Shown here piece by piece: positions 1 to 64,000 of a stretch of 64,000 bases of DNA (positions are counted from its first letter, which is position 1; each line of letters opens with the position of its first letter). Source of the DNA: Holophagales bacterium (GTDB taxonomy: Bacteria; Acidobacteriota; Thermoanaerobaculia; Multivoradales; Multivoraceae); the NCBI GenBank assembly GCA_009837885.1, contig VXSP01000043.1, positions 62,001 to 126,000 of the forward strand. Reading direction: 5' to 3'. The notes beneath the pieces were generated by a model. It was not told where the DNA came from. It searched no databases and saw only the letters and a program-made list of their open reading frames with translations. A program made the translations under genes and the position numbers.

Positions 1-593
1 TGCTCGCGCGTCTCGATGTGGACATCCGAAGCCCGGCGCTGAATGGCATTGAACAGCGTCGAGTCGACGAGCTTGATGATCGGGCTCTGGTCGGCCGAGA
101 TCCGGTCGATCGAGAGCACTTCGCCGCTGTCCTCGTCCTCCTGGACGAGCTGGATCTTGAAGTCCTCGGTCGCCTCGTCGAGGACCCGCTGCGCGCTCTC
201 GGACTTCTGCAGGAGATCCTCGATCTCGGACCGAACGCCGATGCGGGCCTCGAGGGGTTGTCCGAGTTGCAGTTCCAGTTCATCGACGCGGACGACGTCC
301 GTCGGATCGGCCATGACGACCGCCAGGCGACCCTCCAACTGGCGTTCCGGGATGAAGCTGTAGCGGAGCATCAGGTCGAACGGGATGTGCCGGAAGAGGT
401 CGTTGTCGATGCGGAAGTTGGCAAGATCCGCGACCTCGAGCCCGAACTGCGCCGCCAGCCGGTCGGCCTCAGTTCGCTCACGGCCGAGCCGATCCTCGGC
501 ATCGCCCGCCGCCCGCAGGCTCTCGAGGTCCGACACGCCTTCCGCGATCAGGCGACGGTTGCGCGCCGCGGCGCTCTCTTCGTGGACGACCAT
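1..593 (-). CDS. gspE: Type II secretion ATPase GspE, N-terminal part (cut by window edge)
   Basis: N-terminal 197 residues of a GspE/PilB-type assembly ATPase; the Walker A and B motifs lie beyond the left edge. Visible are the N-terminal GspE domain (about residues 20-130, with the stretch FRHIPFDLMLRYSFIPE) and the entry to the ATPase core with SPIIKLVDSTLF and RRASDVHIE, the family's usual '(S/A)PI..LVN.ll..A....ASDIHIEP' signature. In the family this cytoplasmic hexamer powers pseudopilus assembly on the inner membrane. The ATG is complementary to 591-593 and shares one base with the gspF stop (TGATG), so translation is probably coupled. A PilB-like role is possible, but the gspF and secretin-domain neighbours fit either system. 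Confidence 0.93.
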   Translation of the reverse strand, partial: MVVHEESAAARNRRLIAEGVSDLESLRAAGDAEDRLGRERTEADRLAAQFGLEVADLANFRIDNDLFRHIPFDLMLRYSFIPERQLEGRLAVVMADPTDVVRVDELELQLGQPLEARIGVRSEIEDLLQKSESAQRVLDEATEDFKIQLVQEDEDSGEVLSIDRISADQSPIIKLVDSTLFNAIQRRASDVHIETRE

Positions 594-1831
594 CAGCCCT
601 GCACCTGTCCCAGCACGCTGAAGAGCGGCAGGTACATCGAGAGCACGAGCAACGCGATCGTGCAACCCATGACGACCAGCATCACGGGTTCCACCAGTGA
701 GAGGAGCCGCTCGGTTCGGGTTTCGACATCCTCGTCGAGGAAGTCGGAAACACTGTTCACCATCTCGTCCAGGGCTCCGGTCGCCTCACCTACCTTGACC
801 ATGTCGATCGCCAGGTCGGTGAACACTCCCGATTCCTCGAGCGCCACGTGGAAGGCCTCGCCTTCGCGGATACGTGGTCCGAGCGCCACCGCCCGCTCGT
901 GAAGGAACCGGTTCGTGACGGCCGACGTAGCGGTTTCGAGCGCCGCGGCGAGTGGCAGGCCGCCGTGCAGCAGCGTGGCCAGGGAGCGGCAGAACTCGGA
1001 CAGCGCGAAGCGGTGGAAGATCGGCCCGATGATGGGCAACCGCAGTTTCAGGCGGTCGACCAGGGCGCCGATCCGGCCGCTCTTGCCGACTCTCCAGGTC
1101 GCCCAGCTTGCCACCGCCGCCGCGGCGATGAGCACCAGGGTGGTCGGACTGCGCAGCACTTGGGACAGACCGAGGAGGAGCTGCGTGATCCAGGGCAGAT
1201 CGAGGTCGAGCGCCACGTAGAACTCTTCGAAGCGGGGCATGACGAAGAACATCATCACCGCCACGATGACGACGGACAGGCAGATCAGGAGCGCCGGATA
1301 GAAGAACGCGCTGACCACCCGCTTGCGGGAACTCGTGACGAGCTTCAACTGCCGGACATACCTGCGGATGACCCGTTCCAGGCCGCCGCTCTGCTCCCCC
1401 GCCTTGAGCATCGAGCTGTAAATCGGCGGGAAGGAGTTGCCGGCCGCGGCGAAGGCCTCGGAGAGCTCCTCGCCGCTCTCGACGCGGTCCCGGATCTCGC
1501 CCAGCGCCTCCTTGAAGCCGGCGTGTCGCTGCCGTTCGCACAGCAGGTCCAGGCACTGGAGCAGGGGCAGTCCCGCGCTGAGCAGGCCCGCCAACTGCTG
1601 GTTGAAGATCAGGAAATCCTGTCCCGGTATCGTCTTGCGGCCGCCTTCGGCCGCGGTCGAACCTGAGCCCAGGAGCGCCCCGAAGATGTGTTGCAGGCCG
1701 CGGCGCCTGATCTCGAAGATGTACAGCCCGCGGCGCTCGATCTCTCGCCGCGCGGTGCGCAGATCCGGCGCCTCGTGGATCTGCTCCACGATGCGACCGT
1801 CGGCGGTGCCAAGCCGGCAGACGAACTGCAT
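593..1831 (-). CDS. gspF: Type II secretion inner-membrane platform protein GspF
   Basis: A 412-residue polytopic membrane protein with two tandem T2SSF domains (about residues 75-200 and 280-400). The first carries QLAGLLSAGLPLLQCLDLL and the second CRSLATLLHGGLPLAAALE, the paired 'l..ll.aGlpl..al' signature of GspF/PilC. Three hydrophobic helices (about 175-200, 225-245 and the C-terminal 385-410) match the family's topology. It is expected to couple GspE to the pseudopilus in the inner membrane. The ATG at 1831 has AGGAG about 10 bases upstream and follows the preceding stop by 13 bases; an upstream in-frame ATG at 1873 would overlap that gene and lacks family similarity. It ends one base into gspE. 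Confidence 0.93.
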   Translation of the reverse strand: MQFVCRLGTADGRIVEQIHEAPDLRTARREIERRGLYIFEIRRRGLQHIFGALLGSGSTAAEGGRKTIPGQDFLIFNQQLAGLLSAGLPLLQCLDLLCERQRHAGFKEALGEIRDRVESGEELSEAFAAAGNSFPPIYSSMLKAGEQSGGLERVIRRYVRQLKLVTSSRKRVVSAFFYPALLICLSVVIVAVMMFFVMPRFEEFYVALDLDLPWITQLLLGLSQVLRSPTTLVLIAAAAVASWATWRVGKSGRIGALVDRLKLRLPIIGPIFHRFALSEFCRSLATLLHGGLPLAAALETATSAVTNRFLHERAVALGPRIREGEAFHVALEESGVFTDLAIDMVKVGEATGALDEMVNSVSDFLDEDVETRTERLLSLVEPVMLVVMGCTIALLVLSMYLPLFSVLGQVQG

Positions 1832-1844
1832 GCCCCACCCGCTC

Positions 1845-2588
1845 CTAGTCGCCGGCGGCCAGGCCGTCTTCACGGGGAGACCGGACGGTCACGGCGACCA
1901 CCAGGCCACTGGCGTCGGATCCGGGGTAGGGGAGCGCCAGGACCAGCGGCTTTCCGACCCACACGTTCAGGTGGCCGTTGAAGACACGCTCGTCGAGGAC
2001 GGCGCTGCGGCTCCGCTCGATCTCGACCCCGTACAGCTTGAGCCGGCGGTCGAGCAGCACGGTTCCGACGCGGAAACCGAGCCGGAACTCGGTGCCGATC
2101 TCGTAGCGGACGTTCTCGCCCTCCGTCGCTTCGAACTGGCCCTCGCCGAGCAGCCGGTAGCTCGTGAAGGCCAGCCAGTTTCCCAGCTCGTCGGTGAGCT
2201 GCGCCGGCAGTTCGGAACGCGGGTCGCCGCTGCCACGGCGCGACGCCTCGAGGATGAAGATCTCGAACTCGATCTGCTGGCGGGGGTGGTCGAAGTCACG
2301 CAGCAGGGCGAGCAGGTGCTCGAGCACGCTGCTCCGGTCCCTCAGCACCAGGGTGTTCGTCGCCCGCTGCAGTTCGATCGTCCCCTGGGGCGACATCTCG
2401 TTCTGCATCCACTCCAGGGCGTCGTCGGCCCGCTGGTGCTGCAGGGTGAAGGCGTGGCGGATCTGGGTCTCGGCCTCCTGCTGCGCGCTACCGGGCTGGG
2501 CGAACGTCGGCTGCGGCGTGCCGGCGGCAGCCAGGAGCGCTGCAACCAGGAACGCTGAGGCGGCCAGGGCCGGGCGAAGGACGCTCAC
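1845..2588 (-). CDS. Exported secretin N-domain-like protein
   Basis: A 247-residue protein with an N-terminal signal peptide (hydrophobic stretch about residues 8-25, likely cleavage after TFAQ). Residues about 38-105 resemble the ring-building N1/secretin_N domains of GspD/PilQ: a repeated-strand pattern with ELQRATNTLVLRD and then LLRDFDHPRQQIEFEIFILEAS. In full secretins this last stretch leads into the beta-barrel; here only about 140 residues follow and no barrel-sized region exists. It is therefore a stand-alone periplasmic secretin-domain protein, perhaps a partner or adaptor of a GspD encoded elsewhere. The start is GTG at 2588, overlapping the upstream stop (GTGA). The C-terminal half is of unknown fold. 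Confidence 0.7.
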   Translation of the reverse strand: MSVLRPALAASAFLVAALLAAAGTPQPTFAQPGSAQQEAETQIRHAFTLQHQRADDALEWMQNEMSPQGTIELQRATNTLVLRDRSSVLEHLLALLRDFDHPRQQIEFEIFILEASRRGSGDPRSELPAQLTDELGNWLAFTSYRLLGEGQFEATEGENVRYEIGTEFRLGFRVGTVLLDRRLKLYGVEIERSRSAVLDERVFNGHLNVWVGKPLVLALPYPGSDASGLVVAVTVRSPREDGLAAGD

Positions 2589-3154
2589 GGCGCCACCACC
2601 AGGACTACGTCGAGGCCGCCGCTGTCGTTGCCGGGAAGCTGGTAGACCTGCAGCGGTTCGTCGCCGAGCGGCTCGACCAGCGGCGCCATCGCGATGTGGT
2701 CGGGCAGCACCGGCGGGAGGTCCGCGATCTCCTCTGCCGGCGGCGCGGTCTCCGGCCACAGCAGGAAACTCAAACCGAGCGCCGCGGCCGCGGCGCCGGC
2801 GGCCAGCACCGAAGCTACGGGCAGGCGCCGGCGGGCGCTTCGCGCCTCGTTCAGCCGCCTCTCGGTTGCCCGTCCGTCGAGTTCGAGCCGTACGCGCTGG
2901 CGGATCGCTTCGATCTCGCCCGCGCTGACGTCATCTTCTTCGGCGCCGGCGGCAGTGTCGCGGGCGGCAGAGCCGCTGAACAACAGCAACGGATCGGCGG
3001 CGAGCGAGGCCGCGCGGCAGTGTTCGCAGTCTTCGCGGTGGCGGAGAGCGTCTTCCCAGGCGGCGTCCACTTTCGCGTCGCCGACCTCCGAACTCCGTTC
3101 GGCCTGCTCGCGTTCGCGCAGGAGGGCGGCCCAGTCGGGGCAGAGAGAGGTCAT
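2585..3154 (-). CDS. Membrane-anchored anti-sigma factor with zinc-binding ZAS motif
   Basis: A 189-residue protein. The cytoplasmic N-terminal part has a ZAS-type zinc motif, H39-x3-C43-x2-C46 (HREDCEHC), which in other anti-sigma factors holds an ECF sigma factor. A single transmembrane helix follows at about residues 112-132 (VASVLAAGAAAAALGLSFLLW), then a roughly 55-residue extracytoplasmic tail. The gene sits directly after the ECF sigma gene with an ATGA overlap, the standard arrangement of cognate pairs. The function is inferred from motif plus neighbour; the signal it responds to is not visible. Confidence 0.8.
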   Translation of the reverse strand: MTSLCPDWAALLREREQAERSSEVGDAKVDAAWEDALRHREDCEHCRAASLAADPLLLFSGSAARDTAAGAEEDDVSAGEIEAIRQRVRLELDGRATERRLNEARSARRRLPVASVLAAGAAAAALGLSFLLWPETAPPAEEIADLPPVLPDHIAMAPLVEPLGDEPLQVYQLPGNDSGGLDVVLVVAP

Positions 3155-3870
3155 GGGCGCTCCTTTCTCCCGGCACGGGTCCCGGCACGTCTCCCGGTTC
3201 CATGCGCGTACTCGGGGTAACGCCTGAGCAACTCCTCGCGGAGCAGCTTGCGGCTGTTGAACAGGTGGTTGCGGACGGTCGAGGGACGGATGCCGAGGAT
3301 GCCGGCGATCTCCTTGCCGGCCAACCCCTCCATCTCGCGCAGCACGAAGACCGCGCGCTGCTTCTCGCTCAAAGTGGATGCGAGCTCGTGGAACACGGCC
3401 CGGACTTCACTGGCGGAGAGCGAATCGAGTTGCCGCGCGGAGACTTCGCCCCGTTGGTGCTCGTGGTGAAACTGGAAGCTCTGCAGCGAGCGGAGACGGG
3501 AGGAGCGGGAGCGCAGGTGGTCGATCGCCAGGTTGGACACGATCCGGTAGATCCAGGTGTTCGGGCTGTAGCGACGGTCGAAGCGATGCCGCGAGTTCCA
3601 GACCCGCAGGAAGGCGATCTGGACGATGTCGCGGGCGTCTTCCCGGTCGCCCACCAGCCGGGTGGCCAGTTGAACCAGCCGGGTCGTCTTGCGTCTCATC
3701 AGTTCGTCGAGCGCCAGATCGTCGTCGCCGCGAAGGCCTTCCAGGAGTTCGGCGTCGGACGCGTCGGCCCACGCCACCTGACGTTGGTGGCGGGAGTACG
3801 CGATCGTAAGACCGCTCCGGGGAGGATCTTCGCGTGGCGGTTCCATGCGGATGGCTTGCGCGGATCTCAT
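3151..3870 (-). CDS. ECF-type RNA polymerase sigma factor
   Basis: A 239-residue sigma-70-family protein. Region 2 spans about residues 50-120 (ARDIVQIAFLRVWNSRHRF, then YSPNTWIYRIVSNLAIDHLR), and region 4 spans about 160-220 with a helix-turn-helix (LSEKQRAVFVLREMEGLAGKE, then ILGIRPSTVRNHLFNSRKLL). No region 1 or 3 is present, as expected for an ECF factor. It is the promoter-proximal gene of an operon with its anti-sigma factor, a secretin-domain protein, gspF and gspE, all linked by 1-4 base overlaps or short gaps. It may therefore be autoregulated and control secretion genes (inference). The ATG at 3870 lacks a strong Shine-Dalgarno sequence; an internal ATG at 3846 is an alternative. 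Confidence 0.92.
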   Translation of the reverse strand: MRSAQAIRMEPPREDPPRSGLTIAYSRHQRQVAWADASDAELLEGLRGDDDLALDELMRRKTTRLVQLATRLVGDREDARDIVQIAFLRVWNSRHRFDRRYSPNTWIYRIVSNLAIDHLRSRSSRLRSLQSFQFHHEHQRGEVSARQLDSLSASEVRAVFHELASTLSEKQRAVFVLREMEGLAGKEIAGILGIRPSTVRNHLFNSRKLLREELLRRYPEYAHGTGRRAGTRAGRKERP

Positions 3871-3961
3871 GCCTCGCTGTTGATACGGAGGCCCGGGGCA
3901 AAGCGTCCAAGAGGCCGCGCTTCGGGAGTTCGAAGGGCCCTCCGCCAGCAGGCGGCGGAAT

Positions 3962-3967
3962 TATACT
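3962..3967 (+). promoter_or_regulatory. Candidate -10 box for waaA-lpxK
   Basis: TATACT lies about 47 bases before the waaA ATG, in the only AT-rich stretch of the divergent 3871-4013 interval between the sigma factor gene and waaA. No convincing -35 is seen at 16-18 bases upstream. A short hairpin (CCGCC/GGCGG around 3943-3956) immediately precedes it. The minus-strand promoter for the sigma factor operon must lie in the same interval but could not be assigned. Confidence 0.3.
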
Positions 3968-4013
3968 CGTGCGTCGATACGGCCCTGACCGGCCCGTCTC
4001 CGGCCGTCACCTT

Positions 4014-5297
4014 ATGTGGTTCCTCTACCAGCTCGCGATGGCGGCAGGGTTGGGCGTGGCGGCCCCGGTGCTGCTGGCCCGGCGCGGCCGGCACTACCTG
4101 CCTACGCTGCCCGCCCGGCTGGGACGCCTGCCGGAGGCCCGGGGGACCCGACCGCTGTGGCTGCACGCCGCGTCGGTGGGCGAGGCCGGCGTAGCGGCGA
4201 CCCTGGCGCGGGCCCTGCCGCCGGACCTCGACCTGGTGGTGACGACGGTGACGCCCACCGGCCAGGCCGCGGCGAAGAAGCTCTTCGCGCCGCTGACGGT
4301 GGGCGGCAGAAGCGTGGTCGTCACCTACCTGCCGTTCGACCTGGGGTTGCTGGTCGGGCGGTTCCTGGACCGTTACGCGCCGCGGGCGCTGGTCCTCTTC
4401 GAGAGCGAGCTCTGGCCCCTGCTCCTTCGGGACTGCCACCGCCGGTCGGTTCCCGTGGCGGTGCTCAACGCCCGCATCAGCGACCGCAGCTACGGGCGGA
4501 TGAAGCGGGCGGGACGCCTCTACCGGCGATTTCTGCTCGACCCGCTGGGGCGGCTGGGCGCCCAGAGCCCGCAGGACGAGGAGCGTCTACTGAGCCTCGG
4601 CGCCGGGTCGGTCCGCACGTCGCTGACCGGCAACCTGAAGTTCGACACTCCGGAACCGGCCCCGGTGGCGGACCTGGAGCAGGCCCTGCGGGATCTCGCG
4701 GGGGATCGGCCGATCCTGATCGCGGGCTCGACGATGCCCGGCGAAGAGCCGATCGTCCTCGACGCCTTCGAGCGACTGGATCGCGAGGCGCTGCTGGTTC
4801 TGGCGCCCCGCCATCCGGAACGCTTCGACGAAGTATGGCGAGAGGTGGAGGAACGGTCGTTGCCGGGGATCCGACGGAGCCGGATCGCCGCGGCCGGGGA
4901 CACGGCGCCGCGGTCGGCCTCGCCGCCCGGGATCGTCCTGCTTGATTCCCTGGGCGAGCTGGCCTCGATCTACCGGCTCGCGTCCGCCGCCTTGATCGGC
5001 GGCACGCTCGTGCCGACCGGCGGCCACAACCCGATCGAGGCGGCGCGTTTCGGCGTGCCGGTGATCGTTGGCCCGTCGATGGAGAACTTCCGGCGCATCG
5101 CGCGCGACCTCGAGGCCGCGGACGGCGTGACCGTGGCGGCTGACGGCGAGGCACTGACCGAAGCGTGGCGGCGTTGTCTGGACGACCCGGCCGGGGCGGC
5201 GGAGCAGGGCTGGCGCGGTATGGCGGTCGTCGACCGGAACCGGGGCGCGGTGGAGCGCTCGGTGGAGCTCCTGAGCGAACTGGTGGACCTGGATTGA
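4014..5297 (+). CDS. waaA: 3-deoxy-D-manno-octulosonic acid (Kdo) transferase
   Basis: A 427-residue GT-B glycosyltransferase that transfers Kdo from CMP-Kdo to the lipid A precursor at the inner membrane. An N-terminal membrane helix (about residues 2-18) is followed by LWLHAASVGEAG (the family's conserved catalytic-glutamate motif), FESELWP, a LTGNLKFD stretch and the acceptor/donor motif GGHNPIEAA near residue 340, all hallmarks of KdtA/WaaA. Length matches the family (about 420-430). ATG 4014 is the first codon giving a normal N-terminus; longer in-frame starts would add about 60 unrelated residues. It overlaps lpxK by four bases, so the two lipid A steps are co-expressed. Confidence 0.93.
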   Translation: MWFLYQLAMAAGLGVAAPVLLARRGRHYLPTLPARLGRLPEARGTRPLWLHAASVGEAGVAATLARALPPDLDLVVTTVTPTGQAAAKKLFAPLTVGGRSVVVTYLPFDLGLLVGRFLDRYAPRALVLFESELWPLLLRDCHRRSVPVAVLNARISDRSYGRMKRAGRLYRRFLLDPLGRLGAQSPQDEERLLSLGAGSVRTSLTGNLKFDTPEPAPVADLEQALRDLAGDRPILIAGSTMPGEEPIVLDAFERLDREALLVLAPRHPERFDEVWREVEERSLPGIRRSRIAAAGDTAPRSASPPGIVLLDSLGELASIYRLASAALIGGTLVPTGGHNPIEAARFGVPVIVGPSMENFRRIARDLEAADGVTVAADGEALTEAWRRCLDDPAGAAEQGWRGMAVVDRNRGAVERSVELLSELVDLD

Positions 5298-6283
5298 GCG
5301 CCGCCCGCAGTCCCTGGCAGCGGTTCTACGAGTGGGCGCACCACCGCCGGCGCCGCTTCTGGTCGCCGCGCGCCGCGAGCCTCGGCCGCAAGACGGTCAG
5401 CATCGGCAACCTGCACTGGGGCGGCAGCGGCAAGACGCCGACGGTGATCGCCGCGGCGCGCGGCCTGGCCGACCAGGGCCTCAGGGTCGCCGTGCTGTCG
5501 CGGGGCTACCGCCGCAGGGATCGGGAACCGCGGGTCGTGAGCCTCGGCGAGGGGCCACTCGCCTCGGTGGAGCAGGCCGGCGACGAGCCGGTGATGCTCG
5601 CCGAGCAGGCGCCGGGCGTGGTGGTGGCCGTCGGCGCCGACCGCCGCGCGGCCGCCTCCCTGGCCCTCGAGCGGGCGCCGGACATCGAGGTCTTCCTGCT
5701 GGACGACGGCTTCTCCCATGTGCGGGTACGCCGCGATGTCGAGGTCCTGACCTTTCCCGCCGCCGACCCCTTTGCCGGCGGCCTCCTGCTGCCGGGCGGC
5801 CGCCTGCGCGAGCCTCTGGGCATGGTGCGCCTCGCCGACGCCGCGGTCATCACCGGCCTCGAAAAAGGCGCCGAACCGCCGGCCGACTTCGAACCGACCC
5901 TGCACCGCCACCGCTTCGCCGGCCGGGTGTTCACGTCGACGCTTCGGTCCGAGCTCCTGGGTGGCCCGTCGCCGGAGCGACCGCTGCTCGTCACCGGCGT
6001 CGCTCGTCCCGAGCGCGTCGCCCGCACCGCGGCGGCTGCCGGCCTGGAATGCGTGGACCACCTCCGCTTCGCCGACCACCATGGCTACCCGCCGCGTTCT
6101 CTTCGTGCGATCGAGTCCGCCTGCGCTCGCCATCGCTGTGACGCCGTCGTCACGACATCCAAGGACGCCGTCAAGCTCCGCGGCCGCCTGCCGGCGGGCG
6201 CGCCGCCGCTTCAGGAACTCAGCGTCGAGGCGCGGCTCGAGCCGGAGTTTCTGCGGTGGCTCTCGGATCGCCTGGAACGCTGA
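5294..6283 (+). CDS. lpxK: Tetraacyldisaccharide 4'-kinase
   Basis: A 329-residue lipid A kinase that phosphorylates the 4' position of the disaccharide precursor at the inner membrane. The P-loop GNLHWGGSGKTP (about residues 38-49) is diagnostic, followed by SRGYRR, DEPVMLA and LLDDGFSH. Length equals the family norm. Translation starts at TTG 5294 inside the waaA stop (TTGA overlap); a longer in-frame reading from 5165 would lie within waaA and adds only low-complexity residues. A hairpin follows the stop. A decayed second copy of the 3' part of this gene lies at 7390-7470, behind the next gene. Confidence 0.93.
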   Translation: MSAARSPWQRFYEWAHHRRRRFWSPRAASLGRKTVSIGNLHWGGSGKTPTVIAAARGLADQGLRVAVLSRGYRRRDREPRVVSLGEGPLASVEQAGDEPVMLAEQAPGVVVAVGADRRAAASLALERAPDIEVFLLDDGFSHVRVRRDVEVLTFPAADPFAGGLLLPGGRLREPLGMVRLADAAVITGLEKGAEPPADFEPTLHRHRFAGRVFTSTLRSELLGGPSPERPLLVTGVARPERVARTAAAAGLECVDHLRFADHHGYPPRSLRAIESACARHRCDAVVTTSKDAVKLRGRLPAGAPPLQELSVEARLEPEFLRWLSDRLER

Positions 6284-6286
6284 GCC

Positions 6287-6314
6287 CCGGAACGCCGTGG
6301 AGACGGCATTCCGG
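6287..6314. terminator. Hairpin after lpxK
   Basis: Inverted repeat of 12-base arms (6287-6298 and 6303-6314, one mismatch) around a GGAG loop, starting three bases after the lpxK stop. There is no T-tract, as is usual in such GC-rich genomes, so it may terminate waaA-lpxK transcription or protect the 3' end. Confidence 0.55.
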
Positions 6315-6394
6315 CGCCGCCGCCGTCGCGAGGTGCGCCTGCCTGGAAGCCGGCCGCCAATCCGTCCTTGTCTGCAGACGCCGCCGGTCTACCG

Positions 6395-7387
6395 ATGTCC
6401 GAGAAACCGAAACCGCCCAGGCAGTCCAGTCAGATCGCCCAGCCCCACGACGCCCTGTTCCGGCGCGTGTTCTCGGAGCCGGCGCAGGCCGCCGCCCTGT
6501 TGCGCGAGACCCTGCCCGTGGCCGTTCGGGACCGCTTCGCCTGGAACACCCTGAGGCGCCTCCCGGACACCTTCGTCGACGAACGGCTCAGGCGGACCGA
6601 GTCCGATCTCCTGTTCGAGGTCGACCAGCCGGGCGGCGAGCCCCCCGTACGCCTCTACGTGCTGATCGAGCATCAGTCTTCGCCCGACCCGTTCATGGCG
6701 CTGCGCCTGCTGCGCTATTGCACAAGCGTTCTGGAGGCGGCGGTTCGCGAGGTCCCGGAGCGGAAGCGCCTGCCGGCGGTTCTCCCCGTGGTGTTTCACC
6801 AGGGGCGCCGCCCCTGGCCGTATCCGACATCTCTCGACGGGCTGTTGGGGGAGTCGGCGCGGGACCTGCCGTGGGGTCCCCGGCTCGACTTCCTGCTGCT
6901 GGACCAAGGCGCCGGCGGGCTGTCGACGGTAGTCGGCTCGCCTCTGGGCCGGCTGGCCCGGTATCTGATGCTCGCCGTCTCGGGGCCGGAGTCGGAGCGG
7001 GCGGCGGCTCTTGAGCGTGCGGTCGAGTTGATGCGAGACTTGCTATCGGCCGAGAGGCCGCACGACCTTGAGGTGTTCCACAGCTACGTGTTCCACGGAA
7101 GGGAGGACCCGGCCATGATGAAGGAGGTCGAAGCGATGCTGGAGGAGATCGAGGCCAGGGGTCCGGACAGCGAGTTGAAGAGCCTGGGCCAATTGATCTG
7201 GGAGAGAGGCCAGAGGACGGGCCGTTCGGAGGGCGTCCGGCTCGGCGAACACCGCGCCACGGTCGCGACGGTCGAGGGCCTCCTGCGGGCCGGCGTGGAC
7301 TGGCGAGTGATCGAGTCGGCTACCGGCCTCGACCCGGGTGGCTTCAACGCGCTCAAGGAGCAACTGGGTTCGGATCGGGCCCCTTAG
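6395..7387 (+). CDS. Rpn-family (transposase_31) PD-(D/E)xK nuclease
   Basis: A 330-residue protein of the recombination-promoting nuclease family (E. coli RpnA-E, formerly called a putative transposase). The N-terminal HDALFRRVFS, then ESDLLFEV and YVLIEHQSS supply the D and E-x-Q residues of a PD-(D/E)xK core; LRLLRYC and LPAVLPVVFHQG are further family landmarks. The C-terminal 90 residues form the usual charged helical tail. Family members cut DNA and raise RecA-independent recombination. ATG 6395 is preferred over a TTG at 6368. It is a lone gene, flanked upstream by intact lpxK and downstream by a decayed lpxK fragment, suggesting insertion with local duplication. Confidence 0.85.
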   Translation: MSEKPKPPRQSSQIAQPHDALFRRVFSEPAQAAALLRETLPVAVRDRFAWNTLRRLPDTFVDERLRRTESDLLFEVDQPGGEPPVRLYVLIEHQSSPDPFMALRLLRYCTSVLEAAVREVPERKRLPAVLPVVFHQGRRPWPYPTSLDGLLGESARDLPWGPRLDFLLLDQGAGGLSTVVGSPLGRLARYLMLAVSGPESERAAALERAVELMRDLLSAERPHDLEVFHSYVFHGREDPAMMKEVEAMLEEIEARGPDSELKSLGQLIWERGQRTGRSEGVRLGEHRATVATVEGLLRAGVDWRVIESATGLDPGGFNALKEQLGSDRAP

Positions 7388-7389
7388 TT

Positions 7390-7470
7390 CAGGTCCGCCT
7401 CGCTGGCAGGGTGTTCACGTCGACGCTCCGGTCCGGCCTGCCTTGGCTGGCCGAGCGGCTGGAGGACTGA
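7390..7470 (+). pseudogene. Decayed 3' fragment of a second lpxK
   Basis: Read in the frame of 7390, this stretch encodes 26 codons that match two separate parts of the neighbouring lpxK. RLAGRVFTSTLRS corresponds to RFAGRVFTSTLRS of the intact protein (35 of 39 bases identical, 7396-7434 against 5912-5950). LPWLAERLED-stop corresponds to the extreme C-terminus LRWLSDRLER-stop (7438-7470 against 6251-6283). The roughly 300 bases between these parts are deleted. It has no start codon or ribosome-binding site of its own. Confidence 0.8.
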
Positions 7471-7569
7471 ACGGACGACCCTCCGGACTCGCGGATGGCT
7501 TCCTGCAGAGGTCGGCGTAGAGTACGAGCCTAGGCTGCAGTCTAGGGTTCACAACGGAGGCAGGAACCG

Positions 7570-7962
7570 ATGTCCAGGAAGTTCGTTTCGCCGAAAGATC
7601 CGCTCCGGTACGAGCGGGAGCGGGTGAGCGATGTTGAGTACCGCGTGGCGCAGTCCGTTACCGCGTCTAGAACTCCTCGACAAAGCGCCAGCCAGGACGA
7701 GGCGGAGGAGGCGCACGACGACCTCTGTGTCGTTCTGCAAGAGCTTGAGGACGCCGCCAGGGAGGTCAGTTTCGGAAGCGGCACGTTCGACCGGGATCTG
7801 TACGAGGCTCTGTGCCGCGTCGGCCCTGCTGGCGCGGTCGACGGAAAGGTGGAGGTCGCCGACGGGTCGCTCGCCATCGCCGAGCACCTGCGGTCCTGGG
7901 GCTACTTCGTCATCTCGCCGGCGACATCCAGTGAGGACGGCGAGCCGAGGACCCTCAACTGA
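7570..7962 (+). CDS. Hypothetical protein in accessory island
   Basis: A 130-residue protein of no family I recognise. ATG 7570 is supported by GGAGG nine bases upstream (7556-7560). The N-terminus is basic and charged (SPKDPLRYERERV); the middle is acidic and helical (about residues 42-66); the C-terminal half contains LRSWGYFVISP. There are no membrane segments, cysteine motifs or catalytic signature. It lies between the Rpn nuclease/lpxK fragment and the HNH nuclease, so it could be an accessory or immunity partner of the latter (speculative). An inverted repeat follows its stop. Confidence 0.6.
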   Translation: MSRKFVSPKDPLRYERERVSDVEYRVAQSVTASRTPRQSASQDEAEEAHDDLCVVLQELEDAAREVSFGSGTFDRDLYEALCRVGPAGAVDGKVEVADGSLAIAEHLRSWGYFVISPATSSEDGEPRTLN

Positions 7963-7966
7963 CGGT

Positions 7967-7989
7967 CGTGCATTCGCGGGCGATGCACG
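7967..7989. repeat. Inverted repeat between hypothetical gene and HNH nuclease gene
   Basis: Perfect 7-base arms CGTGCAT / ATGCACG (7967-7973, 7983-7989) around a 9-base spacer, four bases after the upstream stop and 45 bases before the HNH ATG. It could be a weak terminator or an operator for the nuclease gene. Confidence 0.4.
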
Positions 7990-8034
7990 GTGCGCCGTGA
8001 CGTCGGGCAGCCGCGGAAAGTGACTGCAGGCCCG

Positions 8035-8976
8035 ATGCGCACCGACCCCGACGCGGCGATTCGAGCGGCCGCATGCGCTGAACTGGACCGACTCCGCTTC
8101 GCGCATGGCCCCAAGCTGCCCTGGAGCGTGATTGACCGGGGCTTCAGCTTCCGTGGCGAGAAGGTCCACTTCGCTGGCCGCGCCGTCGGCATTTTCAAGC
8201 CGAGGCAGATGAGCGCGGCGCTCAGCATCAAGACGGTGGCTCCCCGGGCGGGTCGGCGGTTCTGGTATCGCGATCAGATGGGCGAGCCGGACTACCGAAC
8301 AGGATTGCTTGCCTACGACCTTGCTCGCGGTGGAAGGGGGGATTCCACCAACCGGGCTCTCGATGAGGCGTACAGTCGGCGCGCGGCCCTGATCTACTTC
8401 GTCGGCGTCTCGCCGGCCGTCTACGAGCCGCTCTCGCCGGTGTGGGTGGAAGAACTCGACTTCGACGCCGGACGCGTCCTGCTCGCCGCCGCGGACGCCT
8501 TCCACCCGACGATGAGCTCCATCCAGGCCGCGCAAGCCGGCGGCTCCTCCGCCGAACTGCGAGAGCGTTCCTACTCTCTCGTTGCCACCAAGAAGCGCAA
8601 TCACCAAGCATGGTTCAGCAGCCGGACCAAGTCCGCGTACGGTCATCGCTGCGCCTTCAGCGGCCTGACGCTGTCGCGCCTGCTGGTGGGGGCGCACATC
8701 CTGCCGGATGCCGAAGACGGCCCGGCGACCGTGACCAACGGCATCTGCATGTCGACCCTTCACCACACCGCGTTCGATGCCGACTTGATCGGCGTGGACA
8801 CGAACTGCCGCGTCCACGTTGCCAGGTCGGTCAGGGATGGCCGGGACGGTCCCCTGCTTGAGAGCCTGAAAGGGCTCGATGGCGCCGGGCTCCGTCTACC
8901 CGCGCGTTCCGAGGATCACCCGGACCGGGAGTTCCTCGATTGGCGATTCCAGCGCTTCCTCGAAACCGCCGACTGA
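8035..8976 (+). CDS. HNH restriction-type endonuclease
   Basis: A 313-residue protein with a DNA-recognition-like N-terminal half (about residues 5-180, including LPWSVIDRGFSF and IFKPRQMSAALSI) and a C-terminal HNH nuclease domain. The HNH core is CAFSGL, then VGAHILPDAEDGPATVTNGI and LHHTAFDADLIGVD, matching the 'AHI.P......NGi.L...hH.aFD' pattern of restriction HNH enzymes of about 300 residues. No methyltransferase is adjacent, so it may be modification-dependent or a solitary nuclease. ATG 8035 is chosen because family similarity begins just after it; GTG 7990 would add 15 residues. It is the last gene of the accessory island and convergent with the symporter gene. Confidence 0.85.
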   Translation: MRTDPDAAIRAAACAELDRLRFAHGPKLPWSVIDRGFSFRGEKVHFAGRAVGIFKPRQMSAALSIKTVAPRAGRRFWYRDQMGEPDYRTGLLAYDLARGGRGDSTNRALDEAYSRRAALIYFVGVSPAVYEPLSPVWVEELDFDAGRVLLAAADAFHPTMSSIQAAQAGGSSAELRERSYSLVATKKRNHQAWFSSRTKSAYGHRCAFSGLTLSRLLVGAHILPDAEDGPATVTNGICMSTLHHTAFDADLIGVDTNCRVHVARSVRDGRDGPLLESLKGLDGAGLRLPARSEDHPDREFLDWRFQRFLETAD

Positions 8977-8990
8977 TTCGCGGCGCGCTC

Positions 8991-9006
8991 GACGCGGCAC
9001 CGCGTC
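8991..9006. terminator. Hairpin between convergent HNH and symporter genes
   Basis: Perfect 6-base stem GACGCG / CGCGTC with a GCAC loop in the 61-base gap between two convergent stop codons. It is suited to act in both directions, but has no T-tract. Confidence 0.4.
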
Positions 9007-9037
9007 TCTAGGTTGGATCGAGTCGGTCCGCCTTGCG

Positions 9038-10447
9038 TCAGGCAAACGACCGCCCCCCGATCACGGCCCAGATGATCCACAGGATCGCGACCGGGCAGAC
9101 GAAGCGCAACAGCACGTCACGCCAGATGAAGTACCACCGGCTCACGTCGCCGTGGCCGTCGGCGAGAGCGTCGCGGGACTTGCTGCGGCTCAGGAACCAG
9201 CCGACGAAGATCGCCAGCGTCAGGCCGCCGAGGGGCAGGATCCAGTTCGAGACGGTGTAGTCCATCGTGTCGAAGAAACCGGCGGTGCGCTCGCCCAGGG
9301 GCGCCCAGGAGGAGAACCCGGTGACGGCGCCAAGGGAGAGCGCCGAGGGGATGCCGAAGAGGAAGACGGCGCCGCCCGAGAGCAGGCTGGCCTTTCGCCG
9401 GCTCAGACCCCTCCGGTCGATCAGGTAGGCGGCGACGACTTCGAGCAGCGAGATGGTCGAGGTCAGCGCCGCGAAGCCGACGAGCAGGTAGAACAGCGGC
9501 GCCAGGACGACGCCTAGCGGCATTTCGTAGAACATCTGCGGCAGGGTCGTGAACAGGATCGTCGCGCTCTTGCCGAAGGTCCCAACGCGTTCCGCGGCGT
9601 CGACGCTGAAGATGATGGAGAACATGACGATGCACGCCATCAGCGCCACCAGGGTGTCGAGCAGGGTGATCGCGGCGGCGCTCCTCGGGATCGACTGTCT
9701 CGATCTCATGTAGGAGCCGTAGGTGATCATCGCGCCCATGCCGACGGAGAGCGTGAAGAAGGCATGGCCGACCGCCTCCAGCAGGCCGTCGGCGGTGACC
9801 GGACCGACATGGAACAGGAAGCGGACCGCCTCGCCGAAGCCCGGGCTCCAGAACGAGTTGACGACGAGCAGGATGAGGATGCCACCGAGCACCGGCATCA
9901 GCGTCTTGGCCACCCGTTCGATTCCGCCCTGCACGCCCAGGGCGACGACGCCGACCGTCACGGCCATGAACAGGGCGTGGAAGCCGATCTGGAGCGGCCC
10001 GTTGCCGAGGAAGGCGCCGAAGGAGTCGCCGAGGGTCTGTCCGCCGGTGTCGAAGCCGCGAAACGACCAGCTCAGGCACTGGCCGAAGTAGTACACCGTC
10101 CAGCCGGCGATCAGGGCGTAGTACGACAGGAGGATGAAGCTGCCGAGCGTTCCCAGGGCGCCCACCGCGCCCCAGGCCCGGCCTCCGACCGCCCCCTTTG
10201 CGGCCTCCACGAACGCGCCGACCGGGCTTTGCCGGGTGCTGCGTCCGATGATCAGCTCCCCCATCATGATCGGCAGACCGATCAGCACGATCGCGACCAG
10301 GTAGACGAGGACGAAGGAACCGCCGTCGTTGGCGTACGTGATGTACGGGAACTTCCAGATGTTGCCGAGGCCGATCGCCGAGCCGACGGCGGCGAAGATG
10401 AACCCGAGTTGACCGAACCTGCCGCGTCCGCCGGAGCCGTTTGCCAC
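9038..10447 (-). CDS. Sodium-dependent transporter of the SNF/NSS family
   Basis: A 469-residue inner-membrane symporter. The N-terminal signature GSAIGLGNIWKFPY (about residues 22-35) is the sodium- and substrate-binding TM1 motif of the neurotransmitter:sodium symporter family (LeuT fold), and about 11-12 hydrophobic helices follow. Substrates in the family are amino acids or amines; none can be assigned here. GTG 10447 is supported by AGGAG seven to eight bases upstream. It appears monocistronic, with a 90-base gap to the upstream gene, and is convergent with the HNH nuclease gene. Confidence 0.92.
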   Translation of the reverse strand: MANGSGGRGRFGQLGFIFAAVGSAIGLGNIWKFPYITYANDGGSFVLVYLVAIVLIGLPIMMGELIIGRSTRQSPVGAFVEAAKGAVGGRAWGAVGALGTLGSFILLSYYALIAGWTVYYFGQCLSWSFRGFDTGGQTLGDSFGAFLGNGPLQIGFHALFMAVTVGVVALGVQGGIERVAKTLMPVLGGILILLVVNSFWSPGFGEAVRFLFHVGPVTADGLLEAVGHAFFTLSVGMGAMITYGSYMRSRQSIPRSAAAITLLDTLVALMACIVMFSIIFSVDAAERVGTFGKSATILFTTLPQMFYEMPLGVVLAPLFYLLVGFAALTSTISLLEVVAAYLIDRRGLSRRKASLLSGGAVFLFGIPSALSLGAVTGFSSWAPLGERTAGFFDTMDYTVSNWILPLGGLTLAIFVGWFLSRSKSRDALADGHGDVSRWYFIWRDVLLRFVCPVAILWIIWAVIGGRSFA

Positions 10448-10537
10448 GTCTGTTCTCCTGGTGCGTTCCTGGATGGTGGCGGCGCGCCGCGTCGCCGGCC
10501 GGCGGTTAGGTTAGCGGAGTGTGCGCGGCGACTTGCC

Positions 10538-13500
10538 TCAGCGGCCTGAGGCGGGCGCCGGGACCCGGCTGAACGGCGTCTCCGGACCGACCAACCGGGT
10601 CAACCACTCGGCGCGGTAGGCGTCGAGTTCCGGCGTTCGAGGATAAGCCTCGCCCGGCGCGAACGGGTAGCCGGACATCGCCTGGAAGGGCAGTGGCAGG
10701 TTGCTGTCCGCCTTCCAGGTGTTGCGGTCGGCGTCCTTGTCCCAGCCGAAGCTCTCGAGGAACACGGTGCGGACATGACCGGGCTTCGGCGCTGGCAGAT
10801 CGCGGGCGTCGAACAGGACCAGGATCTCGTCGCCCGGTCCAATCACGACCTGCCGGTCGTCGACGGTGCCGAGTAGCTCGCGCACATCGCCGAAGCGGGT
10901 GTAACGGCCGGGGAAGGGCAGCCAGGGAGACTCGGCGCCGCTGCGCTGGTAGTCGAACAGGTGCGGGCCGTTGGGCGCGGGCCGGGTCAGCGCCGAGAAT
11001 CCGCGGTACGAGAGATCGGCGCGCGCCGCGTCCAGGCGCGCCTGGATGACGACGGCGTCGCCGTCGATGCCGCCCAGGTCGGTGCTCCAGGCGACGCGGT
11101 CCCAGTGCAGCCAGCGCGTGGTCACGATCCGCAGCCTGCGGGCGCCCGCGGGCAGCGGCGGCGTGTCGACGACCATCGTCTTCGTCTTGCCGGGCGGGAA
11201 GCCCATCGGATCCAGCAGCGTTTGCCAGCCGTCCCCGGTCTCGACCTCGAGGCGGGTCATCACCATCTCCAGGTCGCCATGCTCCACGGCCTGCGCGATG
11301 GCGACATTCAGACTCGCGTCGGCGGGGAACACCCAGCCGTCCAGCCACAGCCGGACCGGTTTGCCGGGCGCTTCGCCGAGGTCGAAGGTGAACTTCCAGG
11401 GCTCGGCGGCGTGACCCTGGAAGCGCGAGCGCGCGTAGCCGTCGGCGTAGATTTCGTCGCGGGCGCGGACGCGCTCCGTCACGTCGCGGCCGCGGCCGTC
11501 CATGGCATGCACGACGGGGCGGACGACGGCGCTTGAGACGACCTCGTCGCGCGGACGGCCGACGTGCCCCCGGCCGGGGACGATCCGGAGGTTGCTCGCG
11601 ACCTCCACGCCTTCGCGGTGGTCGACCACCCAGAGCCGCACCCGGTCGATGTAGGCGGCCTCCCACAGCTCTTCCGTGATCCGCAGGTCGTAGAACCCGT
11701 CGCGGGGCGCCGCGCCGTCGACTCGCACCAGTTCGTCCGGGTCGGATCCGTTCCAGACGCCGTCGGCGAGCGGCATGCCGAGCGGCGCGCCCCACAGCAG
11801 GTCGGTGACGAAGCTGACCTTCTCGCCGTCCCAGGCGTACAGGAAGGGACAACTGCCCTTGAGCACCTGTTCCTCGACGATCGTCTGGTCGCTGCCGGGG
11901 TTCAGCCGGTTCTGCGGCACGCCGTTGGCCCAGACGACGCGGATCAGGTCGGGCCGCCTGCGGTTGCCGAGTCCGATGTGGGTGATCGGCCGGTCGACCT
12001 CAAAGTACTGGTAGGCGCGCTCCGACTTGACTTCGATCGTCGTGCCGCGTCCGAAGACGTTGTTCTTCTGGTTCCCCAGGTCGAGGCCGACCAGCCGGAC
12101 CCGCAGCCAGTTGTTCTTCGAGCCGTCCAGGTTCTCGATGCGGTAGAGCCCGGTGGCGCCGGCAGCCACGAGATCCTGATCGCCATCGCCGTCCAGGTCG
12201 TCGGCGCGCACGGTGGTGAAGCCGGCGTCGCGGGGCAGTCCGGTGACCTGGGCGAGGCGGAATTCGAGCGCCGGGGACCCGGAGTTCGAGGTCTGGGTCA
12301 GGACCCGTAGCTCGCCGCCGGCCACGAAGGCGAGATCGCGGCGGCCGTCGTTGTCCGCGTCCAGCAGCGCCAGGTCCGTCGCCCCGGCGGGCAGGCCGAT
12401 CGATTCGGAGGTGAGCGGAAACGGGGCCACCGTTCCGTCCTCGTCCCGGCGCAGGATGAAGCTCGACTCGCCGGCGAGCAGGAACTCCGGCAAGCCGTCG
12501 GCGTCGAGGTCGGCGGTACGGACGACCCGCACCGGCGATCCGGTGACGAGCCCCTCGGTTGCGGGTTCCTCGCCGCGCAGCCTGCCCAGGAGCCTTCCCA
12601 GGAGACCGCGGCTCGGCACCGGCGGGACGCGTTCCGCGAACCGTCCCTGGCGGAGGTTGTCGAGCCAGAGGACTCCCTCGTCGTGAGCGAGCAGCAGATC
12701 GGTGTCGCCGTCGCGGTCGGCATCGGTGGCCTGGAGGTGGTGGTAGCCGCGCGCCTCGGCGTCGGGCAGCGCCTTCGGTCCCAGGGCCTCGAGAGGACCC
12801 TCGAAGACGCCTTCGCCGGAGACGTTTCTCAGCAGATTGGGCACGCCGCCCGCCGGCGCCACGGCCAGGTCGAGGTCGCCGTCGCTGTCGAAGTCGATCA
12901 GGTCCGCCGCAGTCGCGGCCATCGCGTTCGCCAGGAAGCGGTCGCTGGCATCCGCGAACCGCGGCGTGTCGTCGACCTGCCAGACGGCCAGGGGGTCGCC
13001 GACCGCGATCAGGTCGAGCTTGTGGTCATTGTCGGCGTCGCCGACCACGAGCACGCGGGCGCCGCTTTCCGGCGCGACAGCAGGTGCCGCGTAGCCCCCG
13101 CCGGCACGCCGCAACTCCAGCCGTGCGGCCGGGTCGCCGCCGCCGGCTACCGCGACCCGCGCGATGTCGGGCCGGTCGTCGCCGTCGAAGTCGGCGACTT
13201 CCAGGGCCCGGTCAGGAGTGGGGGCATTGTCGATTCGGGTCGCCCGGAACCGGACCGGCAACGCGTCGCCGAAGTCTTCGATCGGCGATTCGTCCACGAA
13301 GCGCTCGACCGGAATGCCCCGGATGTTCGTGGAGACCTCGGCGAGACTGCTGTGCCAGCCCGGAGTCGCCAGCAGGACGTTTCGCAACCGGGGAGCGTAG
13401 GCGCGAGCGCGCTCCAGGTCGTCCGTCTCCAGGGCGTCGAGCACCTCTTCGATGACGCGCTCGGCGACCGGCTGCGCCTGCCAGAGCAGCTCGCGGATCC

Positions 13501-14092
13501 GCAGGTAGTCGTCGCTCGCGCGGCCCCGGTCGCCGTCTTCCAGCGCGGCGGCTCCGCTCAGAAGCAGGACGACCAGGTTGTCGGGCCTGAGCGCCCGCAG
13601 ACGATCGACGGCGGTCCGGTGATCGGCCTCGGCTTCGGGTCCGCTCATGATCTCGGCGTGCCGGAAGAGCGCGTACTGCACTTCGGGGTCGTCGGGCGCG
13701 GCGCGCGCCGCGCGGCGGTAGTCCGCCAGCGCTTCCTCGTTGCTGCCGGCGCCTCCCTGGAGAACGTCGGCGCGGATCAGCAGCAGATCGCCCCGGTTGC
13801 CACCCAGTTCCAGAGCCCTGTCGATCGCGGCCAGCGCCGCCTCCTGCCGGTCCTGGCGCAGGAGAGCGACGGCGAGGTTGGCGTGGCCCAGCGGTTCGTC
13901 GGGCAGCAGTTCGATCAGTCGACGATAGGTGGCTTCGGCCTGGACCGCGTCCTCGTTCTCGAGTTGCGCGTAGCCGATACCGTGCAGGCGCACCTGTTCC
14001 TCGGTCGGCTGCGCGAGCGCCGCGGCCGGGGCGAGCGCCGCGAGGAGAACGAGAGCGGCGATGAGAACGAGGGCGGGGAGGTTCCGAGGCAT
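10538..14092 (-). CDS. Exported TPR + FG-GAP repeat + ASPIC/UnbV protein
   Basis: A 1184-residue exported protein. Signal peptide at about residues 1-28 (AALAPAAALAQ). TPR-like helical repeats at about 32-230 (QAEATYRRLIELLPDEPLGH, ALADYRRAARAAPDDPEVQY). Then seven or so FG-GAP/VCBS calcium-binding blade motifs such as DFDGDDRPDI, DFDSDGDLDLAV, DADNDGRRDLAF and DLDGDGDQDLVA (about 295-690), which build a beta-propeller. An ASPIC/UnbV domain follows (NNWLRVRLVGLD, RPDLIRVVWANGVPQ, about 700-780), then a 400-residue C-terminal extension that I do not recognise. Such proteins are typical of Acidobacteriota and Planctomycetota; the role is probably cell-surface binding. The ATG at 14092 diverges from polA 67 bases away. 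Confidence 0.85.
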   Translation of the reverse strand: MPRNLPALVLIAALVLLAALAPAAALAQPTEEQVRLHGIGYAQLENEDAVQAEATYRRLIELLPDEPLGHANLAVALLRQDRQEAALAAIDRALELGGNRGDLLLIRADVLQGGAGSNEEALADYRRAARAAPDDPEVQYALFRHAEIMSGPEAEADHRTAVDRLRALRPDNLVVLLLSGAAALEDGDRGRASDDYLRIRELLWQAQPVAERVIEEVLDALETDDLERARAYAPRLRNVLLATPGWHSSLAEVSTNIRGIPVERFVDESPIEDFGDALPVRFRATRIDNAPTPDRALEVADFDGDDRPDIARVAVAGGGDPAARLELRRAGGGYAAPAVAPESGARVLVVGDADNDHKLDLIAVGDPLAVWQVDDTPRFADASDRFLANAMAATAADLIDFDSDGDLDLAVAPAGGVPNLLRNVSGEGVFEGPLEALGPKALPDAEARGYHHLQATDADRDGDTDLLLAHDEGVLWLDNLRQGRFAERVPPVPSRGLLGRLLGRLRGEEPATEGLVTGSPVRVVRTADLDADGLPEFLLAGESSFILRRDEDGTVAPFPLTSESIGLPAGATDLALLDADNDGRRDLAFVAGGELRVLTQTSNSGSPALEFRLAQVTGLPRDAGFTTVRADDLDGDGDQDLVAAGATGLYRIENLDGSKNNWLRVRLVGLDLGNQKNNVFGRGTTIEVKSERAYQYFEVDRPITHIGLGNRRRPDLIRVVWANGVPQNRLNPGSDQTIVEEQVLKGSCPFLYAWDGEKVSFVTDLLWGAPLGMPLADGVWNGSDPDELVRVDGAAPRDGFYDLRITEELWEAAYIDRVRLWVVDHREGVEVASNLRIVPGRGHVGRPRDEVVSSAVVRPVVHAMDGRGRDVTERVRARDEIYADGYARSRFQGHAAEPWKFTFDLGEAPGKPVRLWLDGWVFPADASLNVAIAQAVEHGDLEMVMTRLEVETGDGWQTLLDPMGFPPGKTKTMVVDTPPLPAGARRLRIVTTRWLHWDRVAWSTDLGGIDGDAVVIQARLDAARADLSYRGFSALTRPAPNGPHLFDYQRSGAESPWLPFPGRYTRFGDVRELLGTVDDRQVVIGPGDEILVLFDARDLPAPKPGHVRTVFLESFGWDKDADRNTWKADSNLPLPFQAMSGYPFAPGEAYPRTPELDAYRAEWLTRLVGPETPFSRVPAPASGR

Positions 14093-14159
14093 GACTTGCG
14101 GCGACCGTTCGCTTTAGAACAACGCAATCCTACGACTCGACACTAGAGTAGTCGCCGCC

Positions 14160-16886
14160 GTGACCGCGAAGCGTCTCTACCTGATCGACGGCTACTCGAC
14201 GATCTTCCGCGCCTTCTACGCGATCCGTGGGCTCTCCACCTCGACCGGAGAGCCGACGAACGCGATCTACGGCTTCATCAACATGCTGCGCAAGCTGCTG
14301 CGCGAGGAGGAGCCGCCGTTGCTCGGCATCGCCCTCGATGTCGGACGGGCGACGGTCCGCACCGAGGCGTACGCCGAGTACAAGGCGAACCGGGCCCCGA
14401 TGCCGGAGGATCTGAAGGCGCAGATGCCCGCGATTCGCCGGGCGATCGAGGCCTTCCGGATCCCGATCCTGGAGCTCGAGCGCTACGAGGCGGACGATGT
14501 CATCGGCACGCTCGGGCGCAAGGCGCAGGACGCGGGCTACGAAGTCACGATCGTCAGCGCGGACAAGGACCTGTTCCAGCTCGTCGGCGAGCGCGTCTCG
14601 CTGCTCCACACGGGCCGGGAGAAGGTCTACGATCCGGCGCTGGTCGAGCAGGACTTCGGGGTGCCGCCGGAGCAGGTGGTCGACGTGCTCGCCCTGGTCG
14701 GGGACAAGGTGGACAACGTGCCCGGCGTTCCCGGAATCGGGCAGAAGGGCGCGCAGACCCTGATCAGGGAGCACGGCAATCTCCAGGCGCTGCTGGAAGC
14801 CGCGTCCGAGCTCAAGCGGAAGGCCTACCGCGAGGGGCTGCAGGAGCACGCCGACCAGGCCTTGCTCTCCAGGGAGCTCGTCACGATCCACACGGACCTC
14901 GACGTTCCGTTCGAACCCGGGGCCCTGGAGATGGAGGCCCCGGACTACGACGCGCTGGCCGACCTGTGTCGCGAGTTCGAGTTCTGGAGCCTGCTCAAGG
15001 AGCTCGAGAGCGAGAGCGGCGGCCCGGAGATCGAGCCGGCCGCTGTGCCGGACTCCGTCGAGGCGTTCGAGGCGGCGGCCAGCGAGATGGGAGCCCGGAT
15101 CGCCGTCGGCGTCGTCTTCCGGCGCGGCGGCAAGCCGGTAGGTGTGTCGTTCGCGCGGCTTGGCAGGGCGGCGGCCGCCGCGGACCCGGAATCGGCGATT
15201 GCATCCGGCGACGAGATGGCGGCGGGCGAGCCGGAGATCGGCAGGGCCTGCTTCGCCGACTTCCGGACGCCGGGCCTGCGCGAGGCGGCGGCGGCGAGGC
15301 TGCGTGCCTGGCTCGCCGACCCGGCCCTGGAACTCGTCGGCCACGACCTGAAGGAGGTTGTCCGACTCTGCCCGCAGCGCGAGGGCCGGCCGGCGGTGGC
15401 CGCTCGCCTGGTGGACACGATGTTGATGGCCTACCTCGTCCACTCCGCCGTGCGCAGTTTCGGACTGGCGACCGTCGCGCTCGACCGTCTCTTCTACCAG
15501 GCGACGACGCCGGCTGACGCGGGCCTCGGTGAACCCGGCGGTCAGGCGGAGGCGCTGGGCGACGACACCGGGCTACGGCTCTACGCCGCCGAGCAGGCGG
15601 TGCTGCCGGCGTTGATCCTCGAGGCGCTCGCGTCGCAGTGGAGCGAGTCGCCGGGGGCGCGCAAGGTCTACGACCAGATCGAGGCGCCGCTGCTGCCGGT
15701 GCTCGCGGCGATGGAGGAGGAGGGCATCGAGTTGGACTCCGGCGTACTGGCCGAGATGTCGCGGCGCCTCGAGCTGGACAGCGGTGACCTGGCCGAGGAG
15801 ATCTTCGACCTTGCCGGAGAGCGGTTCAACATCCAGTCGCCGGCTCAGCTCGGCGTCATCCTGTTCGAGAAGCTGGGGCTGCCGGTGCTCGGCCGCACCC
15901 GCAAGACGAAGAAGTACTCCACCGGCGCCGAGGTGCTGGAGCAGCTCGCCCAGCGCGGCTTCGATCTGCCGGCCAGGGTGCTCCAGTACCGGGAGCTGAC
16001 CAAGCTCAAGTCGACCTACGTCGATGCCCTGCCCGGCCTGGTGGCCGCCGACGGCCGGCTCCACACCCGCTACCACCAGGCGGTGGCGGCGACCGGCCGG
16101 CTGTCCTCGCACGACCCGAATCTCCAGAACATCCCGATCCGCACCGACATCGGCCGCCAGGTGCGCCGCGCCTTCCGCGCCCGAGACGGTTACCGTCTCC
16201 TGGTCGCCGACTACAGCCAGATCGAGCTTCGCGTGCTCGCTCACATTTCGGGCGACGAGGCCCTGGTCGACATCTTCCGGCACGGCGGCGACATCCACCG
16301 CTCGACCGCGGCCACCGTCTTCGGAGTGGCGCCCGCCCTGGTCACGGACGAGCAGCGGCGCGCCTCGAAGACGATCAACTTCGGGATCATCTACGGCATG
16401 AGCGCCTTCGGCCTGGCCCGCGCGCTGGGCATCGCCCGCGGCGAGGCGCAGGCGTTCATCGACGCCTACTTCGAGCGCTTCCCCGGGGTGCGCGCCTACA
16501 CCGAGCAGACCCTGTCCAGCGCCGAGGAGACGCTCCAGGTCGAGACCCTGTACGGCCGCGTCCGCTACATCCCCGACATCAAGAGCCGCAACCGCGCGGT
16601 GCGCGAGAACGCCCGCCGGATGGCCGTCAACGCCCGCATCCAGGGCACGGCCGCCGATCTTCTGAAGCTCGCGATGATCGCGGTCGACCGCCGCCTGCGG
16701 TCGGAACTCGGAGCCGCGCGACTGCTCCTGACCGTCCACGACGAACTCGTGCTCGAAGCGCCCTCCGCGGACATGGACGCGCTCGCGTCGCTGGTCCGCG
16801 AGGAGATGGAGGGAGTCGCCGACCTCAGCGTGCCCCTTGTCGTCGACATGGACTCCGGCCCCGACTGGTACGAAGCCAAGGCATAG
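14160..16886 (+). CDS. polA: DNA polymerase I with inactive proofreading domain
   Basis: A 908-residue Pol I. The 5' nuclease domain fills about residues 1-290 (YLIDGYSTIFRAFYAI, YEADDVIGTL, VSADKDLFQLV, GDKVDNVPGVPGIG). The polymerase domain fills about 560-908 with motif A LLVADYSQIELR, motif B RRASKTINFGIIYGMS and motif C LLTVHDELVLEAP. The middle 3'-5' exonuclease domain (about 300-490) has lost its metal ligands: no DxE at the Exo I position (about 312-318, RIAVGVV), GHDLKEV (394-400) where the family has 'NLKYD', and YAAEQ (475-479) where the family has 'Y..(E)D'. It therefore resembles Taq-type enzymes without proofreading. The start is GTG 14160. The gene is monocistronic and ends next to a hairpin repeat. 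Confidence 0.95.
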   Translation: MTAKRLYLIDGYSTIFRAFYAIRGLSTSTGEPTNAIYGFINMLRKLLREEEPPLLGIALDVGRATVRTEAYAEYKANRAPMPEDLKAQMPAIRRAIEAFRIPILELERYEADDVIGTLGRKAQDAGYEVTIVSADKDLFQLVGERVSLLHTGREKVYDPALVEQDFGVPPEQVVDVLALVGDKVDNVPGVPGIGQKGAQTLIREHGNLQALLEAASELKRKAYREGLQEHADQALLSRELVTIHTDLDVPFEPGALEMEAPDYDALADLCREFEFWSLLKELESESGGPEIEPAAVPDSVEAFEAAASEMGARIAVGVVFRRGGKPVGVSFARLGRAAAAADPESAIASGDEMAAGEPEIGRACFADFRTPGLREAAAARLRAWLADPALELVGHDLKEVVRLCPQREGRPAVAARLVDTMLMAYLVHSAVRSFGLATVALDRLFYQATTPADAGLGEPGGQAEALGDDTGLRLYAAEQAVLPALILEALASQWSESPGARKVYDQIEAPLLPVLAAMEEEGIELDSGVLAEMSRRLELDSGDLAEEIFDLAGERFNIQSPAQLGVILFEKLGLPVLGRTRKTKKYSTGAEVLEQLAQRGFDLPARVLQYRELTKLKSTYVDALPGLVAADGRLHTRYHQAVAATGRLSSHDPNLQNIPIRTDIGRQVRRAFRARDGYRLLVADYSQIELRVLAHISGDEALVDIFRHGGDIHRSTAATVFGVAPALVTDEQRRASKTINFGIIYGMSAFGLARALGIARGEAQAFIDAYFERFPGVRAYTEQTLSSAEETLQVETLYGRVRYIPDIKSRNRAVRENARRMAVNARIQGTAADLLKLAMIAVDRRLRSELGAARLLLTVHDELVLEAPSADMDALASLVREEMEGVADLSVPLVVDMDSGPDWYEAKA

Positions 16887-16907
16887 CCGAACGGGGCGTC
16901 CCACACT

Positions 16908-16948
16908 GGGTGCGCCGGCGTCCCCGCCGGCCGCCGCCGAAGGCGGCC
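16908..16948. repeat. Hairpin repeat, copy A (TGGGTGCGC family)
   Basis: Begins GGGTGCGC at 16908, preceded by T as in the other copies, then makes two overlapping perfect hairpins: GCCGGCG/CGCCGGC with a TCCC loop (16914-16931), and GGCCGCC/GGCGGCC (16929-16935, 16942-16948). The two share bases 16929-16931, so only one can form at a time. It lies between the convergent ends of polA and the LLM oxidoreductase gene, so it may act as a two-way terminator. See also 33408 and 38032. Confidence 0.6.
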
Positions 16949-16967
16949 AGGAAAGCGCGTTTACTCC

Positions 16968-17993
16968 TTAGCTCCGCAGCGCCGGAATCACCTGCTCCCC
17001 GTACGCCGCCAGCGTCCCTTCCTTGTCGTCGTGCATCAGGTAGACGGCGAAGTGGTCGACACCCAGGGACCTCAGTTCCCGCAGCTTCTCGATGTGGTCT
17101 TCGGCCGTGCCGAGGACGCAGAGCCGGTCGACGATGCCGTCCGGCACGAACTCGGTGTCCGGGTTGCCGCTGCGGCCGTGGTGGGAGTAGTCGTACCCCT
17201 GCCGCTGGCGAATGTACTCGGCGAGCGCGTGGGGCACCTTCGAGTCGTCCTCGCCGTAGCGCATGACGAGATCGTGGATGTGGTTGCCGACCATGCCGCC
17301 GAACCAGCGCAACTGGTCCCGTTGATGCGCCAGGTCGTCGCCGACGTAGGCCGGGGCGACCACGCAGACCGAGATCGCGTCCGGGTCGCGGCCCTCGTCT
17401 TCGGCGGCGTCGCGCACCGCCTGCAGCGTCCACTCGAGGATCTTCGGGTCCGCCAGTTGCAGCACGAAACCGTCGGCGTGGCGGCCGACCGTGTCCAGCG
17501 CCTTCGGGCCGTAGGCGGCGAACCACACCGGCAACTCGGCGCCGCCTTCCTCGCGCCAGGGGATCCGCACCGCGGTGTCGCCCAGGTCGGCCTCGCGGCC
17601 CGCGAACAGCGCCCGGATGACGTTCATCGCGTTCACCGAGGCCGCAAGCGACTCGGGCCGCCGGCCGATGTAGCGCAGCGCGGAGTCGCCGCGCCCCATC
17701 GCGCAGAGCGTGCGTCCGGGGTACATGGAGTCCAGGGTCGCGAACAGCGAGCCCAGCACCGTGATGTCCCTCGTGCCCGGGTTCGTCACCATCGGTCCGA
17801 CGCCCATCCGCTCCGTCCTCGCCAGGATCTGCGAGAAGATGACGAACGGCTCCGGCCACAGGACGTGGGAGTCGAAGAGCCAGCACTGGTCGAATCCACG
17901 GCCCTCGGCCATGACCGCGAGATCGACCACTCGCGAGATCGGCGGGTCCGGCTGGAGGACCACGCCGAAGGACATCGGTTTGGAGGCGCTCAT
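16968..17993 (-). CDS. F420-dependent LLM-class oxidoreductase
   Basis: A 341-residue luciferase-like TIM-barrel protein. FGVVLQPDPP at the N-terminus, CWLFDSHVLWPEPFVI, RTERMGVGPMVTNPGTRD, CAMGRGDSA and LPVWFAAYGPKALDTVGRHA are the usual beta-strand-end motifs of F420-binding LLM enzymes (similar to the CPS_4043-type subfamily). The specific substrate is unknown. If the family assignment is right the host should make coenzyme F420, though no cofactor gene is in view. The ATG is at 17993; it is the last gene of the long minus-strand run, 37 bases after selB. Confidence 0.85.
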   Translation of the reverse strand: MSASKPMSFGVVLQPDPPISRVVDLAVMAEGRGFDQCWLFDSHVLWPEPFVIFSQILARTERMGVGPMVTNPGTRDITVLGSLFATLDSMYPGRTLCAMGRGDSALRYIGRRPESLAASVNAMNVIRALFAGREADLGDTAVRIPWREEGGAELPVWFAAYGPKALDTVGRHADGFVLQLADPKILEWTLQAVRDAAEDEGRDPDAISVCVVAPAYVGDDLAHQRDQLRWFGGMVGNHIHDLVMRYGEDDSKVPHALAEYIRQRQGYDYSHHGRSGNPDTEFVPDGIVDRLCVLGTAEDHIEKLRELRSLGVDHFAVYLMHDDKEGTLAAYGEQVIPALRS

Positions 17994-18030
17994 TGAGGGA
18001 GGCTAACAGCCTTCGCGCCTGGACTGTCGT

Positions 18031-19971
18031 TCAAGCGGGTCCGGTCGGGCCCCGCGGCCGCAGGATCCGCCGGCGGTCCCCTTCCCGTCGCGTCAGCCGC
18101 TGCCGGTCCAGGTGCTCGAGCAGCGGAATCGCCCACTTGCGGGTGAGACCGAAGCGGTCCTTGAACTCGGCGACGGTGAAGGTGTCCCAGCCGGTGGCGA
18201 GAAGGTCGGCCTGGAACCGTTCCAGGGCGGACGCGGCGAGGAGCAGTCCGTTGGGCAGCCGGACGACCTTGCCGCGGTCGACGAGGTAGCGGAGCACGCC
18301 CTCGAAGACCTGGGGCTTGGCGCCCAGGTCGCGGCAGAGCTCCTCGGGAGAGCCCGGAGTCAGTCCCTGCCGCTCGAAGCCTTCGACGAGGTCCCGGGCG
18401 AGCTTCGACTCGGCATCGGTCAGTTCGCTGGCGCGGCCAGGGAGGGTCACGAGTTCACCCTCGACGACGACGCTCGTGTCCTTGCCGCCGCTGCTCGACC
18501 AGTCCAGGTAGGAGGAGGCGAGGTCGGCGGCGCTCGCGCCCAGCAGCCGGCGGACCAGTTCGGCCTTCGGCATGCCCCGGGACAGGCGGTCGGCGGCGAA
18601 GTGCGACTCGACCAGGCGGCGGGCGCGCCGGGTCACGCGGCGGACGGCGGCGGCGGTGACGAAGCGACCGGAGCCTGCCCGCAGTAGCAGTCCATCCCGC
18701 ACGGCGGCGTCCAGCACGTCCTCGGCATCGACGGGGACGACGCCCAGGCGCAGGGCAAGTTCGGCCACGGCCAGGCCGGCCTCGCGGCCGTCGGCGGTCC
18801 ACTGCACGGCGGCGGCCTGCCGGTCGCTGGAGTTGAGCGCCTCGAGCGTCGGTCCGAGCGCCCTGCCGCGGGGACGCCTCCAGGCCGGGTCGAGGACCTC
18901 GCCGCCGCCGAGCGTCGTCTGGGGCGAGGGTCTGCGGATGACGAAGCGGTCGCCACGGACCGCCACCAGCGGCTCGTCGAGCCGGATCTCGGCCATCGCC
19001 TCCTGACCGGGGGCCAGGCGCTCGGTCTCGAGCGGTCGCAGCTTCCCCATCCGCTGCGCGGCGTTGACGTGAAGCCGCACCGGACTGCTGCCCTCGAGCG
19101 GCTCGGGCGCCGTGGAGAGCAGCCGGCAGCGCACGAGCAGGGAAGTCGTGGCGCGATAGACGCCGGGGGCGGTGAGCTCGTGGCCGCGGGCGACCTGCTC
19201 GACGCCTGTGCCGACGAGCTGGAGCGACGTGCGCTCACCGGCCTCAGCCTGTTGGCGGCGGTCGCCGTGGACCTCGATGCTGCGCACCCGGGCACGGCCG
19301 GCGTCGGGCAGGATGTCCAGCTCGTCGCCGACGTTGACGATGCCACGAGCGAGGGTGCCGGTGACCAGGAGCCCGAGTCCGCGCAGGTGGAAGGCGCGGT
19401 CGATCGGGAGGCGGGCGGGCAGGGAGCGATAACGGTCGATCGGGGCCGCCGACCTGGCAAGCTCGACCAGGGCCGCGCGGAGTCGTTCCAGGCCCTCGCC
19501 GGTCTGGGCCGACACCGGCAGGATCGGCGCGCCGGCGAACGGGGTTTCGGCGAGCGCCTCCTCAAGCTCCAGCTCGGCAAGCTCCACCAGTTCGGAAGAC
19601 ACGAGGTCCGTCTTCGAGAGCACCGCCAGGCCGGCCGGGATCCGGAGCAGCGAGCAGATCGCCAGGTGCTCCCGGGTCTGCGGCATGACGCCCTCGTCGG
19701 CGGCCACGACCAGGACCATCATCTGGATGCCGCCGAGCCCGGCGAGCGCGTTGTGGACGAACCTCTCGTGGCCGGGCACGTCGACGAAGCCGATCTGCCA
19801 GCCGTCCTCGACCATCGACGCGAAGCCGAGGTCGATCGTGATGCCGCGCTGTTTCTCCTCTTCCCAGCGGTCGCAGTCGATTCCGGTCAGGGCCTGGACC
19901 AGCCGCGTCTTGCCGTGGTCGACGTGGCCGGCGGTGCCGACGACGAACCGGCTGGCGGCCAACTCGCTCAC
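18031..19971 (-). CDS. selB: Selenocysteine-specific elongation factor SelB
   Basis: A 646-residue translational GTPase that delivers Sec-tRNA to UGA codons followed by a SECIS hairpin. The G domain at the N-terminus has G1 GTAGHVDHGKT, switch RGITIDLGFA, G3 DVPGHERFV and G4 LSKTDL; two beta-barrel domains follow, and then winged-helix repeats (about residues 390-646) that bind SECIS RNA (FTVAEFKDRFGLTRKWAIPLLE near the end). The length and tail separate it from EF-Tu. GTG 19971 overlaps the ntrX stop (GTGA). No selA, selC or selD and no obvious selenoprotein gene are in the window, so those must lie elsewhere. Confidence 0.92.
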   Translation of the reverse strand: MSELAASRFVVGTAGHVDHGKTRLVQALTGIDCDRWEEEKQRGITIDLGFASMVEDGWQIGFVDVPGHERFVHNALAGLGGIQMMVLVVAADEGVMPQTREHLAICSLLRIPAGLAVLSKTDLVSSELVELAELELEEALAETPFAGAPILPVSAQTGEGLERLRAALVELARSAAPIDRYRSLPARLPIDRAFHLRGLGLLVTGTLARGIVNVGDELDILPDAGRARVRSIEVHGDRRQQAEAGERTSLQLVGTGVEQVARGHELTAPGVYRATTSLLVRCRLLSTAPEPLEGSSPVRLHVNAAQRMGKLRPLETERLAPGQEAMAEIRLDEPLVAVRGDRFVIRRPSPQTTLGGGEVLDPAWRRPRGRALGPTLEALNSSDRQAAAVQWTADGREAGLAVAELALRLGVVPVDAEDVLDAAVRDGLLLRAGSGRFVTAAAVRRVTRRARRLVESHFAADRLSRGMPKAELVRRLLGASAADLASSYLDWSSSGGKDTSVVVEGELVTLPGRASELTDAESKLARDLVEGFERQGLTPGSPEELCRDLGAKPQVFEGVLRYLVDRGKVVRLPNGLLLAASALERFQADLLATGWDTFTVAEFKDRFGLTRKWAIPLLEHLDRQRLTRREGDRRRILRPRGPTGPA

Positions 19972-21335
19972 GAACCGCGTTCGGGATCGATGCCGTAGGC
20001 CTGGAGCTTGCGGTACAGGTGGCGGCGGTCGATTCCGAGGTCCCGGGCGGTCTGGGAGACGTTGCCGCCGGCAGCGCCGAGGCGTCGCTCGATGTACAGC
20101 CGCTCGAAGGTCTCCCGGGCCTCCTTGAGCGACGCGTAGTCGCTTTCGACCGGAGCGGTCGCGTCCGTGCCGCGCACCCGCGGTGGCAGATCCGCCTCCA
20201 TGACCACGTCGCCCGGCGCCATGATCATCAGGCGTTCGCTCAGGTTGCGGAGTTCCCGCACGTTCCCCGGCCACGCGTAGGCGACCAGCCGCTCGAGCCC
20301 CTGAGCGTCGACCGACTTGGGACGGCGCCCGGCCTCGGCGGCGAAGCGCTGTAGAAAGTGGTCGATCAGGGCCGGGATGTCCTCGCGCCGTTCGCGAAGC
20401 GCCGGTACGTGGAGCGGAATGACGGCGAGCCGGAAGTAGAGGTCCTCGCGGAACCGGCCGGTGGGGAGTTCATCCTCTTCCAGGTTCTTGTTCGTGGCCG
20501 CCAGCACCCGCACGTCGACCTCGATCGGCTCGGATCCTCCCACCCGCTCGAAGCGCTGCTCCTCGAGCACGCGCAGCACCTTGGCCTGGGTGTTCAGCGA
20601 CATGTCGGCGATCTCGTCCAGGAACAGGGTGCCTCCGTCGGCCTGTTCGAAACGTCCGCGGCGGTTCTCCGAGGCTCCGGTGAAAGCGCCCTTGATGTGG
20701 CCGAAGAGTTCGCTCTCGATCAGCTCCTCCGGGATCGCGGCGCAGTTCACTTCGACGAAGGCGCGGTTCCTGCGCTGGGAGAGGTTGTGGATGCGCCGTG
20801 CGACGAGCTCCTTGCCGGTACCGTTCTCGCCGGTGATCAGGATCCGGCTTTCGGCGCGCGCCGCGAGCTTCAGCTCGTCCTTCAACCGCCGCATCGGCGG
20901 GGAGTCGCCGATGAGCTGCCGCTCCGGATCGAGCCGGTTCGACAGCTCCCGCACCTGGCGTTCGAGACGGTTTCGCTCCAGCGCGTTCTCGACCGACACG
21001 ACGACCCGGTTGAGCGCCAGCGGTTTCTCCAGGAAGTCGTGCGCCCCGATTCGCATCGCCTTGACCGCCGTGTCGATGTTCCCGTGGCCGGAGATGACGA
21101 TCACCGGCGTCTGGAAGTCGCCTTCCCGGAGTTCCTCCAGGATCTCCAGGCCGTCGCGGTCGGGCAGCCAGACGTCGAGCAGGACGAGATCGAACTCGTC
21201 GCTCGCCATCAACGCCTGGCCGCTCACCGCGTCCGCCGCCGCGGTCACCGAGTGGCCTTCGTCCTCGAGGATGCCCCGCAGCGTCTGGCGGATGCCGGCC
21301 TCGTCGTCGACGATCAGAATGCGCGCCTTGCTCAT
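19968..21335 (-). CDS. ntrX: NtrX-like sigma-54-dependent response regulator
   Basis: A 455-residue NtrC-family regulator. Receiver domain (residues 1-120) with acidic pocket VDDE and phospho-acceptor D54 (VLLDVWLP); AAA+ domain (about 140-370) with Walker A GENGTGKE (169-176) and an intact sigma-54 contact loop GAFTGA (216-221); and a C-terminal Fis-type helix-turn-helix (SQTARDLGIDRRHLYRKLQ). It lies 21 bases after the NtrY-like kinase gene, its evident partner. Regulation by phosphorylation is inferred from the family. It could activate the sigma-54 promoter seen at 30675, but nothing in the sequence proves that link. Confidence 0.9.
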   Translation of the reverse strand: MSKARILIVDDEAGIRQTLRGILEDEGHSVTAAADAVSGQALMASDEFDLVLLDVWLPDRDGLEILEELREGDFQTPVIVISGHGNIDTAVKAMRIGAHDFLEKPLALNRVVVSVENALERNRLERQVRELSNRLDPERQLIGDSPPMRRLKDELKLAARAESRILITGENGTGKELVARRIHNLSQRRNRAFVEVNCAAIPEELIESELFGHIKGAFTGASENRRGRFEQADGGTLFLDEIADMSLNTQAKVLRVLEEQRFERVGGSEPIEVDVRVLAATNKNLEEDELPTGRFREDLYFRLAVIPLHVPALRERREDIPALIDHFLQRFAAEAGRRPKSVDAQGLERLVAYAWPGNVRELRNLSERLMIMAPGDVVMEADLPPRVRGTDATAPVESDYASLKEARETFERLYIERRLGAAGGNVSQTARDLGIDRRHLYRKLQAYGIDPERGS

Positions 21336-21356
21336 CTTCGGTTGGTTGGCGCGGAG

Positions 21357-23615
21357 CTACCGCGGCGGCTCGGACTGAGGCAACTCGATGGTGAAGGTCG
21401 TGCCGTGAGGCTCGTTGTCCTCGACCCGGATCGAACCGTTGTGATCGCTCACGATGCGCTGGACGATGGCCAGGCCCAGCCCCGAACCCCGTCCCTTGGT
21501 CGAAAAGTACGGCAGGAAGAGCTTCTCCCGGGCCCCCTTCGGCACACCGCTGCCGGTGTCCCTGACGGAGAGGTCGAAGGCCCCGTTGCTGCGGCTGGCC
21601 CGGACAGTCACCTGGCCGGGCGGGTTGGTGGCGGCGATGGCGTTGTCCAGCAGGTTGACCAGGGCGGAGCGCATCTGGTCGGCGTCGAGTTTGGCATGGA
21701 GACCTTCTTCACCGGCCTCGATGCGCGCCTCGACCTCGACGCCGGGTTTGAGCTCGCGGTAGAGGTCGACCGTTTCGCTGATCAGCTTCGCTATGTCCAC
21801 GTCGCGGGGCTGGGGGCGTCGCATGCGGGCGTAACGCGCGAACTGGTCCACGAGGTTCTGCATGTTGCCGACCTCGCGGACGACGATCTGCGCGCCCTCC
21901 TCGACCGCGGCGCCGAGGCTGGCGTCGTTGCCCTGCGCCTTGCGCTGCAGTCGCTCCGCGGCCAGCTTGATCGGAGTCAGCGGGTTCTTGATCTCGTGCG
22001 CGATCCGGCGCGCGGCCTCCGTCCAGGTTGCGGCCTTCTGGGCGTCGAGCAGCGCCGTCAGATCCTCGATCACGAGGACGTGACCGAGCAGTTCGAAGCC
22101 GCCGCTGCCGTCCGGGGCGCGCAGCGGGCTGGTCTTGACCTCGAGCGTCTTCCAGTCGTCCCTGCCGCCGAGGCTGACTTCGCGGCGAGCCGGGGTCGCC
22201 CCCGAGCGGCGGGCGCCGGCCGCTCCCCGGACGGTCGAGTCCGGCAGGTCGGCGAACACGGCCTCGACGCCCTTGTCGGGGAGCAGTTCGCTCAGGGCTT
22301 CGGGCGGCGCGCCGGCGAGCGAAACGTGCGGCGGAAGCCCCAGCATCTCCATCGCGGCGCGGTTGCAGGTCAGGATGCGGCCGTCGCGATCGAGCGAGAG
22401 GACGCCGGCCGGGCCGCTTTCGAGCACCGCTTCGATGCGGGCGCGCTCGGCGTCCAGGCGGCGGTTCGTCGCCACCAGGTCGCGGTTGGATTCCTGCAGG
22501 GCGTCGGTCATCCGGTTGAAGGAGTCGACGAGGACCTGGACCTCGTCGTCGGCGGCCGCCTCGACCCGGTGCTCCAGGTCGCCGCCGGCGATGCGCCGGG
22601 TGCCGTCCGCCAGCGCTTCGATCGGACCGGTGACCCGGCCGGCGAGGTAGAGACCGACCCAGCACGAGACGAGCAGGATGCACAGCGTCACGGTCAGGAA
22701 CAGGAGCCAGTACGCGGCCCGGATCTCGTCGCGTTGGGCGTGCAGTTGCCGCCGGGACTGGTAGGCGGCGATCAGGGTCTCCGTGTTGCCGGCGAGTTCG
22801 GCGTCGAGCAGCCTGCCGGCGACGGCCACGGTGGCCTCGGCGTCGCCTTCCCGCGCGGCGGCGGCCAGGATCAGCCGCTCCTCGCTGCCCGCCACTTCGC
22901 CGATGGCCCGGGCGGCGCCCGTGCGGACCGCTTCGAGCAGCATGCCGCGGGTCGGTTCGGGTACTTCGGAAAGGGCCTGCGGTTTGACCCTGGCCTGCAG
23001 GAAGGTGGTGTCCCGGTAGACCCCCAGGTAGTCGAGGTCGGCCCCGGAGAGGGCGTCGCCGAGCGCTCCCAGCAGCCTGCCGCGCCCGCGCGGGCTGTCC
23101 AGGTCCAGGTTCTCGGTGTCCACGAGAAAGCGCTCGGCGTCGCGCAGCAATTGGTCCTGCTGCGTCGAGGTCAGGGCCTGGGAGACCTGGTTCGCCGGCT
23201 CCAGCAGGTCGTCGATGTCCGTCCGGAACATGCGGTCGATCGAGCCCTGGAGCAGTTCCGTGGCGTAGGCGAACAGGACGAGTCCGGGGATCAGCGACAG
23301 GCCGATGTAGGTCAGGATCAGCTTGGTGCGGAACTTGGCGCCGAGACGCTGGCGCCGGCGCTCGATCCACAGCTTGGTCAGGTTGCGGACGAGCACGAAG
23401 ACGACGATCAGGATCAGCACCACGTTCAGGTTGCGCAGCGCGAACAGCAGGATGCTGTTGTTCAGCACCGTGGGGTCGATCTCGCGGCCGCGCTGGAGCG
23501 CGTAGTAGCCGGCGGTCGGCACCGCCAGAGAGAGAACCAGGAGCCAGACCAGGAAGCGGTTGGTCTTGATGAGTTCCCGCAAGGGCGGGAGGGATGCGGC
23601 CAGGCGGGGGATCAC
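21357..23615 (-). CDS. ntrY: NtrY-like membrane sensor histidine kinase
   Basis: A 752-residue kinase. N-terminal membrane helices at about residues 19-40, 55-78 and 98-118, a periplasmic region of about 180 residues, a further helix (YWLLFLTVTLCILLVSCWVG), HAMP, a PAS domain (GVLSLDRDGRILTCNRAAME), HisKA with phosphorylatable His540 (RRIAHEIKNPLTPIKLA) and an HATPase domain (NLLDNAIAA, GSGLGLAIV). This is the NtrY layout. GTG 23615 overlaps the DUF4390 stop (GTGA); longer in-frame readings to 24236 are shadows of that gene. It is cotranscribed with DUF4390, ntrX and selB. Confidence 0.9.
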   Translation of the reverse strand: MIPRLAASLPPLRELIKTNRFLVWLLVLSLAVPTAGYYALQRGREIDPTVLNNSILLFALRNLNVVLILIVVFVLVRNLTKLWIERRRQRLGAKFRTKLILTYIGLSLIPGLVLFAYATELLQGSIDRMFRTDIDDLLEPANQVSQALTSTQQDQLLRDAERFLVDTENLDLDSPRGRGRLLGALGDALSGADLDYLGVYRDTTFLQARVKPQALSEVPEPTRGMLLEAVRTGAARAIGEVAGSEERLILAAAAREGDAEATVAVAGRLLDAELAGNTETLIAAYQSRRQLHAQRDEIRAAYWLLFLTVTLCILLVSCWVGLYLAGRVTGPIEALADGTRRIAGGDLEHRVEAAADDEVQVLVDSFNRMTDALQESNRDLVATNRRLDAERARIEAVLESGPAGVLSLDRDGRILTCNRAAMEMLGLPPHVSLAGAPPEALSELLPDKGVEAVFADLPDSTVRGAAGARRSGATPARREVSLGGRDDWKTLEVKTSPLRAPDGSGGFELLGHVLVIEDLTALLDAQKAATWTEAARRIAHEIKNPLTPIKLAAERLQRKAQGNDASLGAAVEEGAQIVVREVGNMQNLVDQFARYARMRRPQPRDVDIAKLISETVDLYRELKPGVEVEARIEAGEEGLHAKLDADQMRSALVNLLDNAIAATNPPGQVTVRASRSNGAFDLSVRDTGSGVPKGAREKLFLPYFSTKGRGSGLGLAIVQRIVSDHNGSIRVEDNEPHGTTFTIELPQSEPPR

Positions 23616-24226
23616 TCGGCCTCTCCGCTGCCAATCCGGCGCTGGGCGGGCCGGAAGGGCGTCGTCTGGGCCCAGGCCGTGTGGACGCGGTCCGGGATCA
23701 GGCCGAGCCGGGTTCGGGTCCCCACTTCGGCACGCACTCGCAGCACCAGTCGCCCCGTCGGTTCGCCGGCCAGTTCGACCGACGGCAGCCCCTCGAAGGT
23801 CGTCAGCGCCCGCTCCAGGTCTTCCTGCGAGGTCACGACGCGGCTGGCATAGAGCTCGCCGTCGCGCCTGAAGTTGACCTGGTACTCCCTGGTCAGGGCG
23901 TTGTACATCGCCACGACCTGCAGCCGGGTGGCGACGACGGCCTTGTCGAACCAGCGGCGCCGGATCCGACGGACCTGGATGTCGTAGGTGAAGCCGGTCG
24001 GCAGCCCGCTCTCGATCTTCTCCCAGGTACGTTCGTCGAGCGCCCGGTCCAGCCGGAAACTGACCAGCAGCACCGGACCCTCGCGCACGGCGGAGAGTCC
24101 GGCGATGGCGGCCCTGGCGGACCGGGCTGAAGCCTCTCGCGGCGGCTGGGCCGCGAGTGCGTCGCCGCCCAGAACGCTCGACAGGCTGAGCGCGCAGATC
24201 AGCCGTCCCGCCCGCGGGACTCCCAT
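23612..24226 (-). CDS. DUF4390-family exported protein
   Basis: A 204-residue protein with an N-terminal signal peptide (about residues 1-26, ending DALAAQ). The body matches DUF4390: VLLVSFRLDRALDERTWEKI, a GLPTGFTYDIQVRR stretch and a YNALTREYQVNFRRDG stretch. The function is unknown; the family is often found directly upstream of ntrYX-type kinase genes, as here (GTGA overlap with ntrY), so a role in envelope signal input is plausible. ATG 24226 lies 55 bases after lpxC. Confidence 0.8.
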   Translation of the reverse strand: MGVPRAGRLICALSLSSVLGGDALAAQPPREASARSARAAIAGLSAVREGPVLLVSFRLDRALDERTWEKIESGLPTGFTYDIQVRRIRRRWFDKAVVATRLQVVAMYNALTREYQVNFRRDGELYASRVVTSQEDLERALTTFEGLPSVELAGEPTGRLVLRVRAEVGTRTRLGLIPDRVHTAWAQTTPFRPAQRRIGSGEAE

Positions 24227-24281
24227 GGCATGACACTACCAGTCTGCGGGGTGTGCGCGCCCCGCGAACGAGCCGAGTCGG

Positions 24282-25280
24282 CTACGGGGACGAAGCGGCG
24301 AGACCCGGCAGCCAGGTCGCCGGCTGATCGCTCTCGAGGGGGCGATCCGCTGGCGGGGGCAGCTCGTCGCCGCGCATCCACGTCCAGTACCGGGGGTTGG
24401 CGACCAGTTCCCGGAGCAACTCGTAGTGGAGTTGATGCCCGCCGCGCAGGACCTCGAAGTGGCCCCAGATCGGCGCTCCGAGCAGGGTGAAGTCGCCCAC
24501 CGCGTCGAGCGCCTTGTGACGAACCGGCTCGTCCGCGAAGCGGAGATCCGTGTTCACCGCGCCGTGTTCGTCGAACACGATGCAGTTGTCGACCGACCCG
24601 CCCAGGCCCAGGCCGGCCCGCTGCATCTGCTCGACGTCCATCTGCCGGCAGAAGGTCCGCGCCGGCGCCAGGCCGCGCTCGAAGCTGCGTGTGTCGACGT
24701 CGATCTGCAGCCGCTGGCGTCCCACGGCGCAGCCTTCGAAGTCGATCGTGTAGTCCAGGCGCAGGCCGGGGTAGGGCGATGCGCGCAGCCACTTGTCGCC
24801 TCGGTCGATCTCGATCACTGAAGTGATCGCGAGGATCCGGCGATTGGCGTTTTGGGGCCTTGTTCCCGCCGCCTGCAGCAGCAGCAGGTACGGCATGGCC
24901 GAGCCGTCGAGGATCGGCACTTCGGGGCCGTCCATCTCGACGACCAGGTTGTCGATGCCGAGAATGTAGACGGCGGCCAGAAGGTGCTCGACCGTCGAGA
25001 CGGTGACGTCGTCGCGGCCGAGAGTGGTGGCGAGTTCGAGGGAACTGACGCTCCCGAGGTCGGCAGGAACCTCCACGTTGCCGGCATCCGTGCGACGGAA
25101 GCAGATGCCCGCGCCGGGCGGCGCCGGCAGGATGCGCAGGTTCGTCTCCCTGCCGGTGTGGATGCCCACGCCGGAGATCGCCGTCGGACGTCGGATCGTC
25201 TGCTGGCGAAACAGGCGGTCACGCGTGTCGTTGGGCCGTCCATTGGGACTCCGGCCCGATCCGTTGGCGCGCTTTGCCAT
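24282..25280 (-). CDS. lpxC: UDP-3-O-acyl-N-acetylglucosamine deacetylase
   Basis: A 332-residue zinc amidase catalysing the committed step of lipid A synthesis in the cytoplasm. Zinc ligands are H99 (STVEHLLAA, with catalytic E98), H255 and D259 (VRHKALDAVGDF), and the catalytic histidine is H282 (GGHQLHYELL). The Q-T-(I/L)..P...SG.G.HTG opening is at about residues 26-44. There is an unusual basic, glycine-rich N-terminal extension of about 25 residues before it, and a proline-rich tail. ATG 25280 diverges from smpB across a 291-base interval; the gene heads the run that also carries ntrYX and selB. Confidence 0.95.
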   Translation of the reverse strand: MAKRANGSGRSPNGRPNDTRDRLFRQQTIRRPTAISGVGIHTGRETNLRILPAPPGAGICFRRTDAGNVEVPADLGSVSSLELATTLGRDDVTVSTVEHLLAAVYILGIDNLVVEMDGPEVPILDGSAMPYLLLLQAAGTRPQNANRRILAITSVIEIDRGDKWLRASPYPGLRLDYTIDFEGCAVGRQRLQIDVDTRSFERGLAPARTFCRQMDVEQMQRAGLGLGGSVDNCIVFDEHGAVNTDLRFADEPVRHKALDAVGDFTLLGAPIWGHFEVLRGGHQLHYELLRELVANPRYWTWMRGDELPPPADRPLESDQPATWLPGLAASSP

Positions 25281-25395
25281 CGAGCAGTTGTCTCAGCACG
25301 GATCGTGCCAGCACGACGCTCGCCCTCGTTCTCTCGGAAGTTCGTTGTTTTTCAGTAGTTTAGGTCCGCACCCAGAGTCGATCGGCGGTCGAGAT

Positions 25396-25430
25396 TGTGG
25401 CGCTTGTGCCACACATCTGTGGCGCTTCGG
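25396..25430. repeat. Hairpin and direct repeat in the lpxC-smpB divergent region
   Basis: Perfect inverted repeat TGTGGC / GCCACA (25396-25401, 25408-25413) with a 6-base loop, followed by a second copy of TGTGGCGCTT at 25418-25427. It lies in the 25281-25571 interval that must hold the divergent promoters of lpxC and smpB-uvrA; an AT-rich patch (25342-25362) near lpxC is the other notable element. It may be an operator or part of the smpB leader. No clear -35/-10 pair was found. Confidence 0.35.
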
Positions 25431-25571
25431 CCGCATCGCAACCGTCTGTACCAGGGTGTCCGCGGAGTAGACTCACCGGGAAGATGCAGCACCTATCGCA
25501 GGAAACGAACACGGATTCCCCGCTTCCAGTTGAGGGGAGCCGTGCTCAAGCTGAAGGACGGCAGGGTAGAG

Positions 25572-26093
25572 ATGGCCAGGCGCAGCAAACAGAAGCAGCG
25601 GTCGCTCGCGGGCGGGAACGCTCTGGCGGTCAATCGAAAGGCCCGGCGGGAGTATCACGTCCTGGAGCGGCTGGAGGCCGGCATCGAGCTCCTGGGCACT
25701 GAAGTCAAGTCGATCAGGGGCGGCAAGATCCAGCTACGCGACAGCTACGTGGCCTTTCGTGACCACGAGGCCTGGTTGCTGGAGGCTCACATCTCAGCCT
25801 ACAGCCACGGGAACCGGGAGAACCACGACCTCGAGCGGCCGAGACGACTGCTCCTGAATCGGCGTGAGATCGACCGCCTGTTCGGGCGTACTCGCGACCG
25901 GGGCCTGACGGTGGTGCCGCTGTCCGTCTATCTGAAGGGCAACCGGATCAAGGTCGAACTGGCCCTGGCCCAGGGCAGGAAGTTGCACGACAAGCGGGAG
26001 CGGGAACGGGAGCGCACCCTCGACCGTGAGGCCGGCGAGGTGTTCCGCGGCCGGCGGCGCATGCGCGCGGACGCGTCCGGGGAAGCACGGTGA
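25572..26093 (+). CDS. smpB: SsrA-binding protein
   Basis: A 173-residue tmRNA partner needed for ribosome rescue. Family blocks: [84 protein letters not shown] and a basic tail ([11 protein letters not shown]). It is a little longer than the usual 150-160 residues because of the charged C-terminal extension. ATG 25572 gives the standard basic N-terminus. The stop overlaps the uvrA start (GTGA). Confidence 0.95.
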
Positions 26094-28951
26094 GCGGGAA
26101 GAAGATCGTCGTTCGCGGCGCCCGCGAACACAATCTGAAGAACCTGACGGTCGAGATCCCGCGTGATCGGCTGGTCGTCGTCACCGGCGTTTCGGGCTCG
26201 GGCAAGTCGTCCCTCGCCTTCGACACGCTGTTTGCGGAGGGGCAGCGTCGCTACGTCGAGTCCCTGTCGGCCTACGCCCGCCAGTTCCTGCACCAGGTCG
26301 AGAAGCCGGACGTCGACTCGATCGAGGGACTGTCGCCCGCGATTTCGATCGAGCAGAAGTCGGTGTCCCGCAACCCGCGGTCGACGGTGGGGACGGTGAC
26401 CGAGATCCAGGACTACCTGCGGCTGCTCTACGCCTCGGTGGGAGTGCCGCACTGCCCCGAGTGCGGCAAGGTGATTCGGCCGCAGACCGTGCAGCAGATG
26501 GTCGACCGGGTGGCCGGGATGCCGGAGGGGACGCGGCTGCTGCTGCTTGCGCCGTACGTCCGGGGCAAGAAGGGCGAGTACCGCCGCCAGCTCGAGCAGA
26601 TGGTCCGCGAGGGGTTCCTGCGGGCGCGCATCGATGGCGAACTCTGCGAGCTTTCGGGCGAGTTGCCGGCCCTGGACAAGAACAGGAAGCACGACATCGA
26701 GATCGTGATCGACCGCCTCGTCGTGCGGCCGGGCATCGAGCAGCGGCTCGCCGCGTCGTTCGAGACGGCCCTCGAGGTCGGGCGGGGCCTGCTTATCGTG
26801 GCGCCCCAAGGCCTGCCCGAGGAGACGATGTCCCAGCATTACGCCTGCGCCGACTGCGGGTCCAGCCTGGCCGAGATCTCGCCGCGGCTCTTCTCGTTCA
26901 ACAGTCCCTACGGCGCCTGCCCCGAGTGCGGCGGCCTCGGTTCCTCGATGGCGGTCGACGAGCAGCGGATCCTGGACGATCCGCGGCGGTCGATCCAGTC
27001 CGGCGTGCTCAGACCCTTTCCGACGAGTTCGTCGTCGTGGCGGCTCAGGATGCTCAGGACGGTCGCCGCGGACCTCGGCTTCGATCTCTCGACGCCGTGG
27101 CGCGAGCTGTCGGAGGAGGCGCGGCAGGTCGTGCTCTACGGCTCGGGCAGCCGGGAGATCGCCTTCGAGATCAAGGGCCGGCGGTCGTCCTACCAGTGGC
27201 GCGGGCGCTACGAAGGCGTCGTGCCGATGCTCACCCGTCGCCACGCCGACACGGAGTCGGCGGGCGTTCGCGCGGAGATCGAGAAGTACATGTCGGTTCG
27301 TACCTGCGGCTCGTGCTCGGGTCGCCGGCTTCGTCCCGAGGCGCTGGCGGTCACCGTCGGCGACCGTTCGATCGACGATCTGACCTCGATGCCGATCGGC
27401 GACCTCCGGCGGGTGGTCGGGACGTTGGGACTGAGCGCGAAGGAACGGCAGATCGCCGGCAAGATCCTGCAGGAGGTGGAGGACCGACTGACGTTCCTCG
27501 ATGACGTCGGCCTCGGCTACCTGCACCTGGATCGGGCTTCGGGAACCCTCTCGGGAGGCGAGAGCCAGCGCATCCGGCTCGCGACGCAGATCGGAAGCAA
27601 GCTCCAGGGCGTGCTCTACGTACTCGACGAACCCTCGATCGGGCTGCACCAGCGGGACAACGCGAAGCTGCTCCGGACGCTCAAGGGCATGCGTGACCTC
27701 GGCAACTCGGTGCTTCTGGTCGAGCACGACGAGGAGACGATCCGCGAAGCCGACTGGATCGTCGATTTGGGCCCGAGGGCGGGCGAGCACGGCGGCGAAG
27801 TGGTCGCGGAGGGATCGCTCGAGAAGGTGGAGAAGGCGAAGGGGTCGTTGACCGCCGCCTACCTCCGCGGCGAAGCGGAGGTGCCGGTGCCCGCCGCGCG
27901 GCGGCCGGGTAACGGCGCCTGGCTGGGCATCCGGGGCGCCCGCCAGAACAACCTGGCCGAACTCGACGTCGACGTGCCGCTCGGCTGCTTCGTTCTGGTT
28001 ACCGGGGTCTCCGGTTCAGGCAAGAGCAGCCTGGTCAACGAGGTGCTGTACAAGGCCCTGGCGCGCCACTTCTACCGCGCCGTCGATCCGGCCGGCGATC
28101 ACGATCGGATCGAGGGGCTCGAGCATCTCGACAAGGTGATCGCCATCGACCAGAGTCCGATCGGCCGCACTCCGCGCTCCAACCCGGCGACCTACACGAA
28201 CGTGTTCACGCCGATCCGCACCCTGATGGCGAAGACGCCGGAAGCGCGGGCCCGCGGCTACAAGCCCGGCCGCTTCAGCTTCAACGTCAAGGGCGGCCGC
28301 TGCGAAGCCTGCGCCGGCGACGGCCAGAACAAGATCGAGATGCACTTCCTGCCCGACGTCTACGTCACCTGCGACATCTGCGGCGGCCTCCGCTACGACC
28401 GCGAGACCCTGCAGGTTCGCTACAAGGGCAAGAACATCGCCGACATCCTGGCCATGAGCGTCGAGAACGCCTGCGAGTTCTTCGCCAACGTCCCGGCCAT
28501 CGATCGCATCCTCTCGACGCTGGACGAGGTGGGGCTCGGCTACATCCGCCTCGGGCAGCCCGCGACCACGCTGTCGGGTGGCGAGGCGCAGCGGGTCAAG
28601 CTGGCCACCGAGCTGTCCAAACGGGCGACGGGCCGGAGTCTCTACCTGCTGGACGAGCCGACGACCGGTCTCCACTTCGACGACGTGCGGCGCCTGGTCG
28701 GCCTTCTGCAGCGTCTGGTGGACCGGGGCAACACGGTGCTGGTCGTCGAGCACAACCTCGACGTGATCAAGAACGCGGACTGGATCATCGACCTCGGCCC
28801 GGAGGGCGGCGTCGGTGGCGGCAGGCTGGTGGTGGCCGGCACGCCGGAGCGCGTGGCGGCCTCGCGGGAGAGTCATACCGGGGAGTTTCTGAGCAAGGTG
28901 CTGGCGACCCCGACACCGGTTCCCGCCACCCAGGTGAGAAGGGCGAGTTGA
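26090..28951 (+). CDS. uvrA: UvrABC excinuclease subunit A
   Basis: A 953-residue damage-recognition ATPase of nucleotide excision repair. Two ABC modules: the first Walker [17 protein letters not shown] (about residue 31) with signature LSGGESQR, the second [16 protein letters not shown] (about 640) with LSGGEAQR. Zinc-binding cysteine clusters include CPEC near residue 122, CADC/CPEC near 250-280 and CEAC/CDIC near 740-765. Length is normal for the family. GTG 26090 overlaps the smpB stop, and the gene ends in TTGA overlapping the next start. Confidence 0.96.
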
Positions 28952-30462
28952 GCGTGGCCGACCGCAGATCCTCCCCCTCCCGGAAGGCGGCCACGGACCT
29001 TGCCGGCCGCCGCCAGCGGCTGCAGCTCGAGACGCTCTACGACCTGGTCGTGGCGCTCCATTCCCACGAATCCGAGCAGGGACTGCTGGACGACCTCTTG
29101 CAGCGTCTCTGCACCATCGTCGACCCGGCAGCGGCCGCGGCCGTCACCCGCGACCGCTTCGGGGTCGCGCGGTCGGCGTCGACGGTCGGCTTCGGGATCG
29201 CGTCTCCCGCCGCCGAGACGCTGCTCGCCGGACCCTTGTGGGAGGATCTCCTGGCTCGGGACGACGTCCTGGCGCGGAGCGGCGGCTCGCTGTCGGGCCG
29301 CGAGTTCCGGTTCCTGCTGGCCGCGCCGCTCAAGTCTCGCGACGCCGTGCTGGGCTTCGTCGCCGTGCTCGACAAGGAGGTCCGCGGCCAGGGCGAACCG
29401 GGCTTCAGTGCCGGTGACCGGAGGTTTCTCCGGTCCGTCGCGGCGCTTGCCGGGGTGGCCCTGGACGGTCTGCGCCAGGTGGAGCGGCTGGTCGACTCGC
29501 GGGAACGGCTGGCGGAGGAGAACAAGCTGCTCAAGGAGCGCCTCGACGACGTGGCGGAGGTCGGCGGCCGGCGGATCGTGGCCCATGCGCCGGCGATGCT
29601 TCGCATCCTGGAAGTGATCGACCGGGTTGCGCCGCGGAGCGTTGGCGTCCTGCTGCGGGGGGAGAGCGGCACGGGCAAGGAACTCATGGCGGCCTTCCTG
29701 CACCAGCGGTCCGAGCGGACCGGCCCGCTGGTCGCGGTGAACTGCGCCGCGCTTCCGGAGAGCCTGCTGGAGAGCGAGTTGTTCGGCATCGAGGGCGGCG
29801 TGGCCACCGGGGTGAGGGCGCGTCTGGGTCGCTTCGAGCTGGCAGAGGGAGGCACGCTCTTCCTCGACGAGGTCGCCGACCTCGACGTCGCGCTGCAGGT
29901 CAAGCTGCTGCGAGCGCTCCAGGAGCGCGAGATCGTGCGGGTCGGGGGCCAACGGCCGATCGCCGTCGACACCCGGGTCGTTGCCGCGACCCACCAACCG
30001 CTGGAGCGGCTGGTCGAGGAGGGCGGGTTCCGCGAGGATCTGTACTACCGCCTGAAAGGTGTCAGCGTGGAACTGCCGCCGCTGCGCGAGCGCCGGCGGG
30101 ACATCCCGCACCTGATCCGCCACTTCGCCGAGCGGTTCTGCGCCCGGGAGTCGATCGAGCTGCCGCAGTTCGACCGGACGGCGCTGAACTTCCTTCTGGC
30201 CCACGACTATCCCGGCAACGTGCGGGAACTGCAGAACATCGTGGAGGGCGCGGTTTCCCTGGCCGACGGCGTCGTCGACGTCGCGCTGATCCAGTCGCTG
30301 ATGGGCGGCGCGGTCGGTCTTCAGAGCCCGGAGCCGCTGGATCTCGAGACGGTCAAGCGGCGTCACGTGCGCCGGGTGATCGGGATGACGGGCGGCAACA
30401 AAAGCGCCGCCGCCAAGCTCCTCGGCGTCAACAGGCGCACCCTGACGCGCGGGGGATACTGA
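28948..30462 (+). CDS. GAF-domain sigma-54-type activator with altered GAFTGA loop
   Basis: A 504-residue enhancer-binding-type protein: GAF-like domain (about residues 20-175), coiled linker, AAA+ domain (about 205-430; Walker A GESGTGKE, Walker B GGTLFLDEVADL) and a Fis-type helix-turn-helix (GGNKSAAAKLLGVNRRTL) that stops abruptly at TRGGY. The sigma-54 contact loop, GAFTGA in normal activators, reads GVATGV (284-289), and the following stretch is shortened, so it may not remodel sigma-54 in the usual way. There is no receiver domain. TTG 28948 overlaps the uvrA stop; GTG 28954 is an alternative. It lies just upstream of a sigma-54 promoter and the partner-switching genes, which it may control. 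Confidence 0.88.
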   Translation: MSVADRRSSPSRKAATDLAGRRQRLQLETLYDLVVALHSHESEQGLLDDLLQRLCTIVDPAAAAAVTRDRFGVARSASTVGFGIASPAAETLLAGPLWEDLLARDDVLARSGGSLSGREFRFLLAAPLKSRDAVLGFVAVLDKEVRGQGEPGFSAGDRRFLRSVAALAGVALDGLRQVERLVDSRERLAEENKLLKERLDDVAEVGGRRIVAHAPAMLRILEVIDRVAPRSVGVLLRGESGTGKELMAAFLHQRSERTGPLVAVNCAALPESLLESELFGIEGGVATGVRARLGRFELAEGGTLFLDEVADLDVALQVKLLRALQEREIVRVGGQRPIAVDTRVVAATHQPLERLVEEGGFREDLYYRLKGVSVELPPLRERRRDIPHLIRHFAERFCARESIELPQFDRTALNFLLAHDYPGNVRELQNIVEGAVSLADGVVDVALIQSLMGGAVGLQSPEPLDLETVKRRHVRRVIGMTGGNKSAAAKLLGVNRRTLTRGGY

Positions 30463-30509
30463 CTGGCGCGGGACATACTGACCCGATACAGGACAAAGTG
30501 TCCCTAGTG

Positions 30510-30528
30510 CTTGTGGGGCGGGCACAAG
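30510..30528. promoter_or_regulatory. Inverted repeat upstream of sigma-54 promoter
   Basis: CTTGTG / CACAAG, perfect 6-base arms around 7 bases, about 150 bases upstream of the sigma-54 promoter. A smaller dyad GGACA-AAG-TGTCC lies just before it (30491-30503). Upstream dyads at this distance are typical activator (enhancer) sites; the assignment is inference. Confidence 0.4.
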
Positions 30529-30570
30529 GTCCCATCAGGAGCCGCCCAAGGTTTGCAGCGCGACCTTGTT

Positions 30571-30585
30571 GGGGCAAATTGCCCC
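30571..30585. promoter_or_regulatory. Palindrome upstream of sigma-54 promoter
   Basis: GGGGCAAATTGCCCC is a perfect palindrome with 7-base arms around one central base, about 90 bases upstream of the -24 element. It is a good candidate for a dimeric activator-binding site in the 261-base interval 30463-30723. Confidence 0.45.
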
Positions 30586-30674
30586 GATCGACGACCCGGT
30601 CGCGGAGATGCTGCTCATCGCCAAACCCGCCTGAAGACTGACTTTACGGGCGGTCGGCCCTGAAACTCCCCGGC

Positions 30675-30690
30675 TGGCAAGGGACTTGCT
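30675..30690 (+). promoter_or_regulatory. Sigma-54 (-24/-12) promoter
   Basis: TGGCAAGGGACTTGCT fits the sigma-54 consensus TGGCACG-N4-TTGCW, with the invariant GG (30676-30677) and GC (30688-30689) exactly 12 bases apart. Predicted transcription start is near 30701, about 23 bases before the ATG of the small membrane protein gene, whose strong ribosome-binding site lies between. It should drive the small protein and the partner-switching genes downstream. Confidence 0.8.
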
Positions 30691-30723
30691 CTCTACTGAG
30701 GGTCCACCAAGGGGGAGGTCGAC

Positions 30724-30912
30724 ATGATGGTAGGGTCGCAGTTCAGTTTTTTGGACCGTGGGCGCGCCGCCGCGCCGGTTGCCTGGGCGGGGAGTCTCTC
30801 CGCCGGCGTGTTGTGGTCGGCGGTCGTTGCCGCCAGCTTTCTCTGGTTCCTGCTGAACGACCGGATCCAACCCGTGGTGATCTACTGTCTCAAGCTCTTC
30901 CTTGTCGCCTGA
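30724..30912 (+). CDS. Small membrane protein, first gene after the sigma-54 promoter
   Basis: A 62-residue protein with one clear membrane helix (about residues 22-43, SAGVLWSAVVAASFLWFLL) and a second hydrophobic patch at the C-terminus (VVIYCLKLFLVA). ATG 30724 is preceded by GGGGGAGG six to thirteen bases upstream, one of the strongest ribosome-binding sites in the window. I recognise no family. Its position between a sigma-54 promoter and RsbW/RsbV/RsbU-like genes suggests it is part of that signalling unit, perhaps at the membrane (inference). Confidence 0.7.
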   Translation: MMVGSQFSFLDRGRAAAPVAWAGSLSAGVLWSAVVAASFLWFLLNDRIQPVVIYCLKLFLVA

Positions 30913-30948
30913 CGCCCTGGCTGCAAGGGCGCCGGTTGCTTCTCCCCG

Positions 30949-31392
30949 ATGTCTGAGCTCGGAGTTCTAGAAGAAACCCACCTGACCTTCAGGCTCGCGC
31001 CTGAAATGGAACTGGAAGTACGGGCCTGCGCCTGCGAGATGGCGAAGTCCATCCGGATGAGCACCGACAAGGTCGAGGAAGTGGGCATGGCCGTCGTCGA
31101 GGCGTGCATCAACGCGATCGAACACAGCCGGGCCGCCGACGGCCAGCTTCATCTCGGGCTTGCTGTGCTTGGCTCGGCCGACGCGGAGGAGCCGCGGATG
31201 CTCCGGATCACGATTCAGGATCAGGGAGTCGGCTTCGATCGTTCGAGGCTCGTGCCGCCCCGGATCGAGGACAACCTCAGGTCGATCCGGAAGCGTGGCT
31301 GGGGGTTGAAGATCATCGAAGGGCTGATGGACGAGGTGAACGTGCTTTCGGGCGAGGGCGGCACCTCCGTCGTGATGATGAAGGTACTCTGA
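30949..31392 (+). CDS. RsbW-like serine kinase / anti-sigma ATPase
   Basis: A 147-residue HATPase_c_2 (GHKL) protein of the anti-sigma regulatory kinase type. N-box EEVGMAVVEACINAIEHS (about residues 43-60), G1 box IQDQGVGFD (about 90-98) and G2 box RGWGLKIIEGLMDEV (about 120-134). Partners in the family are a STAS anti-anti-sigma protein, which it phosphorylates, and a sigma factor or other target which it sequesters. The STAS gene is next. There is no sigma factor gene in this cluster, so the output target is unknown. Confidence 0.88.
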   Translation: MSELGVLEETHLTFRLAPEMELEVRACACEMAKSIRMSTDKVEEVGMAVVEACINAIEHSRAADGQLHLGLAVLGSADAEEPRMLRITIQDQGVGFDRSRLVPPRIEDNLRSIRKRGWGLKIIEGLMDEVNVLSGEGGTSVVMMKVL

Positions 31393-31425
31393 CGCTCCGT
31401 TGAGCGAGGAAGTCTGGTTGGGTCG

Positions 31426-31463
31426 ATGAACGAGGGTCAGAAGTCGTGAACGAGAGTCTGAAG
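31426..31463 (+). repeat. Tandemly duplicated start region before the STAS gene
   Basis: Two near-identical 18-base units: ATGAACGAGGGTCAGAAG (31426-31443) and GTGAACGAGAGTCTGAAG (31446-31463), separated by TC. The first begins a 7-codon reading frame (MNEGQKS) whose TGA (31447-31449) overlaps the GTG start of the STAS gene (31446-31448). The second is the true start of that gene. This could be a translationally coupled leader peptide or a fossil of a small duplication. Confidence 0.6.
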
Positions 31464-31805
31464 TTGAATGTGGAGCGCCGTGACGGTCTGGCGGTGATCT
31501 ACACGGTCGGTTACATCAACAACCAGGGCGGCGAGGAGATCGCGGAGGCGGCGTACGGCCTGCTCGACGAGGGCTTCGGGACGCTGCTGCTGAACCTGGC
31601 CGGGACGAAGATCGTCAACTCGATCGGCATCTCCATCCTGATCGAGATCATCGAGAAGATGATCGAAGTGGAGGGCCGGCTGTCCTTCTGCAACCTCACG
31701 CCGACGATCGAGAAGACCTTCCACATCATGGGTCTGGCGCAGTACTCCAGCATCTTTCCCGACGAACAGGCGGCGGTGACCGAGCTTCAGGCCGGAGCTT
31801 CGTGA
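31446..31805 (+). CDS. STAS-domain anti-anti-sigma factor (RsbV/SpoIIAA-like)
   Basis: A 119-residue single STAS domain. The conserved phosphorylation loop is KIVNSIGISIL with Ser59 at the position phosphorylated by RsbW-type kinases; LLLNLAGTK precedes it, as in SpoIIAA ('lilDls.v..iDSsGl'). The usual acidic D before the serine is N here, which still occurs in the family. It lies between the kinase and phosphatase genes and overlaps the latter (GTGA), forming a complete partner switch. The GTG start is preceded by the short duplicated frame described at 31426. Confidence 0.88.
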   Translation: MNESLKLNVERRDGLAVIYTVGYINNQGGEEIAEAAYGLLDEGFGTLLLNLAGTKIVNSIGISILIEIIEKMIEVEGRLSFCNLTPTIEKTFHIMGLAQYSSIFPDEQAAVTELQAGAS

Positions 31806-33442
31806 CTCGGCCGGCCGCCGGGGCTAGCAGGGGTCTCGGAGCCGAACTCTGGCGGCTGGCAGCCGCCGCGGAGACCGCGGAGTGGGAGAGCGGCGCGGCG
31901 CAGACCCGGCTGGTCGGACACTGGTGCCGGAGCCAGGGCCTGCCCGGCGCCCAGATCTACCACCGCGACGGCGGTCCGGTGGCGGCGTGGGGCGTGCTCG
32001 GCACCCGTGAACGGAGCCTGGAGCACGGCCTGATCCTCTACTACGCCGCGGCGGACGATGCGGCTCGCGATGAGGATGCCGCCGGCGGACAGGGGAACAC
32101 GCCGGAGGAGCACGACCTTGCCGGCGTGCTGGCGATCGGCCTCAGGCTGCGGGAACTGGCCGACGAACTGAAGGACCGGAAGTTCCAGGACAACTACAAC
32201 GTCGTCACGTTGCAGGCGGTCTACGACGTGGGGCTGGCGATCACCTCGACCCTGAACCTGGACGAGTTGACCGAGGAGATCCTGCTGCGCGCGGTGTCCC
32301 TTCTGGACGCCCGGCGCGGCGCCTTCTACCTGCTGGACGAAGAGGACCGCCTCTCGCTTGCCGGCACGATCGGCGGTGGCGCCCGCGAGGCGATCGACGC
32401 ACCGCCTACGGGTTTCGCCGAAGCCGGCATCGAAACGTTGGCGGCGGGCGTCATGCCGGACGCCGAACACTCGCTCGCGGTCCCCATCGAAGGGGACGGG
32501 GGCAGCGGGAGCGTCGGTCTGCTGGTGGTCGCCGACAAGGAGAGCCGGACCGGAGTCGGCCCGTTCGCCGCGTCCGACCATCGGGCGCTCTCGCTATTCG
32601 CCAACCAGGCCGCGATCGCGCTGACCAACGCGAAGCTTCACCGGCAGGCCCTCGAGAAGGAGCGCCTGGAGCGGGAAGTGGAACTCGCGGCCGAGATCCA
32701 GCGCAACATCCTGCCCGCCGAGATGCCGAGCGCGGGCTGCTTCGAGACCGTGGGCTGGAGCCGGCCTTCCCGCCAGGTCGGCGGCGACTACTACGGGTCG
32801 CTCCGGTTTGCCGGCTCGCGACGCGGTCTGGTGGTCGCCGACGTCACGGGCAAGGGCATGCCGGCCGCGCTCCTCGTTTCGACTCTCGACTCGGCCCTGC
32901 GGTTGCTGGTCGACGACTGCCGGCTGGGCGGCGAGGCCGCCGGGGCAGAACTCTCGCCGGAACTCTTCGACCGGCTGAACAAGCACATCGTCGAGAGCAG
33001 CGCCAGCAATCGCTTCATCACCCTGATCCTCACCGAGATCGATCCGCGAAACCGCGCCGTCCGCTACCTCAACGCCGGGCACAACCCCGGGCTCCTGGTG
33101 CGAGGGAATGGCGAGGTGACGCCGCTTCCGGCCAGCGGACTGCCGCTCGGCCTGCTTCCCTCGGCGAGTTACCGGGTGGAGCCTCTCGAGATGGGGCCGG
33201 GCGATCTCCTCTGCCTGTACAGCGACGGGATCACGGAGTGCGAGTCCCTGGACGGCGAGGAGTACGGCCAGGAACGGCTCGAGGACTTCCTTCGCTCGCG
33301 CCGCGAGCGGCCGCTGTCCGAGATCGTGGACGCCATCGATGCCGACGTGCAGCGCTTCGGCGCCGGCCTCCCCCAGGGCGACGATCAGACCGTCGTCCTG
33401 ATTCGTTGGGTGCGCGGGTCTTCTGACCCGCTGCCGCCGTAG
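31802..33442 (+). CDS. GAF + SpoIIE/PP2C serine phosphatase (RsbU-like)
   Basis: A 546-residue phosphatase: variable N-terminus, GAF domain (about residues 150-285; YDVGLAITSTLNLDELTEEIL, FYLLDEEDRLSL), a coiled linker (LEKERLEREVELAAEIQRNILP) and a SpoIIE-type PP2C domain (about 315-540) with metal-binding motifs QVGGDYYG, VVADVTGKGMPAA, NAGHNPGLL, YSDGITECES and GDDQTVVLIRW. It should dephosphorylate the STAS protein upstream. The last ten residues (VRGSSDPLPP) and the stop codon are supplied by hairpin repeat copy B at 33408. GTG 31802 overlaps the STAS gene stop. Confidence 0.9.
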   Translation: MTRPAAGASRGLGAELWRLAAAAETAEWESGAAQTRLVGHWCRSQGLPGAQIYHRDGGPVAAWGVLGTRERSLEHGLILYYAAADDAARDEDAAGGQGNTPEEHDLAGVLAIGLRLRELADELKDRKFQDNYNVVTLQAVYDVGLAITSTLNLDELTEEILLRAVSLLDARRGAFYLLDEEDRLSLAGTIGGGAREAIDAPPTGFAEAGIETLAAGVMPDAEHSLAVPIEGDGGSGSVGLLVVADKESRTGVGPFAASDHRALSLFANQAAIALTNAKLHRQALEKERLEREVELAAEIQRNILPAEMPSAGCFETVGWSRPSRQVGGDYYGSLRFAGSRRGLVVADVTGKGMPAALLVSTLDSALRLLVDDCRLGGEAAGAELSPELFDRLNKHIVESSASNRFITLILTEIDPRNRAVRYLNAGHNPGLLVRGNGEVTPLPASGLPLGLLPSASYRVEPLEMGPGDLLCLYSDGITECESLDGEEYGQERLEDFLRSRRERPLSEIVDAIDADVQRFGAGLPQGDDQTVVLIRWVRGSSDPLPP

Positions 33443-33469
33443 GCGGCTGGAAGGCGCCGGCCGAAGGCC
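33408..33469. repeat. Hairpin repeat, copy B (TGGGTGCGC family)
   Basis: Starts GGGTGCGCGGGTC at 33408 and carries successive hairpins GCGGGTC/GACCCGC (33414-33431), GCCGCC/GGCGGC (33433-33447) and GGCC/GGCC (33459-33469). Bases 33408-33447 match the reverse complement of 38199-38238 at 38 of 40 positions. It covers the 3' end of the SpoIIE phosphatase gene and the short gap to the convergent TldD/PmbA gene. Confidence 0.8.
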
Positions 33470-33477
33470 GTCCTAAC

Positions 33478-34872
33478 CTAGGCGGCGGTCAGCCCGTCCA
33501 CGTCGGCCACCGCCAGGGCCGGCGCGGAGGTGCCGCCCAGGAAGCCCTCACGCGAGGGACGGCAAGAGCAGGTGGCGCCGATGGCGAGCAGGTTGGAGAA
33601 CACGCGGAGCAAGCTGTCCTCCCAGACAAGATCGATCACCGGTTCCGCGAGTCGGCCGCCGCGCAGTCGACGCACGCCGCGGGCCCGTGCCCGCACCCGC
33701 ATGCGAGCGGGGTCGAAGCACTCGACCTGGTCCAGCCTGCTGACCCAGACGCCGCCGTCCGCGATGTGGAACAGGTCCTGATCGCTGTGCTTACCGGGTC
33801 GGAGGATCGTGTTGAGGGGATAAGCCTCCTCGCCGCCCGTGCAGTGGCAGGTTGGCGTGAGCCCGACGCGGGCAGCGGTGGCGGTGTCCAGCGCCGGCGT
33901 GCGCGGCACCCCTGCGGACACCAGCTCGACCGGAATCTTCGAGACGCCCTCCAGGTCGAAGGGAAACGGAAGGCCGCTCTCGCGGCAGGCGTCGTCGGCC
34001 AGGTCGAGGCGGCGGTCGAAGACCTGCACGCCCGTGTGCTGAAGCAGGAAGGACTCTCCTTCGACGATGGAGCGCGACGAAAACGCGTGGGTGTTCAGCA
34101 GTTCGACCAGCTCGATCGTCGCTTCGGGGGCCAGGAGCACGGGCGCGCCGCTCGGCGGCGTCGCCGCCGTGCCCGCGGGCGCTCTCCGTTCGCGTGCCGT
34201 CTCGACCAGTCGCGCAACTTGCAGGCCGTCGAGCGAACGGGCGGCGTGGCGGGCGAATCCGGCGCCGGGGTCGCCGCCGCTTCGCACCTCGACCATGACC
34301 GAACTGGCGCGTTCGCCGCGCGCGAGTTCCCGGCTGTTGGCGATGACGACCTGGCCGACGGTCCATTCGACGATCGCCGCTTCGTCGTCCCCTAGCGCCT
34401 CTTCCAGCAACCACCGCGCGGCCTTGGCATGAAGGCGTTCGAGGTCCGGGTCGCACACGGCGGTCGGAGAGGTCTTGGCCTCGTCGCTCCCGGGGAGCGG
34501 GGGAAGCGACTCGGGGGGCGCCGCCCGGGCGGCCGCAAGGGCCTGGCGCACCGCACTGTCGAACTCGCCGGTACGCACGCCTCCCGTGCGGTGGAGCCCC
34601 GGGCGTCGCCCCTCTCGCACCCTCACGGTGACCTGGCGGGAGCGCCGCCGGTAGCTGTCCAGGTCGGGAACGCGGTAGCCGGTGCGGCCGCGCCTGGTCT
34701 CCAGCCAGAGAATCTCCGTTTCGTCCGCCGGCGACCGGTCCACCGCGACGGCGAGTTCCTCCAGGACCCGGTCGAGCGAGCGCAGCCGGGGCTCGGCCTC
34801 GGAACGTCCGAACCGGCGCCTCCCCGATCGGCGGTCTGGCGTGCCCGGTCTCGAGGTGCGACGATCCGGCAC
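33478..34872 (-). CDS. TldD/PmbA-family protein (PmbA-like)
   Basis: A 464-residue member of the TldD/PmbA (modulator of DNA gyrase) family. The C-terminal half has VELLNTHAFSSRSIVEGESF and DLADDACRESGLPFPFDLEGV, then TCHCTGG, GGVWVSRLDQVECFD and a terminal EDSLLRVFSNLLAIG block, the typical PmbA beta-rich core. I see no HExxxH zinc motif, which is carried by TldD, so this is the non-catalytic PmbA-like partner or a divergent paralogue. No tldD is adjacent. The first 40 residues are Arg-rich and atypical. The ATG at 34872 diverges from pcm with only 24 bases between start codons. Confidence 0.8.
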   Translation of the reverse strand: MPDRRTSRPGTPDRRSGRRRFGRSEAEPRLRSLDRVLEELAVAVDRSPADETEILWLETRRGRTGYRVPDLDSYRRRSRQVTVRVREGRRPGLHRTGGVRTGEFDSAVRQALAAARAAPPESLPPLPGSDEAKTSPTAVCDPDLERLHAKAARWLLEEALGDDEAAIVEWTVGQVVIANSRELARGERASSVMVEVRSGGDPGAGFARHAARSLDGLQVARLVETARERRAPAGTAATPPSGAPVLLAPEATIELVELLNTHAFSSRSIVEGESFLLQHTGVQVFDRRLDLADDACRESGLPFPFDLEGVSKIPVELVSAGVPRTPALDTATAARVGLTPTCHCTGGEEAYPLNTILRPGKHSDQDLFHIADGGVWVSRLDQVECFDPARMRVRARARGVRRLRGGRLAEPVIDLVWEDSLLRVFSNLLAIGATCSCRPSREGFLGGTSAPALAVADVDGLTAA

Positions 34873-34880
34873 GGTGTTTG

Positions 34881-34887
34881 CCTATCA
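34881..34887. promoter_or_regulatory. Shared divergent -10 region of the PmbA-like gene and pcm
   Basis: The nearly palindromic CTATCATAG (34881-34889) offers a -10 box in both directions: TATCAT toward pcm and TATGAT toward the PmbA-like gene. With only 24 bases between the two start codons, both transcripts would begin within a few bases of their start codons, so they would be leaderless or nearly so. The -35 elements would lie inside the opposing genes. Confidence 0.35.
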
Positions 34888-34896
34888 TAGGGAATC

Positions 34897-35652
34897 GTGC
34901 GGGAATTCCGGCAGTCTTCCGGTGCGCTTGCCGGCTTCGTGTGCGCGTTCGCGGCGGCCGGCGTCGTGGCGCAACCGCCCCGCCAGAGCGATCCGTTCGC
35001 GGCGCAGCGCACGGCAATGGTCGAGGAACAGATCCAGGGCCGGGGAATCGAGGAACCGAGACTGCTGAACGCACTCAGAACCGTGCCCCGGCACGAGTTC
35101 GTGCCTGATTCCCTGCGCGACGACGCCTACGGCGACGAACCCGTCCAGATCGGATCCGGTCAGACCGTTTCCCAGCCCTACCTGGTGGCCCTGATGGCGG
35201 ACCTTCTGGAGCTCGATGGCGACGAGAAGCTGCTCGAGATCGGCACCGGCTCCGGATACACGACGGCTGTGCTGGCCCGTCTGGCTCGACGCGTCTACTC
35301 GATCGAGATCATCGACGATCTGGCGGAGAGGGCGCAGGGAGTGCTGGACGACCTGGGCTACGGAAACGTCGAGGTTCGCGTGGGCGACGGCTATCGCGGG
35401 TGGCCGGAAGAAGCGCCTTTCGACGGCATCCTGGTCGCCGCAGCGCCGGCAGAGGTGCCGCCGCCACTGATCGAGCAGCTCAAGGTGAACGGCATCCTGG
35501 TTGCGCCGGTCGGCGGACCTCTTCAGGACCTGGTGGTCATCCGCAAGACGCCGGAGGGACTCGAACGCCGCCAAGTCGACGTCGTCCGGTTCGTGCCCAT
35601 GGTGGGCCGCGCGCAGGAAGACCCGGAAGGGGAGAACCCGAACTTCGACTAG
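34897..35652 (+). CDS. pcm: Exported protein-L-isoaspartate O-methyltransferase
   Basis: A 251-residue SAM-dependent methyltransferase that repairs isoaspartyl residues. An N-terminal signal peptide (about residues 1-25, GALAGFVCAFAAAGVVAQ) points to the periplasm, unlike the cytoplasmic enzyme of E. coli. The core has VPRHEFVPD, GSGQTVSQPYLVALM (substrate loop), SAM motif LLEIGTGSGYTTAVLA, YSIEI and VAAAPAEVPPPLIEQL. The start is GTG 34897. It shares a compact divergent promoter with the PmbA-like gene and ends 18 bases from a tRNA gene on the other strand. Confidence 0.9.
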   Translation: MREFRQSSGALAGFVCAFAAAGVVAQPPRQSDPFAAQRTAMVEEQIQGRGIEEPRLLNALRTVPRHEFVPDSLRDDAYGDEPVQIGSGQTVSQPYLVALMADLLELDGDEKLLEIGTGSGYTTAVLARLARRVYSIEIIDDLAERAQGVLDDLGYGNVEVRVGDGYRGWPEEAPFDGILVAAAPAEVPPPLIEQLKVNGILVAPVGGPLQDLVVIRKTPEGLERRQVDVVRFVPMVGRAQEDPEGENPNFD

Positions 35653-35670
35653 ATCCGGACTCCCGGGAAG

Positions 35671-35746
35671 TGGTGGAGCAGAAGGGACTTGAACCCTCGA
35701 CCCCCACGTTGCGAACGTGGTGCTCTCCCAGCTGAGCTACTGCCCC
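35671..35746 (-). tRNA. tRNA-Ala (anticodon CGC)
   Basis: A 76-base cloverleaf on the minus strand. Acceptor GGGGCAG pairs with CTGCTCC and includes the G3-U70 wobble that is the alanine identity element. The anticodon stem CCACG/CGTGG holds loop TTCGCAA, giving anticodon CGC (codon GCG). The T loop is TTCAAGT. The 3' CCA is encoded. Confidence 0.95.
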
Positions 35747-35810
35747 ATGCGAGGTCTCCCGGACCCGGGGGCGAGGGATTGTAGCGCAGCATTGGGTGTA
35801 TGATCGCGGC

Positions 35811-36206
35811 ATGAGCAACGCCAAGAAGAACAAGGAAGGCGACGAGGACGGCGGCAGCAACGTGACGTCGATGGATCTGGCCCGGGAAGCGGTCGCCGAG
35901 GGGGTGGAGAAGGCCCGCTCAGCTGTCAGTCACGGCGTCGACGCGGCGCGTGAGAGGATGCGGGATTCCCCGCTGTCGACACGGGTCAAGAAGGCGTCGG
36001 CGCGGGCTGGCGAGGCGGCCAAGGGAGGCTACGGCGCCGCCAAGGAGAAGCTCGGTCACGGCTACGAACGGGCGCGCAAGGACCTGGATCAACTGGTCGG
36101 CGACGTGAACGTGTATGTCCGCGACAATCCCGGCCGGGCAGTGCTGATCGCTGCCGCCGCGGGCTTCGTCCTGGGGTTCCTGCTGCGTCGTGACCGCCGA
36201 TCCTGA
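35811..36206 (+). CDS. DUF883 (ElaB/YqjD-like) membrane-anchored protein
   Basis: A 131-residue protein: an alanine- and lysine-rich amphipathic helical body (about residues 20-100, with AREAVAEGVEKARSAVSHG and AKEKLGHGYERARKDLDQL) and a C-terminal membrane anchor (about 108-126, AVLIAAAAGFVLGFLLRR). This is the DUF883 layout; the E. coli relatives bind ribosomes at the inner membrane in stationary phase. ATG 35811 is used; a GTG at 35796 would add five residues. It overlaps the next gene by 17 bases. Confidence 0.75.
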   Translation: MSNAKKNKEGDEDGGSNVTSMDLAREAVAEGVEKARSAVSHGVDAARERMRDSPLSTRVKKASARAGEAAKGGYGAAKEKLGHGYERARKDLDQLVGDVNVYVRDNPGRAVLIAAAAGFVLGFLLRRDRRS

Positions 36207-36420
36207 CCAGCCGGCGATCGAAGACCGGATCGTCGGCAGCCTGACGCCCGGTCTCGACTGGGTGGCGCTGGTGCGCGCCTATCCGCTCGCGTCCGTGGCG
36301 GTGGCGGCTTCGCTCGGCTTCCTGATCGGACGAGCACGGGGACGCGAGATCCTCGGCATCCTTGGCGACCTCGCCGGCGAGCGGGTCGACGAGAGCGTGC
36401 GGAGCGTCCTGATCCGCTAA
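36190..36420 (+). CDS. Small membrane protein
   Basis: A 76-residue protein with one membrane helix (about residues 32-48, PLASVAVAASLGFLIGR) and a charged C-terminal helix. I recognise no family. It starts at GTG 36190 inside the DUF883 gene, so the two are translationally coupled and may form a membrane pair. Its end is followed closely by the metallophosphoesterase gene. Confidence 0.65.
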   Translation: MTADPDQPAIEDRIVGSLTPGLDWVALVRAYPLASVAVAASLGFLIGRARGREILGILGDLAGERVDESVRSVLIR

Positions 36421-36449
36421 GGGGCTCTTCCCGCCGGGGCCTTTCTTCG

Positions 36450-37277
36450 CTGCGCCGTCTTCTCCACCTCTCCGACATCCACTTCGGGCCGCCGCACTAC
36501 CGGCCGGCGGCTGCGGGCGTGGAGGCGCTGGTCGCCGGGAGGCGGCCCGACCTCGTCATCGTGTCGGGAGACCTGACCCAGCGTGCCAGGCGTGAGCAGT
36601 TTCGGCAGGCACGGCGTTTCCTGGTGGGCCTGGGCCTCCCCTTTCTCGCGGTTCCCGGCAACCACGATGTTCCGATGTACCGGGTCTGGGAGCGTCTGCT
36701 CGACCGCTACGGCGCCTACCGCCGCCACTTCAGTCCCGACCTCGAGCCCAGCTTTCGGGATGCGGAGCTGGAGGTCGTCGGATTCAACACGGCGTTCAAC
36801 CTGACGATCGAGGACGGGCGCTTCACGCCGCGCCAACTGGCCGCGGTGGGGGAGCGCTTCCATCGTGACGGTTCGACGGAAAGCGAGGGGCGGGTGCGGA
36901 TCGCCGTCGTCCACCATCCGCTGGCGGGCCTGCCCGAGCTGATGGGCTGGCGGACGGCGCGCCGGAGCGGCGACGCCCTGAGGAAGTTCGCCGCGGCCGG
37001 CGTCGACCTGGTGCTCGCTGGGCACGTCCACGTGGCCGCCGTGGGCCTGGCGCCGGACTGCGGGAGGCCGTTGTGGCTGGTGCACAGCGGTACCTCCACG
37101 TCGAGGCGCGGCCGGGGCAGGGAGCAAGGTCGGAACACGTGCAACCTGATCACCCTGGATACGGGATCCCAGGACACGGGATGCTTGCGCCGGTCGGCAA
37201 CGGTCGAGCAGATGCTCTGGTCGGAGCAGGCCGAGCGCTTCGAGGTCGAAGCGGTCCACGACTGCGCGCTGGCATGA
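36450..37277 (+). CDS. Metallophosphoesterase, apparent CTG start
   Basis: A 275-residue calcineurin-type phosphoesterase. Metal motifs in order: HLSDIHFG (D-x-H, residues 6-13), VSGDLTQRA (GD), VPGNHDVP (GNHD), VVHHPLAG (H) and LAGHVHVAA (GHxH). The first motif lies upstream of the first ATG/GTG/TTG in the frame (GTG 36519). Between the in-frame TGA at 36411 and that GTG the only initiation-like codon is CTG 36450, which yields a standard N-terminus (M)RRLLHLSDIHFG. A CTG start is therefore inferred; a lost start or sequencing error is the alternative. The reaction is phosphodiester hydrolysis; the substrate is unknown. Confidence 0.8.
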   Translation: MRRLLHLSDIHFGPPHYRPAAAGVEALVAGRRPDLVIVSGDLTQRARREQFRQARRFLVGLGLPFLAVPGNHDVPMYRVWERLLDRYGAYRRHFSPDLEPSFRDAELEVVGFNTAFNLTIEDGRFTPRQLAAVGERFHRDGSTESEGRVRIAVVHHPLAGLPELMGWRTARRSGDALRKFAAAGVDLVLAGHVHVAAVGLAPDCGRPLWLVHSGTSTSRRGRGREQGRNTCNLITLDTGSQDTGCLRRSATVEQMLWSEQAERFEVEAVHDCALA

Positions 37278-37367
37278 CCTGCGATCGCGCCCTCGCATGA
37301 CTAGCCTGCATGCGTCGCCGAGGTGCGTAGCGAGCGGCGCCGCGACCGCGGCAGGAGCTCGGTGAAC

Positions 37368-38795
37368 ATGCGGTCAGGCGTCGATCTGCGGGCCTTCGAC
37401 CGCGTGGCGGGCCGGGCCGAGACGCTGGACAACGGCCTGTGCGTGGTGCTTCTGCCGCAGAACGGGGCCGAGTCGATCGTCGTTGCTCTCTGCTATCGCG
37501 CCGGCAGCCGGGACGAGGAGCCGGGCGAGGGCGGTCTGGCCCACTTCGTCGAGCACATGATGTTCAAGGGCTCGGCGGCCTACGAGCCGGGTGCGATCGA
37601 CCGTCTGACTCAGCGGCTGGGCGGCACGAACAACGCGTTCACCTCGCACGACGCGACCCTCTACCACTTCCAGTTCGAGCGCGGATCGTGGCGGGAGGCG
37701 CTCCGGATCGAGTCCGATCGGATGCGAGGCCTGAGCCTCCTGCCGGCTGAAGTGGAACTGGAGCGCGAGGTGATCCTGGAGGAGATCCGGATGGTCGAGG
37801 ACGATCCCTGGGACGCCCTGGACCAGGCGGTCGCCGGGCGGGTGTTTGGCGACCATCCCTACGGGCGATCCGTGCTCGGCACGAGGGAGAGCCTGCGCGC
37901 CCTCGACGCCGCGGCGCTTCGTTCGTTTCACCGCCGGCACTATCGACCCGAGCGCGCGGTCCTGGTCTGCGCCGGGGGTTTGCCGCCTGACGCGACGGAG
38001 CGCATCGAGGAAACGCTCGGAGCTGTCCACTGGGTGCGCGGGTCTGACTTCCGACCGCCCGAAGACGGGCGCTCGGACTGTGACGCGGCTGGCGCAGGGG
38101 CGCGCCAGCCGGGTGCCGACCCGCCTACGGGCGGAGCCGCGGAGCGACGTAGGCCGGACAATAGGGCCGCCGGCCAAGGGCCGGCGACGATGTCGGATGC
38201 CGCCTGCGGCGGCAGCGGGTCAGAGGACCCGCGCACCCGGTCTTTCCGGATCGAGCTGCGCCGGGGCGAGACGCCGAGGCTGCTCGTCGCCCATCCGGCA
38301 CCGCTGCCCGACGACCCGGCTTACGTCCATCTCCGTCTGGCGCTTGCTGTCCTCTGCAGTGGACGATCGAGTCGCGTTCAGCGCGACCTCGTCGAGGAGG
38401 ACCCGCTGGCGCTCTGGACCTCGGCGGCGGTGACCGGACACCGGCTGGGCGGCATGGCGACCCTGTCGGCCGAGGCGGCCCCCGGCGTCCATCCGGAACG
38501 CCTGGAGAAGGAGCTGAACGTGCGGGTCGAAGGCCTCGCGAGCCGTCCGCCGGACGCCGAAGAGCTGGAGCGGGCGAAGCGAATCCTGTTCGCGGACTGG
38601 GTGTTCCTGCACGAACCGATCGCCGAACGCGCGATGACGGCCGCTCTCGAGCACGCCCTGTTCTCGCCGGGTTTCAGTCGCGACTCCTTCCGGGCGCTGG
38701 CGGATGCGACCGCGTCCGACGTCGCCGGCGCCTGCGCTGCCTGGCTGTCGCCGGAGACGCGAGTCGTGGGCTGGTCGCTTCCGAATGCCCAGTGA
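37368..38795 (+). CDS. M16 zinc peptidase, catalytic subunit, with repeat-encoded insert
   Basis: A 475-residue M16 peptidase. The inverted zinc motif HxxEH is HFVEHMMF (H59, E62, H63), with the downstream glutamate in EREVILEEI; GSRDEEPGEGGLAHF and NAFTSHDATLYHF are family blocks. Between the N- and C-terminal halves, residues about 222-291 are encoded by the 207-bp hairpin repeat at 38032-38238 and look like low-complexity linker (Arg/Gly/Pro/Asp-rich). The flanking halves remain in frame and normal. ATG 37368 has AGGAG ten bases upstream; GTG 37323 is a longer alternative. The next gene is its likely non-catalytic partner. Confidence 0.88.
   Translation: MRSGVDLRAFDRVAGRAETLDNGLCVVLLPQNGAESIVVALCYRAGSRDEEPGEGGLAHFVEHMMFKGSAAYEPGAIDRLTQRLGGTNNAFTSHDATLYHFQFERGSWREALRIESDRMRGLSLLPAEVELEREVILEEIRMVEDDPWDALDQAVAGRVFGDHPYGRSVLGTRESLRALDAAALRSFHRRHYRPERAVLVCAGGLPPDATERIEETLGAVHWVRGSDFRPPEDGRSDCDAAGAGARQPGADPPTGGAAERRRPDNRAAGQGPATMSDAACGGSGSEDPRTRSFRIELRRGETPRLLVAHPAPLPDDPAYVHLRLALAVLCSGRSSRVQRDLVEEDPLALWTSAAVTGHRLGGMATLSAEAAPGVHPERLEKELNVRVEGLASRPPDAEELERAKRILFADWVFLHEPIAERAMTAALEHALFSPGFSRDSFRALADATASDVAGACAAWLSPETRVVGWSLPNAQ
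38032..38238. mobile_element. 207-bp hairpin element with terminal inverted repeats (copy C)
   Basis: Bounded by perfect 13-base terminal inverted repeats, GGGTGCGCGGGTC (38032-38044) and GACCCGCGCACCC (38226-38238). Inside are several GC-rich hairpins, including GCCGGCC-AAG-GGCCGGC, CTGGCGC/GCGCCAG, GCCGCC-TGC-GGCGGC (38199-38213) and GCGGGTC-AGAG-GACCCGC (38215-38232). Its right 40 bases match copy B at 38 of 40 positions in inverse orientation. Length is 69 codons with no stop in the peptidase frame. No target-site duplication or transposase is evident, so it would be a non-autonomous (MITE- or REP-like) element. Confidence 0.75.
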
Positions 38796-40074
38796 TCGCG
38801 AGCCTTCCCGTCTCGATCTTTGGTCGGGGCGGCTTCGTCTGGCCGCGCTGCGTGTTCCCGGCGCCGACGTCGTCGCCGCCCGCGGGTGGCTGCGGGGTGG
38901 CGCCCGCACGGAGCCGTCTCCCGGCCTTGCGCTGCTCACGGGCCGGATGCTGGTCGAAGGCACGAAACAGCGCACCTGGCGGGAGATCGCCGAACAGGCC
39001 GAAGCCCGCGGCATCTCGATCGACGGATTGGCCACGGCCGAAGTCCACGGCCTGGCCGTCGAGGCGCTGGCGGACGACGCCGGCCTCGCTCTCGACTGGT
39101 TGGCCGAGCTGCTGCTCTCGGCGGGTTTCGCTCCGGATCGCTTCGAACTCCTGCGCGATCAGACGCTCGGGGAACTGCTGAGTCTGGCGGACCGGCCGGA
39201 GGTCGTCACGGGTTGGGCCTTCCGCGATCAGCTCTACCACCCGCACCCCCTGGCCGCGCCAGGCCAGGGTACGCCGGAATCTCTCGACGGGCTGTCTCCG
39301 GAGGATTGCCGGCGGTTCCACCTCGATTCCCTGGCGCGAGGCGGCGTGATTGCCGTCGCCGGCGCGGTCGACGAGCGGGAGGTGTTGGCCCGGCTCGAAC
39401 GCCTGTTCGGCTCCGCCGGTGACCCGGGCCCATACCCCGCCACGGGCTGGGAACCGCCGGCGCCGCGAGGCCGCCCGGAGCGTTGGGTCGAGGTCGACAC
39501 GGCTTCGCGCGAGCAGGCCCATGTCTACGCGGGACACTTCACGGTGAACCGCACACACCCCGACCTGCCCGAGTTGCGCGCGCTCGGCATCCTGCTCGGC
39601 TCGGACGGACTCGCCGGCCTGATCCCCAACCGCGTGCGCGAGCGCGAGGGACTCGCCTACGCGACGGGCGTGGACCTGCTGGCCGGAGCCGGCACCGATC
39701 CGGGGGCCCTCTCGGTCTATCTCGGTACGCATCCCGATCACGTCGAGCGCGGCCTCGAACTCGTCCGGGACTCGCTCCGGCTGGTCATCGAGGAGCCGCC
39801 GGGCGCGGATGCCCTCGTGGAATGCAGGACCGGCATGTTCGGCCGCGAGCCCTTCGCTACCGAAACGGCGGGACGCTGGGCCGCGCTGCTGGTCGACTCC
39901 CTGCTCCACGGCCTGCCCAGCTATCGCCGGAGCTTCCGGCTCGAACGGATCGAGCGGCTCACGCCTCAGGGCGTTTTCGAGGCCGCCCGACGACACATCG
40001 ATCCGGATCGTCTGCGGGTGACGATCGGGCTACCCGGCAACTCGGACGTAGCGTCCCGCGGCGCAAGCTCTTAG
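38785..40074 (+). CDS. M16 peptidase-family protein, non-catalytic subunit
   Basis: A 429-residue M16-fold protein without the HxxEH zinc motif; the corresponding region reads LLTGRMLVEGTKQRTW. Family features remain: ADVVAARGWLRGGARTE, GISIDGLATAEVHG, LALDWLAELL, and in the second half LRALGILLGSDGLAGLIPNRVRE and REGLAYATGVDL. Such inactive subunits pair with an active M16 subunit, here the gene directly upstream (11-base overlap). ATG 38785 is the first start outside low-complexity sequence. The substrate is unknown. Confidence 0.85.
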   Translation: MPSDREPSRLDLWSGRLRLAALRVPGADVVAARGWLRGGARTEPSPGLALLTGRMLVEGTKQRTWREIAEQAEARGISIDGLATAEVHGLAVEALADDAGLALDWLAELLLSAGFAPDRFELLRDQTLGELLSLADRPEVVTGWAFRDQLYHPHPLAAPGQGTPESLDGLSPEDCRRFHLDSLARGGVIAVAGAVDEREVLARLERLFGSAGDPGPYPATGWEPPAPRGRPERWVEVDTASREQAHVYAGHFTVNRTHPDLPELRALGILLGSDGLAGLIPNRVREREGLAYATGVDLLAGAGTDPGALSVYLGTHPDHVERGLELVRDSLRLVIEEPPGADALVECRTGMFGREPFATETAGRWAALLVDSLLHGLPSYRRSFRLERIERLTPQGVFEAARRHIDPDRLRVTIGLPGNSDVASRGASS

Positions 40075-40112
40075 AATCCAGCGTCGGGCTTTCAGGGACG
40101 GGGTAGGCGAGC

Positions 40113-41246
40113 TTGGGCAAGGTGCAAAGGACGGTCCTGTACGAGCGTCACGTCGAGTCGGGCGCCCGTTTCGGGCCCTTCGCCGGCTACGAGATGCCGA
40201 TCCAGTACGAGGGAGTGCTGGCGGAGCACCGCGCGGTGCGCGAACGCGCCGGGATGTTCGACGTTTCCCACATGGGAGAGATCCGGGTGCGTGGGCCGCG
40301 GGCGTTGGCTCTCCTCCAGGGGCTGACGCCGAACGACGTCGGCGCGCTTCATCCGTTCCGGGCCCAGTACAGCGCGCTCCTGAGCGAGCGGGGCACGTTC
40401 ATCGACGATCTGCTCGTCTACTGCCTCGACCCGGAGGACTACCTTCTCGTGGTCAACGCCGCGTCGAGGGGGCGTGACCTGGAACTGCTCGAGACGGCGG
40501 CCGTGGCGGAGGACGGCGGCGTGCGGGTCGACGACCAGAGCGACGAAACGGCCCTGATCGCCGTGCAGGGGCCGCGGGCGGCGGAGATTGTCGCGGACGT
40601 CGTGGGCGCCGCCGCGGCGGACCTCCGGTACTACTCCTTCCTCCGCGACCTCCCGGCCGAGGACCACGCTCGGCACCTGGTGTCGCGGACGGGCTACACC
40701 GGCGAGGACGGCTTCGAGATCTACACACCCGCCGAGCGAGCGGAGGACCTGTGGGCGGAGTTGCTGGAGCGGGGCCGCGACGTTGGTTTGGTGCCCGCGG
40801 GTCTGGGTGCGAGGGACACGCTGCGGCTGGAGGCCGGGATGATGCTCTGCGGCCAGGACATCGACGAGGAGACGACCCCGCTCGAGGCCGGACTGTCCTG
40901 GATCGTCAAGTGGAAGAAGGGCGACTTCGTCGGCCGGGACGCTCTGGCCCGCCAGCGCGAGGACGGCTGCCGCCACCGGCTGGTCGGCTTCGAGGTCGAG
41001 GGTCGCGGCATCGCCCGGCACGGACATCGCCTGACGCTCCGGGATGCCCCCGACTGTGCCGGTCCGGTGACCAGCGGCGCCTTCGCGCCCACTCTGGGAC
41101 GGGCGGTCGGCATCGCCCGGCTCGACTGCGGCGACGGCGGGCCGCCCGCGTCCGGCAGCGCGGCTTCGGTTACCGTTCGCGGCCGGGAGATCGACTGCCG
41201 TATCGTCAAACTACCCTTCTACCGGCGCCCGAAGCAGGGCGCCTGA
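40113..41246 (+). CDS. gcvT: Glycine cleavage system T protein (aminomethyltransferase)
   Basis: A 377-residue folate-dependent enzyme that takes the aminomethyl group from lipoyl-GcvH, releasing ammonia and making methylene-THF. Family blocks: [76 protein letters not shown]-like [30 protein letters not shown] and [16 protein letters not shown]. Length is normal. It starts at TTG 40113 (GTG 40122 is possible), 38 bases after the M16 pair. gcvH follows; gcvP is not in the window. Confidence 0.95.
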
Positions 41247-41263
41247 GGCATAACGAGGTTCCG

Positions 41264-41641
41264 ATGATTCCCGACGACCGTCTCTACACGGCGCAGCACG
41301 AGTGGCTCAAGCTCGAGGACGGCGAGGCCGTGCTCGGCATCACGGACTTCGCCCAGCAGGAACTGGGCGACGTCGTGTTCGTCGAACTGCCGGCGCCAGG
41401 ACAGGAGTTCGCCGCCGGATCCGAAGTCGGCGCGATCGAATCGGTCAAGGCGGTGGCGGAGATCTACACGCCCGTGGCGGGCTCGATCGAGGCCGTGAAC
41501 GACGGCCTCGAGGACGCTCCGGAGCTGGTCAACGAGGATCCCTACGGCGAGGGTTGGCTGGTGCGCATGCGACTCGATGAGGAGGGGCCGCCGGACGACC
41601 TGATGACCGCCGCCGCGTATGAGGCGCAGTTGGCGAGCTGA
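41264..41641 (+). CDS. gcvH: Glycine cleavage system H protein
   Basis: A 125-residue lipoyl carrier that shuttles the aminomethyl intermediate between GcvP, GcvT and lipoamide dehydrogenase. The lipoyl-lysine is K62 in GAIESVKAVAEIYTP; LYTAQHEWLKLEDG and GITDFAQQELGDVVFVELP are standard. ATG 41264 lies 17 bases after gcvT, in the same operon. Confidence 0.96.
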   Translation: MIPDDRLYTAQHEWLKLEDGEAVLGITDFAQQELGDVVFVELPAPGQEFAAGSEVGAIESVKAVAEIYTPVAGSIEAVNDGLEDAPELVNEDPYGEGWLVRMRLDEEGPPDDLMTAAAYEAQLAS

Positions 41642-41656
41642 TCCGGACGCGCGGCG

Positions 41657-42103
41657 ATGAAGGGCCTGGAAACCGTCATCCTGTCGTCGAGCCTGGCGGC
41701 GTGGTCGGTCGGCATCCTGGCCCAGATCGGCATTCTGCGGTGGAACCTGACCTTCGAACTGGAGCTCTATCCCCTCTACATCCTGGCCGCGTTTGCCGGC
41801 TGGTTCTTCGGCAACGTCTACGTTCACCGCTCGGGCCGCGAGCGCCGCTTCGCGGGCCGGGCGCTGGACGAGGTCATTCTCCAGGTGGCCCGCACCCGCC
41901 TGCTGTTCGTGCTCTACCTGTTCGGACCGCCCGGCTGGCTGTACCTGGTTCGTTCCATGGCCCGGCGGGAACAGCTCGAGGAGATGCCCCTGGTGCCGAT
42001 CCTTACCTTCGGCGTGTACGCGGCACTGTTCGCGGTGCCCGCGCTGCTGCGGGGCACCGCCGCCCCGCGCCGGAAGCTCGAACTCGGCCGGCGTGACGAC
42101 TGA
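41657..42103 (+). CDS. Hypothetical polytopic membrane protein
   Basis: A 148-residue protein with about four membrane segments: residues 7-27 (VILSSSLAAWSVGILAQIGI), 38-55 (YPLYILAAFAGWFFGNVY), 83-100 (LLFVLYLFGPPGWLYLV) and 112-130 (VPILTFGVYAALFAVPALL). A charged loop separates the second and third. I recognise no family. It lies 15 bases after gcvH and directly before larE, so it is cotranscribed, but its role is unknown. Confidence 0.75.
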   Translation: MKGLETVILSSSLAAWSVGILAQIGILRWNLTFELELYPLYILAAFAGWFFGNVYVHRSGRERRFAGRALDEVILQVARTRLLFVLYLFGPPGWLYLVRSMARREQLEEMPLVPILTFGVYAALFAVPALLRGTAAPRRKLELGRRDD

Positions 42104-42104
42104 A

Positions 42105-42887
42105 ATGCTTGTTCCGTCGCTCGAAGAGGACCTCAGGAGCCGCGGCCCGGTGCTGGTCGCCTTTTCGGGCGGCGTCGATTCGGGGCTGGTGGCCGCCCTG
42201 GCCCAGCGTGCTCTGGGGGACCGGGCGGTCGCGGTGACGGCGGCGGCCGAGACCCTCGCCGGCGCTGAGCTGGACCATGCCCGCCGGCTGGCGGCCGAGA
42301 TCGGCATTCGCCATGAGGTGGTCACCTACAGCGAACTCGACGAGCCCGAGTTCCGGGCCAACCCGAGCCACCGCTGCTACGTGTGTCAGGGAATGCGCAT
42401 GGACCGCATGCTGGAACGCGCGAGGACCGGCGGCTTCGCCACGGTCTGCGACGGGACGAACGCCTCGGACCCCGGCCCTGACCGCCCGGGTCTGCAAGCG
42501 GTGCGCGAGCGAGGGGTCTACAGTCCGCTGCTGGAGCACGGCGTGACCAAGGCGGATGCCCGCCGGCTGGCGCGGGCGCTCGGTCTCACGGTCTGGGACC
42601 GGCCGGCGAATGCCTGCCTGTCTTCGCGGATACCCCACGGCCAGCTCGTCACGCTGCCCAAGCTCCGTCGCGTCGAGGACGCCGAAGCGGAACTCCAGAG
42701 CCGGGGCTTTCGCATCCTCAGAGTGCGTCACGACGGCGACTCGGCGCGGGTCGAGGTGGGGAAGGGCGAACTGCCGGCGGCAGAGAGGCAGTGGAGCGAG
42801 ATCGAGGCACGTCTGCTCGAACTCGGCTTCGCGGGAGCGGCCCTCGACCCGCGCGGCTATCGAACCGGCGGCGCGGACGCCGCCTGA
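42105..42887 (+). CDS. larE: ATP-dependent sulfur transferase LarE
   Basis: A 260-residue PP-loop ATPase that adds sulfur to the pyridinium dicarboxylate precursor of the nickel-pincer (NPN) cofactor of lactate racemase-type enzymes. The PP-loop SGGVDS (residues 21-26) is clear; GTNASD and ACLSSRIPHG follow. Cysteines at C91 and C94 (RCYVC) and C171 (NACLSSR) are consistent with LarE forms that hold an iron-sulfur cluster rather than sacrificing a single cysteine (inference from family knowledge). ATG 42105 sits at the upstream stop; GTG 42093 is an alternative. larB follows. Confidence 0.9.
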   Translation: MLVPSLEEDLRSRGPVLVAFSGGVDSGLVAALAQRALGDRAVAVTAAAETLAGAELDHARRLAAEIGIRHEVVTYSELDEPEFRANPSHRCYVCQGMRMDRMLERARTGGFATVCDGTNASDPGPDRPGLQAVRERGVYSPLLEHGVTKADARRLARALGLTVWDRPANACLSSRIPHGQLVTLPKLRRVEDAEAELQSRGFRILRVRHDGDSARVEVGKGELPAAERQWSEIEARLLELGFAGAALDPRGYRTGGADAA

Positions 42888-42898
42888 GCGGTGGCGCG

Positions 42899-43654
42899 AT
42901 GGAGCGGGGGCGACTCCTCGAACTGCTGCGGGACGTAGCCGCCGGCAACGTCTCGCCCGAGGCCGCGCACGAACGCGTGGCGCGTCTGCCCTACCTGGAC
43001 CTGGGGGCGGCCAGGCTCGATCTCGATCGGGAACTCCGGACCGGCCTGCCCGAGGTCGTCTTCGCGCAGGGCAAGAGCGACGAGGAGCTGGTTCGGATCG
43101 TTGAAGCGTTGGTGGCGGACTCGGGCCGCGTGCTGGTCACCCGGGTGGAGGTGGCGGCGGCCGAAGTGCTGAGCGCCGCGATCCCTGAAGGCCGCTTCGA
43201 GCCGCGGGCGAGGATCTGGAGCGCCGGCCGCTTCGGGCCGCCGTCCGGGCGACGGGTCGCGGTGTTGAGCGCCGGCACGTCGGACTTTCCGGTGGCGGAG
43301 GAGGCCGCGTCGTGCAGCGAGTGGCTGGGGCACGAAGTCGAGCGGATCCGGGATGTCGGCGTCGCCGGAATCCAGCGCGCGCTCGATTCGATCGATTCAC
43401 TCCGGCGGGCCCATGTCGCCATCGTCGTGGCCGGAATGGACGGCGCCCTGCCGACGGTGGTTGCCGGCCTGGTGCCCTGTCCGGTGGTCGCGGTGCCGAC
43501 GAGCGTCGGCTATGGCGCGAGCTTCGAGGGGATCGGGCCGCTGCTGACCATGCTCACGGCCTGCGCGCCGGGCATCGCCGTCGTCAACATCGACAACGGT
43601 TTCGGCGCGGCGGCGCTGGCTCACCGCATCCTCGCCCCACGATCCCTCGGCTAG
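42899..43654 (+). CDS. larB: NPN cofactor biosynthesis carboxylase LarB
   Basis: A 251-residue AIR-carboxylase-related enzyme. In the nickel-pincer pathway LarB carboxylates and hydrolyses nicotinate adenine dinucleotide to give pyridinium-3,5-biscarboxylate mononucleotide, the substrate of LarE. Family blocks: YLDLGAARLDLDRELRTGLP, EVVFAQGKSDEELVRI, VAVLSAGTSDFPVAEEA and VVAGMDGALPTVVAGLV, then VPTSVGYGASFEGIGPLLTML. ATG 42899 is 11 bases after larE. larC (nickel insertion) and larA are not in the window. Confidence 0.93.
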   Translation: MERGRLLELLRDVAAGNVSPEAAHERVARLPYLDLGAARLDLDRELRTGLPEVVFAQGKSDEELVRIVEALVADSGRVLVTRVEVAAAEVLSAAIPEGRFEPRARIWSAGRFGPPSGRRVAVLSAGTSDFPVAEEAASCSEWLGHEVERIRDVGVAGIQRALDSIDSLRRAHVAIVVAGMDGALPTVVAGLVPCPVVAVPTSVGYGASFEGIGPLLTMLTACAPGIAVVNIDNGFGAAALAHRILAPRSLG

Positions 43655-43683
43655 CGCCTCGGCATCCTGGCCCATCCCGTCCT

Positions 43684-43741
43684 CACGAGGAGCTCGCATC
43701 GCGGAGCTCACACGTTCGCTCCGCGATGCGATCGCCTCGTG
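43684..43741. terminator. Long hairpin between convergent larB and queA
   Basis: Two nested stems: outer CACGAGG/CCTCGTG (43684-43690, 43735-43741) and, inside a 4x4 internal loop, an inner perfect 11-base stem CGCATCGCGGA/TCCGCGATGCG (43695-43705, 43720-43730) around a 14-base loop. The stop codon of queA (43708-43710) lies in the loop, and larB ends 30 bases before the structure, so it can serve both genes. It has no T-tract. Confidence 0.6.
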
Positions 43742-44754
43742 GCGAGCATCGCGTCGCCGTAAGAGTAGAAGCGAAAGCCGCTCCTGATCGCCTGGCGGTA
43801 GGCGTCGAGAGTGCGGCGACGGCCCGCGAACGCGCAGACCAGCATCAGCAGCGTGGAGCGGGGCAGGTGGAAGTTCGTGATCAACCGGTCGACGACGCGG
43901 AACTCGTAGCCCGGACGGATGTAGAGCCCGGTCCGGCCGGCGCCGGCTGCGACCAGTCCGTCCGTCGACGCCGCGGTCTCGAGAGTGCGGACGACGGTCG
44001 TTCCGACGGCCACCACCCTGCCCCCGCTTCGGCGTGCGGCGGCGACCGCCCCGGCGGTGGCCTCCGGGATCTCGAAGCGCTCGGAGTCCATGACGTGCGC
44101 TTCCGGGTTCTCCGCCTTGACCGGCCGGAAGGTGCCCGGCCCGACGTGCAGGGTGACGCTCGCCCGCCGGACCCCCCGCCGTTCGAGCGCCTCGAGGAGC
44201 GTCGGGGTGAAGTGGAGGCCGGCCGTCGGCGCCGCGACCGCGCCCGGCCGCGCGGCGTAGATCGTCTGGTAACGCTCCCGGTCCCGCGGCTCGACCGGCC
44301 GGTCGATGTACGGCGGCAGGGGCGTCTCGCCGATCTCCGTGAGGAGCGGCTCGATCGGCCGCTCGAAGCTCAACAGGAAGCGCCCGTCGTTGCGCTCCTC
44401 GACCCTGGCCGCCGGGCCGCCCTCGACCGCCAGCGGCGTTCCCGGGGACAGGCGGCGGCCGGGACGGAGCAGGCACCACCAGGAAGCGGACCCTTCGCGC
44501 TCCAGCAGCAGGATCTCCACCTGGCCGCCGGTCGGCCGCCGGGCCCTCAGCCGGGCCGGAATGACCCGGGTGTCGTTGACGACGAGCAGGTCGCCGGGAT
44601 CGAGCAGGTCCGGCAGCTCGGCGAAGCGCCGTTCCCCGGTGGTCCGGCCGAGCACTAGCAGGCGGCTCTCGCCGCGTTCGCCGGGGTGCTGGGCGATCGC
44701 CTCCGGAGGCAGGTGGTAGTCGAAGTCCGAGGTCCTGAGCTTGCCGCCGGTCAT
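43708..44754 (-). CDS. queA: tRNA preQ1(34) S-adenosylmethionine ribosyltransferase-isomerase
   Basis: A 348-residue enzyme of queuosine synthesis that converts preQ1 in tRNA to epoxyqueuosine using SAM. Family blocks: FDYHLPPEAIAQHP, SRLLVL, DLLVVNDTRVIPARL, PLPPYI, RYQTIYA, GAVAAPTAGLHFT, LHVGPGTFRPV, VGTTVVRTLE and RLITNFHLPRSTLLMLV. ATG 44754 gives the standard N-terminus; a longer reading to 44808 runs into the upstream hairpin. The C-terminus runs into the terminator-like hairpin, so the last few residues (RRSHRGANV) may be repeat-derived. Confidence 0.95.
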   Translation of the reverse strand: MTGGKLRTSDFDYHLPPEAIAQHPGERGESRLLVLGRTTGERRFAELPDLLDPGDLLVVNDTRVIPARLRARRPTGGQVEILLLEREGSASWWCLLRPGRRLSPGTPLAVEGGPAARVEERNDGRFLLSFERPIEPLLTEIGETPLPPYIDRPVEPRDRERYQTIYAARPGAVAAPTAGLHFTPTLLEALERRGVRRASVTLHVGPGTFRPVKAENPEAHVMDSERFEIPEATAGAVAAARRSGGRVVAVGTTVVRTLETAASTDGLVAAGAGRTGLYIRPGYEFRVVDRLITNFHLPRSTLLMLVCAFAGRRRTLDAYRQAIRSGFRFYSYGDAMLATRRSHRGANV

Positions 44755-44766
44755 GCCTCGCCCGCC

Positions 44767-44796
44767 GCCAAACACGTCGCGGGCTCCGTGTTTGGC
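44767..44796. terminator. Hairpin between permease gene and queA
   Basis: Perfect 10-base stem GCCAAACACG/CGTGTTTGGC (44767-44776, 44787-44796) with a 10-base loop, in the 55-base gap between the permease stop and the queA start, 12 bases upstream of the queA ATG. It may terminate the importer operon or control queA translation. No T-tract follows. Confidence 0.5.
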
Positions 44797-44809
44797 CCCA
44801 GCCCCCACC

Positions 44810-45892
44810 TCACCAGGAGCTCTCGCCTTGAGTCTCGCGTCGCTTCGCCTCTACGGCGCGAACTCCTAGCCATGTACGGATCGCCCACGGCGAGCGCCGC
44901 CGAACGCGGCCGCGGTCGCCGAGACCCGCGAGGCGGTCGCTCAGGCCGTCGGCGAGCAGGCTCGAGCCGAGTACCGCGGCGGCGACCATCAGGCCGGGGA
45001 AGGCCGCGATCCACCATGCCGTGGTCAGGTGACTCTGTCCGTCGGCGATCATCGAACCCCAGCTCGGCTGGGGCGGCTGCACGCCGAGACCCAGGAAGGA
45101 GAGCGCCGACTCGACCAGGATGCAGGCCCCCACCCGCAGGCTGGCGTCGACCAGCAGGGGCGTCGTCGCGTTCGGCAGCAGGTGGCGGACGAGGACGCCG
45201 GCCGGTGAGCGCCCGGCGGCGGCGGCGGCGAGGGCGAACCGTTCCTGCTTTAGCCGCAGCAGTTCCGCGCGAACCAGGCGCGCGAGGCCCATCCAGCCGG
45301 TGCCGCCGATCAGCAGCACGAGGAGCGTCGTGTCGGGCCGGTAGAGCGCCGCCAGCAGGAGCACCAGCGCGAGGTGAGGGAAGCAGAGCAGGCCGTCCAC
45401 CGTGCGCATCAGCGCCTGGTCGACGAAGCGGCCGCCGATCGCGGCGCAGGAGCCGACCAGTGTGCCCGCGGTCAGGGCGAGGCACGCGGCGAGCAGGCCG
45501 ATGGTCAGCGACACGCGCGAGCCGTGGAGAAGGCGCGAGAGGATGTCGCGGCCCAGGGCGTCGCTGCCCAGCCAGTTCCTCCGCCGCTCGGCGATGCCCT
45601 CCTCGCCGTGGTTCGTTGCGGAACTGAGTGGAACCCGCAGCGAACCCGAGCGCCGCTCCAGAACCAGGTCGTCGCCGTCGACCGTCACCCGTTCCGCCAG
45701 CAGCGGTTCGCGGTCGACCGTGCGGACGACGAGAAGGGAGGACAGCGGCGGCCGCCGGCTCGATTCGGCGGCGTCGAGCTGCTCCGCCGGATCGAATGGG
45801 GCCAGCAGGGGGGCAGTCGCCGCGAGCAGGGCGAGGAGGCCGAGGATCCCGGCTCCGGTCCGGGCCGAGGCCGGCAGGGAAGACCGCCTCAT
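44810..45892 (-). CDS. Peptide/nickel-type ABC transporter permease (DppC/OppC-like)
   Basis: A 360-residue inner-membrane permease. One N-terminal helix (about residues 12-32) precedes a cytoplasm-distal insertion of about 70 residues, then the DppC block NWLGSDALGRDILSRLLHGSRVSL-type entry, five helices, and the EAA coupling motif region around residue 225 (AAAAGRSPAGVLVRHLLPN). SALSFLGLGVQPPQPSWGSMI near 275 is a strong DppC signature. The last 37 residues are Arg-rich and atypical and may result from a repeat-like sequence at the 3' end. The ATG overlaps the upstream permease stop (ATGA). It pairs with the 45889 permease. Confidence 0.9.
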   Translation of the reverse strand: MRRSSLPASARTGAGILGLLALLAATAPLLAPFDPAEQLDAAESSRRPPLSSLLVVRTVDREPLLAERVTVDGDDLVLERRSGSLRVPLSSATNHGEEGIAERRRNWLGSDALGRDILSRLLHGSRVSLTIGLLAACLALTAGTLVGSCAAIGGRFVDQALMRTVDGLLCFPHLALVLLLAALYRPDTTLLVLLIGGTGWMGLARLVRAELLRLKQERFALAAAAAGRSPAGVLVRHLLPNATTPLLVDASLRVGACILVESALSFLGLGVQPPQPSWGSMIADGQSHLTTAWWIAAFPGLMVAAAVLGSSLLADGLSDRLAGLGDRGRVRRRSPWAIRTWLGVRAVEAKRRETQGESSW

Positions 45893-46854
45893 TCCACGCT
45901 GATCCTCGGGTCCAGGCGGGTGAGGAGGAGGTCCGCGGCAAGCGACGCGGCGATGACCAGGACGGCGCCGTAGGCGGTGGCCGCGAGGACCACGGGAATG
46001 TCACCCGACTGGATCGCCACGAGTGTCGCGGTGCCGAGGCCGGGCCAGGCGAAGACGACTTCGGCCACCACGGCGCCGGAAAGCAGGAGCGGAGCCGATA
46101 CAGAGGCGAGCTGAAGCAGGCGCGGAGCGGCGTGGGCCAGGCCGTGGACGAGCAGGATCCGTGTCTCGGACAGGCCGCGGGCCCGGGCCGCGCGGCCGGC
46201 CTCGGTGGCCTGGAACTCGATCAGTGAACTCCGGGTGTAACGGGCGATGTCGCCGGCCATCGACAGGCCGAGGACCAGCGCCGGAAGCCACAGGTGCGCC
46301 AGCACGTCGAGAGCGGCGGCTAGCGGCCCGAGTTCGAAGGCAGCGGCGGCGGTCATGCCGCCGGCCGGCGCCAGCCCCAGGCCCACCGCCACCACCAGGA
46401 CCGCCATCAGACCGACCCAGAATGTCGGCAGGGCGTAGACGACCAGGCTGGCGACGCGAACGCCCAGGTCGAGCCGCGAGTTCGGGCGGGAGGCCGCGAG
46501 CAGCCCCAGGCCGATCCCGAGCAGGTACTGGGCGAGCAGGGCCGCGCCGGCCAGCAGGAGGGTGGGCGGCAGGGCATCGAACAGAAGCTCCGCCACGGGC
46601 TGACCGGTCCGGTAGGACTGCCCCCAGTCCCAGTGCAGGACGACCGCCCCCAGCCAGCGGACGTACTGCACGGGAAGGGGCTGGTCGAGCCCGTACAGCG
46701 CGCGCAGCCGCTCCGCCTGCTCCGGCGGAATCCGTGGGTCGGTCGGCGCCATCGGATCGCCGGGGGCCAGCGCCACGACGGCGAAGGCGAGTGTCAGGAC
46801 GATCAGGAGGAGGACTGCCGCGGCCAGGAGGCGGCGCAGGACGAAGCGGATCAC
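45889..46854 (-). CDS. Peptide/nickel-type ABC transporter permease (DppB/OppB-like)
   Basis: A 321-residue permease with six membrane helices. The N-terminal MIRFVLRRLLAAAVLLLIVL, APGDPM, LYGLDQPLPVQYVRWL and WGQSYRTGQPV stretches are typical of the DppB family; the EAA motif lies around residues 215-235 (ATEAGRAARARGLSETRIL) and VEVVFAWPG-like VAEVVFAWPGLGT around 265. The start is GTG 46854, 16 bases after the binding-protein gene. No ATPase gene (DppD/DppF type) is in the operon or elsewhere in the window. Confidence 0.92.
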   Translation of the reverse strand: MIRFVLRRLLAAAVLLLIVLTLAFAVVALAPGDPMAPTDPRIPPEQAERLRALYGLDQPLPVQYVRWLGAVVLHWDWGQSYRTGQPVAELLFDALPPTLLLAGAALLAQYLLGIGLGLLAASRPNSRLDLGVRVASLVVYALPTFWVGLMAVLVVAVGLGLAPAGGMTAAAAFELGPLAAALDVLAHLWLPALVLGLSMAGDIARYTRSSLIEFQATEAGRAARARGLSETRILLVHGLAHAAPRLLQLASVSAPLLLSGAVVAEVVFAWPGLGTATLVAIQSGDIPVVLAATAYGAVLVIAASLAADLLLTRLDPRISVE

Positions 46855-46870
46855 CAGCGCGGTCTGGGGA

Positions 46871-48472
46871 TCAACGCCACGCCCACTCCTCCAGGTTCGC
46901 CAGCGGGCTCAGGGCGTTCGGCTCGACCGACTCGAGTTCCTCGTTGAAGGCCGCCAGGGTCAGCGGTTCCCACAGCACCAGGATCGGTTGATCGTCGTGC
47001 AGGATGCGCTGCAGCCGGTGGAGGTCTTCCAGGCCCGCCGAGGGGTCGAGCCGTGTGGCGAAGCTGTCGAGCAGCCGGTCGAGCTCCGGGTTGGCATAGG
47101 CGGCGTAGTTGTCGCCGCCGGGGATCGACCGGCTGTGGAAGGCGTAGCGGAGGTCGAGGCTGGTGTCGATCGCGAAGGCGGAGGCCGCGGCGTCGAAGTC
47201 CTTGTCGCGCATGCGCTGAATCAGCGCGCCAGGTTCGACGCGACGCGGCTGGGCGTCGATGCCGATCGCGCGGAGGTTGGCCTGGATCATCTGCATCGCG
47301 TCCCATCGGGCGGGCGCGCCGGCGAAGGTCGCAAGCTCGAACCGGAAGGGCACGCCGTCGCGCTCCAGGATGCCGTCTCCGTCGCCATCGGTCCAGCCGG
47401 CGGCGGCGAGCGCGTCGCGGGCGGCGCGCGGGTCATGGGGCCAGGGTTCAAGCCCGGCGTCGTGGGCCCATACGCTCGAGATGATGGGACTGTTGCCGAC
47501 TTCGGCGTAGCCGTGCCAGATGGTGTCCACCATCGCCTGGCGGTCGATCGCCATGGCCAGGGCACGACGGGTTTCCGCGTCCTGGAACCAGGGCCTTTGC
47601 GTGTTCCATGACACGAACGTGAACTGGCGGTTGGGATAGGCGATGAGGCGGAGATCGGGCTGGTTCGTGATCCGCTGCGCATCGGTTGCGCCGAGCCCGG
47701 TGGCGACGTCGACTTCGCCCGCAAGAAGCAGATTGGTGAGCGCGGCGCCATCGCTGGCGGTGCGCAGGACGACCCGTTCGAGCCGCGGGAGACCGTCCTC
47801 GAAGTAGTCCGGGTTGCGGCCCAGAACGAGTTCCTGGCCGGGGGTCCGGTTCTCCAGCAGGAACGGGCCGCTGGTGACCAGGTTCTCGAAGAACCAGCCG
47901 GGGTCGCCGCGCCACTCGGCGAAGGGCCGCGGTTCCCACGCGTGCTTCGGGAGGATGAGCCCGGTCGAGACGTCGGCCAGGGCGGTGGGCCCGGCGGCGT
48001 CGAAGTGGAAGCGGACGGTCGTCGCGTCGATGACCTCGACGTCGGTGATCGACTCTTTGTAGAACGAGTAGCTCCAGCCGATATCCGGGTCGGTCTGAGC
48101 CAGCCAGCTAAAGCGGACATCCTCGGCCGTCACCGGTTCGCCGTCGCTCCATCGCGCGTCCTGACGCAGCCGCACGGTGAGTTGCAGGCGATCCTCGGAG
48201 AACTCCCAGTCGGTCGCCAGGCCGGGCGCCCAGGTCGGGGGACCGTCGCGGAAGTCCGGTTGTTCCGCCATCAGCGGCAGGAAGAACTGGTTGCTGATCG
48301 CGCTGTAGGAGAGTGTCGGGGGTCCGATCAGCTCGTTCGGCGTCGGATACTCGAAGCGCATGCCGACGGTGAGGCGCGTCGTGTCGCGCGGGGTGTCCGA
48401 AGCGCAGCCCCAACCGAGAATGGCGGCTAGTCCGGCCGCCGCCAGGAGCCGCATCGCAACCACGGGAATCAT
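46871..48472 (-). CDS. ABC transporter substrate-binding lipoprotein (SBP family 5)
   Basis: A 533-residue extracytoplasmic solute-binding protein of the peptide/nickel type. A lipoprotein-like signal peptide ends GWGC (Cys near residue 23). Family blocks: PTWAPGLATDWEFSEDRLQL, RLRQDARWSDGEPVTAEDVRF (SBP_bac_5 signature), TSGPFLLENRTPGQELVLGRN, RRALAMAIDRQAMVD and YANPELDRLLD. The substrate is unknown; oligopeptides are typical. ATG 48472 is taken; ATG 48454 gives a more compact signal peptide and is equally possible. Only 17 bases separate it from the divergent histidine kinase start. Confidence 0.9.
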   Translation of the reverse strand: MIPVVAMRLLAAAGLAAILGWGCASDTPRDTTRLTVGMRFEYPTPNELIGPPTLSYSAISNQFFLPLMAEQPDFRDGPPTWAPGLATDWEFSEDRLQLTVRLRQDARWSDGEPVTAEDVRFSWLAQTDPDIGWSYSFYKESITDVEVIDATTVRFHFDAAGPTALADVSTGLILPKHAWEPRPFAEWRGDPGWFFENLVTSGPFLLENRTPGQELVLGRNPDYFEDGLPRLERVVLRTASDGAALTNLLLAGEVDVATGLGATDAQRITNQPDLRLIAYPNRQFTFVSWNTQRPWFQDAETRRALAMAIDRQAMVDTIWHGYAEVGNSPIISSVWAHDAGLEPWPHDPRAARDALAAAGWTDGDGDGILERDGVPFRFELATFAGAPARWDAMQMIQANLRAIGIDAQPRRVEPGALIQRMRDKDFDAAASAFAIDTSLDLRYAFHSRSIPGGDNYAAYANPELDRLLDSFATRLDPSAGLEDLHRLQRILHDDQPILVLWEPLTLAAFNEELESVEPNALSPLANLEEWAWR

Positions 48473-48473
48473 C

Positions 48474-48495
48474 GTACACCGCGCGTGTCTTGTAC
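48474..48495. promoter_or_regulatory. Dyad between divergent importer and histidine kinase operons
   Basis: GTACA (48474-48478) and TGTAC (48491-48495) form inverted arms, with a second pair ACAC/GTGT nested inside. The element fills the gap between the start codons of two divergent operons, so it may be a shared operator. No clear -10/-35 boxes were found in this space. Confidence 0.3.
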
Positions 48496-49860
48496 CGTTT
48501 GAGCGTGTGGGATTGGATCGGCACGGATGGAGGTCAACGGCGCCGACGCGCCTGGGCGGCGGTTCTCGGTGCTTTCGTGCTCGCCGATCTCGCCCTGTTC
48601 GGCTGGCTGATCTTCCGGTCGCTGTCGGAGCGGGAGGTGAACCGGGTGGTGCTCGAGGCGCGAACGGAGGCCGAGGAGCTCGCCGAGCGAATCGCCGGCC
48701 GGGTGGAGAGCACCGGCCGCGACCTCTACACGGCGATGGCAACCGAGTCGGAGACGCGCCGCTACATCGACTCGGTGCTCGTCCAGCGCGACATCGTCGA
48801 GACGGTCGAGGTCTTCGACAGCGAGGGTCACCTCGTGTTCCGGAACCGCAGGGCCGAGACCCGCACCGACGGTGACGGCCCCCCGAACCTGGAGTCGCCG
48901 GCGCTGGTCGCGGAGACGGTGACCAACCAGGTGCCCTACGAGACCGTGACGGTGCCGGTCGGCACGGTCGGCACCTTCCAGATCGGGATCTCGCGCTCCG
49001 AGTTGCAGCAGCGGCTGACGACCCTGCGCCTGGAGTTGCTGCGCCAGACGGCGATCGTCGCGGTCCTGACAATGGCGCTGTTCGTGGCGGGCTACCTCCT
49101 CTACAGCCGGCTTTCGCGCCGAACGGCGCTGGCCGAGCGGCAGGCCCAGGAGGCCGAACAGATGGCCTACGTCGGCACCCTCGCTTCCGGCCTCGCCCAC
49201 GAGATCCGCAGTCCCCTGAACTCGTTGAACCTGAACATGCAGATGCTCCAGGAAGAGATGCCGGCGGGCTCATCGGAGCGGCTGGTCGCGATCACGCGTT
49301 CCGAAGTCGGTCGCCTGGAGCGCCTGGTGTCCGACTTCCTTAGCTATGCGCGTCCGGACGAGCTGAAGCTCGAGCAGACGACCGCGTCCGAACTCCTGTG
49401 CCACGGCGCCGAGGTAGTGGCGGGCAAACTCCATTCCGCCGGGATACCGGTCGAGATCGATGATCGCAGCGGCGGCGTCCCCTTCCAGGTCGACCGCGAG
49501 CAGATGAACCAGTTACTGCTCAACCTGATCGACAACGCGGTGGCGGCGATGAGCGACTGCGACCGTCCCTGTCTTCGCCTCGAAGCGGAAGCCCGGCCGG
49601 GGTCGGTCGTGCTTGCGGTTGGCGACAACGGGCCGGGGGTCGACCCCGCGGACCGGGAGCGCGTTTTCGACCTGTTCCATTCGGGGCGTCGCGGCGGCAC
49701 GGGCCTGGGGCTCGCGATCGTCCGCCGCATCGCGGCCACGCACGGCGGGGAGGCCCGGTTGAGGCAGGGCGGGGCGGCCGGCGCGACCTTCGAGGTCGAG
49801 TTGCCGCTGTCGCCCAGCCAGCCGACGCCGGCGAGGCGCCGGGCGGAACACGAGGAGTAA
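48490..49860 (+). CDS. Membrane sensor histidine kinase
   Basis: A 456-residue kinase: membrane helix at about residues 22-42, a periplasmic sensor of about 145 residues (FDSEGHLVFRNR), a second helix (about 188-208), then HisKA with His237 (GLAHEIRSPLNSLNLNM) and an HATPase domain (LLLNLIDNAVAAM, VGDNGPGVD, GGTGLGLAIVRRI). No response regulator gene is nearby. The stop abuts the GTG of the alpha-2-macroglobulin gene, so kinase, macroglobulin and PBP1C appear to be one operon and the kinase may sense envelope state (inference). TTG 48490 is used; GTG 48505 is possible. No clear ribosome-binding site. Confidence 0.88.
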   Translation: MYRLSVWDWIGTDGGQRRRRAWAAVLGAFVLADLALFGWLIFRSLSEREVNRVVLEARTEAEELAERIAGRVESTGRDLYTAMATESETRRYIDSVLVQRDIVETVEVFDSEGHLVFRNRRAETRTDGDGPPNLESPALVAETVTNQVPYETVTVPVGTVGTFQIGISRSELQQRLTTLRLELLRQTAIVAVLTMALFVAGYLLYSRLSRRTALAERQAQEAEQMAYVGTLASGLAHEIRSPLNSLNLNMQMLQEEMPAGSSERLVAITRSEVGRLERLVSDFLSYARPDELKLEQTTASELLCHGAEVVAGKLHSAGIPVEIDDRSGGVPFQVDREQMNQLLLNLIDNAVAAMSDCDRPCLRLEAEARPGSVVLAVGDNGPGVDPADRERVFDLFHSGRRGGTGLGLAIVRRIAATHGGEARLRQGGAAGATFEVELPLSPSQPTPARRRAEHEE

Positions 49861-52800
49861 GTGTCGAGACGGTTCGCAGCGCTGCTGGGTGACTTCTCGT
49901 GGCGGCCGCCCGCCTGGCTGTTGCGGGTCGGCCCTCGCCGCGTCGCTTGGGGATTGGCCGGGCTTCTCGTCGCCGTCGCTCTGGGCACCGCGGGCTACCA
50001 CTACGTCCGGTCGCTTCCCCAGCCGCTTGAAGTAGGAGTGGCGGTCGCCGCGCCCGGAGTCTCGGCGATCGTGGAGGACGGTCTGGCGCCCGACCCGGTC
50101 GCGCTTGCCTTCTTCTATCTGCCGAATCGGGACGTGCCGGATCTTCCGTCGCTCTCGGCGGCACGGATCGACCTGATCGGCGAGACGATCGAGGCGGGAG
50201 TCGACCTGCGGCCGCCGCTAGCCGGCGAGTGGCGGTTCGAGACGGAGAATCGCCTGGTCTTCCTGCCGGCGGAGGACTGGCCGGCAGGACGCGCCTACCG
50301 GGTGCGTTTGACGCCCGAGCTCTTCGCGCCGGGTCTCAGGCTCGCTGCCGCAGAGGCGGTGTTCACCACGGCGCCCTTCGAGGCATCGATGACAGATGCG
50401 CAGTTCGTTCAGCATCCCGTCGACGCCTCGGATCGCCGCGTCGTCGCGAGCGTGGAGTTCTCGCACCCCGTCTCTCGCGGGGACCTGGAGCGGCGTCTGA
50501 GCATGTCGATCGGTCAGGGCGGCGTCGCTGCCGGGCGGCCGCTGGCCTACCGGGTGGAGTATGGCCCCCACGACCGGACCGCCCACGTGCACTCGGACAT
50601 CCTGGTCATTCCGGAACGGGACGAGTTCGTGACGGTCGAGGTGACGGCCGCTCTCGTGCCGGCAAGCGGCGACGGCGCGTTTGCCAAGCCGCTCGAAGCC
50701 CATGTGCGGATTCCGAACCGGGAGAGCTACTTCCGCGTTGAGGACATCGCCGCCTCGATCGTCCGGGACGCCGAGGACCGCCCGGTGCAGACGGCGCTCG
50801 TGAACCTCACAGACCAGGTGAACACGGACGACTTCGCCGGGGGTGTACAGGCCTGGTTGCTACCGCAGGAACGGACGATCGATGGGACCGTCCACCGGCC
50901 CTACCACTGGGGCTCGCGCGGCGAGGTGACGCCGGCCGTGCTCGCCGAGTCCGAAGCGGTCGCGGTGACTGTGAACCCCACGGAACGGGATGCGGCGACG
51001 CTCCAGAGTCTCGCGTTCGACGTGCCGGAGAACCGCTACATCTTCCTGCGGGTGGCGTCGGGCCTGACTTCGGAGGGCGGTTTCGTGCTCGCCTCCGACC
51101 ACGAGGATGTCCTCTTCGTGCCGGCCTATCCGAAGGAGGCCGCCATCGCGCAGGACGGCGCCCTGCTCCCGCTCACGGGAAGCCGCAGGCTCACCCTGTC
51201 CTCGCGCGGCGTCTCGACGATCAGGGTCGACATCCAGCAGATCCAGGAAGACGCCTTGAACCACCTGGCAAGCCAGACCGGAGGCGACATCCGGGATCCC
51301 TGGTTCCGGCAGGGGTTCGACGCCGACAACATCTCCTCGCTCACGACCCGTCTGGTCGACGTCAACCCGGGCCATCCGCGCGACCAGGTGTTCGCCACGC
51401 TCGACCTCGAACCGTTCCTCGACCGGGGCGGCCTGTTCATGGTTCGGGTTCAGGGCTGGGACCGGGAACAGGAGCGTTCCCTCGGGGCTTCCGACCGGCG
51501 CATGGCGCTGGTGACCGACCTGGGGCTCCTGGCGAAGACGAACGCCGGCGGCAGCCAGCACGTCTTCGTGCATTCGGTCGCGACGGGCCGGCCGGTGGGC
51601 GGGGCGCGGGTCGAGCTGCTGGGCAAGAACGGCCTGCCCGTGCGGGCGGCGACCACGGACGAGCGAGGGCACGCCATGCTCGACTCCGCCCTGGATCTCG
51701 AGCGGGATCGGCAGCCGACGGTGCTTGTCGTGAGGCACGGCGGCGACACGGCCTTCATGCCGTACCGCCGCGGCGACCGGCGGTTGACGTGGTCGGGCTT
51801 CGATGTCGGCGGCGAAAGGGTCGGCGCCGACGCCGCCGAGGAGCTCAGGGCCGCTCTGTACACGGACCGCGGTCTCTACCGGCCTGGCGAGACGGTTCAC
51901 CTGTTCGGCATCGTGCGGCGGGGCGACTTCGGTGCTGTGCCGGGGGCGCCGGTGGAACTCAGAATCCAGGACGCGCGGAGGCGGCAGGTCCTGCGTACCA
52001 GGGCTTCGCTGCCGGACGACGGCCTGCTCACCTGGAACTTCGGGACCAGACTCGAATCGTCCACGGGCCGGTACCGCGCGAACATCCACCTGGTCGACCG
52101 GGACGGGCGTTCCGGCCGGACCCTGGGTGGAGCGTCGTTCAGCGTCGAGGAGTACCAGCCGGACCGGCTGAGGATCGAGGCGATGATCGAGGGGAGTCCG
52201 GAGCGGGGCTGGCTTCGGCCCGGCGACCACATGGCGAGGGTCGCGCTCGAGAACCTCTTCGGCACGCCTGCGAGCGACCGCCGGGTGCGGGGAACGCTGA
52301 GCCTGGTCCCCGTGTCGCCGGAGTTCGCCGAGTACGCGGACTACAGCTTCACGGACCCGTACCGGGATCCGGAGGCGTTGCCGCGGCCGGTCACCGTCGA
52401 ACTCGCCGAAGCGCTGACCGGCGCCGACGGCGTGGCTCGGCTGCCGCTTGATCTCGGTCGCTATGAGAACGGGATCTACCGGGTGCGGCTCGACGTGGAG
52501 GGGTTCGAGTCGGGCGGCGGGCGCGGCGTCCGTGCCATCGCCGGGACGCTGCTCTCTCCTGCCCAGGCCCTGGTGGGATATCGGGCGAACGGCGACCTTG
52601 GCTTCATCACGCGGGATGCCGAGCGAACCGTGCGGTTCATCGCGGTGGGTCCGGACGGCGATGCCACGGCCGTTTCCGGTCTGGAAGCCGTCTTCCTGGA
52701 GCGTCGCTTCGTGTCGGCGCTCGTCAGGCAGCGGAACGGCACCCTCGCCTACCAGTCGGTGCCCAAGGAGAGCGAGGTTCGGCGTGAGCCGTTCGCACTA

Positions 52801-55554
52801 CCCGAGTCGGGCGCCGGGATCGCGCTGCCGTCGTCGTCGCCGGGTCGGTATGCGCTGGAACTGGTCTCGGGCGACGGCGTCAAGCTGAGCCGGGTGGAGT
52901 TCGCGGTTGCGGGCGCCGCGAACCTGGCGGGCAACCTGGAACGGGACGCCGAACTCGACCTGAAGCTCGACCGCTCCGAGTACCGGGCCGGCGATGAGAT
53001 CGTGATGGAGATCTCGGCCCCCTACGCGGGCGCCGGGCTGATCACGATCGAGCGGGAGCGGCTTCATGCCTTCCGGTGGTTCCGCTCGGAGACGAACACC
53101 GCGCTCGCCCGCATTCGAATCCCGGAGAACCTGGAGGGGAACGCCTACGTCAGCGTCGCCCTGGTGCGCGACCTGGACTCGGACGAGATCCTGACGAGCC
53201 CCCTGAGCTATGCCGTCGCCCCGTTCTCGATCGACCGTGAGAGGCGGCTTCTTGACATCGATCTTGAGGTTCCCGAACTGGTGCGCCCTGGCGAGGAACT
53301 CTCGATCGGGTTCCGGACGCCGACGCCCTCTCGACTCGCCCTCTTCGTGGTCGACGAGGGGATCCTGCAACTGGCCGGGTACGACACCCCCGATCCGCTG
53401 GAGGCCTTCCTGGCCAAGAAGGCTCTCCAGGTCGAAACCCATCAGATGGTCGACCTCATCCTGCCGGACTACGACGTGATCCGGCGAGCCGCCGCGCCCG
53501 GCGGCGGCGAAGCTGCGCGCCTGCTCGGCGCCAACCTGAACCCGTTCCGGCGGCGGTCCGAACCGCCGGCGGCGTACTGGCTGGGCATCCTGGATGCCGG
53601 CCCCGGCAACCGTGTGGCGTTGTTCACTCTTCCCGACTACTTCAACGGCGAGTTGCGGGTGATGGCCGTCGGCGTGTCCGGCGGAACGCTCGGCTCCCGG
53701 GCGGCGCCGGTCACCGTGCGCGGGCCACTCGTGCTGACGCCGAACCTGCCCCTCGCGGTAGCGCCGACGGACAGGTTTGAGGTCTCGGTCGGGGTCTCGA
53801 ACAACCTGGAGGGATCAGGTCCATCGGCGGAGGTCGAACTCTCGGCCGCTTCTTCGGAGGAGCTCGCGGTGGAAGGGGCGCCGAGCCGCACGCTGGCGGT
53901 CGCCGAGAGCGGCGAGGACCGCGCGATGTTCCTGCTGCGTGCGGGCGAGACGCCGGGAGACGCTTCGGTCACGCTGACGGGGCGGCTGGGCGAGGAGACC
54001 GTGCACCGCAGGATGGAGGTTTCCGTGCGCCCCGCGACGGCGTTCCTGACGACCGTGTCGACGGGCTTCGAGGCCGGTCGCGGCGTTCGGGTCGATCTTC
54101 CGCGCCGCCTGCACGAGGCTCACGCGAGCCGCCGGGTCGCAGCTTCCGCAAGCCCTCTGGTGCTGGCCGACGGCCTGCTCGACTACCTGCGGACGTTCCC
54201 GCACGCCTGCGTCGAGCAGATGGTCAGCGGAGTCTTTCCGCAGGTGGGGCTCCTGCAGTCCTCGAGCTTCCCGATCGACCGTGCCGCGTTCGTCGAGCAG
54301 TTCCGGGAGACGTTGGCACGGCTGCGGGGCCGGCAGGGTTCGGACGGGGCGTTCCGTTTCTGGGTCGGGTCCGACGAGCCGGCTGCGTTCGCTTCGGTCT
54401 ACGTGACTCATTTCCTCTCCGATGCTCGCGGCTTCGGCATGGCGGTGCCCGACGATGTGCTCCTCCCGGCTCTGGGCTATCTGAGGCGGCTTGCCGAGAG
54501 CCCGGCGGGAAGCGGGCTCCTTCGGGACCTCCGTACCAGGGCTTACGCGATCTACGTCCTGACCCGGAACGGCGTGGTCACGACGAACTACCTCACGTCG
54601 CTCACCAGGGCACTGGAGGCCCGGCCCGATGACGACTGGCGCCGGGACCTCCTGAGCGCCTACATGGCGGCGAGTTACGAGGTGTTGCGGAACGAGGCCC
54701 TCTCCGAACGCCTTGTCGGCGGCTACGTTCTCGGCGAATCGTCCCGGCCCGACGAGGACTTCGACACCCGCCTCGGCCGGGACACCCAGTACGTGTACCT
54801 GCTGGCCCGCCACTTCCCGGAGCGCATGGCGCGGCTCGACGGCGACGACGTGCGCGCGCTCGTCGAACCCGTCTTCCAGAATCGGTTCAACACGCTGTCC
54901 GCGGCCTACACGGTCCTGGCGCTCGGCGAAGTGCACCGCTCGCTGGCCGCTCGCGGCCTGCTGACGCCGCCCGAGATCACCGCGCGCGATGAAGACGGCC
55001 CGGTCGCCATCACGGTCGAGGGCGACGTCTTCGCTCGCGCCTCGGTGCCGGTGTCCGTCGAGTCGGTGGGCATCGAGGGAGACCGCGCGGACGGCTTCTA
55101 CTACTCGGTCAGCGAGTCGGGCTTCGATGTGGACATTCCCGAAGCGCCGCTAGTGCAGGGCATCGAGATCGACCGCTCCTACCGTGACGCGAACGGCAAC
55201 CGGATCGACCGGGTTCGCGTGGGCGACGAGGTCGAGGTTCGCCTGCGCGTACGGTCCCAGGACGGACGGATCGCCAACGTCGCGATCGTCGATCTGCTGC
55301 CCGGAGGCTTCGAGGTCGTAAGGGAGTCCGTGCGCGACCGCTACGGGCTCTGGGCGCCGGACTACCGGGACGTTCGAGAGGACCGTGTCGTGTTCTACGG
55401 CGGTTTCGGCGAACGAGTCACGGAGGTGCGCTATCGAGTGAGGGCCACCAGCCCCGGCGACTTCCTGGCGCCGGCCGCTCACGCGTCGGCGATGTACCAC
55501 CGGAACCTCCACGGCCGGTCCGCGACCGGCCGCCTCCTGGTCGAGAGCGAGTGA
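49861..55554 (+). CDS. Bacterial alpha-2-macroglobulin (YfhM-like) with thioester
   Basis: A 1897-residue envelope protein. An N-terminal membrane anchor (about residues 28-50, VAWGLAGLLVAVALGTAGYHYV) is followed by MG-type beta domains, a bait-region-like stretch, SGFDVGGERVGA and ALYTDRGLYRPGETVHLFGIVRRGDF (the conserved MG block of bacterial A2M), and VVDEGILQLAGYDTPDPL. The thioester motif CxEQ is intact: C1450-V-E-Q1453 (FPHACVEQMVSG), followed by the alpha-alpha toroid that holds it. Such proteins trap foreign proteases in the periplasm. GTG 49861 is preceded by GAGGAG; it overlaps pbpC (GTGA), the usual yfhM-pbpC pairing. Confidence 0.93.
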   Translation: MSRRFAALLGDFSWRPPAWLLRVGPRRVAWGLAGLLVAVALGTAGYHYVRSLPQPLEVGVAVAAPGVSAIVEDGLAPDPVALAFFYLPNRDVPDLPSLSAARIDLIGETIEAGVDLRPPLAGEWRFETENRLVFLPAEDWPAGRAYRVRLTPELFAPGLRLAAAEAVFTTAPFEASMTDAQFVQHPVDASDRRVVASVEFSHPVSRGDLERRLSMSIGQGGVAAGRPLAYRVEYGPHDRTAHVHSDILVIPERDEFVTVEVTAALVPASGDGAFAKPLEAHVRIPNRESYFRVEDIAASIVRDAEDRPVQTALVNLTDQVNTDDFAGGVQAWLLPQERTIDGTVHRPYHWGSRGEVTPAVLAESEAVAVTVNPTERDAATLQSLAFDVPENRYIFLRVASGLTSEGGFVLASDHEDVLFVPAYPKEAAIAQDGALLPLTGSRRLTLSSRGVSTIRVDIQQIQEDALNHLASQTGGDIRDPWFRQGFDADNISSLTTRLVDVNPGHPRDQVFATLDLEPFLDRGGLFMVRVQGWDREQERSLGASDRRMALVTDLGLLAKTNAGGSQHVFVHSVATGRPVGGARVELLGKNGLPVRAATTDERGHAMLDSALDLERDRQPTVLVVRHGGDTAFMPYRRGDRRLTWSGFDVGGERVGADAAEELRAALYTDRGLYRPGETVHLFGIVRRGDFGAVPGAPVELRIQDARRRQVLRTRASLPDDGLLTWNFGTRLESSTGRYRANIHLVDRDGRSGRTLGGASFSVEEYQPDRLRIEAMIEGSPERGWLRPGDHMARVALENLFGTPASDRRVRGTLSLVPVSPEFAEYADYSFTDPYRDPEALPRPVTVELAEALTGADGVARLPLDLGRYENGIYRVRLDVEGFESGGGRGVRAIAGTLLSPAQALVGYRANGDLGFITRDAERTVRFIAVGPDGDATAVSGLEAVFLERRFVSALVRQRNGTLAYQSVPKESEVRREPFALPESGAGIALPSSSPGRYALELVSGDGVKLSRVEFAVAGAANLAGNLERDAELDLKLDRSEYRAGDEIVMEISAPYAGAGLITIERERLHAFRWFRSETNTALARIRIPENLEGNAYVSVALVRDLDSDEILTSPLSYAVAPFSIDRERRLLDIDLEVPELVRPGEELSIGFRTPTPSRLALFVVDEGILQLAGYDTPDPLEAFLAKKALQVETHQMVDLILPDYDVIRRAAAPGGGEAARLLGANLNPFRRRSEPPAAYWLGILDAGPGNRVALFTLPDYFNGELRVMAVGVSGGTLGSRAAPVTVRGPLVLTPNLPLAVAPTDRFEVSVGVSNNLEGSGPSAEVELSAASSEELAVEGAPSRTLAVAESGEDRAMFLLRAGETPGDASVTLTGRLGEETVHRRMEVSVRPATAFLTTVSTGFEAGRGVRVDLPRRLHEAHASRRVAASASPLVLADGLLDYLRTFPHACVEQMVSGVFPQVGLLQSSSFPIDRAAFVEQFRETLARLRGRQGSDGAFRFWVGSDEPAAFASVYVTHFLSDARGFGMAVPDDVLLPALGYLRRLAESPAGSGLLRDLRTRAYAIYVLTRNGVVTTNYLTSLTRALEARPDDDWRRDLLSAYMAASYEVLRNEALSERLVGGYVLGESSRPDEDFDTRLGRDTQYVYLLARHFPERMARLDGDDVRALVEPVFQNRFNTLSAAYTVLALGEVHRSLAARGLLTPPEITARDEDGPVAITVEGDVFARASVPVSVESVGIEGDRADGFYYSVSESGFDVDIPEAPLVQGIEIDRSYRDANGNRIDRVRVGDEVEVRLRVRSQDGRIANVAIVDLLPGGFEVVRESVRDRYGLWAPDYRDVREDRVVFYGGFGERVTEVRYRVRATSPGDFLAPAAHASAMYHRNLHGRSATGRLLVESE

Positions 55555-57857
55555 TCCGCTCGCGCAGGTTCTGGATAGCCCTCGGCGCTGTCCTGTTGCT
55601 GGCCGCGGCGTGGGCGGCGATCCCGAAACCCGACCTCTACGAAGGCGTCGGCTTCTCGACGCTGGTGACCGACCGGAACGGCCGGCCACTGAAGCTCCGG
55701 CTGGCGGACGATGGGCGCTATCGCCTGTTCGCGTCCCTGGGCGACATCGCCGAAGCGGCTCGCGAGGCGACGCTGCTCTACGAGGATCGCCGGTTCTTCC
55801 GGCATCCCGGTGTGGACCCGCTGGCTCTGGCTCGCGCTGCCTGGACCACCTACGTCCGGCGCACACGGCCCGTGGGCGGGTCCACGATCACCATGCAGCT
55901 CGCCCGCATGCGTTTCGATCTCGACACGCGTTCGCCGACCGGCAAGTTGATCCAGTCGGCTCGCGCTGTGCAGTTGGAGCGGCACTACTCGAAGGCCGAG
56001 ATCCTGGAGGCCTACCTGAACCTCGCGCCCTACGGCGGCAGCGTCGAGGGAATCGCGACCGCGAGCCGGATTTACTTCGACAAGCCGGCGAGCGCCCTCG
56101 ACCTTGGAGAGGCGCTGGCGCTTGCGGTCATTCCGCAGAATCCCGCCTCCCGCTTCCCGATCACGGTGCCCGGGCGCGCCAATCTGCGGGCCGCCCGGAG
56201 CCGGCTGCTCGGGGCCTGGCAGGCAGCGCATGCCACCGGGGACGAGGAGGTGCTAGCTCGCGCCGAGCTCTTGCCGGTGTTCCGGTCTCCCGCAAGCCTG
56301 CCCGACCGGGCGCCCCATTTCGTTCGGGACCGTGTGCCACGGGACGGTCGTTCGGCGATCCGGACGACGATCGATCTGGACCTTCAGGATCTCGTGGAGC
56401 GCCGGATCCGGGAGCATGTGGACCAGCGTCGCCGTGAGGGGATCGAGAACGCGGCGGTCATGCTGATCGAACACCGGCGGATGGAGGTCCTGGCTTTCGC
56501 CGGCTCGGCTGATTTCGGTGACGGTGCGATCGCTGGCCAGGTCAACGGGGTCCTTGCCCGCCGGTCGCCGGGTTCGACACTCAAGCCGCTGGTCTACGGG
56601 TTGGCCCTGGAGGAGGGCCTCATTCATCCGATGACGCTGCTTGAGGACGCGCCACGACGCTATGCCGCCTTCGCGCCGGAGAACTTCGACCGCGGCTTCA
56701 TGGGGCCCGTCTTCGCCCGGGACGCCCTGATCGACAGCCGCAACCTGCCCGCTGCCAGCCTGCTCGAGGAACTCGACGTCGGGCGTTTTCGGGACTGGCT
56801 GGAAGCGGCCGGAGTCGACGAGCTGATGCCGGCGGAACACTACGGTCTGGCATTGGCGCTCGGCGGTAGCGAGATGACGATGGAGGAGCTGGTGCGGCTG
56901 TACGCCACGCTGGCGGCGGGCGGCGTCTGGCGCGAGCTGGCGACGACGCCGGGAGGCGAGGAAGCGCCGTCCCGGCGACTGCTCAGCGCCGAGGCCAGCT
57001 TCCTGGTGCTGGACATGCTCCGCGACGTGCCCAGGCCCGATTCGTCGTCGCATCGCATGGTGGTTCGGCAGCCGATCGCGTGGAAGACAGGTACGTCGTT
57101 CGGCTTCCGCGACGCCTGGAGCGTCGGCGTCGCGGGTCCCTACGTACTGGCGGTCTGGGTGGGCAACTTCGACGGCAGCCCGAATCCGGCGTTCGTGGGC
57201 CGTGAGGCGGCGGCGCCCCTGTTCTTCGCGATCGCCGACAGCCTGAGGCTCCCGGCCGTGAGCGATCACCCACCGCCCGGCCTGAACGTGCGGCGCGTGG
57301 AGGTGTGCGCTTCGACCGGCGATCTGCCGGGGCCGCACTGTCCGCGGACCACGCTCTCCTGGTTCGTACCCGGCGTGTCGCCGATCAAGGAGTCCTCCGT
57401 CTACCGCGCGGTGCGCATCGATCCCTCGACGGGCTTCAGGACCTGCCGCGACGACATCGCGGCCGTTCAGGAAGTCTATGAGTTCTGGCCTTCCAACCTG
57501 AACGCCGTCTTCCGGCGCGCGGGCGTCTCGATCCGGCGTCCGCCTCCGTGGTCGCCGGAGTGCGAACTCGACCGTACGTCGGCATCCGGTGTCGCTCCGC
57601 GTATCGCCTCCCCCCAGAACTCTCTCGTCTACCACTCGTCCGCGAGGGGGGGCGAGCAGTCGACTGTGCTCTTCTCGGCCGTCGCCGACGGCGATGCGCG
57701 TTCGCTCTACTGGTTCGTCGACGACCGGTTCGTCGCCCGCGTCGCTGCCGGCAAGGACTACCTCTGGGCGCCCCGGGCCGGCCGGTTCACGGTGAGGGTC
57801 GCCGACGACCTGGGGCGCGGCGATGCCGTGTCGATTGTCGTCGCCGGCAGGCCGTAG
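55551..57857 (+). CDS. pbpC: Penicillin-binding protein 1C
   Basis: A 768-residue bifunctional peptidoglycan synthase. N-terminal membrane anchor (about residues 7-25). GT51 glycosyltransferase with EDRRFFRHPGVD (E78) and GGSTITMQLAR, then KAEILEAYLNLAPYGG. The transpeptidase has SxxK nucleophile S342 (SPGSTLKPLVYG), the SxN motif SRN and the KTGTS box (K512). The C-terminal BiPBP_C-like domain (about 640-768) is characteristic of PBP1C. Its pairing with the upstream alpha-2-macroglobulin is conserved in proteobacteria: PBP1C is thought to repair peptidoglycan at sites of breach while A2M traps proteases. GTG start overlapping the A2M stop. Confidence 0.94.
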   Translation: MIRSRRFWIALGAVLLLAAAWAAIPKPDLYEGVGFSTLVTDRNGRPLKLRLADDGRYRLFASLGDIAEAAREATLLYEDRRFFRHPGVDPLALARAAWTTYVRRTRPVGGSTITMQLARMRFDLDTRSPTGKLIQSARAVQLERHYSKAEILEAYLNLAPYGGSVEGIATASRIYFDKPASALDLGEALALAVIPQNPASRFPITVPGRANLRAARSRLLGAWQAAHATGDEEVLARAELLPVFRSPASLPDRAPHFVRDRVPRDGRSAIRTTIDLDLQDLVERRIREHVDQRRREGIENAAVMLIEHRRMEVLAFAGSADFGDGAIAGQVNGVLARRSPGSTLKPLVYGLALEEGLIHPMTLLEDAPRRYAAFAPENFDRGFMGPVFARDALIDSRNLPAASLLEELDVGRFRDWLEAAGVDELMPAEHYGLALALGGSEMTMEELVRLYATLAAGGVWRELATTPGGEEAPSRRLLSAEASFLVLDMLRDVPRPDSSSHRMVVRQPIAWKTGTSFGFRDAWSVGVAGPYVLAVWVGNFDGSPNPAFVGREAAAPLFFAIADSLRLPAVSDHPPPGLNVRRVEVCASTGDLPGPHCPRTTLSWFVPGVSPIKESSVYRAVRIDPSTGFRTCRDDIAAVQEVYEFWPSNLNAVFRRAGVSIRRPPPWSPECELDRTSASGVAPRIASPQNSLVYHSSARGGEQSTVLFSAVADGDARSLYWFVDDRFVARVAAGKDYLWAPRAGRFTVRVADDLGRGDAVSIVVAGRP

Positions 57858-57884
57858 CGCAGTCGCCGGTGTTGTCCGCAGTCA

Positions 57885-57914
57885 TTGACCCGGCAGCGAT
57901 GCCGGTGCTATCGT
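57885..57914 (+). promoter_or_regulatory. Candidate housekeeping promoter for rplU-rpmA operon
   Basis: TTGACC (57885-57890) and TATCGT (57909-57914) are separated by 18 bases, a good sigma-70-type match in this GC-rich sequence. Transcription would start near 57921 and leave a leader of about 118 bases before rplU, in which L21 autoregulation could act. The rest of 57858-58038 shows no gene. Confidence 0.5.
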
Positions 57915-58038
57915 CTGCGGCCGCTTGGCGTCCCGGCGGTGGGCGGTGCTGGAGCGCGAAGCTGCTCCGTACAGGGGAAAGCAACAGGGCGAACGACATC
58001 GGCGTCCACGAAAGAGACGGCGCCGCTGAGAGAGAACG

Positions 58039-58368
58039 ATGTACGCAGTGATAGAGACCGGCGGCAAGCAGGTCCGGGTCGAGGAAGGCGATGTCGTCGA
58101 CCTGGAACGTCTCGGTGGCGCCGAGGCTGGTTCGGAGGTGGTCTTCGACCGGGTGCTGATGATCGGTGGCGGCGAGGACGAGCCCGAAGTGGGCGAGCCG
58201 GTCGTCGAGGGCGCCAGGGTGCGGGCACAGCTCGTGAGCGACCTGCGTGGCCCGAAGATCGTCGTGTTCAAGTTCAAGCGCCGGAAGGGCTATCGCAGGC
58301 GCCGCGGACACCGGCAGGAGCTGCAGCGGTTCCGGATAGAAGCGATCGAACGAGCCGGCGGGGCGTAG
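58039..58368 (+). CDS. rplU: 50S ribosomal protein L21
   Basis: A 109-residue L21 of the large ribosomal subunit. [24 protein letters not shown] is the canonical N-terminus and [24 protein letters not shown] the conserved basic C-terminal block. Length is typical. It is the first gene of the rplU-rpmA-obg cluster, with the order found in most bacteria. Confidence 0.97.
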
Positions 58369-58399
58369 CCGTTCGCCGGAGCAACGGAGGTCGAAAGAG

Positions 58400-58657
58400 A
58401 TGGCGCACAAGAAAGGCCAGGGCTCGAGCCGCAACGGCCGCGATTCGAACCCCAAGAACCTGGGCGTGAAGCGATACGCGGGCCAGAGCGTGACCGGCGG
58501 CACGATCATCGTGCGCCAGCGAGGCACGAAGTTCTTCCCCGGCGAGAACGTGGGGCGGGGCGGCGACGACACCCTCTTCGCGCGCGCGGACGGCGTGGTC
58601 GAGTTCCGCAACCGCGGGCGGCGCGGAACGGTGGTCAACGTCCATCCGGCCGGGTAG
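58400..58657 (+). CDS. rpmA: 50S ribosomal protein L27
   Basis: An 85-residue L27. [21 protein letters not shown] at the N-terminus (which reaches the peptidyl-transferase centre), [21 protein letters not shown] and [11 protein letters not shown] are diagnostic. There is no N-terminal processing extension of the Firmicutes type. ATG 58400, 31 bases after rplU with GGAGGT upstream. Confidence 0.97.
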
Positions 58658-58681
58658 ACATCGCGCCGCGGGGAGCGGCTC

Positions 58682-59743
58682 ATGCACTTCATCGACGAGG
58701 CCGTCATCGATGTCCTCGCCGGTTCCGGCGGAGACGGCTGTCTGGCCTTCCGGCGCGAGAAGTTCGTGCCGCAGGGCGGCCCCTCGGGCGGCGACGGCGG
58801 CAACGGCGGCGACGTCGTTCTGGTCGGCTCACCCGGGCTCGGCACTCTCTACCGTCTCAGCTTCCCGGCGTCCTACAATGCCGAGCGCGGCCGGCACGGC
58901 GAGGGATCGAACAAGACAGGCAGGAGCGGCCGCGATCTGGTGATTTCGGTGCCGCTCGGAACAGAGGTCCATGACGCTGCCAGCGGCGAACCGCTGGGCG
59001 AGGTCCTGACCGAGTCCGACCAGCTCGTCGTGGCGCGCGGCGGCGCCGGTGGACGCGGCAACGCCCGTTTCAAGAGCGCGCGTCAGCGAGCGCCGAGGCG
59101 GGTGGAAGCGGGAAGACCGGGCGAGCAGCGTCGCCTGCGCCTGGAGTTGAAGCTGCTCGCCGACATTGGCGTCGTAGGTCTGCCGAACGCGGGAAAGTCG
59201 ACCCTCATCAGCAGGCTCACTGCCGCGAGACCGAAGATCGCCGACTATCCCTTCACCACGCTGGTCCCCCAGCTTGGCGTCGTCGGGCCGCCTGCACTGC
59301 CTGCCTTCGCGGAGCCCTTCGTGATCGCCGACCTGCCCGGTCTGATCGCCGGCGCCGCTCAGGGGGCCGGCCTCGGAACCCGCTTCCTGCGTCACGTGGA
59401 GCGTTGCCGCGTCCTCCTGCACCTGGTCGACCTCGGACCACAGCCGGAGGAGGGAGCGGGCGGGGTCCAGGAGGCCTTCGACACGATCTCCGCTGAACTC
59501 GGCGCCTTCAACGAGGACCTCCTCCGCCGGCCCCGGGTCCTCTGCGGCTCGAAGCTCGACATCGCGGAGCCGGATCGGCGGCGCGACCTGGCCGCGCTGG
59601 CCAGGAGTGAAGGCGCGGAGGCCCTCGAGATCTCGGCGGTCGCGGGCACGGGGCTCGACCCCCTCGTTCGCGAACTGCGCCGTCTCCTGGACGCCGGCGA
59701 CCCGGCCGGCGACGAAGTCTCCGCGGGAACTGGCTTGCCATGA
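58682..59743 (+). CDS. obg: Obg/CgtA GTPase
   Basis: A 353-residue ribosome-assembly GTPase. The glycine-rich Obg fold occupies residues 1-157 (FIDEAVIDVLAGSGGDGCLAF, GGDGGNGGDVVLV). The G domain has GLPNAGKSTLISRLT (G1), the DYPFTT switch, ADLPGLIAGA (G3) and CGSKLDI (G4, where NKxD is usual). It lacks the long C-terminal OCT domain. It ends in an ATGA overlap with nadD. Confidence 0.95.
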   Translation: MHFIDEAVIDVLAGSGGDGCLAFRREKFVPQGGPSGGDGGNGGDVVLVGSPGLGTLYRLSFPASYNAERGRHGEGSNKTGRSGRDLVISVPLGTEVHDAASGEPLGEVLTESDQLVVARGGAGGRGNARFKSARQRAPRRVEAGRPGEQRRLRLELKLLADIGVVGLPNAGKSTLISRLTAARPKIADYPFTTLVPQLGVVGPPALPAFAEPFVIADLPGLIAGAAQGAGLGTRFLRHVERCRVLLHLVDLGPQPEEGAGGVQEAFDTISAELGAFNEDLLRRPRVLCGSKLDIAEPDRRRDLAALARSEGAEALEISAVAGTGLDPLVRELRRLLDAGDPAGDEVSAGTGLP

Positions 59744-60393
59744 GAATCGCGCGGAGACGCGCCGACGATCGAGGCGAACGGCACGCGAGCCACCGCGCCG
59801 GGAGAGTTGGGCTATTCGGAGGCAGCTTCGACCCGATCCACAACGGGCACATCCTGCCGGTGCTGGCGGCTCGGGAAGACCTGGATCTTGACGTCGTCCA
59901 CTACCTGCCGACCGCCAGGCCGCCGCACAAGCCCCGGGGGACGAGGGCGCCGGCGCTTGCGCGGAACACGATGGTCGAGCTGGCGCTTCTGCCCCACCCC
60001 GAGCTCGTCGTTTCGGACGTCGAGCTCGATCTCGGCCGGACCGCGTACACCGTGGACACGGTGGAGCGCTATGCGGCCGAGGACCCGGAGGCCGAACTGC
60101 ACCTGCTGCTCGGCGTCGACAGCTTCAACGATCTGATGTCATGGCGCCGGTTCGAAGACCTGATCGGCGCCGTCAGGCTGGTCGTTCTGGCCCGGCCGGG
60201 CGAAGGGGGCCTGGACCCGGCGGTGCGCGCGGCGGCCGAGGGGGCGCGCGGCTTCGACCTGGTCCGGCATCGCTCGGTCGATGTTTCGTCCAGCTCGATC
60301 CGCCGCCGGCTTGCCCGGGGCGAGGACGTGGATGCCGGGTTGATGCCCGCCGCCGTGCTGCGGTACTGTCGCAAGTACGGGTTGTACCGTTGA
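59740..60393 (+). CDS. nadD: Nicotinate-nucleotide adenylyltransferase
   Basis: A 217-residue nucleotidyltransferase that makes deamido-NAD from nicotinate mononucleotide and ATP. The HxGH fold begins GLFGGSFDPIHNGHI (about residues 24-38), with YLPTARPPHK, LLGVDSFNDLMSW and the C-terminal VSSSSIRRRL ISTxxxR-type motif. The first 22 residues are an Arg-rich extension not needed for the fold. ATG 59740 overlaps obg. The stop overlaps the rsfS TTG. Confidence 0.95.
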   Translation: MRIARRRADDRGERHASHRAGRVGLFGGSFDPIHNGHILPVLAAREDLDLDVVHYLPTARPPHKPRGTRAPALARNTMVELALLPHPELVVSDVELDLGRTAYTVDTVERYAAEDPEAELHLLLGVDSFNDLMSWRRFEDLIGAVRLVVLARPGEGGLDPAVRAAAEGARGFDLVRHRSVDVSSSSIRRRLARGEDVDAGLMPAAVLRYCRKYGLYR

Positions 60394-60842
60394 CGCAAGC
60401 GCAGACGCTCCAGGCCCCGTCGGGCGCCATCTCTCCCAGTCCCGAGGGGACCCCTGACTCCGAGGAGCGCGTCCGCGCGGTCGCTGCCGCGGCGCTCGAT
60501 CGAAAGGCGCAGGACCTTCGGGTCCTGGAGCTCACCGACGTCAGCGACTTCACGGACTACTTCGTCATCTGCAACGGCGCCAACGCGCGCCAGGTGAGCG
60601 CGATCGCGGAGGCCGTGCAGCGACGGCTGCGGTCCTGCGGCGCCCGTCCCCTGCACCTGGAGGGGTCGGGACAGGGTCAGTGGGTGCTGCTGGACTACGG
60701 CGACGTCATCGTCCATGTGTTCGACCCCGAACGGCGGGAGCTCTACCGGCTCGAGCGCCTGTGGTCCGACGCCCCGGACCGAACAGCGGAGCTGGCTTCG
60801 GACGGAGGACCGGCTTCGCATGGCGCTCCGGCTGCGACTTGA
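60390..60842 (+). CDS. rsfS: Ribosomal silencing factor RsfS
   Basis: A 150-residue RsfS/Iojap protein that binds L14 and blocks subunit joining. Core at about residues 28-130: ALDRKAQDLRVLELTDVSDF, TDYFVICNGANARQVSAIAE, HLEGSGQGQWVLLDYGDVIVH and VFDPERRELYRLERLW. It starts at TTG 60390 (TTGA overlap with nadD), giving a 25-residue N-terminal extension. The nadD-rsfS pairing is widespread. The 3' end overlaps thiS by 23 bases. Confidence 0.94.
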   Translation: MTQAQTLQAPSGAISPSPEGTPDSEERVRAVAAAALDRKAQDLRVLELTDVSDFTDYFVICNGANARQVSAIAEAVQRRLRSCGARPLHLEGSGQGQWVLLDYGDVIVHVFDPERRELYRLERLWSDAPDRTAELASDGGPASHGAPAAT

Positions 60843-61041
60843 GGTCAACGGCCAGGAGCGACGCCTTGCCGTGCCGGGGGCCGACGCCAGCGTGCTCGAC
60901 CTGCTGGAGAGCCTCGATCAGCATCCGAAGACGGTTGCGGTCGAGGTGAACCGTGAACTCGTGCCGCGTGCGCGGTTCGGCGACACCAGCCTCCAGGACG
61001 GCGACCGGGTGGAGATCGTCCGCTTCGTCCAGGGCGGTTGA
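60820..61041 (+). CDS. thiS: Sulfur carrier protein ThiS-like
   Basis: A 73-residue beta-grasp protein ending in the di-glycine tail (VRFVQGG) that is adenylated and thiocarboxylated. LRLEVNGQERRL, a PKTVAVEVNRELVPRARF stretch and LQDGDRVEIVRFV match ThiS, which donates sulfur for the thiazole of thiamine. ATG 60820 has GGAGG 11 bases upstream, inside rsfS. No other thiamine gene is adjacent, so a MoaD-like or other sulfur-carrier role is a minor alternative. Confidence 0.88.
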   Translation: MALRLRLEVNGQERRLAVPGADASVLDLLESLDQHPKTVAVEVNRELVPRARFGDTSLQDGDRVEIVRFVQGG

Positions 61042-61054
61042 CTGGCTGATCGGG

Positions 61055-61060
61055 TATAGT
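61055..61060 (+). promoter_or_regulatory. Candidate -10 box for the tRNA-Lys/tRNA-Leu transcript
   Basis: TATAGT 53 bases before tRNA-Lys, in the otherwise GC-rich gap after thiS. A TTGACT at 61038-61043 is only 11 bases upstream, too close for a normal -35, so the promoter is only partly supported. Confidence 0.35.
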
Positions 61061-61112
61061 CGTCCGTCGCTGCCGGCCGCTCGAGCGGCTCTTCAGAGGC
61101 GGCGCGGAGGCT

Positions 61113-61188
61113 GGGCCGCTAGCTCAATTGGCAGAGCAACAGACTCTTAATCTGTGGGTTCTAGGTTCGATTCCTAGGCGGCTCACCA
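61113..61188 (+). tRNA. tRNA-Lys (anticodon CTT)
   Basis: A 76-base cloverleaf: acceptor GGGCCGC pairs with GCGGCTC, anticodon stem ACAGA/TCTGT with loop CTCTTAA gives CTT (codon AAG), T loop TTCGATT. The 3' CCA is encoded. Confidence 0.96.
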
Positions 61189-61223
61189 TGCCTCGCCCCC
61201 GGCGGCTTCCGAGCCGCAATCGG

Positions 61224-61312
<89 letters not shown>

Positions 61313-61372
61313 CCCTTTCGCACGTCACCTGACCCGTTTCCAACCGGAACTTCCTGAATCTCCCGTTCGGCC

Positions 61373-62728
61373 ATGACTGTGGTGGTCTCCAAGCGGGATG
61401 TCGGCGTGTGCCGCCAGGAGTTCGAGATCGAGGTGCCCGCCTCCGAGGTGGACGCCGAGTACCTCCGGGTCGCCAGGGACTACCGTCGCCGCGCGCGCAT
61501 CGACGGCTTCCGCAAGGGGAAGGCGCCGCTCGACCTGGTGCGACAGCGGTTCGCGGGTGCGATCGGCGAGGATGTCTCCGAGCGCCTGGCTCCGAAGTAC
61601 TGGCGGAAGGCGAGCGAAGAGGACGGTGTGCAAGCCATGCTGCCGCCCAGCGTGGCGCCGGTGCGGGCAGCCCCGGGCGAGCCGTTGCGATTCACCGTGA
61701 CCGTCGACGTCGAGCCCGAGGTCGAGATCGGGGACAGCCGGAGCTTTGAACTGCCGCAGCCCGAGACGGACCCCAGCGAGGCCGAGATCGACGAGCTCCT
61801 TGAGCAGGTGCGACTCCAGCGTTCGACCTGGGTGCCGGTCGATCGGGCGGCGGCCCGCGGCGACCGCGTGCGAGGCAGGATCCACCGCGCCGCGATGCCG
61901 GGCTACGTCGCGGAAGCGGACGCCGAAGAACAACAGGACCAGGACGACCATCGCGGTCCGGCGACCCACGACATCGACCTCGAACTCGGCGACGAGCGCG
62001 CATGGCCCGAGCTCACGGACAACCTGACCGGCCTGTCGGCGGGCCAGAAGGCGGATTTCGAGCGCAAGGAGACGGAGGACGACGTCGAGCGGCAACGCGG
62101 CTACGAGATCGAGGTGGACGAGGTGCTCGAGCGCAAGCTGCCGGAGGTGGACGACGACTGGGCGAGCAGTCTCGCCGCCACGATCGAGACCGTCGACGAT
62201 CTGCGGCGCCAGCTCAGCGACCAGGTGCAGGCGCAGAAGGCCGAGCAGGCCGGGCAGCAGCGGACCGACGCCCTGCTCGACCAGTTGAGGGAGCGCTATC
62301 CGGTGACGCTGCCGGAGGCGGTCGTGGAGCGCGAGACGCTCCAGATGGCCAGGTCCTACGCGAACAACCTGGCTCGCCAGGGGTTCGACTTCGAACGGCA
62401 GCAGTTGCCCTGGGAGCAGTTGATGGAGGAGATCCGGCCGCAGGCGGAGAAGCGGGCGCATTCCTCGTTCCTGCTCGACCGGATCGCCCGCGACGACGGC
62501 GTCGAGGCGACGGCGGAGGACCTCGAACGGGCGCTGGAGATCATGGCCCGGGGCCGCAACACGAACCGCGGCCGGCTGCGGCGGGAACTGGAGCGGGAAG
62601 GCGGCCTGGAGATGTTGAGAGTCGAACTGAGACGGGATCGGACGGTGCAGGCGCTCCTGGCGGCCAACGCGCCGCCCGAGGAACCGTCCGCCCCGGCGGA
62701 CGAGCCCGCCACGGAAGGAGAGGACTAG
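61373..62728 (+). CDS. tig: Trigger factor (ribosome-associated chaperone, PPIase)
   Basis: A 451-residue chaperone at the ribosome exit tunnel. The N-terminal ribosome-binding domain has the signature GFRKGKAP (about residues 45-52); the middle PPIase-like domain (about 150-250) is poorly conserved and contains an acidic Gln/Asp insert (EEQQDQDDHRG); the C-terminal helical domain runs from about 255. The tail is acidic and Pro/Glu-rich. ATG 61373. It heads the conserved tig-clpP-clpX order. Confidence 0.93.
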   Translation: MTVVVSKRDVGVCRQEFEIEVPASEVDAEYLRVARDYRRRARIDGFRKGKAPLDLVRQRFAGAIGEDVSERLAPKYWRKASEEDGVQAMLPPSVAPVRAAPGEPLRFTVTVDVEPEVEIGDSRSFELPQPETDPSEAEIDELLEQVRLQRSTWVPVDRAAARGDRVRGRIHRAAMPGYVAEADAEEQQDQDDHRGPATHDIDLELGDERAWPELTDNLTGLSAGQKADFERKETEDDVERQRGYEIEVDEVLERKLPEVDDDWASSLAATIETVDDLRRQLSDQVQAQKAEQAGQQRTDALLDQLRERYPVTLPEAVVERETLQMARSYANNLARQGFDFERQQLPWEQLMEEIRPQAEKRAHSSFLLDRIARDDGVEATAEDLERALEIMARGRNTNRGRLRRELEREGGLEMLRVELRRDRTVQALLAANAPPEEPSAPADEPATEGED

Positions 62729-62732
62729 AACG

Positions 62733-62786
62733 ATGCTGGTACCGATTGTGGCCGGGCAGCGAAGTCCGACGGAAAGGGAGGGCTAG
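62733..62786 (+). other. 17-codon mini-frame duplicating the clpP start
   Basis: ATG CTG GTA CC... opens a frame of 17 codons (MLVPIVAGQRSPTEREG) ending in TAG three bases before the clpP ATG. Its first bases repeat the clpP start (clpP begins [18 protein letters not shown]), with the shared 12-base string GATGCTGGTACC at 62732 and 62789. It could be a leader peptide coupled to clpP translation, or the remains of a short tandem duplication. Confidence 0.55.
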
Positions 62787-62789
62787 GCG

Positions 62790-63380
62790 ATGCTGGTACC
62801 CATGGTCGTCGAGCAGACGAACCGGGGCGAACGGGCCTATGACATCTACTCGCGCCTGCTCAAGGACAACATCGTCTTTCTGGGCAGGCCGATCGACGAT
62901 GACGTGGCGAACCTGGTGATCGCGCAGATGCTCTTCCTCGAGTCCGAGAACCCGGAGAAGGACATCTCGCTCTACATCAACTCGCCGGGCGGCTCGGTGA
63001 CCGCCGGCTTCGCGATCTACGACACGATGCAGCACGTCAAGCCGGACGTTTCCACTCTCTGCGTGGGTCAGGCGGCGTCCTTCGCGGCGGTTCTGCTCGC
63101 GGGTGGCGCGGAGGAGAAGCGGATGGTGCTGCCGAACGCCAGGGTGTTGATTCACCAGCCCTGGGTGCAAAGCCTCGGCGGCCAGCAGACGGACATCGAC
63201 ATTCACGCCCAGGACCTGCTGCGGATGCGCGGCCGGATCGACGAACTGCTTGCTCTGCACACCGGAAAGTCGATCGAAGAGGTCCACGCCGACACCGAGC
63301 GGGACAAGATCCTCACCGCCGAAATGGCGGTCGAATACGGGCTCGCCGACCGTGTCGTCGAGCGCCGCGGGGCCTCCTGA
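62790..63380 (+). CDS. clpP: ATP-dependent Clp protease proteolytic subunit
   Basis: A 196-residue serine protease that forms the two-ring ClpP chamber. The triad is in place: Ser97 (GQAASFAA), His122 (LIHQPW) and Asp172 ([19 protein letters not shown]). [19 protein letters not shown] forms the substrate groove. The loop after the catalytic His is [18 protein letters not shown], one residue longer than the common 'QP.GG..GQA(T/S)DIEIHA'. The propeptide is short. Strong GGGAGGG ribosome-binding site overlapping the end of the mini-frame. clpX follows after 132 bases. Confidence 0.96.
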
Positions 63381-63512
63381 CAGTCGCCAGACGGAGCTTC
63401 GGCGGCGAGCCCCAGGGTCCTGGCCGTGCTAGCATCCGATGGTGCGCACGGCCTTTAGAGCCCGTGCGAAGAGGCCAAACGAGACGCGAGAAACGAGCCG
63501 GAACGACCAATC

Positions 63513-64000
<488 letters not shown>

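What the first reader, a model, noticed from the sequence alone, without database searches (positions are those of the whole stretch)
6284..7470. Rpn nuclease gene sandwiched between lpxK and a truncated lpxK copy
Directly behind the Rpn nuclease gene, 26 codons match two separated parts of lpxK (35/39 bases in one block, and the C-terminus including the stop), with about 300 bases missing between. Rpn proteins promote recombination, so insertion of this gene may have duplicated the target's 3' end, which then decayed.
Basis: partly seen in the sequence, partly recalled or inferred. Interest (0 to 1): 0.65.

Follow-up and report, generated by a model that had tools for sequence, protein, structure and literature searches.

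The report
Toxin-gene hotspot leaving lpxK scraps
In a group of uncultured Acidobacteriota, the gap behind an essential lipid A gene repeatedly gains small toxin or nuclease genes, and broken copies of that gene's tail left behind suggest how they were spliced in.

Summary
Window 7393-7470 is a 26-codon scrap of lpxK's 3' half, with lpxK's stop codon and a 99-codon in-frame gap, directly behind an intact-looking Rpn gene. Both pieces exceed every control, and a second genome (G018) has the same structure.

In 20 genus loci the lpxK/transporter gap is empty (5-22 nt) in 11 and occupied in 9, by Rpn, HNH-nuclease, ParE- or HicBA-like genes. A second independent lpxK scrap, in G016, lies behind an HNH gene with no Rpn; a weaker one lies behind Rpn in G017. 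So scraps mark insertions at this site in general, not Rpn alone.

The scrap is not a copy of today's lpxK tail. G000's lpxK switches lineage in its last third, while the transporter side matches an empty-site genome. Best explanation: one-sided, lpxK-anchored recombination brought a new lpxK tail plus cargo and pushed the old tail downstream, where it decayed. Known parallels are 'insertion with long target duplication' of restriction-modification genes and single-crossover partial duplication. Two of 24 other Rpn loci in the order also have flanking direct repeats, in contrast to a published statement; HicA loci show repeats too.

The parts
5294..6283 (+). lpxK (tetraacyldisaccharide 4'-kinase), intact; 5' two thirds G008/G006-like, last third from another lineage
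   Evidence: PF02606, TIGR00682; mosaic; start TTG 5294 read from sequence
5911..5951 (+). part of lpxK repeated in the scrap
   Evidence: repeat family D2
6284..7392 (+). Rpn unit: spacer plus Rpn gene; 88% identical to G017, homology ends at 7392
6395..7387 (+). Rpn/YhgA-like nuclease gene (PF04754), 330 aa from ATG 6395 (alternative TTG start 6368)
7115..7387 (+). predicted internal start of the small antitoxin form RpnS (90 aa); AGGGAGGA at 7100-7107 upstream
   Evidence: Read from sequence; inference after PMC10327210
7393..7470 (+). lpxK 3'-end scrap, 26 codons in lpxK frame with stop, internal 99-codon deletion
7570..7962 (+). 130-aa ORF without a family match; in G018 fused to the scrap by a 192-nt deletion
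7990..8976 (+). HNH nuclease gene (HNH_2; like phosphorothioate-DNA restriction enzymes), probably the older occupant
8977..9037 (+). right edge of the insertion; the last ~10 nt (CCTTGCGTCA) resemble the empty-site spacer of G005/G011
9038..10447 (-). convergent transporter gene (called SNF/sss here by recall; no family scan was run), right flank of the hotspot; G006-like up to the border

Best explanation
The gap between the stop codons of lpxK and the convergent transporter gene is a neutral landing site in this genus. New DNA carrying an lpxK 3' end followed by a cargo gene (Rpn here, an HNH gene in G016) recombined with the resident lpxK through homology on the left side only. The cell kept a complete lpxK with a donor tail, gained the cargo, and the resident lpxK tail was pushed to the far side of the cargo, in front of the older HNH occupant. 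Freed from selection, that tail lost 297 nt in G000 and most of its length in G016 and probably G017. Shown: empty and occupied sites, the scraps, their orientation and position, the lpxK 3' lineage switch, and the lack of a switch on the transporter side. Inferred: the order of events and the route, either single crossover of a circular fragment or homology-facilitated illegitimate recombination. Rpn is most likely cargo (a genes-within-genes toxin-antitoxin or defence unit), not the machine that moved it.
For: Empty site in 11 of 20 and occupied in 9 of 20 genus loci. lpxK-like pieces in 4 of 9 occupied gaps, all on the lpxK strand and from its 3' half: G016 40.1 bits, G018 17.0, G000 16.3, G017 9.9; G000 and G018 share one event. 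G000 v G008 lpxK: 1.7% divergence in nt 1-540, 14.8% in nt 601-984. Ratio of 3' to 5' divergence: 11 empty-empty pairs 0.82-1.59; 19 pairs with at least one occupied site 0.92-8.71, median 1.92. G003 v G014, with different arrays: 1.3% then 8.9%. G000's transporter gene is 0-2.5% from empty-site G006 right up to the border. The scrap is not closest to G000's own lpxK in either piece. Laboratory precedent: PMC3240628 (passages) found partial lacZ duplications, 109-950 bp in the 14 sequenced clones, read by its authors as single crossover of circular molecules. ComEC and DprA families in 21 of 21 genus genomes.
Against: The scraps are short. At lpxK nt 616 the scrap shares a base only with G000/G018's own lpxK, and its C-terminal piece is not G006/G008-like (22 of 36), so the displaced tail is not simply the allele of the nearest empty-site genome. 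The genus recombines heavily, so an lpxK switch can have other causes (G018 differs from G000 within lpxK nt 661-870). G017's scrap (9.9 bits) barely beats the control maximum (9.5). Five of nine occupied sites show no scrap. G000 and G017 share the same right end of the Rpn unit but different lpxK pieces behind it, which random junctions do not predict unless one insertion decayed differently. The DprA and ComEC families are also found in E. coli and other control genomes, so they show little about competence.
Confidence: 0.6

Rival explanations
1. Rpn (and similar nuclease or toxin units) moves itself: nuclease cuts and repair insert the unit with a long, variable target duplication, which then decays.
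For: 2 of 24 other testable Rpn loci in the order have direct repeats across the gene at E<1e-6: in G042 a perfect 30-bp repeat starts right after the upstream stop and right after the Rpn stop and occurs nowhere else in that genome; in G043 about 70 nt of a neighbour gene's 3' end recurs beyond Rpn. Control placements: 0 of 72 and 0 of 30. Kingston 2017 (PMC5350276, sections 18 and 31 read) inferred two insertions of rpnC at one site.
Against: G016's scrap has no Rpn. 4 of 28 HicA loci also have repeats. Zhong 2023 (PMC10327210, section 4 read) found no target-site duplications around rpn genes and varying ends. RpnA cuts with little sequence specificity (PMC5350276 abstract).
Confidence: 0.15
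2. A site-specific mobile element used the lpxK 3' end as its attachment site and carried a replacement tail, as e14 does at icd (recalled), and lost its integrase.
For: A hybrid gene followed by a displaced tail is the expected anatomy.
Against: The gap ORFs that were read and the ones scanned against families gave no integrase; scrap starts differ (profile 534, 617, 794); insertions are only 0.7-3.1 kb.
Confidence: 0.1
3. An unrelated older tandem duplication of lpxK decayed, and genes were inserted between the copies by chance.
For: Tandem paralogues flank HicA elsewhere (L144, L155).
Against: The 11 empty sites have only 5-22 nt between the stop codons, so no second copy; at the lpxK locus scraps occur only in occupied sites; G000's lpxK 3' end switched lineage.
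Confidence: 0.1
4. Insertion-sequence activity carried lpxK tails about, and the scraps at the hotspot are by-products.
For: G019 has a clear lpxK 3' scrap 0.6 Mb away (39.0 bits) next to a DDE transposase ORF.
Against: Among the hotspot ORFs scanned the only transposase label is Rpn's own Pfam name; only one such case was seen.
Confidence: 0.05

Closest known systems
Insertion with long target duplication of restriction-modification genes (Nobusato 2000; seen only as cited in passages of PMC1643837 and PMC3874152)
   Same: A small selfish/defence gene inserted between direct copies of a stretch of the target; duplication length long and variable (order of 100 bp)
   Different: Here the duplicated stretch is internally deleted, the intact gene carries a different-lineage tail, and the cargo is Rpn or other small units in Acidobacteriota
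Single-crossover partial duplication / homology-facilitated illegitimate recombination (PMC3240628, passages)
   Same: One-sided homology in a gene's end gives a full gene, cargo, and a partial copy
   Different: A laboratory plasmid system; here natural, old and decayed
Rpn/YhgA-like genes as genes-within-genes toxin-antitoxin systems (PMC10327210, abstract and section 4)
   Same: Same gene family; predicted internal start; four-residue repeats vary in number between G000 and G017
   Different: That paper reports no target-site duplications around rpn genes
rpnC between panC and panD in Enterobacteriaceae (PMC5350276, sections 18 and 31)
   Same: Rpn gene at a repeatedly used site next to core genes
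   Different: No partial core-gene copy is described in the two sections read
e14/icd and icdC (recalled; one search gave a search listing only)
   Same: Replacement gene tail plus displaced old tail
   Different: Prophage with integrase; none seen here

Membership tests
Rpn (PF04754) nuclease | Match to the family above curated cut-off | tested here: met
   125.3 bits, cut-off 21; below the equivalog cut-offs of NCBIfam RpnA
Rpn (PF04754) nuclease | Variable C-terminal tail with four-residue repeats; candidate internal start codon | tested here: met
   G017 has several RSEG-type repeats where G000 has one; ATG 7115 with AGGGAGGA upstream. Actual translation from it was not testable
Rpn (PF04754) nuclease | DNA cleavage, toxicity blocked by RpnS | not testable with these tools
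   Needs expression
Insertion with long target duplication | Empty site in close relatives | tested here: met
   11 of 20 loci
Insertion with long target duplication | Direct copies of the target on both sides of the insert | tested here: met
   the far copy is partial and decayed
Insertion with long target duplication | Copies derive from one target (identical when new) | tested here: inconclusive
   scrap and own lpxK carry different lineage states; only four differing sites in the first piece
Integrase-borne island at a gene 3' end (e14 type) | Integrase gene in the insert | tested here: not met
   no integrase among the gap proteins scanned
Classical insertion sequence | Terminal inverted repeats and short target duplication | tested here: not met
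   none of the 20 inverted repeats listed brackets the Rpn unit at its ends; the duplication is long and gapped

The most novel reading that the evidence does not exclude
Rpn genes, and other small toxin or nuclease units, are minimal mobile units that enter core-gene 3' ends and leave long, variable target duplications, a footprint that earlier rpn surveys missed because the second copy decays to fragments.
Probability: 0.2. Interest if true: 0.7.

Novelty: new variant of a known kind. Interest (0 to 1): 0.48.

Why it matters
How single toxin-antitoxin or nuclease genes with no transposase enter chromosomes is an open question; for Rpn genes the published view (PMC10327210) is that target duplications are absent. 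Gene scraps at an lpxK hotspot with matching empty sites give a readable record of the join, and make the question testable by counting such scraps beside accessory genes.

Tried and rejected
Chance similarity in GC-rich DNA: rejected for G000/G018 and G016 by shuffles, 204 kb of controls and position-wise controls; not fully rejected for G017. The tblastn hits of lpxK to gaps of G003 and G014 (29-48% identity, most with stops) were set aside as out-of-frame readings of the HNH gene. Misassembly: rejected because G018 repeats the structure. Rpn as sole cause: rejected by G016. Homing by a sequence-specific nuclease in lpxK: not pursued; scrap starts differ. A full order of all insertions was not attempted.

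Direct-repeat survey: the order search gave 30 Rpn loci, 3 of them at lpxK; of the other 27, 3 were too short and 24 were tested, 2 positive at E<1e-6 (further matches got no locus). Four more had only weak repeats (E 0.001-0.007). Match starts were assumed at 1501; L092 and L104 were wrong (both judged too short) and L107 was off by 22 nt. Phylum search: 25 new loci, 5 too short, 20 tested, 4 with repeats at E<1e-4 (L119, L122, L136, L138); L138 lies in an rpn array and L122/L136 share a contig with two rpn genes, so these were not counted for or against; L119 is a tangle. HicA: 30 loci, 28 tested, 4 with repeats: tandem paralogues (L144, L155), a tRNA-SeC end (L169), short repeats (L150). 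HNH away from lpxK: 0 of 14 tested at E<1e-3.

Pair classes were typed by hand from the 32 close pairs: 11 empty-empty, 19 others, and 2 same- or similar-array pairs (G000-G018, G016-G019) dropped. G012-G014, which share most of an array, stayed among the 19. G002 was left out because its lpxK is broken in two, and pairs above 9% 5' divergence were not listed. Pairs are not independent. One search (Rpn in genome contigs) found nothing; one search found no solved structure; no defence-library match for Rpn. Literature searches that found nothing in point.

Full report
What is there. The window comes from a 4.56-Mb genome (G000) of a genus with 21 held genomes. In the window the order is kdtA-like gene, lpxK, Rpn (PF04754), a 78-nt lpxK scrap, a 130-aa ORF, an HNH gene, then a convergent transporter gene.

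The scrap. 7393-7470 reads VRLAGRVFTSTLRSGLPWLAERLED* in the frame of lpxK. Its first 41 matching bases repeat lpxK 5911-5951 at 90%. Its end matches lpxK's C-terminus and stop at 28 of 36 bases in the closest relative, a level reached by none of 29,163 control positions. By coordinates 297 nt, 99 codons, are missing in between. An lpxK profile gives 16.3 bits in G000 and 17.0 in G018, against at most 9.5 in 204 kb of other DNA from these genomes and 2.3 in 30 shuffles per gap.

A hotspot. 20 of 21 genus genomes have a recognisable lpxK and I read the downstream gap in all 20. In 11 the stop codons of lpxK and the transporter gene are 5-22 nt apart. In 9 the gap holds 0.66-3.1 kb. Contents: G000 and G018, Rpn, scrap, 130-aa ORF (shortened in G018), HNH; G017, Rpn, then an antitoxin-like ORF and the contig end; G016, an antitoxin-like ORF with a ParE toxin, a divergent HNH gene, an lpxK scrap, then HNH; G019 and G012, antitoxin-like ORF and HNH; G014 and G003, HNH with HicBA-like genes; G001, HicBA-like genes alone; G012 also carries HicBA-like genes, and G012 and G014 a further ORF. 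HicA and the divergent HNH score below their Pfam cut-offs, and the antitoxin-like ORFs and HicB have no matching family above cut-off, so those names are tentative. Rpn occurs in 3 of 21 genomes and close relatives of this HNH gene (75% or more) in 7 of 21, always at this site.

More scraps. lpxK-like pieces were found in 4 of the 9 occupied gaps, all on the lpxK strand and all from its 3' half. G016's is the strongest (40.1 bits, profile 534-653) and has no Rpn beside it. G000 and G018 share theirs (617-659). G017's (794-838, 9.9 bits) is only slightly above the best control, and is called probable because it lies within 60 nt of the Rpn stop. Thus the duplication does not depend on Rpn.

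How it got there. G000's lpxK is 98-100% identical to G008 over its first 480 aligned positions and diverges clearly from about nt 540 onward: 1.7% divergence in nt 1-540 against 14.8% in nt 601-984. The last 24 nt are closest to G017 and G012. For 11 pairs of empty-site genomes the 3'/5' divergence ratio is 0.82-1.59; for 19 pairs with at least one occupied site it is 0.92-8.71, median 1.92. G003 and G014, with different arrays, behave like G000 and G008 (1.3% and 8.9%). On the other side, G000's transporter gene is 0-2.5% from that of empty-site G006 up to the border. So the exchange looks one-sided, anchored in lpxK. The scrap carries states of other lineages at lpxK nt 628 and 648, but shares nt 616 with G000's own lpxK, and its end is nearer to G009, G012 and G001 than to G006 or G008. 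It is therefore not a plain copy of the present tail; which lineage it came from is open.

Mechanism. The simplest account is insertion by homology at the lpxK end only, with an illegitimate or circularisation join at the other. PMC3240628 (passages seen) reports that conjugated plasmids carrying the end of lacZ integrated and mostly left partial lacZ duplications, 109-950 bp in 14 sequenced clones, read as single crossovers. The visible switch in lpxK (about nt 540-570) lies slightly upstream of the scrap's left edge (about nt 613), but the edge may have eroded, so circle and linear routes are not separated. ComEC and DprA families are present in 21 of 21 genomes, which permits but does not show transformation.

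Is Rpn special? Kingston 2017 (PMC5350276; abstract and sections 18 and 31 read) reports RpnA as a nearly non-specific nuclease, four Rpn proteins that raise RecA-independent recombination when overproduced, and two entries of rpnC between panC and panD. Zhong 2023 (PMC10327210; abstract and section 4 read) reports rpn genes as toxin-antitoxin genes-within-genes and states that they lack target-site duplications. In the order, 24 other Rpn loci could be tested for direct repeats across the gene and 2 were positive at E<1e-6: a perfect 30-bp repeat in G042, placed right after the upstream gene's stop and right after the Rpn stop and found only there in 5 genomes searched, and about 70 nt of a neighbour gene's 3' end in G043. 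Controls: 0 of 72 window placements, 0 of 30 placements in other lpxK loci, 0 of 14 HNH loci elsewhere, but 4 of 28 HicA loci. So the footprint is present beside some Rpn genes but not shown to be specific to them.

The Rpn gene itself looks intact: 330 codons, a family match of 125 bits, an ATG at 7115 preceded by AGGGAGGA that would start a 90-aa RpnS, and a tail in which G017 has several RSEG-like repeats where G000 has one.

Verdict. This is a new variant of a known kind. I found no paper joining Rpn or YhgA-like genes with target duplication or with lpxK (for the wider topics); this library lacks most subscription journals.

Noticed in passing
L056:1506-1587 (G019:C1, minus strand): Another lpxK 3'-end scrap (39.0 bits, about 81% over 80 nt) 0.6 Mb from lpxK, next to a DDE transposase ORF.
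   Followed up: partly
L034 (G018), gap positions about 1128-1490: A 192-nt deletion relative to G000 fuses the lpxK scrap in frame to the 130-aa ORF, giving a 120-aa open frame.
   Followed up: no
L169:1060-1128 and 1736-1805: A HicA gene lies between a tRNA-SeC gene (1026-1125) and a 93% copy of its 3' part.
   Followed up: partly
L144, L155: HicA genes sit between tandem paralogues (about 78-84% identical) of one gene in two genomes.
   Followed up: no
L119: An Rpn gene has a 195-nt, 81% repeat on both sides, and a 65-nt, 98% piece of its own C-terminal region lies upstream of it.
   Followed up: partly
L051 (G002) 2086-3244: lpxK is broken into two overlapping pieces (residues 1-108 and 91-326) at an otherwise empty site: partial duplication or assembly fault.
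   Followed up: no
lpxK nt 661-870, G000 v G018: G018 and G000 are identical in lpxK except this block, which differs by 3-6 bases per 30: a likely gene-conversion tract.
   Followed up: no

Follow-up and report, generated by a model that had tools for sequence, protein, structure and literature searches.

A 207-bp segment within the gene of an M16 peptidase very probably originated through two successive in-frame insertions of palindromic mobile repeats, which we call B and A. As judged by comparison with related genomes, the insert is composed of two nested elements, with A lying inside the loop of the left hairpin of B (Table 1). The segment belongs to the window, i.e., the whole stretch of 64,000 nucleotides that was analyzed, whose host organism is a member of the Thermoanaerobaculia (Acidobacteriota).

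A composite insert in an M16 peptidase gene

The segment was recognized, in an earlier note made from the sequence of the window, by 13-base perfect inverted repeats that enclose 69 hairpin-rich codons open in the peptidase frame. This description is accurate: the repeat GGGTGCGCGGGTC is present at 38032-38044 and 38226-38238, and a 490-aa ORF (37323-38795, plus strand) reads through the 207 bp without a stop, with orthologues suggesting that translation starts near 37368. When flanks are added, 15 of 16 bases of the inverted repeat pair. Each strand of the segment folds much better than shuffled sequences, with z-scores of -6.0 and -7.1. The 13-base inverted repeat by itself is unexceptional in this window, which has 70% GC and about 7 places with perfect 13-base inverted repeats at most 400 bp apart. 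It is the dispersed family of relatives, and not the inverted repeat alone, that places the segment beyond chance.

The note had also located the segment at the linker between the two peptidase lobes, and structure prediction sets it there. The protein was matched in all 60 relatives searched, retains the HFVEH zinc motif and has two Pfam domains, Peptidase_M16 (residues 42-187) and Peptidase_M16_C (residues 194-422). We ran AlphaFold on the window's M16 protein and 25 relatives. The model of the window's protein, which agrees with solved M16 structures, has two lobes with pLDDT mostly above 90, and residues 226-292 are mostly below 50. The insert is predicted to form a disordered linker that joins these two confident lobes. 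The peptides predicted from the inserts would be of the DIRPPEDGRSDCDAAGAGTRQPG type.

It might be supposed that the linker merely underwent ordinary low-complexity expansion, with palindromes arising by chance in GC-rich DNA. The M16 linker is indeed disordered and variable in length, and 13-base inverted repeats are not rare in the window. However, near-identical copies are present at other places in the genome as well as in relatives, one of which (G001) has B alone at the same M16 site. Given these dispersed homologous copies, we rejected chance expansion as extremely improbable.

Table 1. Features of the M16 insert, its host gene and a second B-type end in the window
Feature	Position	Strand	Evidence or remark
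Host gene, M16 (insulinase-family) peptidase subunit	37323..38795	+	Pfam, ORF 490 aa
Composite insert, B doublet (about 142 bp) split by A (69 bp)	38030..38240	+	G001 orthologue has B without A
Left half of B's left terminal REP-like hairpin, CTGGGTGC-GCGGGTC, plus T left of A	38030..38045	+	BLAST, B consensus 1-16, 100%
A element, 69 nt, GACTTCCG...CCGGGT; product in the M16 frame DFRPPEDGRSDCDAAGAGARQPG	38046..38114	+	R1, unit boundaries
A hairpin 1, 10-position stem, one C.C mismatch in the M16 copy	38051..38076	+	
A hairpin 2, 10-bp stem	38086..38111	+	
Right half of B's left terminal hairpin, GCC-GACCCGC	38115..38124	+	
B interior, more GC hairpins (CGCCGGCC/GGCCGGCG, TGCCGCC/GGCGGCA)	38125..38214	+	87% to B consensus 30-140
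B's right terminal REP-like hairpin, inverted, GCGGGTC-AGAG-GACCCGC-GCACCCGG	38215..38240	-	
Second B-type end, extragenic	33407..33447	+	~30 bp past end of minus-strand ORF 33478-34872

Two repeat modules dispersed through a genus

The possibility, raised in the earlier note, that the genome contains no further copies does not hold: a BLAST search of the segment against the window's own genome gave 42 matches, which fall into the two modules A and B. In the same genome, the pattern GGGTGCGCNGGNC has 42 matches, compared to 7 for a reversed control pattern. B is a palindromic doublet of ~140 bp with 26-base inverted ends, CTGGGTGCGCGGGTCTTCTGACCCGC, each of which forms a hairpin around a loop of 4 bases. 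A has a two-hairpin core, often situated within the loop of a B-type end hairpin. DNA searches detected the family in all 21 genomes of the genus; outside the genus there were three weak matches only. These genomes are mostly metagenome assemblies, and the records of the host group appear, going by isolate names, to be largely sponge-associated metagenomes; a named relative among the matches is Candidatus Multivorans thiocomprendens. An assembly artefact is unlikely, since separately assembled species and one single-contig genome agree. We found no literature on repeats in this genus.

An alignment of 35 copies of A exhibits a three-way junction of 26 pairs, in which 93% of cells are paired. 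There are 86 double-changed cells, as against 34 in shuffles; the covariation score was matched by none of 500 shuffles, and sliding the pairing abolishes the signal. The corresponding covariance model, R1, found 48 copies of A in the window's genome and scores the M16 copy at 99.9 bits (38039-38123). A weak match elsewhere in the window (36198-36275; 18.9 bits, E 0.008) is either a decayed copy or chance. R1 detected A in every one of the 21 genus genomes (at least 729 copies), and neither in 39 genomes outside the genus nor in 128 other genomes of the class Thermoanaerobaculia. Copies per genome number about 146 in G019, a single-contig genome, and 9 in G003. The A core had no match in viral contigs, and a search of Rfam yielded no family, the best result being sub-threshold (18.2 vs 59.5 bits, E 0.74).

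Most surviving copies are intergenic, and many copies of A are separated from the 3' end of a gene by no more than about 20-60 bp, where the gene calls for the survey of A come from a simple codon model trained on this data. The second B-type end in the window exemplifies the usual extragenic location. Tandem arrays of the A core, with three copies or so and a period of about 70 bp, occur in G019:C1 at about 1.816, 1.818, 3.088 and 3.618 Mb, and in L079:1517-1727. These arrays suggest that A has been amplified in place besides dispersing.

Length and flanks of the A unit

We delimited A units in a table of 88 rows, from which 7 reverse-strand duplicates or poor fits were dropped, leaving about 81 units. 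The length is 69 nt in 62 of these 81, the preceding base is T in 67, and the two bases that follow are mostly TC or GC. About 46 units sit in fully paired 6-bp arms. All in-gene units are 69 nt long, compared to 45 of 64 intergenic units (Fisher p 0.03), a bias that is no more than suggestive, as the in-gene set was gathered by hand and not sampled at random. In G019, 75 of 120 copies are co-oriented with the G-rich strand (p 0.008), but this strand bias is not usable as evidence, as it is confounded by gene co-orientation; in the window's genome, A is co-oriented with flanking genes about 2:1 in a reading by hand.

It is conceivable that A is a long-form variant of the REP hairpin that spread with REP arms through recombination or gene conversion. 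More than half of the A units do lie within fully paired REP-type arms, and A copies are in tandem in L079 and at several G019 sites. However, A lacks REP arms in RumA, HisA, CaiB and an AAA ATPase (2-4 of 6 arm pairs), and in the first three of these genes it is a clean addition of 69 nt relative to empty orthologues. We regard this explanation as quite unlikely.

Filled and empty sites in other genes

In the window's genome, A occurs in frame in a VWA-type gene, a RumA-like tRNA methyltransferase, a glycosyltransferase (GT2), a two-domain CoA-transferase (CaiB) and HisA, as well as near the ends of several other genes. The AAA ATPase that contains A is that of a relative. The VWA, CaiB and HisA genes were named by reading the sequences by eye, and HisA was confirmed by a match to a solved structure. 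For filled and empty alleles, we searched the genus with joined flanks and then compared the sites. The filled and empty lengths are 96 and 27 nt in VWA, 87 and 18 nt in HisA, and 90 and 21 nt in CaiB, i.e., +69 in each case. VWA also has a third state without the hairpin, and the empty outgroup G019 has 3 nt in HisA. At VWA, HisA and CaiB, filled and empty sites differ by just the length of the unit, and there is no duplicated flank for A at these sites. From these sequence comparisons, A is a clean insertion of 69 nt (23 codons) in VWA, hisA and the CoA-transferase. The RumA-like gene has 75 nt when filled and 6 nt in four empty orthologues (+69), but its ancestral length is uncertain, because two other relatives have a gap of 24 nt.

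The HisA insert lies between a helix ending in ELARQ and the strand IQLGGGLRD, and the remainder of the protein aligns to solved HisA. Since this insert is common to the distant G013 and absent in species closer by M16, its distribution requires transfer, parallel insertion or loss. In the HisD gene of G005, A occupies the loop of a B-type hairpin, and G008 and the window's species have the B-type hairpin without A; this HisD insert is within a stretch that is variable among relatives. The his genes (L316, which is G000:C14:66800-72400, L310 and L313) have been struck repeatedly: A is in hisA in G000 and G013, and B-type ends with or without A are in hisD in G000, G005 and G008.

The A unit is more conserved than its flanks in RumA, VWA and one CaiB pair, and not in HisA, where the unit (62 of 69 positions alike) diverges as the flanks do. 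In RumA (L248/L304) and in CaiB of G000 and G020 (L252/L320), the 69-nt unit is identical amid flanks that differ by 9-16% or more, which could reflect constraint, gene conversion or transfer. Such identity, together with the strong covariation and the many copies about 20-60 bp from gene 3' ends, is what one might see if A were primarily a functional structured RNA under selection (e.g., a transcript-end or mRNA-stability element) whose presence within genes is incidental. On the other hand, no Rfam family matched, copy numbers that vary from 9 to about 146 between species fit mobile DNA, and the HisA unit diverges as its flanks do. Moreover, covariation is also expected if A is recognized as folded single-stranded DNA. 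We consider a primary RNA function unlikely.

The evidence from other genes also bears on the interpretation in the earlier note, which proposed a dispersed, non-autonomous repeat that tolerates insertion into coding sequence. This much is borne out by the many copies in the genome, some of which are in frame in other genes. However, the segment is not a single element, as the note supposed, but the doublet B, linked to a REP-associated tyrosine transposase (RAYT), with the 69-bp A nested in its left terminal hairpin. In other genes, it is chiefly A, rather than the whole 207 bp, that recurs. As A recurs in frame in unrelated enzymes, proteins are lengthened as it spreads, and the proposed role in diversifying proteins stands, going by the sequences, solely in the form of such lengthened proteins.

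History of the M16 linker

The M16 orthologues differ in the presence or absence of the segment; thus, the alternative mentioned in the note, that all of them carry it with diverged sequence, does not hold. The linker is 225 nt long with both B and A in the window's species, and 156 nt with B only in G001, a difference of exactly 69. Remnants of B ends are found in frame in the linkers of G010 (81 nt), G002 (72 nt), G005 and G008 (66 nt each), and small remnants of a similar end occur separately in the M16 genes of G017 and G012. In most other species, the linker is a different one that lacks B. All 20 of the 20 linker lengths compared in the genus are multiples of 3. The exact boundaries of B and any target duplication are unreadable in M16, because the original linker was partly replaced.

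The distribution among relatives implies that B came first and A later. In the first step, the RAYT-linked doublet B would have entered the disordered M16 linker in a common ancestor of some members of the genus. Comparison shows this step, with B whole in G001 and in-frame remnants in four other genomes, and its direction is inferred. In the second step, likewise shown by comparison of orthologues, A arrived precisely within the loop of 4 bases in the left hairpin of B in the window's lineage, adding 23 codons.

Candidate mechanism of mobilization

Pfam's Y1_Tnp was found in 12 of the 21 genomes of the genus, as a single copy in all but one of those, and not in the window's own assembly (97.6% complete, 47 contigs). 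In G001, G002, G003, G008 and G018, copies of B are present on both sides of the Y1 gene. The best NCBIfam family for six Y1 proteins is NF047646 (REP_Tyr_transpos), with 76-86 bits against a cut-off of 80 that two of the six exceed. Copies of B are clustered, with a spacing of 1-5 kb, around the RAYT gene and in other parts of some contigs (G001:C25, G003:C8/C21 and G018:C5/C23). Repeats flanking a RAYT gene constitute the layout of REPtrons and TIRtrons (PMC3733652, PMC8266576), and tyrosine transposases flanked by TIRs have been described in Acidobacteria (PMC3733652). TnpA-REP proteins act on folded single-stranded REPs, which they cut at CT (PMC8266576).

From the gene arrangement, we infer that B is moved by RAYT. 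Specifically, B would be mobilized in trans by this HUH/Y1 transposase via folded single-stranded DNA. A, an orphan element, may be moved by a similar hairpin-recognizing reaction, in view of its clean insertions that lack target duplication and usually have the form T^A-unit^TC or ^GC. The enzyme that acts on A is a guess, because the window's assembly has no Y1 gene and a copy of A is near a RAYT gene at one locus only (G009). For insertions in coding sequence to survive, the reading frame would have to remain open and the protein to accept a flexible loop. Our tentative proposal, which has a reasonable though less than even chance of being correct, is that A is an orphan 69-bp mobile palindrome with a three-way junction that is moved in trans, favors the loops of REP hairpins, makes no target duplication and seeds 23-residue loops in housekeeping enzymes throughout the genus.

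Comparison with known systems

The closest counterparts of B are RAYT-associated REP/BIME and TIR repeats (PMC3733652, PMC8266576). Like these, B is a short palindrome with inverted hairpin ends and many copies, is mostly near gene ends and flanks an HUH tyrosine transposase gene in relatives; unlike them, its terminal hairpins host a second, nested element. Two REP types were considered and rejected. B is not a classical GTAG REP, as its ends read CTGGGTGC-GCGGGTC and contain no GTAG. CGTC REPs have a CGTC tag, a stem of 8-9 bp, a loop of 4-5 nt and a CCA-type tail (PMC3733652), whereas A has 10-position stems, 6-nt loops and no CCA tail, and contains CGTC nowhere but in the complementary strand of its inter-hairpin linker.

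A is comparable to REP-targeting insertion sequences (e.g., ISPpu9, PMC8450116) in having a REP palindrome as preferred target, but differs in being 69 bp long and without a gene of its own. For insertion sequences that target REPs, PMC3733652 cites Tobes and Pareja 2006. A MITE of a DDE-type insertion sequence was rejected for A, given that VWA, HisA and CaiB have no target-site duplication. The features of IS200/IS605 elements that enter into our comparison are partly established knowledge. By analogy, A resembles IS200/IS605 ends and their derivatives in its subterminal hairpins, lack of target duplication and fixed bases at the insertion point (PMC8266576). In contrast to IS200/IS605, there is no transposase in or beside A, and no guide/target pair of the IS200/IS605 type was identified for A.

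Rickettsia palindromic elements (RPE) are the classic in-frame palindromic repeats (PMC10969869), and REP dimers or clusters that code for 20-30 or more residues lie inside genes of several bacteria (PMC3733652). A and B may be likened to both in being in-frame palindromes in unrelated housekeeping genes (PMC10969869, PMC3733652), as they are inserted in several unrelated conserved genes, namely M16, VWA, RumA-like, HisA, CaiB, HisD, AAA ATPase and GT2. The likeness to RPE is one of functional analogy, R1 having been searched within the class. RPE differ in phylum and sequence, and the present case has a fixed 69-bp unit with a three-way junction, exact empty/filled pairs and nesting.

Our data provide empty/filled pairs for insertion of palindromic repeats within coding genes, and M16 displays successive stages. 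With such pairs, one can test by what route RAYT-linked repeats and their satellites are mobilized, and what share of bacterial protein loops comes from mobile palindromes as opposed to slippage or recombination. In-frame palindromic repeats as such were already known from Rickettsia RPE and intragenic REP dimers (PMC3733652, PMC10969869). What is new is the phylum, with protein-coding palindromes extended to Acidobacteriota that appear to be symbionts of sponges, along with the nested arrangement, a hairpin loop as target, a unit of fixed and frame-neutral length, the orphan element and the set of empty/filled pairs.
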